This document shows, piece by piece, positions 1-21,611 of a stretch of DNA of 21,611 bases. How positions within the stretch are numbered: position 1 is the first letter of the stretch; each line of letters starts with the position of its first letter. The notes beneath the pieces were generated by a model, which saw only the letters and a list, made by a program, of their open reading frames with translations, was not told the DNA's origin and did no database searches. Position numbers and translations under genes: made by a program. The DNA comes from a virus: positions 1-21,611 of IMG/VR virus record IMGVR_UViG_3300017782_000268; one strand, given 5' to 3'.

Positions 1-144
1 GAAGCTAACATGATTGAAGAAGGCGTTATTGATCCTGTGCTTGTAACTAAGTCTGCGCTTAAAAATGCGGTATCTGTTGTAACTACTATTATATCTGCCG
101 ATTGTGTAATTTCAAATATTAGAGTTGATGAAAGCAGTAAATAA
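1..144 (+). CDS. groEL: GroEL-type chaperonin (Cpn60), C-terminal end only
   Basis: The gene enters from outside the window; only the last 47 residues are visible, in frame 1, ending with TAA. They match the end of the GroEL equatorial domain: NMIEEGVIDP, then VTKSALKNAVSV, then a Cys-Val pair in SADCVISN. The E. coli protein has NMIDMGILDP, VTRSALQYAASV and TTECMV at the same spacing. GroEL forms double rings that fold client proteins using ATP in the cytoplasm. Here the protein stops at DESSK shortly after the conserved core, so the Gly-Gly-Met tail of most bacterial GroELs is missing. The gene overlaps the downstream co-chaperonin by 17 bases, which implies coupled translation, and it lies upstream of phage late genes, so I read it as phage-encoded. 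Whether the rest is intact cannot be judged here. Confidence 0.9.
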   Translation, partial: EANMIEEGVIDPVLVTKSALKNAVSVVTTIISADCVISNIRVDESSK

Positions 145-385
145 TTACATAATAGTAGAAAACATAAAAGCTGAGCCTAAGAAAGTCGCAGGTCTAATAT
201 TAACAGAAGACATCGACGAAGATAACAGGTATATAAAAGCTAATGTTATTTCAACTGGCAACTTAGTTGAAGGAATAGAAGACAAAGACGTAGTTTACTA
301 CGATAAACACGCTGGACACGGAGTTCAGTATAACGATAAATTATACCAAGTCATACAATCACGTGACGTGGTATTAATTGATTAA
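128..385 (+). CDS. groES: GroES-type co-chaperonin (Cpn10), short phage form
   Basis: This 85-residue protein should cap the GroEL ring. It begins KAVNNYIIVENI, the usual first strand of Cpn10. Next comes a mobile-loop equivalent, VAGLILTEDID, in which LIL stands where E. coli GroES has the GroEL-binding tripeptide IVL. It ends in the family-like strand pair KLYQVIQSRDVVLID. It is about 12 residues shorter than E. coli GroES; by eye the loss falls between TGNLVEG and DKDVVYY, where the roof hairpin normally lies. T4 Gp31 also lacks that roof. I chose ATG 128; a TTG lies directly before it in frame, but ATG is preferred. The order groEL then groES is the reverse of the usual bacterial operon. 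The fold assignment is strong; the roofless reading is inference from alignment by eye. Confidence 0.85.
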   Translation: MKAVNNYIIVENIKAEPKKVAGLILTEDIDEDNRYIKANVISTGNLVEGIEDKDVVYYDKHAGHGVQYNDKLYQVIQSRDVVLID

Positions 386-457
386 ACCTAAACCATAAAC
401 CAAAATCCTTAAACTTAAAACAATAAACAAATTATTAATTAACAAAAAAGAAAAATT
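386..457 (+). other. A/T-rich intergenic leader
   Basis: This is the longest gene-free stretch (72 bases) in the window. It is almost entirely A and T, with an A-run just before the next ATG and no Shine-Dalgarno sequence. No hairpin with a U-tract is visible. It may hold a promoter for the genes that follow, but I see no clear Bacteroidota -7 box of the TAnnTTTG type. It contains TTATTAA (432-438), a heptamer that recurs before other genes. Confidence 0.4.
432..457 (+). promoter_or_regulatory. TTATTAA-containing leader before the first paralog
   Basis: The heptamer TTATTAA lies 19 bases ahead of the ATG at 458 and is followed by an A-rich run. The same heptamer with 17-20 bases of spacing occurs before the genes at 883, 9621 and 10810. 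It could be part of a phage promoter or a translation leader; chance in A/T-rich spacers is also possible. Confidence 0.25.
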
Positions 458-853
458 ATGCAAGAATTTCAAGGACACCTAACAGGTAGAGTGTTATATT
501 TTATGGAGGAAACAGACGGTGCGTTTGATGCGGCTAACGACTGTGTAGCTATACCAGTTGAAAGATTTAAAGGATTTAGAAACGTATCTGGGTCTGCGGC
601 TGTTAACGAGCTAACGATGGAGTTTGATCCAATGATTGGTTATTCAGGAGCACATGATGACAACACATTTGTTGCTGATAGTGTAGAGCTAGCAATAGCT
701 GACAACAAGCACAAAGAAGTTATGGAAGACATATTAAATCTAATACACGGAACTCATTCCGATGGATTTATTGTTGTAGCAGATGACTCAAATTCAGTGT
801 ACGCAAGTGCGCACATTACAGGATGTACAATCACAGTAACGGCTGAAGCCTAA
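458..853 (+). CDS. small phage protein, first of a tandem paralog pair
   Basis: This 131-residue protein is not one I can name. It clearly shares descent with the next protein. Both contain YFMEETDG near the N-terminus, then a Val-Pro or Val-Pro-Leu segment leading to R-hydrophobic-KGFR, then D(D/N)(D)TF-ADSV-L-I--NK-KEV, then a (D/A)SNSV-AS--ITGC block, and both end in TAEA. The many Thr, Val, Ile and Gly residues in the C-terminal half suggest a beta-rich fold, as in small particle proteins. No signal peptide or membrane segment is visible. The start is the first ATG, after an A-rich leader without a Shine-Dalgarno. A structural (decoration or tail) role is only a guess based on position in the late region. 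Confidence 0.85.
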   Translation: MQEFQGHLTGRVLYFMEETDGAFDAANDCVAIPVERFKGFRNVSGSAAVNELTMEFDPMIGYSGAHDDNTFVADSVELAIADNKHKEVMEDILNLIHGTHSDGFIVVADDSNSVYASAHITGCTITVTAEA

Positions 854-857
854 TTAA

Positions 858-882
858 TTATTAACACTTAAAATACAAAAAA
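858..882 (+). promoter_or_regulatory. TTATTAA-containing leader before the second paralog
   Basis: TTATTAAC (858-865) lies 18 bases before ATG 883, followed by an A-rich tract ending directly at the start codon. There is no Shine-Dalgarno. It resembles the leaders at 432 and 10783. Confidence 0.25.
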
Positions 883-1257
883 ATGATAAAAGAAAAATAT
901 TTATACTTCATGGAGGAAACAGACGGCTTGTTTAACGCCGCGGGCGATGCTATGTGCGTTCCTTTAAGTAGATTAAAAGGTTTTAGAGCAGATGGTACTA
1001 CTACACAGCTACTTATTGAATTTAAAGCAATGCTAGGTTATGGTAATAGTGCTGATGACGATACTTTTACTGCTGATAGCGTTCTACTTACAATAACAGC
1101 GAATAAGCAAAAAGAAGTTATTGCTGATATTACAGCCGCTATAACTGCTGCTAGAAATATTGACAAACCGATGATTTCAATATGCGATGCTTCAAACTCA
1201 GTATTTGCTAGCCCGTTTATAACTGGCTGTGCTAACACTATAACTGCTGAAGCGTAG
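883..1257 (+). CDS. small phage protein, second of a tandem paralog pair
   Basis: This 124-residue protein has an unknown function and is a divergent copy of the protein encoded just upstream. Shared landmarks occur in the same order: YFMEETDG, RLKGFR, a stretch ending in MLGYG (MIGYS in the first copy), DTFTADSV, NKQKEV, DASNSV-AS, FITGC and a TAEA ending. The first copy is a few residues longer, mostly at the N-terminus and before the ELTMEF segment. Divergence is far beyond recent duplication, so both copies are presumably kept for separate jobs, for example two subunits of one assembly. A/T-rich leader, first ATG chosen; the next gene begins after TAGTAAATG, so the genes are probably co-translated. 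Confidence 0.85.
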   Translation: MIKEKYLYFMEETDGLFNAAGDAMCVPLSRLKGFRADGTTTQLLIEFKAMLGYGNSADDDTFTADSVLLTITANKQKEVIADITAAITAARNIDKPMISICDASNSVFASPFITGCANTITAEA

Positions 1258-1260
1258 TAA

Positions 1261-1701
1261 ATGAGATTAACATCTCACGATTTACGTGAATTACAAATCC
1301 TAAAGTATTACAGGCTCACTAGAAAGTGGGCTTGTAAGACTTACGGGTTAACAGACGCCGATCTTGAACTGCTAATATTTTTAGATTGTCAAAAACGGTT
1401 TACTAGACAAGAATTTATAGATGGTACTTATACCATGAGCTGGGATAAAACTCGGTGGGATAAACTAAGAAAGTTAGGCTGGATTGAAGTGTGGAGACAC
1501 AGGAATAGAACAACGATAAAATACTCAGTATTTAAAACATCGTTTAAATGCAGTCAGTTAATAAGTAGAATATACAGGATATTACTTGGCGAAGAAGATA
1601 TGCCAACATCTGAAAGAAGTGTATTCTACAACAACAAGTCATATACTGATAAGGTCTATAATAAAGCTATTGATGATATGATTAAAGATAAAGATAGATA
1701 A
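1261..1701 (+). CDS. winged-helix-like (MarR-type) small protein
   Basis: This 146-residue basic protein looks like a winged helix domain. A helical N-terminal half (about residues 5-58, with LTDADLELLIFLD and FTRQEFID) is followed by a recognition-helix-like segment (WDKTRWDKLRKLGWIEVWR, residues 61-79) and a wing-like hairpin (RNRTTIKYSVF). Residues 93-112 form another helix, and the tail is charged. MarR-like proteins of this sort bind DNA as dimers and may regulate transcription; the role in this phage is not known. The fold call rests on pattern only. The stop overlaps the next ATG (TAATG), so translation is likely coupled to the metallopeptidase-like gene downstream. Confidence 0.7.
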   Translation: MRLTSHDLRELQILKYYRLTRKWACKTYGLTDADLELLIFLDCQKRFTRQEFIDGTYTMSWDKTRWDKLRKLGWIEVWRHRNRTTIKYSVFKTSFKCSQLISRIYRILLGEEDMPTSERSVFYNNKSYTDKVYNKAIDDMIKDKDR

Positions 1702-2126
1702 TGGGATTTAAACTAGGTAAAGGTGAAACACCAATAGCGTCAGGCGGCAAGCTTTCAAAAAAAATGAGGTTTGGTCAAGAAGCCGGTGATGCGGATATAT
1801 CAGTACCTGGAACACCTGTTATTAGAAAGCCGCTAGAGCCTGGAGTTATGGGTGAAGCTAACATGGACGGCTCAATATACATAAGCGATCAAATACCACA
1901 AGGTAGTTCTATGGAGCGTGAGGTTATTAACCATGAGATGAGACATGCTACAGACATGAGAACTGGTAAATTATCTTATGGAGATGATCACGTTAAATAC
2001 AACGGAATAACTTACGAGCGCAAAACTATAAACGGTAAAGACATGTTACATGTTGATGGGCAATGGAAAGAAGTAGGAGATGAAGGTTTTCCATGGGAAG
2101 TAGACGCTAACAACGGAAGAAAATAA
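1701..2126 (+). CDS. putative zincin-like metallopeptidase (HExxH)
   Basis: This is a 141-residue protein. The core motif is INHEMRHATDM with HEMRH at residues 78-82, a standard HExxH zinc-binding and catalytic signature (His78, Glu79, His82). A PWE-DA segment at residues 131-136 could give the third metal ligand. The first 45 residues look flexible and Gly/Pro-rich; residues 55-65 (DGSIYISDQI) fit the edge strand that normally precedes the active-site helix in zincins. There is no signal peptide or membrane segment. It sits immediately ahead of the holin, so a lysis role is possible; processing of particle proteins is an alternative. The motif is seen directly, but activity is inferred. Confidence 0.7.
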   Translation: MGFKLGKGETPIASGGKLSKKMRFGQEAGDADISVPGTPVIRKPLEPGVMGEANMDGSIYISDQIPQGSSMEREVINHEMRHATDMRTGKLSYGDDHVKYNGITYERKTINGKDMLHVDGQWKEVGDEGFPWEVDANNGRK

Positions 2127-2127
2127 T

Positions 2128-2544
2128 ATGATACAGAATTTAATGGGAGGGCTTTTAGGTAAAGTCTTAGACAATGCAGAAGGAATACTTGACAAAGACG
2201 TTACGACAGATAAAGAGAGAGACGAAGCAAAGTTGGCTATTAAGAAGCTACTCTTGGACGCAGAAAAGGAAGCGTTTGCAAAAGAGGTCGAAGATCGCAA
2301 GTCTGCAAGAGAAATGTATAAAGATGATGCTATTATTCAAAAGGTTTTAGCAACTTTATTTACAGTAGCATATTTTGGCATTACATTTGTAATGTTTAAT
2401 TACTTTGTTACTAAAAGCTTAGAGCTAGGTGAATTTGAAATTAGCTTTATATCAACAATATTTGGCGCAATGAGTGCTAAAGTAAACACAATAATAGACT
2501 TCTTCTTCGGTGGAAGTTCAAATAAAAACGAAAAAACAAAATAA
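2128..2544 (+). CDS. holin, 3TM family
   Basis: This 138-residue protein should form lesions in the inner membrane at the end of infection. It has an amphipathic, charged N-terminal half (residues 20-68) containing the EVEDRKSAREMY segment, typical of the 3TM phage holin / gene-transfer-agent holin family. Two hydrophobic segments follow, about residues 70-94 and 104-127; the second ends in DFFFGGSS, also common near the end of these proteins. The tail is hydrophilic and Lys-rich. It follows the HExxH gene by one base and runs into the next gene with TAAAATG. No separate endolysin with a recognisable muramidase or amidase motif is visible in this window. Confidence 0.8.
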   Translation: MIQNLMGGLLGKVLDNAEGILDKDVTTDKERDEAKLAIKKLLLDAEKEAFAKEVEDRKSAREMYKDDAIIQKVLATLFTVAYFGITFVMFNYFVTKSLELGEFEISFISTIFGAMSAKVNTIIDFFFGGSSNKNEKTK

Positions 2545-2545
2545 A

Positions 2546-2914
2546 ATGGCGATAACACAAGACACGGCGTACAGCTTTGGACAACTAGGTTCTTTATTTT
2601 TAGACGCTTCAGGAGCTGCAAGTCCTCCAACAGGTAAGGTTTTTGTAGCTATTACATTTTTAGCAGACACAGTGTTTGATGCTTCAGGTGGATTAGTTGC
2701 AGACACTACTAGCACAGCTAAATTAGGTTTAGAATACGCAGGTACAGAAGCAGCTGCTCATAATCTATCAGATGGTAGTGAGACAGCAATATCAGGATCT
2801 GGTGGTTTGCAAATTGATGCTTCAAATACTTTTCCTAAAGGAGTTACTATTTACGGTAGATATACAGAAATAGATTTAACTTCAGGTATGTGCATAGCTT
2901 ACATAGGCGACTAA
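2546..2914 (+). CDS. small beta-rich phage protein, unknown function
   Basis: This 122-residue protein starts at ATG 2546 (MAITQDTAYSF), two bases after the holin stop; an upstream in-frame extension would lie inside the holin gene and is rejected. It is rich in Ala, Ser, Thr and Gly, and ends FPKGVTIYGRYTEIDL, then IAYIG. Such endings are common in small structural proteins of marine phages, where they often accompany fibres or head decorations. No catalytic motif, coiled coil or membrane segment is seen. Its stop overlaps the ATG of the lectin-like gene (TAATG), so the two are probably made together, and a shared place on the virion surface is plausible but unproven. Confidence 0.75.
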   Translation: MAITQDTAYSFGQLGSLFLDASGAASPPTGKVFVAITFLADTVFDASGGLVADTTSTAKLGLEYAGTEAAAHNLSDGSETAISGSGGLQIDASNTFPKGVTIYGRYTEIDLTSGMCIAYIGD

Positions 2915-3627
2915 TGCTAGGACTAGGTAATAGCATATCTCAAGCTGGCTCTATATCTTTTACACCTACAGATATATCTGGACTTCAACTTTGGCTACAA
3001 AACGGAGTTGGTATAACATCTTCAGGTGATCCAGCGGTTATTGACGCTTGGGCTGATTCTTCTGGTAATGGGCTTAATGCTACAGCAAGCGTTGGTAAAA
3101 AACCTTATTTAGTAGACGGTGGAGGTGAATGGGAAGGCGACAGTGATGCTGACGCTTTACAGTTATCAGCAGCGCAAACTGTAAATCAATTTCATATATT
3201 TTTTGCTATAGCTGCCGATGAACACTCCACAAACAACTTGCTAGCTAACGCAAACACTGACTTCTTGAGAATAGGTCAAGGAGGTAGTAGTACTCAGCAT
3301 AGGCTTAGGGCTAACGGCACAACAGTAACTTTTAACGCAACTACAGCCATAGCAACCGACGGCAATAAGCAACTATTAGAGTATGAAGTTGCTACTGGAA
3401 CTTCTAACAACGCATTTTTAAGAATTAACGGAGCTGTAGAAAGCACTCAAAGCTTTGATGGTGACAATAATCCTTTTGACTATGGCTTTGTAGGTGCATT
3501 AACAGCAGCTGGTACTAGTAGTTTTGATGGTAAAATATACGAAGTATTAGTTTATGAAAGAGGGCTTAGCTCTGCCGAAGCTACAGACGTTAGAAATTAT
3601 TTAAACGGCAAATTAGAATTATATTAA
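2914..3627 (+). CDS. LamG / concanavalin A-like lectin domain protein
   Basis: This 237-residue protein is close to a single jelly-roll LamG-type (Laminin_G_3) domain. It begins with DISGLQLWLQ, then VIDAWADSSGNGLNATA, the usual opening of this family. Strand-like segments such as QFHIFFAIA and AFLRINGA follow, and it closes with FDGKIYEVLVYERGLSSAE and a final YLNGKLELY helix, the standard ending of phage and bacterial LamG domains. Such domains bind glycans. Here it may be a surface-exposed adhesin or decoration helping the virion stick to host or environmental polysaccharides. ATG 2914 was chosen over an in-frame GTG at 2890 because the ATG overlaps the upstream stop as TAATG and gives the expected domain start. 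There is no signal peptide. Confidence 0.8.
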   Translation: MLGLGNSISQAGSISFTPTDISGLQLWLQNGVGITSSGDPAVIDAWADSSGNGLNATASVGKKPYLVDGGGEWEGDSDADALQLSAAQTVNQFHIFFAIAADEHSTNNLLANANTDFLRIGQGGSSTQHRLRANGTTVTFNATTAIATDGNKQLLEYEVATGTSNNAFLRINGAVESTQSFDGDNNPFDYGFVGALTAAGTSSFDGKIYEVLVYERGLSSAEATDVRNYLNGKLELY

Positions 3628-3652
3628 CAATTAAATTAAATCAAATTAAATT
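3628..3652 (+). repeat. A/T-rich leader with an AAATTAAATT-type repeat
   Basis: The 25-base spacer before ATG 3653 consists of repeated AATTAAAT units and contains almost no G or C. It acts as a Shine-Dalgarno-free leader; whether the repetition matters is unknown. Confidence 0.4.
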
Positions 3653-3955
3653 ATGGCAAAACGAAAAACACCAAAATCAAAAGAAGTAGTAGACCTAAAG
3701 CCTAAAGCTGAAAAAGTTACTGAAGAGCAATTGACAAAGATGCAGAATATAGTAAACGCTATAAACTCTGGTCAACAAGAGCTTGGAAGATTAGAGCTAC
3801 AAAAAAGTCAAATGGTAACAAGAGTAATGTCTTTTCAAGAGGCTATTGGTCATTTGCAGAAAGAGCTTGAAGAAGAGTATGGTAAAGTTGACATAAACAT
3901 TCAAGACGGAACTATAAAATATCAAGAAGATGTCGAAACTGATACGAAAGATTAG
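3653..3955 (+). CDS. coiled-coil small phage protein
   Basis: This 100-residue protein has a Lys-rich N-terminal 20 residues, then a long helix from about residue 23 to 77 with heptad-like spacing of Leu, Ile, Met and Val (EEQLTKMQNIVNAI, then LGRLELQKSQMV, then LQKELEEEYG). A short, probably beta tail with NIQDGTIKY follows. I do not recognise a named family; coiled-coil proteins of this size often occur next to terminase genes in related phages and may act in assembly. The last 26 bases overlap the next gene in another frame. The start is the first ATG after an A/T leader. No enzymatic motif is seen. Confidence 0.8.
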   Translation: MAKRKTPKSKEVVDLKPKAEKVTEEQLTKMQNIVNAINSGQQELGRLELQKSQMVTRVMSFQEAIGHLQKELEEEYGKVDINIQDGTIKYQEDVETDTKD

Positions 3956-4151
3956 TATCGGCAAAGACTATAAGAATGACGCCATGCACTATGCCGTTGG
4001 GCAAGAAGTGTATGGTGGTCATACTATTTGCGATATTATAGAAGAAGAAGACAAGTTTTCTGTTTACATTAGAAAAGGTAAAGATGTTTTGCCTTGGAAA
4101 GACTTTAACAAAAACATGGCTGTATCTGTTGAATATAACCTGCAATACTAA
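3930..4151 (+). CDS. conserved-looking 73-residue phage protein, unknown
   Basis: This small protein has the sequence pattern of a single small beta domain: KISIGKDY at the start, HYAVGQEVYGG (residues 20-30), then FSVYIRKGKDVLPWKDFN and a final MAVSVEYNL strand. The pattern feels like a recurrent hypothetical protein found near terminase genes of marine phages, but I cannot give it a function. It starts inside the end of the coiled-coil gene (26-base overlap) and its TAA overlaps the next ATG by one base, so it is very likely translated by coupling from both sides. Its codon use (many ATA and AGA codons) fits the neighbours. Confidence 0.75.
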   Translation: MSKLIRKISIGKDYKNDAMHYAVGQEVYGGHTICDIIEEEDKFSVYIRKGKDVLPWKDFNKNMAVSVEYNLQY

Positions 4152-4732
4152 TGAAAAGCGTTTATAACTTTGTTGTAGAGCCAATAGGTGAAAGATATAA
4201 CAACGTTAAAAAAATCGGAAACTCTGAGTTAATAACAAACACTGAGGTTTTTAATCACCAACATGTTAACAGGCTAGCTAGAGTAGTGTCTACACCAACA
4301 AAGCTTAAAACAAATATTAAGCCAGGTGATACGGTACTAGTACATCACAATGTGTTTAGACGTTGGCACGACGTTAAAGGCAAAGAAAGAAACAGTAAAT
4401 CTTTTTTTAACGAAAACACATATATAATTTCAATAGATCAAATATTTTTATTTAAGTCAAAAGAAAAGTGGAAAGCACCTGACGGCTATTGCTTTGTCAA
4501 GCCTATAAAAGCTGTAGATCAATTTAATACTGAACAAGAAAGGCCTTTAATAGGTGTTGTTAAATATTCTGACAAAGTTGTTGAGGTAGGTGATTTAGTA
4601 GGTTTTAGACCTAGCAGCGAATACGAGTTTGTTGTTGAAGGCGAAAGACTGTATAGAGTATTATCAAATTTTATTACTATTAAGTATGAATATCAAGGAG
4701 ACGAAGAAGAGTATAATCCAAGCTGGGCATAG
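4151..4732 (+). CDS. double GroES-like barrel protein (putative second co-chaperonin)
   Basis: This 193-residue protein reads as two Cpn10-like units. Unit 1 (about residues 4-102) has FVVEPIGER, a loop GNSELITNTEV resembling a GroES mobile loop, RLARVVSTPT, then KPGDTVLVHHNVF and a closing YIISIDQIFLF. Unit 2 (about 112-182) has GYCFVKPIKA, PLIGVVKYSD, VEVGDLVGFRP and ERLYRVLSNFITIKYE. In the GroES of this window the matching segments are NNYIIVENIKA, ANVISTGN, EDKDVVYYD and DKLYQVIQSRDVVLI. The order and the spacing of strands fit the barrel, including the (V)GD turn. Unit 2 has a shortened mobile loop. It could cap a chaperonin or be a structural barrel that borrowed this fold. Overlaps both neighbouring genes. 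Fold confidence is moderate, function speculative. Confidence 0.65.
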   Translation: MKSVYNFVVEPIGERYNNVKKIGNSELITNTEVFNHQHVNRLARVVSTPTKLKTNIKPGDTVLVHHNVFRRWHDVKGKERNSKSFFNENTYIISIDQIFLFKSKEKWKAPDGYCFVKPIKAVDQFNTEQERPLIGVVKYSDKVVEVGDLVGFRPSSEYEFVVEGERLYRVLSNFITIKYEYQGDEEEYNPSWA

Positions 4733-4961
4733 AGCAGTTGAAGAGCTTATTAAAGTAGCTAAAGAAGCTATTGTCGATAGCGGTGATGATATTACTGCTG
4801 ATAGACTAAAAAATGCAGCTGCTACTAAAAAGTTAGCTATATTCGATGCGTTTGAAATACTTAATAGAATACAAGAAGAAGAAAATTTACTAGAAGGTAA
4901 AGAGCCTGAACAAAAAGAAGAACGTGTTTTTAAAGGATTTGCTGAAGGAAGATCTAAATGA
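4686..4961 (+). CDS. candidate small terminase subunit
   Basis: This 91-residue, mostly helical and charged protein lies directly upstream of the large terminase gene, overlapping it by four bases (ATGA). Helices run at about residues 10-27 (HRAVEELIKVAKEAIV) and 36-68 (ADRLKNAAATKKLAIFDAFEIL, continuing NRIQEEE), and the tail is Glu/Lys-rich. Small terminase subunits bind DNA at packaging start and form rings that stimulate the large subunit; position, size and helical make-up fit this, but the sequence shows no clear helix-turn-helix. ATG 4686 was chosen; an in-frame upstream GTG would lengthen the overlap with the GroES-like gene from 47 to over 100 bases. An accessory packaging protein is an alternative. 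Confidence 0.65.
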   Translation: MNIKETKKSIIQAGHRAVEELIKVAKEAIVDSGDDITADRLKNAAATKKLAIFDAFEILNRIQEEENLLEGKEPEQKEERVFKGFAEGRSK

Positions 4962-7174
4962 GTTACGAGCAAACGCTATATAGTATAATTGAACCTATTA
5001 AAAAGACTACTATAAGTAGACTTAACAAAGGTAAGAAGTGGGAGTACGGCTACAATAAAGAGCATGATGTTGTTGTTATATCTAAGACTGGAAAGATTGG
5101 AGATATAATAGAAATACAGAATTTAAAAATAGCATTACCAAAAAAACCTAGTAGTGTGTATAGCAACAGTAGTAACAAGTGGAGTCGTATTGATACGCCA
5201 AAGCAGTTAAGTAAAATAAAAAATATATTTGACTGGCGAGCTTATCCTGAAGAGCAAAAAGAACAATGGTACGATTATATAGATGAGGAATTTAAGAGAA
5301 GAGACGAGGGTTTCTGGTTTCAAAATGCTAGTGTTCCAACTTATATTACAGGAGCTCACTACATGTACTTACAATGGTCAAAAATAGATGTTGGTGCTCC
5401 AGACTTTCGTGAAGCTAATAGATTATTTTTTATATTTTGGGAGGCTTGCAAAGCTGACAAAAGATGCTACGGCATGTGTTATCTTAAAAACAGACGTTCT
5501 GGCTTTTCTTTTATGAGCTCTGCTGAAACCGTTAACTTAGCTACAATATCGAGTGATAGTAGATATGGGATACTATCTAAAAGTGGTGCCGATGCAAAAA
5601 AGATGTTTACAGACAAGGTTGTACCTATATCTATAAATTATCCTTTTTTCTTTAAGCCAATACAAGATGGTATGGATAGACCTAAGTCTGAGCTAGCGTA
5701 TCGTGTACCAGCGAGCAAGTTTACTCGTAAAAAAATAGAGGTAAATGAAAAGCTAGAAGAGATAAAAGGACTTGACACAACGATTGATTGGAAAAATACA
5801 GGTGATAACAGTTATGATGGTGAAAAACTATCACTACTAGTTCACGATGAAAGTGGAAAGTGGGAAAGACCTGATAACATACTTAACAACTGGCGAGTTA
5901 CAAAAACTTGTCTTAGATTAGGTGCTAGGGTTGTAGGTAAATGCATGATGGGCTCAACGTCCAACGCGCTAGACAAAGGAGGAGATAACTTTAAAAAATT
6001 GTACAATGATTCAGATGTCACTTCTAGAAACCGCAATGGACAAACGAAGTCTGGTTTATATTCTTTGTTTATCCCAATGGAATGGAACTATGAAGGATTT
6101 ATTGACGAATTTGGACAACCAGTATTTAATAACCCAGATCATGATGTATACGGACCCGACGGTGAATTAATTGAGTACGGAATAATTGATCACTGGAATA
6201 ACGAAGCTGACGGATTAAAATCAGATCAAGATGGTTTAAATGAATTTTACCGACAGTTTCCAAGAACAGAAGAACACGCTTTCAGAGATGAAGCTAAAAA
6301 CAGTATATTTAATTTAGTTAAAATATACGAACAAATAGATTATAATGAAGGAATTAGAAATAGCTCTGTAGTTAACACAGGTAATTTTCAATGGGAAAAT
6401 GGTGTAAAAGATTCTAAAGTAGTTTTTTATCCTGACCCAAAAGGTAGGTTTAATATTAGTTGGACTCCACCGCATAACCTTCAAAACAGAATAATAACTA
6501 AGAACGGAGTTAAATATCCTGGAAACGAGCACATGGGTGCTTTTGGATGTGATAGCTATGATATTAGTGGAACAGTAGATGGTAAAGGATCTAAAGGGGC
6601 TTTGCACGGATTAACAAAGTTTTCTATGGAAGACGCGCCGCCTAACCATATGTTTCTAGAGTATATTGCAAGACCACAAACCGCTGAAATATTTTTTGAA
6701 GACGTATTGATGGCCTTAGTTTTTTATGGTATGCCAATACTAGCAGAAAACAATAAACCAAGATTACTTTATTATCTAAAGCGAAGAGGCTATAGAGGGT
6801 TTAGTATGAATAGACCTGATAAAGTTTGGAATAAGCTTTCTGTGGCAGAAAAAGAAGTAGGTGGTATACCTAACTCTAGCGAAGACATTAAGCAAGCTCA
6901 TGCTGCTGCGATAGAAATGTATATACAAAGCCATGTTGGTCACTTGGGTGATGGTACTTATGGTAACGTATACTTTAACCAAACGTTAAACGAATGGAGT
7001 AGGTTTGATATAAATAAACGTACGAAGTTTGATGCCGCTATAAGTTCTGGTTTAGCTATAATGGCTTGCAATAGACACTTATATAGACCTCACGCTGAAA
7101 TAAAAAAGCCAGCGTTAAATTTAAACATTGCAAAGTATACTAACAATGGTAATACATCTAAATTAATAAAATAA
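4958..7174 (+). CDS. terL: terminase large subunit (ATPase-nuclease)
   Basis: This 738-residue protein drives ATP-dependent DNA packaging through the portal and cuts the concatemer. The ATPase half shows an adenine/aromatic stretch around residues 119-140, a deviant Walker A KNRRSGFSFMSSAE (177-190, lacking the textbook GKS/T), a Walker B with LSLLVHDES (291-299, acidic pair Asp297-Glu298) and the coupling motif CMMGSTSN (329-336). The nuclease half is RNase H-like: Asp532 and Asp535 in GCDSYD, Glu597 in ILAENN and Asp692 in KFDAAISSG are the likely metal ligands. The length is on the long side for the family, in the range of crAss-like terminases; an N-terminal extension of about 80 residues precedes the core. 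It overlaps the small-subunit candidate and is followed by the portal. Confidence 0.92.
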   Translation: MSYEQTLYSIIEPIKKTTISRLNKGKKWEYGYNKEHDVVVISKTGKIGDIIEIQNLKIALPKKPSSVYSNSSNKWSRIDTPKQLSKIKNIFDWRAYPEEQKEQWYDYIDEEFKRRDEGFWFQNASVPTYITGAHYMYLQWSKIDVGAPDFREANRLFFIFWEACKADKRCYGMCYLKNRRSGFSFMSSAETVNLATISSDSRYGILSKSGADAKKMFTDKVVPISINYPFFFKPIQDGMDRPKSELAYRVPASKFTRKKIEVNEKLEEIKGLDTTIDWKNTGDNSYDGEKLSLLVHDESGKWERPDNILNNWRVTKTCLRLGARVVGKCMMGSTSNALDKGGDNFKKLYNDSDVTSRNRNGQTKSGLYSLFIPMEWNYEGFIDEFGQPVFNNPDHDVYGPDGELIEYGIIDHWNNEADGLKSDQDGLNEFYRQFPRTEEHAFRDEAKNSIFNLVKIYEQIDYNEGIRNSSVVNTGNFQWENGVKDSKVVFYPDPKGRFNISWTPPHNLQNRIITKNGVKYPGNEHMGAFGCDSYDISGTVDGKGSKGALHGLTKFSMEDAPPNHMFLEYIARPQTAEIFFEDVLMALVFYGMPILAENNKPRLLYYLKRRGYRGFSMNRPDKVWNKLSVAEKEVGGIPNSSEDIKQAHAAAIEMYIQSHVGHLGDGTYGNVYFNQTLNEWSRFDINKRTKFDAAISSGLAIMACNRHLYRPHAEIKKPALNLNIAKYTNNGNTSKLIK

Positions 7175-7176
7175 GT

Positions 7177-9594
7177 ATGGCAGAGTCTGTTATAAAGAAT
7201 TATTTTCCAAGTCAAACCGTAAGTGATGCTGAAAAGCTTAGTTATGATTACGGTTTAAAAGTTGCAAAAGCTATAGAACAAGAGTGGTTTAATGGCGATA
7301 AAATAACTAGCAAGTATAGAAATAGTCTAAATGATTTTCACAGGCTAAGGCTTTATGCTAGAGGAGAGCAATCAATACAAAAGTATAAAGATGAGTTATC
7401 TATAAATGGAGACTTGTCTTACTTGAATTTAGACTGGAGCCCAGTTCCTATTATACCTAAGTTTGTTGATATTGTAGTAAATGGTATAGCTGAAAGAACT
7501 TACGATATAAAAGCTTACTCACAAGATCCTAATGGAGTTGCAAAAAGAACTAGATACATGGAGTCAATTATGGACGATATGGAGTTTAAAGATTTAAACG
7601 ATTTAGTTTCAACTCAATTTAACTTAGACTTAAGAGAAAGTGAAGAGCCTGTTTTACCTCAAACAATTGAAGAGCTACAGCTTCACATGCAGCTTAGCTA
7701 CAAGCAAGCAGTAGAGTTGGCTGAAGAACAAGCTCTAAATGTTTTACTAGATGGTAACAAATACGAATTAACTAAAAAAAGATTTTTCTACGATTTAACT
7801 GTTTTAGGTATTGGTGCTGTAAAAAATAACTTTTCAACATCTGAAGGAATAACAATAGATTACGTAGATCCAGCTGATCTTGTATACTCATATACAGATT
7901 CGCCTTATTTTGATGATATATATTATGTTGGAGAAGTTAAGTCAATACCAATAAACGAACTTGTAAAACAGTTTCCACATCTAGACCAGGAAGAAATAGA
8001 AGATATAGCTAAAAATTCTAGTTATTACAGAAGCAATAATCAAGGAAGATATAGCACAGACAAGGACGATAATAATAAGGTTCAAGTTTTGTATTTTAAC
8101 TTTAAAACTTTCATGAACGAAGTATATAAAGTTAAGCAGGTTGGATCTGGAGCTGAAAAAGCTATAGAGCGAGACGACACGTTTAATCCTCCTAATGAAG
8201 CTGAAGACTACTACAAGCTGCAGAGAGCTGTTGAAGTGTTATACGAAGGAGTTTTAATACTAGGGACTAATAAGCTCGTTAAGTGGGAAATGGCTAGAAA
8301 CATGATGAGGCCAAAAAGCGACTTTACTAAAGTTAAAATGAATTATTCTATTGTAGCGCCTAGAATGTACAATGGTAAAATAGAATCACTAGTTAAGCGT
8401 ATTACAGGTTTTGCTGATATGATTCAGCTTACTCATTTAAAATTACAACAAGTAATGTCAAGACTTGTTCCGGATGGCGTTTACTTAGATGCGGACGGTT
8501 TAGCTGAAATAGATTTAGGTAACGGTACAAATTATAATCCACAGGAAGCTTTAAATATGTTTTTCCAAACAGGTTCTGTTATTGGTAGATCATTTACTTC
8601 TGAAGGAGACGTGAATCCTGGCAAAGTGCCTATTCAAGAAATACAGTCAAGCTCTGGCGGGCAGAAAATGCAAAGTCTTATACAGACTTACAATTACTAT
8701 TTGCAGATGATACGCGATGTCACCGGTCTAAATGAAGCTAGAGATGGTAGCATGCCAGATAAAAACGCTTTAGTCGGTGTTCAAAAGCTTGCTGCAGCAA
8801 ATAGCAACACCGCAACAAGACATATATTACAAGCTGGTTTATTTTTAACAGCTGACACCTGCGAGTGTTTATCGCTTAGAATATCTGATGTATTAGAGTA
8901 CTCTCCAACAAAAGATGCTTTCGTGCAAGCTATTGGAGCACATAATGTAGCTACGTTAGAAGAACTTGAAGAACTGCATATGTATGATTTTGGTATATTT
9001 TTAGAGTTAATGCCAGATGAAGAAGAGAAAGCAAAGCTGGAAAACAATATTCAAATGGCGTTACAGCAACAGAATATAGAACTAGAGGACGCTATTGATC
9101 TTAGAGAAATAAGAAACATAAAACTTGCTAATCAACTTCTTAAAATACGTAGAAAGAAAAAGCAAGAAAGAGATAGAGCTTTGCAATTAGAAAACATACA
9201 GGCTCAAACTGAATCTAATGCTCAAGCGGCTCAACAAGCAGCTCAAGTAGAAGTGCAAAAAGAACAAGCACTTACTCAAAGCAAGATGCAACTAGAAAGT
9301 CACAAAGCACAACTTGAAGCTCAAAAAATGCAACAAGAAATAGAAGCTAAAAAACAATTAATGGAAGTTGAGTTTTCCTACAACATGCAGCTAAGAAAAG
9401 CTGACTCTGACAATTTGACTCAAAAGGAAAGAACAAAAGAAGATCGTAAGGACGAAAGAACTAAAATACAAGCTTCACAGCAGTCAGAGCTTATAGATCA
9501 AAGAAATAAAGGTAAAGCACCTAAAAACTTTGAGTCTGCAGGTAATGATAGTACTGGAAGTGGATTTGACTTAGAAGCGTTTACGCCTAGGTAG
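7177..9594 (+). CDS. portal protein
   Basis: This 805-residue protein should form the dodecameric ring through which DNA enters and leaves the head. The central part (about residues 230-600) has portal-like features: YVDPADLVYSY, LQQVMSRLVPDGVYLDADGL, then MIRDVTGLNEARDGSMPDKN and a helix-rich stem/wing region. From about residue 615 to 775 there is a very long Gln/Glu/Lys/Ala-rich coiled coil (barrel-type extension), as in podovirus portals with tall crowns or barrels. The last 20 residues contain FESAGNDS, which returns near the start of the next protein. ATG 7177 lies two bases after the terminase stop. Type confidence is high from order and motifs; the internal boundaries are estimates. 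Confidence 0.88.
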   Translation: MAESVIKNYFPSQTVSDAEKLSYDYGLKVAKAIEQEWFNGDKITSKYRNSLNDFHRLRLYARGEQSIQKYKDELSINGDLSYLNLDWSPVPIIPKFVDIVVNGIAERTYDIKAYSQDPNGVAKRTRYMESIMDDMEFKDLNDLVSTQFNLDLRESEEPVLPQTIEELQLHMQLSYKQAVELAEEQALNVLLDGNKYELTKKRFFYDLTVLGIGAVKNNFSTSEGITIDYVDPADLVYSYTDSPYFDDIYYVGEVKSIPINELVKQFPHLDQEEIEDIAKNSSYYRSNNQGRYSTDKDDNNKVQVLYFNFKTFMNEVYKVKQVGSGAEKAIERDDTFNPPNEAEDYYKLQRAVEVLYEGVLILGTNKLVKWEMARNMMRPKSDFTKVKMNYSIVAPRMYNGKIESLVKRITGFADMIQLTHLKLQQVMSRLVPDGVYLDADGLAEIDLGNGTNYNPQEALNMFFQTGSVIGRSFTSEGDVNPGKVPIQEIQSSSGGQKMQSLIQTYNYYLQMIRDVTGLNEARDGSMPDKNALVGVQKLAAANSNTATRHILQAGLFLTADTCECLSLRISDVLEYSPTKDAFVQAIGAHNVATLEELEELHMYDFGIFLELMPDEEEKAKLENNIQMALQQQNIELEDAIDLREIRNIKLANQLLKIRRKKKQERDRALQLENIQAQTESNAQAAQQAAQVEVQKEQALTQSKMQLESHKAQLEAQKMQQEIEAKKQLMEVEFSYNMQLRKADSDNLTQKERTKEDRKDERTKIQASQQSELIDQRNKGKAPKNFESAGNDSTGSGFDLEAFTPR

Positions 9595-9596
9595 AT

Positions 9597-9620
9597 TTAT
9601 TAATTATTTTATATTATATT
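9597..9620 (+). promoter_or_regulatory. TTATTAA leader before the scaffold gene
   Basis: TTATTAA (9597-9603) lies 17 bases before ATG 9621, followed by T-rich sequence with TTATATTATATT. A similar TTATATTATAT run precedes the gene at 12373. No Shine-Dalgarno. Confidence 0.25.
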
Positions 9621-10781
9621 ATGGAAGAAAATGAAAACGTAGTTGAAGAAACTACACAAGAAACAAACAAGGTTGATGAAAGTAAATTTGAAAGCGCTGG
9701 AGATGACAGCGTTGCTAAAGTTGACTTAAGTACACCTGTAGAAACTGAAACCGATGAAAAAGACCAAGCTGAAGATGATGGAGTTGACAACACAGGAGTG
9801 GTTGGAAGCGATGAAGCTACCGAGCCCGCACAGGAACAAAAAGAAGTACAGGAGGAAAACGAAACACAAGAACCTCCAGTATTAGAAGAAGTTGTTGACG
9901 AAGAGATTGAAGAAGTTGTTGAGCAGGTTGAAGAAGCTATAGCTCAATCAGAAGCCACTGGAAAACCATTACCAGAAAACGTCCAAAAGTTAGTTGACTT
10001 TATGGAGGAAACTGGTGGTGATATAAACGACTATGTTAGACTCAATAAAGATTACAGCCAAGCAGATGGCGATGAAGTTTTAAGAGAATACTATAGATTA
10101 ACTAAACCTCATCTTGACGTAGAAGAAAGATCGTTTTTATTAAATGAAAACTTTTCTTTTGATGAAGACGTAGATGATGAAGTAGACATAAGAAAAAAGA
10201 AAATCGCTTACAAAGAGCAAGTTGCCGAAGCGAAAGCCTATTTAGACGGGCAAAAGTCTAAGTATTACGATGAGATTAAAGCTGGTTCAAAGCTAACTGT
10301 AGAACAACAGAAAGCCGTGGATTTCTTTAATCGATATAACAAGGAATCAGAAGCTAGTGAAGCACTGCAATCTAAGTTTCTTAAAAAGACTGATTCAGTC
10401 TTTACCAATAAGTTCAAAGGTTTTGAATATAATGTTGGTGACAAGAAATATAGATTTAATGTAAAAGATGCTACAAAGGTTAAAGAGACCCAAAGCGACA
10501 TTAACAACTTTGTCAAAAAGTTTTTGAACGAAGACGGAACAATGTCAGATGCTAAAGGTTATCATAAGGCTTTGTACTCGGCAATGAACTCTGATGCTAT
10601 AGCTCAACATTTCTACGAGCAAGGTAAGGCTGACGCTTTAAAGAAAAGTGTTGCTAAGTCTAAAAACGTAGATATGACGCCACGTCAAAATCACAATGAG
10701 TTTGAGGCTGGTGGAATAAAAGTTAAGGTGTTAGGAAACGACTCTTCTGATTTTAAGTTTAAAATTAAAAACAGAAAATAA
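9621..10781 (+). CDS. acidic capsid scaffolding protein
   Basis: This 386-residue protein lies between portal and major capsid genes, the standard scaffold position. The first 120 residues are extremely rich in Glu, Asp, Gln and Val and probably disordered. A helical middle section follows, with LPENVQKLVDFMEETGG and INDYVRLNKDYS (about residues 117-150). The C-terminal part has helices with many Lys (DFFNRYNKES, KKFLNEDGTMSD) and ends basic, in DFKFKIKNRK. An acidic start, helical core and basic capsid-binding tail are typical of scaffolds, which direct shell assembly and then leave. The N-terminus holds KFESAGDDS (22-30), nearly the same as the end of the portal. No protease motif is visible. 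Confidence 0.8.
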   Translation: MEENENVVEETTQETNKVDESKFESAGDDSVAKVDLSTPVETETDEKDQAEDDGVDNTGVVGSDEATEPAQEQKEVQEENETQEPPVLEEVVDEEIEEVVEQVEEAIAQSEATGKPLPENVQKLVDFMEETGGDINDYVRLNKDYSQADGDEVLREYYRLTKPHLDVEERSFLLNENFSFDEDVDDEVDIRKKKIAYKEQVAEAKAYLDGQKSKYYDEIKAGSKLTVEQQKAVDFFNRYNKESEASEALQSKFLKKTDSVFTNKFKGFEYNVGDKKYRFNVKDATKVKETQSDINNFVKKFLNEDGTMSDAKGYHKALYSAMNSDAIAQHFYEQGKADALKKSVAKSKNVDMTPRQNHNEFEAGGIKVKVLGNDSSDFKFKIKNRK

Positions 10782-10782
10782 T

Positions 10783-10809
10783 TTATTAACCCATTTAAAA
10801 CTATAAAAA
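10783..10809 (+). promoter_or_regulatory. TTATTAAC leader before the major capsid gene
   Basis: TTATTAAC (10783-10790) lies ahead of ATG 10810, followed by an A-rich stretch ending ACTATAAAAA. An ACTATAAAAA also lies before the gene at 13262. Given the expected high output of the capsid gene, a promoter or strong translation leader here would make sense, but this is not shown. Confidence 0.3.
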
Positions 10810-12309
10810 ATGGCAATTTCAAATCCAGGCGCTGGTCACTCCGGCGTCACAGGTAGCTTGAATAGTGTAGCAGCTTCACAAAAAGCGCTATTATCTTCAA
10901 ACTACATTGACTTTACTGCATCAGGCACAGAAGGCTGGGCTCAGCAGTATTTACCAGACCTAATGGAAAAAGAGGCTGAAGTATTCGGTAACAGAACTAT
11001 TTCAGGATTCTTATCTCAAGTAGGTGCTGAAGAAGCGATGACTTCTGACCAAGTTATTTGGTCTGAGCAAGGTCGTTTACACTTATCTTACACAGGTACT
11101 ATCAATAACACGACAGGTGTGTTTGCTTGTCTAAAAGATATTGACGGCAACGATTTAACTACTACTCACGGTGTTCGTATTAACGACATAGTTGTTGTAG
11201 CTACAGCTGAGGGTGTTATCAAATGTCTATGTACAGCTGTTTCAGGTGCTGATATTACATTGTTACCTTACGAGCAAGCTAACATCGATGATGCTAGTGC
11301 TTTCGGTACAGGTACTTCTAATGCTGCTACTATCTTAGTTATCGGTTCTGAATTTGGTAAAGGTAAGCAAGGGCAAGGCGCTACAACTGCAACTGTAAAT
11401 AACGGTTTCGGAGCTGTAGAACCTACTCACAAGTCTTTTACAAACAAGCCGATTATCTTAAAAGATTACTACGAAATCAACGGATCTGATGTATCTCAAA
11501 TTGGTTGGGTAGAAATCTCTGGAGAAGATGGACAGAACGGTTACTTATGGTATCTAAAAGCTGAAGGCGAAACTCGCTCTCGTTTTTCTGATTACCTAGA
11601 AATGAGCATGCTAGAAGCTGTTAAAGGTATTCCTGGAAACTCAACTGCAGAAGGTACTATCCGTACTGCTGGTGACACTTTCGGTACTGAAGGTTTATTC
11701 GCTGCTATTGAAGATAGAGGTAACATTACAACTGGTATTACTGGTGTTAACGCTGCTACTGATTTAGCTGAGTTTGACGCTATCTTAGCAGAGTTTGACA
11801 AGCAAGGTGCTATTGAAGAAAACATGATGTTCGTTAACCGTGCTTCTAGCTTGGCTATCGACGATATGCTAGCTTCTATGAACTCTTACGGTGCTGGTGG
11901 TACTTCTTACGGAGTATTTAACAACTCTGAAGATATGGCTTTAAACTTAGGTTTCTCTGGATTCCGTAGAGGTTCTTATGATTTCTACAAATCAGATATG
12001 AGATACTTAAATGACAAATCTACTCGTGGATCTATCAACGATAGAGCTGCAGGCTTTGGTATCCGTGGGGTTATTATCCCAGCTGGTGTGTCTACTGTAT
12101 ACGACCAAACATTAGGAAAAAATCTTAAACGTCCGTTCTTACACGTACGTTATAGAGCTTCTCAAATGGACGATAGAAGAATGAAAACTTGGATTACTGG
12201 ATCTATTGGCGGAAACGTTACTTCTGATCTTGATGCAATGCAAGTTAACTATTTATCTGAAAGATGTTTAGTTGTACAAGGTGCTAACAACTTCATGTTA
12301 ATGAAGTAA
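10810..12309 (+). CDS. major capsid protein
   Basis: This 499-residue protein is taken as the shell subunit, HK97 fold by class. Support: it follows the scaffold, has the expected size, and its C-terminal half has capsid-like motifs (IPAGVSTVYD, FLHVRYRASQMDDRR, MKTWITGSIGG, then a final LSERCLVVQGANNFML). A N-terminal arm with ASQKALLSSNY and EGWAQQYLPDLM precedes the core. Codon use differs from the rest of the window: isoleucine is ATT or ATC with a single ATA by my count, and arginine is often CGT rather than AGA. This is what selection for high expression produces. A strong terminator follows within 12 bases. No sign of a separate maturation cleavage was identified. Confidence 0.88.
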   Translation: MAISNPGAGHSGVTGSLNSVAASQKALLSSNYIDFTASGTEGWAQQYLPDLMEKEAEVFGNRTISGFLSQVGAEEAMTSDQVIWSEQGRLHLSYTGTINNTTGVFACLKDIDGNDLTTTHGVRINDIVVVATAEGVIKCLCTAVSGADITLLPYEQANIDDASAFGTGTSNAATILVIGSEFGKGKQGQGATTATVNNGFGAVEPTHKSFTNKPIILKDYYEINGSDVSQIGWVEISGEDGQNGYLWYLKAEGETRSRFSDYLEMSMLEAVKGIPGNSTAEGTIRTAGDTFGTEGLFAAIEDRGNITTGITGVNAATDLAEFDAILAEFDKQGAIEENMMFVNRASSLAIDDMLASMNSYGAGGTSYGVFNNSEDMALNLGFSGFRRGSYDFYKSDMRYLNDKSTRGSINDRAAGFGIRGVIIPAGVSTVYDQTLGKNLKRPFLHVRYRASQMDDRRMKTWITGSIGGNVTSDLDAMQVNYLSERCLVVQGANNFMLMK

Positions 12310-12320
12310 GCATATTATTA

Positions 12321-12350
12321 GGTCGGGGCTTCGGCCCCGATCTTTTTTTT
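12321..12350 (+). terminator. intrinsic terminator after the capsid gene
   Basis: A nine-pair stem (12321-12329 with 12334-12342, one G-U pair) encloses a TTCG loop closed by C-G, the extra-stable cUUCGg tetraloop, and is followed directly by eight T residues (12343-12350). It lies 12 bases past the capsid stop. It should end most capsid transcripts while some read through into the connector genes. Confidence 0.93.
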
Positions 12351-12372
12351 TAATTTTTTATTATATTATATC

Positions 12373-13200
12373 ATGGCAAAAAAACAAACAAACAAGGCTA
12401 GTGTAGCGCCTGAAGTAAAAGCTACCAATGAAATGCAAGAGGTTGTTATTGAAAAACCTAAAAAGCAAGTTAAACCAAGTTGGGAAGTAAAAGATAGAGT
12501 TTATTATTTGAAAAACAATAAAACTGCTTTGTCTTATTCTATGAAGTCTTCTGGAATATATTATTTTGACGAAGAAAAAGGTTACGAAAGAGAGCTTAAG
12601 TACTGTGAAAATCAAAGAACGACTTTTGTTGACGAAATGCAAGGTGATCAAAGATTATCACATATTATTTTTAGAAACGGAGCTCTTTATGTTCCAAGAG
12701 AAAAAGTAACTTTGCAAAAATTACTTTCGTTATACCACCCGATGAGAGACAAGCTTTTTTACGAGCACAAACCTCAAGAGGTTGCTGCTAGTGAGCTTGA
12801 CTATCTAGAAATGGAAGCTGACGCTTTAGTACTAGCAAGAACGCTAGATATTGATAAGATGGAAGCTATTATGAGAGTAGAAGTAGGTTCTAAAGTATCA
12901 GAGATGAGTTCTAAAGAGCTTAAACGTGACTGCTTGCTATTTGCAAGAAAAAATCCTGAGTTATTCTTAGAGCTAGTCGAAGACGACAACGTAGAGCTTA
13001 GAAACTTTGGTATAAAAGCTACAGAGCTTGGTATTATTAAACTTTCATCAGATCAAAGAACTTTTACATGGGGTTCTAACGATAGAAAGCTAATGACAAT
13101 TCCGTTTGATGAGCACCCATATTCTGCTTTAGCCGCATGGTTTAAAACAGACGAAGGTATGGAGATATATTCAAACATAGAAAAACAACTAAGCATGTAA
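12373..13200 (+). CDS. conserved phage structural or assembly protein, unknown function
   Basis: This 275-residue protein lies between the capsid and connector genes. It has a Lys-rich, flexible N-terminus (1-40), a beta-rich domain with VKDRVYYL, GIYYFDEEKGYER, CENQRTTFVDE and HIIFRNGALYVPREKVTLQKLLSLYHP (about 40-122), then a helical part with YLEMEADALVLAR and SSKELKRDCLLFARKNPELFLEL. The latter motif recurs by my recollection in uncharacterised proteins beside marine phage capsid genes. I do not assign a function; a head-completion or minor head role would fit the place. The start is ATG 12373, after the terminator and a TTATATTATAT leader, so it probably depends on read-through or a local promoter. 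Confidence 0.8.
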   Translation: MAKKQTNKASVAPEVKATNEMQEVVIEKPKKQVKPSWEVKDRVYYLKNNKTALSYSMKSSGIYYFDEEKGYERELKYCENQRTTFVDEMQGDQRLSHIIFRNGALYVPREKVTLQKLLSLYHPMRDKLFYEHKPQEVAASELDYLEMEADALVLARTLDIDKMEAIMRVEVGSKVSEMSSKELKRDCLLFARKNPELFLELVEDDNVELRNFGIKATELGIIKLSSDQRTFTWGSNDRKLMTIPFDEHPYSALAAWFKTDEGMEIYSNIEKQLSM

Positions 13201-13206
13201 TTACCC

Positions 13207-13248
13207 TATAGTAGAGCAGCCACTCTTCGGGGTGGTTGCTTAACTATA
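13207..13248 (+). ncRNA. long intergenic hairpin with UUCG loop, no U-tract
   Basis: Eleven pairs join 13215-13225 to 13230-13240 around a TTCG loop (two G-U pairs). An outer six-pair stem, TATAGT (13207-13212) with ACTATA (13243-13248), extends it, separated by an A-A mismatch and a G-U. No T-run follows, so it is a poor intrinsic terminator. It may slow exonucleases, be processed, or shape translation of the next gene, whose ATG lies 14 bases further on. Confidence 0.75.
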
Positions 13249-13261
13249 AAAATAAAACATA

Positions 13262-13978
13262 ATGGCAGTAAGTGTAGACACAGTATATCAAACAGTATTG
13301 GCGCTAGCCAACAAAGAGCAAGGAGGATACATAACTCCTCAAGAATTTAACTTATTTGCTAATCATGCTCAATCAGAAATATTTGAGCAATACTTTTACG
13401 ATCTTAATCAATTTAAAAGAGGTAGAGGCAGTGACGATAATGAGTCTGATATGGTTTCTTTGCTAGAAGATAAAATAGCTATATTTAGCTCAATATCAAC
13501 GCTTTCAAATCAAGATCCAAACGCAAGCAACTCAAAGTTTACATTACCTAGTAGTTTTTATAGACTAATAGACGTCAGAACTGGATCTAGCCATAGCAAC
13601 GTTCAAGTAAATAAACTTTCAAGAAAAGACTTTTGGGAATACAATCAAGGCCCACTTACTAAAGGAACCTTAAGTAGACCTAACTGCTACCTTCATCAAG
13701 ATGGAGTAATTTGGGTAAATCCTGATGGAATAGAAAAAATACACGCAAACTACATTAGAAAGCCAAAAACTCCTAAGTGGACATATGTTGTTGTAAATGA
13801 AAAAGCTTTATGGAACCCTATGGCTTCAGACAAGCAAGACTTTGAGCTTCACTCCTCAGAGCAGCATAACTTGGTTGTTAAGATACTAAAGCTTGCGGGT
13901 GTTTCTATAAAAGACTACAACTTAGCTCAAGCTGCAGGTCAAAACGACGTTCAAAATATTCAACAACAAAAATCTTAA
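13262..13978 (+). CDS. head-tail connector (ring/adaptor) protein
   Basis: This 238-residue protein begins SVDTVYQTVLALANKEQGG, then ITPQEFNLFANHAQSEIFEQY. This opening resembles the adaptor or ring proteins encoded after the capsid gene in crAss-like and related podoviruses. It then has TLPSSFYRLIDVRT (about residue 98-111) and a beta-rich stretch with CYLHQDGVIWVNPDG, and ends with helices and a Gln-rich tail. Such proteins sit between the portal and the tail. It follows the hairpin and precedes the next connector by four bases. Family membership is by pattern recognition; the exact ring position in the particle cannot be told. Confidence 0.75.
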   Translation: MAVSVDTVYQTVLALANKEQGGYITPQEFNLFANHAQSEIFEQYFYDLNQFKRGRGSDDNESDMVSLLEDKIAIFSSISTLSNQDPNASNSKFTLPSSFYRLIDVRTGSSHSNVQVNKLSRKDFWEYNQGPLTKGTLSRPNCYLHQDGVIWVNPDGIEKIHANYIRKPKTPKWTYVVVNEKALWNPMASDKQDFELHSSEQHNLVVKILKLAGVSIKDYNLAQAAGQNDVQNIQQQKS

Positions 13979-13982
13979 GTAA

Positions 13983-15569
13983 ATGGGTTTAATAAATAAA
14001 ACTGACAAACAATATTACGAAGGTAATAATTTAGGAGGCTATCAGTTCGTATCGCTAGACGATGTTATATCTCAATTTATGGCTGTTTATGTTGGCGATG
14101 AGAAAATAATAAACAAAGTGAGTAGATCTGATGTAAGTTTCTGGGCTCAACGAGCTTTAGCTGAACTTTCATTTGATACTTTAAAATCTATTAAGTCTCA
14201 GCAAATAGACTTACCGCCTAGCTTAACAATGAGGCTTCCTAAAGATTATGTTAACTATACTCACTTAAGCTACGTAGACGCTTCTGGTGTTAAGCACCCG
14301 TTGTATCCAACTAAAGATACGAATAATCCTTTTCAAGTAACTCAAGATGCGGATAAAGAATATATTTTTAATGAGCTAATAAGTTCTGGCATTAATTTAA
14401 ACACTCGAGGAGGGTGGGACTTTACCGCAGAAGGAATGAAAGGTGTTAAGAAAGCGGGTGAACTTACTTGGGGCACATCGCTTGGAATTAATAACACCTT
14501 AAAAATAGGTCAAGCTCCTAGAAGAAGATTTTCACCTATAGAAGGATTTGTTGTATCTGGTTATCACGAGGTTGACGTGTCAATATTTAAAAAAGCTTTT
14601 TTTTCAGCTTCAGCAACAACAGTAGCACCAAGCACGCAGGTTATCACTCAAGCGGAAGTAGACGATCTAGCTGTAAATGGAACTAAAGTAGATGGAGAAG
14701 TACCTTACGCTAGTACCGCCGCAACATACAACACTCCTGGTACAACTATAAGGGTTGGTTTAAGTACTAGTATTCCTTCAAACAACGTTAGACAAAACGG
14801 ATGGGGATCTCCAGACGCAAGTGACTATGATCCACCTAGTCCAAACTTAGATCCTGCTTATTTTGATATTGGATACCTTGAGTGGAGCAATGGCGAAACA
14901 GGTGAAAAGCAGTTAGAAACCAGCGTAGACTTTACGAATATGCAAGGCTCTATTTACGTTACTATTATAGCTATAGCGCCTTGGACAGAGACAGACGTAC
15001 CAACTTCAGCGAGTACAATAAGCCAAATACTTCAAGTAGAATCTACGGTATCTAACATATCTTTAGAGTCTGATATATCAGTAGGCTTGTTAGATCAAAC
15101 TGGAGCTGAAGAATCATCTACGTTTACTAACTATAAAAATTCAAACCCAAGCGAAAACGCTAGAGCTGACGATTATATAGATGATATATATTGGCCTAAC
15201 GAAGGTGAAAGATACGGATTAGATCCAGTAAGAGCACAAGTAAACGGATCTTTTTACATTGACGAAAGATTAGGTAAAATAAACTTTAGCTCTAACATTT
15301 CTGGAAAAACTGTGATCTTAGACTACATAAGTGATAGTCTTGGAACTGACAGCGAAATGCAAGTGCATAAGTTTGCAGAAGAAGCTTTATATAAGTGGAT
15401 AACATACGGTGTTTTATCTACTAAATCTAATGTTCCTGAAATGATAGTAAGGCGCGCAAAAAAAGAAAAGTTTGCTGCTACTAGACAGGCTAAACTAAGA
15501 TTATCAAACGTTAAGTTAGGTGAGATAACCCAAGTATTAAGAGGGAAGTCTAAACAAATAAAACACTAG
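13983..15569 (+). CDS. head-tail connector / tail ring protein with central insertion
   Basis: This 528-residue protein has two ends that look like one connector fold. The N-terminal part holds IINKVSRSDVSFWAQRALAEL, then DTLKSIKSQQIDLPPSLTMRL and KDYVNYTHLSYVD (about residues 42-97). The C-terminal part holds NFSSNISGKTVILDY and HKFAEEALYKWI, ending in helices rich in basic residues with RQAKLRLSN and LRGKSKQIKH. Between them (about residues 200-380) is a Ser/Thr/Pro-rich, beta-type segment unlike the flanks, probably an inserted surface domain. The order fits a T7 gp11-like or crAss-ring role at the junction of portal and nozzle. It starts with ATG 13983, and the next gene begins after TAGTAA. 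Confidence 0.75.
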   Translation: MGLINKTDKQYYEGNNLGGYQFVSLDDVISQFMAVYVGDEKIINKVSRSDVSFWAQRALAELSFDTLKSIKSQQIDLPPSLTMRLPKDYVNYTHLSYVDASGVKHPLYPTKDTNNPFQVTQDADKEYIFNELISSGINLNTRGGWDFTAEGMKGVKKAGELTWGTSLGINNTLKIGQAPRRRFSPIEGFVVSGYHEVDVSIFKKAFFSASATTVAPSTQVITQAEVDDLAVNGTKVDGEVPYASTAATYNTPGTTIRVGLSTSIPSNNVRQNGWGSPDASDYDPPSPNLDPAYFDIGYLEWSNGETGEKQLETSVDFTNMQGSIYVTIIAIAPWTETDVPTSASTISQILQVESTVSNISLESDISVGLLDQTGAEESSTFTNYKNSNPSENARADDYIDDIYWPNEGERYGLDPVRAQVNGSFYIDERLGKINFSSNISGKTVILDYISDSLGTDSEMQVHKFAEEALYKWITYGVLSTKSNVPEMIVRRAKKEKFAATRQAKLRLSNVKLGEITQVLRGKSKQIKH

Positions 15570-15572
15570 TAA

Positions 15573-18500
15573 ATGGCGGAAATCAAAAACACTTTTAGTC
15601 AAGGTAAAATGAACAAAGACCTTGACGAAAGACTTATACCTAATGGACAATATAGAGACGCTTTAAACGTTGAAATAACTTCTGATGGTGAGTCTGCAGA
15701 GACAGGTAGCGCTGGTACAATATCTAATATAAAAGGTAATATACCTTTAGAAAACGTTGTACCAAGTGATAAATGTGTTTGCGTAGGAAGTGTTGCAGAT
15801 GAAAAAAATAATAAGCTATATTGGTTTGTTAAGTGTGAAGGATTTCCGCAGTCTGGAGACACAGCGTTTCCTAATAGAGATGCTATAATAGAGTACGATA
15901 CCGTATCAAAAGAATCTACTTTCCTTATTACTGATCTCCGTAGTAAGTTTACTAACTCTGCTGGAAGCACAGTAAAGCCTATATTAAATTTTTCTGGCAA
16001 GAAAATAACTTCAATAAATATAATAGATCAGTATTTAATATGGTCTGATGGAGAGACAGAGCCTAAAAAAATAAATATTGAAAAAGCTAAAGAAGCTACA
16101 ATAAAACAAAACAACGGCACAAATGGAAGAGGATCTTTAAACCATCACTCTTATCTATATGTTAATGGTGTTAACACTGTTCAGTACTTACAAGAAGAAA
16201 ATATAACTGTAATAAAGAAAAAGCCTTTAATGGCTCCTAGATATAGTGTTGTTAGTGCTAAGAATTCTGAATTTGATCCTAAATTAAATCCTACGCCTCT
16301 TAAAAAAGCTATATTTGAAAAAATATTCCCTAGATTTTGTTTGAGATATAAATACCAAGATGGTGAGTATTCTGCTTTTGGACCTTTTACTAATGTTATA
16401 TTTAACCCTGAGTTTGTAGGTGAATATTCTGTACTAAACGCTTTTACAGCAAAAGAGCCTTATAACAAGGCTATGGTTAACGCTATAAGAACAATAAATT
16501 TTTATGGTTTAGTTACTCCAGATATGCCTAAAGACGTTGTGCAGATAGACATTTTGTATAAGCAAGAAAACTCTACTGTAATTCACAATGTAGGTAGCAT
16601 TAAAAATACAGATCCAGAATGGTTTGAAGATGGTAACTGGTTTAAACAACAAGGATTAGCAGACTACGATAGTTATAACCCTACTACTAAAGGCGTTTTT
16701 ATTGTAGACACAGAAAACATACACGCCGCTTTACCTGAGAATCAATTTTTAAGAGTATGGGATGCTGTGCCAAGAAAAGCACAAGCTCAAGAAGTAACTG
16801 GAAATAGATTAGTTTTTGCCAACTATACTGAGGGTTACGATATGGTTGTGGACAACTCTGACTTTAAACCTAAAGTTTTAGGAGACTTTGAGCCAAGGCA
16901 AATTGATGTTGATAGTATTTTTAGAGGTGAAGGCGCCTTTGGATACTCGCTAAACATGTCGCAGAACTTAACCGGTAGATTTGAAAACGCTACATCAATA
17001 TCTTCAACTAGGGATAGAGGTAATATTTATTCGTACGTAGCCGCTCCAGTAGCAGATCCATCTCGACCATTAGCATATGCTTATACTGGCTACAGAGGAG
17101 CAGGATTGCCTACTATAAAATCTCAACGAGACTACCAATTAGGTGTTGTCTTTGGAGATGAATACGGTAGAGAAACACCTGTATTTACTTCCGATCTAGC
17201 TACAGTAAAAATTCCTTGGGAAGGAGCTTACGGACTATCTGCTAGCACGTCATTATCTATAGCTGCATCACTAGGCAACACCCCGCCTAGTTGGGCTAAG
17301 TATTACAAGTTTTACATAAAACAATCTGCTGGAGAGTATTATAATATAGCGATGGATAAAGTGTATAGACCAGCAACTTCTTCTCCAGAGTTTGATAACG
17401 ACTTAAATCACGTTTGGGTTTCTTTTGCTTCTTCTGATAGAGATAAAATAGATACGGGTGAATATATAACAATTAAAAAGATTATAAACGATTATGCTAC
17501 TCAAATACAAAAAGAAAATAAATATAAAGTACTAGACATTTCAAACGAAATGCCAGACTCTATAGCTTTTGAGTATTATAATTTAGGAACTAGAAGTAAT
17601 ATAAATAGTGCTTTAACTGATGAAAATATAACAGATGCAATTCCTATATTTACACAAGATCCTACGTCAAATGAAGAAAATAGAATAGACAGAATAACTA
17701 ACACTATTGAGATTTCAAAAACAAACTGGCTAGCTGGAAGTGGAGCTGCTTTAACTAAAGAAGATATTGACGGTTACACAGAAAGAGATGGTGGATTATA
17801 TATTTCTTGGAGAAGATCTACACAGTCTAGTAGAGTTTTTTCCAAAAGATATAAGGTAACTTCTGTAACTTTTCAAAGTAATAAATACATATTAAAACTT
17901 GCTGAATTTATACAAGAGCAAGATGCTAAGTTAGCTGCTAATAGTTCTGATTTATCTACTACTTCAGTAGGTTTAGGTGGTACTGTAACGGCTGACACTT
18001 TAACTTTTCAAATAGAAAGAAAAGAAAAGAAAACTAAAGAGGCTTTTGATGGCAGGTTTTTTGTTAAGATAGCCGCAGATTATATATTAGAAGAATACTT
18101 GCTTAGCGAGTTTAAAGAAGAGTTTACTGATTTTTATGTTAACGGAGTGCAAAAGTTGTTTTATTTAGCAGATGGCATAACTACAGGTTTTGACGCCTCG
18201 TCTGCTATAGTTAACTCTGAAAACTCAGCTGAAATACAGTCTTATCAAGATGACAGTGATGTTACTTCTCCTAGCGATATTCATTCTGGAGGTTCTTTAA
18301 CAGATCTTCAATCAGAGTGGCAAGCTTTAATGGACGATGATAACTTTGGTGTAAGAACAAGTCCTACAAGCAATAGCTCTGCTGGTAACGGTGGGTTTTT
18401 TATAGATGCAATGTATTTTGCCGCAATAAACAGTGATTCTGCAAATTCGTATGCTAAGTACGCTGGCCAAGGTTGGACTGGTAACTTATCTGTTGAATAT

Positions 18501-21500
18501 CCTGAAATTGAGTGGGGTAGAATAATAGACTACAGAACAAGAGATAATGATCTTCCAGGCTCAGATTGGTTAACAACTCTTGCAACAAGCAGTTATGGTA
18601 GAGATTATAATGTAGCAGCTAGAAGAGCTAGGTACGGCTGGAGACAAGCTGGTGTTAATGAAAACCAGGAAACTAATGCCGATGCTTGGATAGAATCAAG
18701 TAGCGCGTCAAACTTTGGTGGTGGTGCATATAGAAGCCAGTGGAGAAACTGGAATCACGGAAATTTCTCAACATGGCAAGTTTTAGAAGGCACGTCAGAA
18801 ACGGTAGAAACAGATAGAGAGTCTGAAGTAAATGGGTTTGAAGGCATTTTACAGCAAGCTTCTCCAGTTCATTATTCTTTACCTTCCGATGGTGGTTATA
18901 GAAATTTTCTCACTAACATATATGGTAAAATACCTAATGGAAGAACAACATCTAAAAATGTTTACAAGTCTAATATAAACGGTGTTACACCATCTTATTT
19001 ACATTTGTCTTATTTAGGACCAGGGTATTCGGCTAATCTTTTTAATAGAAACTCAGTGCCTTCAGACGTAGGCTTGCATGGCGAAAAAGCTTTAGGTCGT
19101 TATTTAGGTGGAATATGGGGAGGCGGAGCATTTACAAACCAAAATGGAACTAACTTTGGTTCATCTAATATAAGGTTTGTTGAAATGGAAGGAACAAATT
19201 GGGAGGATAGAATAGCTTATTCTGACAATGGAAATATACAGCCTGCAGCTTCTAGCCGTGACACCACGCAGGAAGAAAATATGCCTTCAGATATAACAAG
19301 ATCTAAGCCACCTAGACCTGGAGATGACACAAAGTACTTTGGGTACGACAGCAGCAAAGGAACACTTCATTCAAAGCAATGGGTTCCTGGTGGTGATGCT
19401 GGAACTATAGAGCACGTTTATAATTTTGCTACTCAAGATCTGCAGCAAGGTGCTCAATTTAGATTTAAAAACGATACAAGCGAAGATATATATACTGTGC
19501 TTGAAAAATCTGAGCTTCATATATATAATCACACTCCTTGGAAAGCTAGAAAAATATGGGATGGTACTGAGTACGTTTGGGGTAATGATAGTGTAGAAGA
19601 AGCTGTTGCCGCTTGGGCAGACACAGCCGATGTTAACGGTCAACCTGTTAACAATTTAGATGCTGAGTTTGGTGTTATGCTAAATAGATTAGAAGCGTTT
19701 GGTGATAGATCTAATAGAAGAACTACTTATGTATTGGCCTTAGATAAACCTGTACAAACATCTTCGTATAATCCTGTGCTAGGAGCAGACACGCAAGGCA
19801 CGCAGGTGCTACCTGATGCCACTGCTTTTACTGATATAGAGTTTATAAGAAACAATCCTATGGTATTGACCGGTGAGGTTAATAAAGATCCAGCTATATG
19901 GGAAACTGAGCCTACAAGCAACAACGAGCTTGATGTTTATTATGAGGCTTCTAACGCTATACCTACCAAGCTTAATAAATATAATCTTGATTTGTTTGCG
20001 CCTCAAGGAACCAGAATAGAGTTTCCTAACATGGACAATAGTATTATAAAGCACGACTATGCTGTTTACTTGCGTAGATGGAATGGTCCAATGTCAAGCT
20101 ATAACGATGAAGTAATAAGGCTTGAAGTTAGAGGTTTAAATGGTGGGGACACAGGTTTTAAATGGTTTTCTGGAGATACTAATATAGACTACAAAGGTCA
20201 AGAGGTTAGGTTTTATAGACAAGACGGCAGTTACACTACAGCTACTACAGCTAACATTGATATAGAGCAGTTTTACATAGACACGGACAATATGACTGAC
20301 GGGTCTGGCGATTACTGGAAAGGCAAAAACACAGCTGCGTATATATTTATTAAAAATACTATAGACCCTACGAAGCAAGTAGGATTAAGCTGGTTTAACG
20401 CGTTTACGTTTACCGACGGAGTTGAGTCTAACAGAATTAGAGACGACTTCAACGAAATGACAATATCTAACGGCGCTAGAGTTTCTACAACACTAGACGA
20501 GCCTTACAAAGAAGAAGTCAAATCTAATAGTTTAATATATTCTGGTATATATAACTCTAACTCTAAGTTAAACAGCTTAAACGAATTTATTACAGCTGAA
20601 AAAATAACAAAAGACTTAAACCCTACATACGGTAGTATACAAAAGCTTTTTTCAAGAAACTCAGATTTAATAGCTTTTTGCGAAGATAGGGTTGTTAAAA
20701 TATTAGCTAATAAAGATGCTGTATTCAATGCTGATGGTAATCCTCAACTAATAGCGTCAAATAGAGTTCTTGGTCAAGCAACACCTTTTGCTGGCGACTT
20801 TGGTATATCTAAAAACCCAGAGTCTTTTGCTAAAGATTCTTATAGAGCTTATTTTGCTGATAAACAAAGAGGTGCTGTATTAAGGCTTTCTATGGACGGA
20901 TTAACACCTATATCTGAAGCGGGCATGGGTGATTGGTTTAGAGATGAATTAACCTCTACAGGTATAAGCATAATAGGTACGTTTGACGATCACGCTAGAG
21001 AGTACAATGTTACTATTAAAGAAGTTGTAGACTCTAATAGAATTCAAAACAATACTTTTGACTACGGGTCTGAAGTTAGCATTGTAAACATAGTTAATCC
21101 AGAGTTATGCACAAACCCTGATCTATCTGGTGGAGCAGAGTATACGCCTGTAGACCTTGTTAATGATATATATTATGCTGGACCAACTGCTGATTCTAGT
21201 TTAGGCATAAGTCTTGGTTTTGATGTGTATAGCAAAGTTCCTATAAGAAACAGATCTTTAGGTTATAAGTCTACAGTTAGAAACTGGCCAGCAATAGCTG
21301 AGGGATCTATAAGATCTTACGTTGCCGCAGTACCTGCTATCTTAGCGGCTAACGCGGAATACGATGTTTACAATTTGCAAAACTCTAATATGTCAGGTAT
21401 TGATACAGTTTATAAGCTGTTTCATTACACGTTTAGAAACACTAATACTAATCCTTTTAACAACCCTACGCCTAACGGGTCAAGATCTACTCTTTCAACT

Positions 21501-21611
21501 GGCTCAACGTCTACAACAGAGGTAACTTCAGGGTATCTTTTAGCAAACAGTAGTGGAGATAGATACATAGGATCTAACGACTCTACTGAACCAGGATATG
21601 ATAACGACGGC
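15573..21611 (+). CDS. giant tail nozzle/muzzle-like protein, 3' end outside the window
   Basis: The frame from ATG 15573 stays open through all 2013 codons to the window edge; I read it through and found no stop. The N-terminus NTFSQGKMNKDLDERLIP, then NGQYRDALNVEI matches tail nozzle/muzzle or stabilisation proteins of crAss-like and related podoviruses (the T7 gp12 place), where it seeds a beta-propeller. A second conserved block lies at about residues 1655-1800: NEFITAEKITKDL, GSIQKLFSRNSDL, ISKNPESFAKDSYR and QRGAVLRLSMDG. Between them is a long, Trp/Tyr/Gly-rich, less familiar region (about 850-1450). After residue 1960 a Ser/Thr/Asn-rich linker appears. It probably forms the tail outlet and may carry receptor-binding parts. 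Protein ending not visible. Confidence 0.85.
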   Translation, partial: MAEIKNTFSQGKMNKDLDERLIPNGQYRDALNVEITSDGESAETGSAGTISNIKGNIPLENVVPSDKCVCVGSVADEKNNKLYWFVKCEGFPQSGDTAFPNRDAIIEYDTVSKESTFLITDLRSKFTNSAGSTVKPILNFSGKKITSINIIDQYLIWSDGETEPKKINIEKAKEATIKQNNGTNGRGSLNHHSYLYVNGVNTVQYLQEENITVIKKKPLMAPRYSVVSAKNSEFDPKLNPTPLKKAIFEKIFPRFCLRYKYQDGEYSAFGPFTNVIFNPEFVGEYSVLNAFTAKEPYNKAMVNAIRTINFYGLVTPDMPKDVVQIDILYKQENSTVIHNVGSIKNTDPEWFEDGNWFKQQGLADYDSYNPTTKGVFIVDTENIHAALPENQFLRVWDAVPRKAQAQEVTGNRLVFANYTEGYDMVVDNSDFKPKVLGDFEPRQIDVDSIFRGEGAFGYSLNMSQNLTGRFENATSISSTRDRGNIYSYVAAPVADPSRPLAYAYTGYRGAGLPTIKSQRDYQLGVVFGDEYGRETPVFTSDLATVKIPWEGAYGLSASTSLSIAASLGNTPPSWAKYYKFYIKQSAGEYYNIAMDKVYRPATSSPEFDNDLNHVWVSFASSDRDKIDTGEYITIKKIINDYATQIQKENKYKVLDISNEMPDSIAFEYYNLGTRSNINSALTDENITDAIPIFTQDPTSNEENRIDRITNTIEISKTNWLAGSGAALTKEDIDGYTERDGGLYISWRRSTQSSRVFSKRYKVTSVTFQSNKYILKLAEFIQEQDAKLAANSSDLSTTSVGLGGTVTADTLTFQIERKEKKTKEAFDGRFFVKIAADYILEEYLLSEFKEEFTDFYVNGVQKLFYLADGITTGFDASSAIVNSENSAEIQSYQDDSDVTSPSDIHSGGSLTDLQSEWQALMDDDNFGVRTSPTSNSSAGNGGFFIDAMYFAAINSDSANSYAKYAGQGWTGNLSVEYPEIEWGRIIDYRTRDNDLPGSDWLTTLATSSYGRDYNVAARRARYGWRQAGVNENQETNADAWIESSSASNFGGGAYRSQWRNWNHGNFSTWQVLEGTSETVETDRESEVNGFEGILQQASPVHYSLPSDGGYRNFLTNIYGKIPNGRTTSKNVYKSNINGVTPSYLHLSYLGPGYSANLFNRNSVPSDVGLHGEKALGRYLGGIWGGGAFTNQNGTNFGSSNIRFVEMEGTNWEDRIAYSDNGNIQPAASSRDTTQEENMPSDITRSKPPRPGDDTKYFGYDSSKGTLHSKQWVPGGDAGTIEHVYNFATQDLQQGAQFRFKNDTSEDIYTVLEKSELHIYNHTPWKARKIWDGTEYVWGNDSVEEAVAAWADTADVNGQPVNNLDAEFGVMLNRLEAFGDRSNRRTTYVLALDKPVQTSSYNPVLGADTQGTQVLPDATAFTDIEFIRNNPMVLTGEVNKDPAIWETEPTSNNELDVYYEASNAIPTKLNKYNLDLFAPQGTRIEFPNMDNSIIKHDYAVYLRRWNGPMSSYNDEVIRLEVRGLNGGDTGFKWFSGDTNIDYKGQEVRFYRQDGSYTTATTANIDIEQFYIDTDNMTDGSGDYWKGKNTAAYIFIKNTIDPTKQVGLSWFNAFTFTDGVESNRIRDDFNEMTISNGARVSTTLDEPYKEEVKSNSLIYSGIYNSNSKLNSLNEFITAEKITKDLNPTYGSIQKLFSRNSDLIAFCEDRVVKILANKDAVFNADGNPQLIASNRVLGQATPFAGDFGISKNPESFAKDSYRAYFADKQRGAVLRLSMDGLTPISEAGMGDWFRDELTSTGISIIGTFDDHAREYNVTIKEVVDSNRIQNNTFDYGSEVSIVNIVNPELCTNPDLSGGAEYTPVDLVNDIYYAGPTADSSLGISLGFDVYSKVPIRNRSLGYKSTVRNWPAIAEGSIRSYVAAVPAILAANAEYDVYNLQNSNMSGIDTVYKLFHYTFRNTNTNPFNNPTPNGSRSTLSTGSTSTTEVTSGYLLANSSGDRYIGSNDSTEPGYDNDG

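Follow-up and report, generated by a model that had tools for sequence, protein, structure and literature searches.

Genes and features of the head module

The virus record analyzed here (21,611 bases, hereafter the window) comprises the head module of a podophage in which a GroES-like gene is followed by the genes for the terminase, the portal, a probable scaffold protein and a probable capsid protein and, further downstream, by tail genes (Table 1). We infer the capsid role of the gene that follows the scaffold from gene order. The identification of the scaffold itself is probable and derives from the location of its gene between the portal and major capsid genes, in the window as well as in related phages, and from the shape of the protein, which, in an AlphaFold2 model and in the alignment, combines an acidic, disordered head with a mostly helical body and a basic C-terminal end. 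Searches of Pfam, PHROGs, and the PDB, the latter by sequence and by fold of the model, yielded no significant match for this protein; scaffolds evolve fast, so that the missing matches are a weak argument against the scaffold role.

Table 1. Features of the portal-scaffold-capsid region, in window coordinates
Feature	Coordinates	Strand	Basis or remark
Portal protein, 805 aa	7177..9594	+	PHROG 6547 portal, E 1.8e-154
Long C-terminal helix, portal residues 648-778	9118..9510	+	AlphaFold2 model
Portal C-terminal tail FESAGNDSTGSGFDLEAFTPR	9529..9591	+	Conserved family-wide, disordered
Probable scaffold protein, 386 aa	9621..10781	+	Between portal and major capsid gene; shape
Scaffold FESAGDDS, residues 23-30	9687..9710	+	Limited to one clade, resembles portal tail
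Scaffold V-x-K-V-D-L-S-x-P, residues 31-39	9711..9737	+	Constrained element of scaffold head
Scaffold helical body, residues 91-348	9891..10664	+	AlphaFold2 model
Scaffold basic C-terminus DFKFKIKNRK, candidate coat-binding end	10749..10778	+	Basic ends in most relatives; analogy with P22 hook
Probable major capsid protein	10810..12309	+	PHROG 13704 virion structural protein, E 9e-101

The same head module encodes two co-chaperonins of the GroES type, namely, an 86-aa Cpn10 (positions 125-385; E 4e-8 to Pfam PF00166) and a GroES-like protein of double length (193 aa; 4151-4732; PHROG 13932, E 9e-21), the gene for which adjoins the terminase gene in relatives as well. Tandem genes at 458-853 and 883-1257 encode small paralogous proteins that have in common both the YFMEETDG motif and the overall layout, with no match in Pfam or PHROG.

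The preliminary description of this DNA called attention to a short peptide common to the portal and the scaffold and suggested that it could be a docking tag for a common partner or else a cleavage or delivery signal. Both copies are indeed present: the portal ORF ends with KNFESAGNDSTGSGFDLEAFTPR directly before the stop codon, with FESAGNDS at residues 785-792 (9529-9552), and the head of the scaffold ORF contains KFESAGDDSVAKVDLSTP, which includes FESAGDDS. As also stated there, it is the peptides that are alike whereas the codons differ, with E-S-A encoded by GAG TCT GCA in the portal and by GAA AGC GCT in the scaffold.

We estimated the odds of such a match by randomizing residue order within 60-residue blocks of every window protein, so that local composition was maintained, in 400 trials, with one misplaced overlapping ORF and one paralogue removed from the gene set. 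Octamers with at least 7 of 8 identical residues appeared between some two window genes in 119 of the 400 shuffles (30%), and the window contains a second real pair of this kind, EGIEDKDV and EGILDKDV, in two unrelated small proteins; thus, as a match found by eye, the likeness is unremarkable. For the portal and the scaffold as a specific gene pair, an octamer match is uncommon (3 of 400 shuffles, <1%), which may indicate a weak functional link. The eighth match is confined to the window and its closest relatives: S stands at this position in just 4 of the 64 distinct tails compared in the window's clade, the majority form being FES[AS]GNDI.

A conserved C-terminal peptide of the portal

Relatives were gathered using the scaffold of the window and four other portals as queries, and named phages were added to this set. 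An alignment of 55 diverse portals, with 41-93% identity to the window portal, shows F785 as an invariant column and E786 and S787 at a conservation of 90% or more; of 276 distinct portals, 266 contain FES in their final 32 residues. The portal end roughly follows the consensus F-E-S-x(1-3)-[ND]-D-x-x-G-[FI]-[DG]-L-x-x-F-x-P-[RK]-stop, with the tails of the window's clade and its sister clade, FES[ASK]GND, being one residue longer than those of distant clades (FESNEDSLDGFDLAEFEPR and similar). Among the matches listed, the tail is kept in 80 of 81 portals of the window's clade, and the single exception is a broken reading frame. Some divergent portals (L129/L138/L144 and L142/L143) have other ends (NPIDFDGADSIGLDL, AVDFQNESSNEMVSRILGS) in which the F is retained, as it is in the portal end of phi18:3, IDFSKKFSLESLIG.

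We built AlphaFold2 monomer models of the portal, from the 55-sequence alignment, and of the scaffold, both of moderate confidence (mean pLDDT values of 72 and 69). In the portal model, a 131-residue helix (648-778) is followed by a disordered tail, with pLDDT below 50 at residues 783-805. The fold is of the P22/crAss type, the top Foldseek matches being the portals of phicrAss001, Pan3, and P22; a sequence search of the PDB with the portal profile gave no match. The extended C-terminal helix typical of such portals is represented in the monomer model by helix 648-778, which would be expected to form the barrel. The long C-terminal helical barrel of the phicrAss001 portal is directed towards the capsid core (PMC10172136), and by analogy, the portal tail of the window probably lies at the barrel's inner end.

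The tail is flexible and would hang there and dock on a partner in the head interior, such as the scaffold body, the coat protein or an internal protein, during head assembly or during storage of the genome or proteins. Disordered tails are rarely so constant without a partner. At the sequence level, conservation of the portal tail is well supported across this large group of flavobacterial-type podophages, and we consider the tail a candidate docking element, most likely for such an interior partner.

Variation in the scaffold head

The set of relatives in the window's clade, gathered by scaffold similarity, includes at least 80 loci. Among the matches listed, 62 of the 72 distinct scaffold heads contain a loose form similar to F-x-[ST]-x-x-[DN]-D, 29 contain the strict form FESAG[DN][DN], and 10 contain nothing similar to FESAGDDS. 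In other clades, the F-motif is found in none of the 230 portal-adjacent downstream ORFs of at least 300 aa, a few of which may be non-scaffolds. When traced along a phylogeny of the scaffold bodies, the scaffold motif calls for about 7 parsimony changes inside the window's clade, and the well-supported branches alone force at least 3 changes over the whole tree. Hence, the expectation that relatives would keep the motif in both proteins was borne out for the portal and failed for the scaffold, in which the motif is missing elsewhere and was lost several times within the clade.

The FESAGDDS stretch is about as variable as its disordered neighbors, with a mean column entropy, among the clade heads listed, of 1.22 compared with 1.31 for residues 1-22 and 1.33 for residues 39-115; the values for residues 31-38 (V-x-K-V-D-L-S-x) and for the folded body, among the clade scaffolds listed, are 0.72 and 0.68, respectively. 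The alignments show that constraint in the scaffold head resides in the adjoining K-[VI]-[DN]-L-x-x-P (K 96%, L 99%, and P 93% in the window's clade, among the matches listed), and the sister clades keep K-[IV]-[DN]-L but not FESAGDD.

Several other features of the scaffold N-termini emerged from these comparisons. The K-V-D-L-x-x-P element is doubled in several heads (L039, L061, L065, L011), as TKVE...TKVNL or TKVDL...TKVDL, and in heads without the F, such as L039, L061, and L065, a pair of K-V-[DE]-like repeats is often found in its place. In the Manatee-like clade and the sister clades (L228 and L356 among others), scaffolds start with a different conserved block, M-x-[IFLW]-K-[VI]-[RK]...E-x-K-S-x-Q-E-x-E-x-x-L-L, that was lost from the window's clade.

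The two stretches are adjacent, only 158 bases apart, and the 3' end of the portal gene could have been copied into the 5' end of the scaffold gene, by tandem duplication or gene conversion, with subsequent decay. However, codon identity at the shared residues is 0.42, below the 0.52 expected from codon usage (26 pairs), which gives no sign of a recent duplication, and sister-clade scaffolds show PE[SA]AG..DV.K[IV][DN]L in the same region (in an alignment with a small gap), so that the segment may in part have a scaffold ancestry of its own. An ancient copy of the portal end may underlie the likeness; overall, we regard copying as very unlikely.

If one pocket read both copies, the same residues would be expected to be held in the two proteins, but the constraint differs. 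In the clade, all 64 distinct portal tails have E and 63 have N, with the next residue after FES split between A (31) and S (31); in the scaffold, E is present in 37 of 61 (K, D, N, Q or M in the rest), A in 57, and D in 58. Thus, the portal fixes E and N, and the scaffold varies E and fixes D. A third protein with the motif, which the preliminary description proposed to look for, did not turn up: a degenerate DNA pattern run over 12 contigs hit the portal and the scaffold only, and protein profiles of the portal tail run over 21 records, most of these fragments, detected no third gene. In this profile scan, the scaffold head ranked first among non-portal matches in 6 of the 8 window-clade records, which share ancestry, and never did so in sister or distant records.

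These observations bear on the main rival to coincidence, namely, that the peptide arose a second time, in the scaffold head of this clade, and mimics the portal tail by binding where the tail binds on an interior partner (coat, portal or scaffold body), which would help the portal and the scaffold co-assemble or exchange. The portal and the scaffold would both be expected within the procapsid, and the rarity of the match in shuffles of this gene pair and the rank of the scaffold head in the profile scan are as mimicry would predict; furthermore, the scaffold form resembles FES[AS]G[ND]D, found in portals of the same clade and the sister clade, rather than FES-[NT]ED of distant portals. Yet, the scaffold motif was lost several times while the portal tail was retained, the fixed residues are not alike in the two copies, the scaffold lacks the FDLxxFxP half of the portal tail, and no co-variation was observed between the scaffold motif and the A/S state of the portal, with too few independent pairs for this comparison to carry much weight. 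On balance, we consider such mimicry unlikely. About as unlikely is the fuller scenario in which the portal peptide is a docking signal of the procapsid and a mimic that evolved independently in the scaffold of one marine clade competes for, or shares, its partner.

The other function proposed at the outset, a common cleavage or delivery signal, would have a phage protease or an ejection route read FESAG in both proteins. The terminal, disordered location of the peptide in both AlphaFold2 models would suit such a signal. Nevertheless, profile searches of 19 window proteins against Pfam and PHROGs (a set that excludes the giant tail ORF after position 15573 and the genome outside the window) brought up no peptidase, most scaffolds of the family, including those of other clades, lack the site, and no cargo-like protein bearing the motif was found in the 12-contig scan or with the 21-record profiles. 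This proposal was not upheld, and of all the explanations considered, it appears the least probable, being very unlikely by our estimate.

Interpretation and comparison with known systems

The explanation we favor, with a probability of about 0.6, is that the likeness is a coincidence or a mild, cheap convergence of two separate short elements, given that the scaffold copy is restricted to one clade, was repeatedly lost, and drifts differently from the portal copy. In the window's clade, the scaffold residues that precede K-[VI]-[DN]-L-x-x-P drift around F-x-S-A-x-D-D, and under this explanation, the resemblance would arise within an acidic, disordered segment that is not read by the partner of the portal tail. 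Several findings point the other way, apart from the shuffling and profile results described above. Within the clade, among the matches listed, conservation of the scaffold F, S, A, and D-D ranges from 81 to 89%, which exceeds that of a freely drifting segment, and the likeness weakly extends beyond the octamer, with FDL in the portal and VDL in the scaffold.

As judged from sequence comparison, then, a tag common to the portal and the scaffold is not supported, given the difference in constraint and the lack of a third carrier; what survives of the docking proposal is a peptide of the portal alone, made plausible by its conservation. The likeness in the scaffold probably is non-functional, but the check on it exposed a C-terminal portal peptide that is kept down to about 41% portal identity and could serve as a starting point for identifying the binding partner at the inner tip of the portal barrel. 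The phages concerned are abundant, little-studied and of the flavobacterial type, and include cultured ones (elemo phages, Panino).

We found no description of a peptide shared by portal and scaffold in the open-access literature. The best fold match to the window portal is the phicrAss001 portal gp20 (PDB 7qoi, 7qog; E 3e-22), with weak profile similarity (E 7e-5, probability 63%) and about 15% identity; the deposited end of gp20, ...KKSSTTNK, lacks the FES tail of the window portal. The gene preceding the capsid gene of crAss001, gp31, was considered as a scaffold homologue and rejected for lack of profile similarity.

Elemovirus, Cellulophaga phi38:1 (Pervagoviridae), Maribacter phage Panino, and ctfjg026 share the terminase-portal-scaffold-capsid order of the window. 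The portal tails in this group are FESNEDSLDGFSLSEFEPR, FESENDNLSKTDFAQFEPK, and FESTEDSLDGFDLGQFGPR, with a diverged FRSGNTS in phi38:1, and the scaffold heads (MFKMKLEGSE, MEIKVREV etc.), unlike that of the window, are without FESAG.

In the parts of the P22 reports on which we draw (PMC12005531, PMC5290284), a shared portal/scaffold peptide such as that of the window is not described; the scaffold touches the wing and the crown of the portal, whose barrel is unfolded at the procapsid stage. Within the same parts of these reports, the P22 portal gp1 has a C-terminal helical barrel, as would the window portal, and the P22 scaffold gp8 consists of an unresolved N-terminal loop, a helical body, and a coat-binding C-terminal hook, an organization similar to that predicted for the window scaffold. 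By analogy with this hook, as it appears in the portion of PMC12005531 used here, the basic C-terminus of the window scaffold is a candidate coat-binding end.

Follow-up and report, generated by a model that had tools for sequence, protein, structure and literature searches.

The closest described counterpart of the gene analyzed here encodes a muzzle of the gut crAss-like phages, PhicrAss001 gp44 (1,371 aa; PDB 7QOK/7QOL), which is directly preceded by the ring protein gp43. In the sections of the structural report drawn on here, the crass region is the cell-facing body of the muzzle, contact between the crass domain and the cell is only suggested, the crass and IG2 regions vary in length among muzzles, and the T7 gp12 nozzle is the analog of gp44 by its propeller and ring-joining domain (PMC10172136). 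Profile comparison of T7 gp12 (794 aa) with the muzzle detected no similarity (probability 0.1). To our knowledge, gp12 has no IG, crass or inserted modules. A crass fold in the E-F insertion of IG2 and a seven-bladed propeller characterize crassvirus muzzles, which form a hexamer at the tail tip.

Cellulophaga phage phi38:1 (gp97), a cultivated relative filed in Pervagoviridae, Flavobacterium phage elemoF (gp22) and Maribacter phage Panino (75/74) are among the best of 87 matched phage records, with 29-31% identity over 39-43% of the protein in the stretch analyzed here, among the matches listed. Their gene order is similar to that of this stretch, an entire virus record of 21,611 bases (the window), in which TerL, portal, capsid/virion proteins and muzzle follow one another as in phi38:1. 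By position, two of its genes are probably ring-like; multiple ring proteins are, with order-level marker genes, a trait of the order Crassvirales. The N-terminal, pre-insertion and C-terminal blocks described below are present in all three phages, but the insertion is not.

A muzzle homolog at the contig end

The last gene of the window is a single ATG-started frame of 2,013 codons (15573-21611), which is cut by the contig end, since the window covers the whole record and the frame is open at its 3´ end. The contig L002 (IMG/VR 3300017709_000005), with seven differences from the window in the 6,039 nt of the gene and three in the preceding 8,000, supplies the missing 3´ end, giving a full protein of 3,098 aa (L002:8001-17297). 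The muzzle frame of another contig, L088, is 3,099 codons long and aligns end to end with 63-98% identity per 100 residues; dN/dS for the two muzzle genes is 0.144. The open frame is confirmed as a genuine gene, encoding the first two thirds of a protein of ~3,100 residues. A preliminary description had noted a giant nozzle-like protein of more than 2,013 residues, far above T7 gp12, and proposed assembling its 3´ end. L002 completes the gene, and the size had been understated (3,098 aa, against 794 aa for T7 gp12).

By hhalign profile-profile comparison, the protein is a nearly full-length homolog of gp44. A profile of 31 relatives lacking the insertion, 29 of which the program retained, aligned collinearly, 1-1807 of 1822 against 2-1340 of 1371, with a probability of 98.7 and E 2.4e-16; a single-sequence test gave 95.4 and E 2e-8. 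In Pfam, crAss_MUZ_C (PF25729) was reached with 34.6 bits (cut-off 27) by L002 residues 2960-3061, outside the window. We claim homology and not Pfam body membership, because L002 gave no match to the crAss_MUZ body (PF25731) at E <= 1, while the relative L003 scores 59.1 against it (cut-off 27). The nozzle-like assignment is thus supported and can be made more precise, as a muzzle of the crassvirus type. HMMs recovered both the conserved N-terminus and the block placed earlier at about 1655-1800, which here spans 1620-1815. The features are:

13262-13978, + strand: virion structural protein (PHROG 14543 match), probably ring-like by gene order
13983-15569, + strand: virion structural protein directly upstream of the muzzle (PHROG 13977 match), with its own ~274-residue internal insertion; its position likewise suggests a ring-like product
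15573-21611, + strand: muzzle homolog, residues 1-2013 of 3098, 3´ end missing (frame, L002, HMMs, crAss_MUZ_C, hhalign)
15573-16877, + strand: residues 1-435, N-terminal conserved part (PHROG 14478 match at 4-435; HMM segN), probably the first propeller blades and IG1 region, judging from the hhalign alignment to gp44
16890-20462, + strand: residues 440-1630, putative expanded IG2/crass-domain region (alignments A3 and A5, model, 7qok_A re-alignment)
18120-19922, + strand: residues 850-1450, clade-conserved part of the putative crass region (alignments, model, Foldseek)
20430-21017, + strand: residues 1620-1815, conserved part of the predicted propeller up to the insertion, ending ..FDDHAREYNVTI (HMM segA), aligned by hhalign to gp44 up to about residue 1196
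21018-21611, + strand: residues 1816-2013, start of a ~1,105-residue insertion in the predicted propeller (HMMs, alignment, models)

Beyond the window, L002:14040-17294 encodes the remainder of the insertion (2014-2920), crAss_MUZ_C (2960-3061) and the C-terminus. The L002 muzzle shares with gp44 the order of conserved parts, the C-terminal Pfam domain and the place directly after a ring-type gene; it differs in its length, its larger IG2/crass region and the insertion, which falls at about gp44 residue 1197 and leaves propeller parts more than 1,000 residues apart in sequence. Ten other crassvirus muzzles, at 1,338-1,553 aa, are too short to hold such an insertion.

The middle region

The preliminary description could not match residues 850-1450 to nozzle proteins. 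This holds for sequence searches: residues 851-1450 have no family in Pfam or PHROGs, and PDB sequence searches with the window protein, a short-form profile and a profile of the middle gave no usable match. It does not hold for relatives, as those of similar size have the same middle, which is common to 59 aligned relatives at 29-37% identity to L002 (80% for L088; alignment A5 took in 60 of 61 middles, leaving out the near-copy L092). An ordinary propeller part in such relatives had been named as the finding that would speak against a special middle region; in substance this is what we see, except that the middle appears to belong to the muzzle body and not to the propeller.

In a structural model of residues 440-1630 (mean pLDDT 70), the best PDB re-alignment was to gp44 residues 326-1012 (7qok_A; Z 6.6 against a caution line of 8, 227 residues, 6.0 Å), with 7qok_A and 7qol_P ranking first and second among 986 aligned chains and the next rows at 5.4. 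Foldseek alone put the gp44 match of the middle 21st (E 0.63), and hhalign aligned the middle to gp44 with low confidence. Conservation and the model point to the middle as part of an enlarged IG2/crass muzzle body with no alien domain, the structural match to gp44 being suggestive only. The inner part of the middle may have a fold of its own, because Foldseek listed no PDB match for this part of the model at E <= 0.001.

A large insertion in the predicted propeller

The insertion (residues 1816-2920, of which the first 198 lie within the window) sits in the turn of one predicted propeller hairpin, and the conserved part and crAss_MUZ_C resume after it. Its model (mean pLDDT 69, falling below 50 for most of model residues ~164-271; pTM 0.49) was matched by VIA-align to CBM16 (Z 11.7, 2.7 Å, 119 residues), CBM4-2 (Z 11.2), CBM61 (Z 9.9) and domains of phage tailspikes, a fiber and a baseplate (Z 9.5-11.2), and by Foldseek to CBM16 and CBM61 (probability 1.00, E 3e-3 to 6e-3). 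At the level of the model, the insertion consists mainly of CBM-like β-sandwiches, perhaps nested in one another. Its single domains resemble CBM16, CBM4 and CBM61 in their predicted jelly-roll fold, but the possible nesting sets them apart, as does sequence: no CBM family was matched by 25 members of alignment A2 at E <= 2. The receptor-binding domains that the preliminary description expected in such proteins, and the carbohydrate-binding folds it sought in the middle, thus have a predicted counterpart, located in the insertion.

Jelly rolls are widespread, and the fold does not imply sugar binding. The insertion has no family in Pfam or PHROGs, and we do not believe the weak single sub-cut-off matches (DNAJC11_beta-barrel, LtfC, GalBD_like and others). 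Its profile found nothing usable among PDB sequences (a lone listed enolase, E 1.4), and matches in BFVD were multi-domain and unspecific. Insecticidal proteins with jelly rolls made up most of the top multi-domain Foldseek PDB rows, with rmsd near or over 20 Å, and also appeared in VIA-align; we take these to reflect shared common domains, not relatedness.

A homologous insertion occupies the same site in 58 of 110 complete muzzles among the matches listed, which is no frequency in nature, since the second of our two scans was made with the insertion itself and both cover listed matches only. The 110 were obtained from 164 muzzle frames, of which 123 were distinct with both conserved blocks; 13 with open or missing ends were dropped. 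A single HMM, for which some of them served as input, matches all 58 insertions longer than 500 residues (E <= 1.9e-62). L146, among 59 muzzles whose site holds over 300 residues, has 455 residues there that do not match this HMM, and was scored as carrying an insertion in the tree. Sizes range from 587 to 1448 residues, and identity to L002, L088 apart, is 20-31% (alignment A4 took in 57 of the 58, leaving out near-copy L092).

The flanking blocks are 10-25 residues apart in phi38:1 gp97, elemoF gp22 and Panino, and 15-16 residues apart and intact in L003, L005 and L046, where the whole insertion is absent. These last three fall within the insertion-bearing clade of the tree, and the insertion has apparently been lost at least twice. 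No extra large gene stands in for it within ~7 kb downstream in L003 or L005, so that these phages either do without the insertion or carry its function elsewhere. In L090 and L091 the inner part of the insertion is lacking, and they are shorter by about 517 residues. Synonymous divergence between L002 and L088 is lower over residues 1901-2400, which hints at exchange. In 50,697 phage records, tblastn found no match to the insertion at E <= 1; a weak insertion-HMM match of Panino 74 (E 0.03) is taken as chance. Two other candidate sources were rejected: a relocated C-terminal extension, with no BLASTP cross-match at 1e-3 between 30 insertions (four partial) and 16 extensions of the first scan, and a separate gene, the insertion HMM having matched muzzle frames only among 1,650 ORFs of 80 first-scan loci.

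Possible role of the insertion

We propose, with a probability of roughly two in three for the whole of this reading, that the phage is short-tailed and distantly related to Pervagoviridae (phi38:1) and crassviruses, and that its tail-tip muzzle has, as part of the gate protein itself, a predicted receptor-binding arm for grasping glycans. Six muzzle copies would form a tail-tip gate of about 2 MDa by arithmetic, from which the insertions could project as six arms, taking hold of glycans on the surface of a host that is probably one of the Bacteroidota. As the arms would be rooted in the propeller of the gate, the pull of binding could be transmitted to the gate, whose opening is required for ejection, and the arms might serve as an exchangeable host-range module.

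The insertion could instead be a structural brace or spacer, its β-sandwiches packing on neighboring subunits or tail fibers and stabilizing a larger muzzle with no host binding, which we regard as unlikely but worth weighing. The fold match alone says nothing of function, and the upstream ring-like protein is also enlarged in 57 of 58 insertion-bearing loci (all that were measurable; gap 189-490 residues), the small ring gap of 27-56 residues being found in 34 of 157 frames, including the three cultivated phages. However, large ring gaps are also seen where the insertion is absent (33 of 62 loci), so that the two enlargements are not tied one to one. A brace also fits poorly with complete loss between intact flanks, with the range of sizes elsewhere and with an identity to L002 that is lower in the insertion than in the middle.

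That the middle itself is a foreign receptor-binding or cargo domain, as the preliminary description raised, is improbable. Its size, the lack of PDB fold matches at E <= 0.001 and a dN/dS above that of the N-terminus (0.14 versus 0.05, L002/L088) would fit, but the middle is shared across the aligned relatives, and residues 440-1630 as a whole align best to the IG2/crass part of gp44, the cell-facing body in what the published account describes (PMC10172136). Least probable of all is an assembly artifact, either two fused genes or a chimeric contig; the window is truncated and the relative L070 has its muzzle in two frames, but two separate contigs, L002 and L088, have frames of nearly equal length with a low dN/dS, and the insertion recurs at one site in more than half of the complete muzzles listed.

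If the proposed arm is correct, this uncultured phage group would have folds of the sugar-binding type, about 1,100 residues in all, rooted in the gate propeller, and muzzle loops would be a place to seek determinants of host range in phages infecting Bacteroidota, probably marine ones. Close relatives that lack the insertion with flanks intact make the link between binding and gating testable.

A more specific and tentative picture, which we consider possible but doubtful, is that the arm, a set of CBM-like jelly rolls in one propeller blade, is built like a Russian doll: the insertion would open with the first strands of two base domains, one after the other, and close with the remaining strands of both in reversed order. 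The strand motif used on the insertion sequences, including the comparison with L090 and L091, was defined after the sequences had been viewed. Six such arms would unite receptor binding and gate opening mechanically, and the same job might be done at two other muzzle sites in sister lineages; other lineages carry long modules at two such positions, one preceding the IG1 region and the other C-terminal.

Muzzle homology of the giant gene

This 21,611-base window makes up an entire virus record, and its last gene runs off the end of the sequence:

15573-21611, muzzle-homologue ORF; ATG start, 2,013 codons, no stop codon before the window ends

In PHROGs, the upstream genes hit terminase, portal and virion structural families; the giant ORF hits phrog_14478, 'virion structural protein', best over residues 4-435 (E 3.8e-123). 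The missing 3´ end was supplied by the near-identical 40,882-base contig L002, in which an IMG/VR scan matched all 2,013 residues. The two sequences differ at 7 of 6,039 bases in the gene and at 3 of the 8,000 before it, and the complete frame in L002, whose residue numbers are used below, has 3,098 codons. A second contig, L088, carries a frame of 3,099 codons that can be aligned to L002 over its whole length. Between these two, dN/dS is 0.144 for the whole gene, 0.048 for residues 1-435, 0.14 for 850-1450 and 0.206 for 1816-2920; the protein is real, and each of the three measured parts is under purifying selection.

A profile of 31 sequences lacking the large insertion described below (29 from fetched contigs plus phi38:1 and elemoF; the program kept 29) was compared with one of the crassvirus PhicrAss001 muzzle, gp44, and ten other crassvirus muzzles. 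The two aligned over 1-1807 of 1822 against 2-1340 of 1371 (probability 98.7, E 2.4e-16), with good confidence at the ends and not in the middle. A run against gp44 alone gave probability 95.4 and E 2e-8; T7 gp12 gave no match in the same earlier profile run. The full protein reaches the Pfam model crAss_MUZ_C (34.6 bits, cut-off 27, residues 2960-3061) and misses the threshold of the body model crAss_MUZ, which a relative, L003, reaches with 59.1 bits. By sequence, then, the product is a muzzle homologue, a claim that stops short of placing the phage in Crassvirales, and the giant nozzle-like protein of the preliminary description is borne out in both size and kind. According to the structural paper on gp44 (PMC10172136), that muzzle has a ring-joining domain and a seven-bladed propeller, as in the T7 nozzle, with a gate loop in blade 4, and two IG-like domains, a crass domain being set inside IG2; crassvirus muzzles vary in length in the crass and IG2 regions.

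Among cultivated phages, the relatives are gp97 of phi38:1 (1,324 aa; a phage placed in Pervagoviridae), gp22 of elemoF (1,493 aa) and Panino 75/74, which is in two frames; gene order in all three resembles that around the muzzle gene of the window. Flavobacterium, Cellulophaga, Tenacibaculum and Maribacter are the hosts named among 87 phage records with matches, so the host is probably a member of the Bacteroidota. In Maribacter phage Panino (L083 8998-12911), the muzzle is annotated as two frames; part of a conserved propeller block is absent at the junction (positions 2-75 and 119-194 are present), which suggests a frameshift, an intron or an insertion. Databases may already hold long muzzles without description, since a BFVD entry of Virus NIOZ-UU157 carries the muzzle C-terminal domain label. 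In searches of an open-access library, we found no description of a muzzle insertion of the present kind.

The middle region

The preliminary description had located the oddity of the protein in its middle, at about residues 850-1450. This was the wrong place: the middle is ordinary for its clade, and the oddity is an insertion in the propeller. Residues 440-1630 can be aligned with 59 relatives (identity 29-37%, and 80% for L088), with invariant and near-invariant columns along most of their length. An AlphaFold model of this region has mean pLDDT 70 and pTM 0.58, with pLDDT 84-96 at model residues ~691-770 and 871-950 and <50 at 1-80 and 545-624. Foldseek gave no match to it at E <= 0.001, with gp44 at rank 21 (E 0.63). 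When 986 chains were re-aligned, the two PhicrAss001 muzzle entries took ranks 1 and 2 (Z 6.6 and 6.4, under the tool's caution line; next 5.4), pairing model 47-1187 with gp44 326-1012, which is IG2 plus the crass domain in the numbering of PMC10172136. Since gp44 is the top structural match and the flanks are collinear, these models support, short of proof, reading the middle as an enlarged crass region and not a foreign domain.

A removable insertion in the propeller

The insertion lies between one conserved propeller block, whose last residue is 1815, and the next, which begins at 2921. The matching turn in gp44 is at about residue 1197, and in the relatives L003, L005 and L046 just 15-16 residues separate these blocks. 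Among the matches listed, 110 muzzles are complete: 58 have only the insertion site filled (>300 residues), 20 only a C-terminal extension, one (L146) both, and 31 neither. The stretch at the site in L146 is 455 residues long and unrelated to the homologous insertion, while the other 58 all match an insertion HMM built from part of these same 58 (E <= 1.9e-62). If a third site, ahead of the IG1 region, is counted as well, the same 110 comprise 58 with the insertion only, 14 with the third site, 14 with the third site and an extension, 6 with an extension, L146, and 17 with none. The homologous insertion thus occurs with either other site in 0 of 58, a distribution that is a pattern and no independent test, the sample being partly picked by insertion and following the tree. 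The lineages of L142, L160 and L069 have insertions of 1,019-1,348 residues before the IG1 region, and L069, with a further 1,427-residue C-terminal extension, reaches 4,057 aa in total.

In a tree built from the flanking blocks (125 rows, 352 columns), with L146 scored as insertion, 4 changes account for the insertion, 3 of them forced by starred branches, against a shuffled mean of 41.9; the C-terminal extension needs 12. A single 64-row group (support 91, unstarred) takes in the insertion-bearing rows and also five rows without insertion; three of the five (L003/L005 and L046) belong to a starred group of 59. The simplest history for this tree would be a single gain and two or more losses of the entire unit, the hairpin being closed again. 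Over the 7 kb that follow in L003 and L005, no additional large gene takes its place. In L046, which lacks the insertion, the second gene after the muzzle (15534-16793) encodes 419 aa versus 106-117 in the other compared loci.

Residues 1793-2981 were modelled with mean pLDDT 69 and pTM 0.49; 650 of 1,189 residues reach >=70, and the model is poor at ~164-271 and mainly strand from ~340 to 1115. Foldseek gave single-domain matches to the carbohydrate-binding modules (CBMs) CBM16 and CBM61 (probability 1.00, E 3e-3 to 6e-3), ranked under multi-domain hits whose meaning is doubtful. VIA-align returned CBM16 (Z 11.7; 2.7 A, 119 residues), a hyaluronan-binding module (Z 11.6), CBM4-2 (Z 11.2) and CBM61 (Z 9.9), together with domains of phage tailspikes, a fibre and a baseplate (Z 9.5-11.2). 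The insertion, unusual and removable, is CBM-like in its model.

Its domains may be nested. CBM16 alignments mostly span model residues 26/28 to 1115 (2zex is an exception, 47-975) and those of CBM4-2 span 50 to 975, each with only 118-141 residues aligned; as the aligner reports first and last aligned residues only, the spans do no more than suggest that the opening strand of each domain comes from the insertion start and the remainder from the far end. The motif [LIVF]-x-[ND]-x-x-[hydrophobic]..G, which we take to resemble the opening strand of CBM4-type modules, is found at the start of the insertion, at 26-36 in 51 of 57 members (expected 3%) and at 44-62 in 33 of 57 (expected 6%), the expectation being its rate elsewhere and the motif having been picked after the sequences were seen. 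L090 and L091 keep both motif starts and the last ~570 aligned residues and are ~517 residues shorter, the inner part being absent, as it would look if an inner, nested unit had been removed.

Possible function and neighbouring genes

We count homology, collinearity, the insertion site, the clade, absence within the clade and the CBM-like models as established. Beyond these, the insertions could form sixfold arms at the tail tip, because gp44 is a hexamer; the arms might bind glycans, and binding might be coupled to the gate, since the arm roots in the propeller that bears the gate loop. Between L002 and L088, residues 1901-2400 have 85-89% identical synonymous codons, compared with 56-78% in all other 100-residue stretches except the first (85%). 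This one pair hints at exchange of 1901-2400 between phages, as expected for a host-range module.

Two genes upstream of the muzzle are called ring-like from gene order. The one directly upstream (13983-15569) has an internal insertion of ~274 residues. Over 157 frames, some contig copies included, 34 have a gap of 27-56 residues here, the three cultivated phages among them, and the other 123 one of 124-490. Every one of the 57 loci that carry the muzzle insertion and could be measured has a gap of 189-490; of 62 loci lacking that insertion, 33 have a large gap. Downstream genes in L002 (19357-21931) encode 218 and 637 aa, by position perhaps internal virion or ejection proteins.

The window also holds two GroES-like co-chaperonin genes, 125-385 and 4151-4732 (Cpn10 33.6 bits; PHROG 13932 75.6 bits); cpn10 is listed as a Pervagoviridae core gene in PMC8776804. 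The adjoining small genes 458-853 and 883-1257 are tandem paralogues (49% identity over 123 columns) with no match in PHROG or Pfam. A LamG/concanavalin-like protein is encoded at 2890-3627 (weak Laminin_G_3 below cut-off and a PHROG virion structural match), and the small protein at 1701-2126, with an HExxH-like stretch (NHEMRH) and a Pfam match below cut-off, is a possible metallopeptidase.
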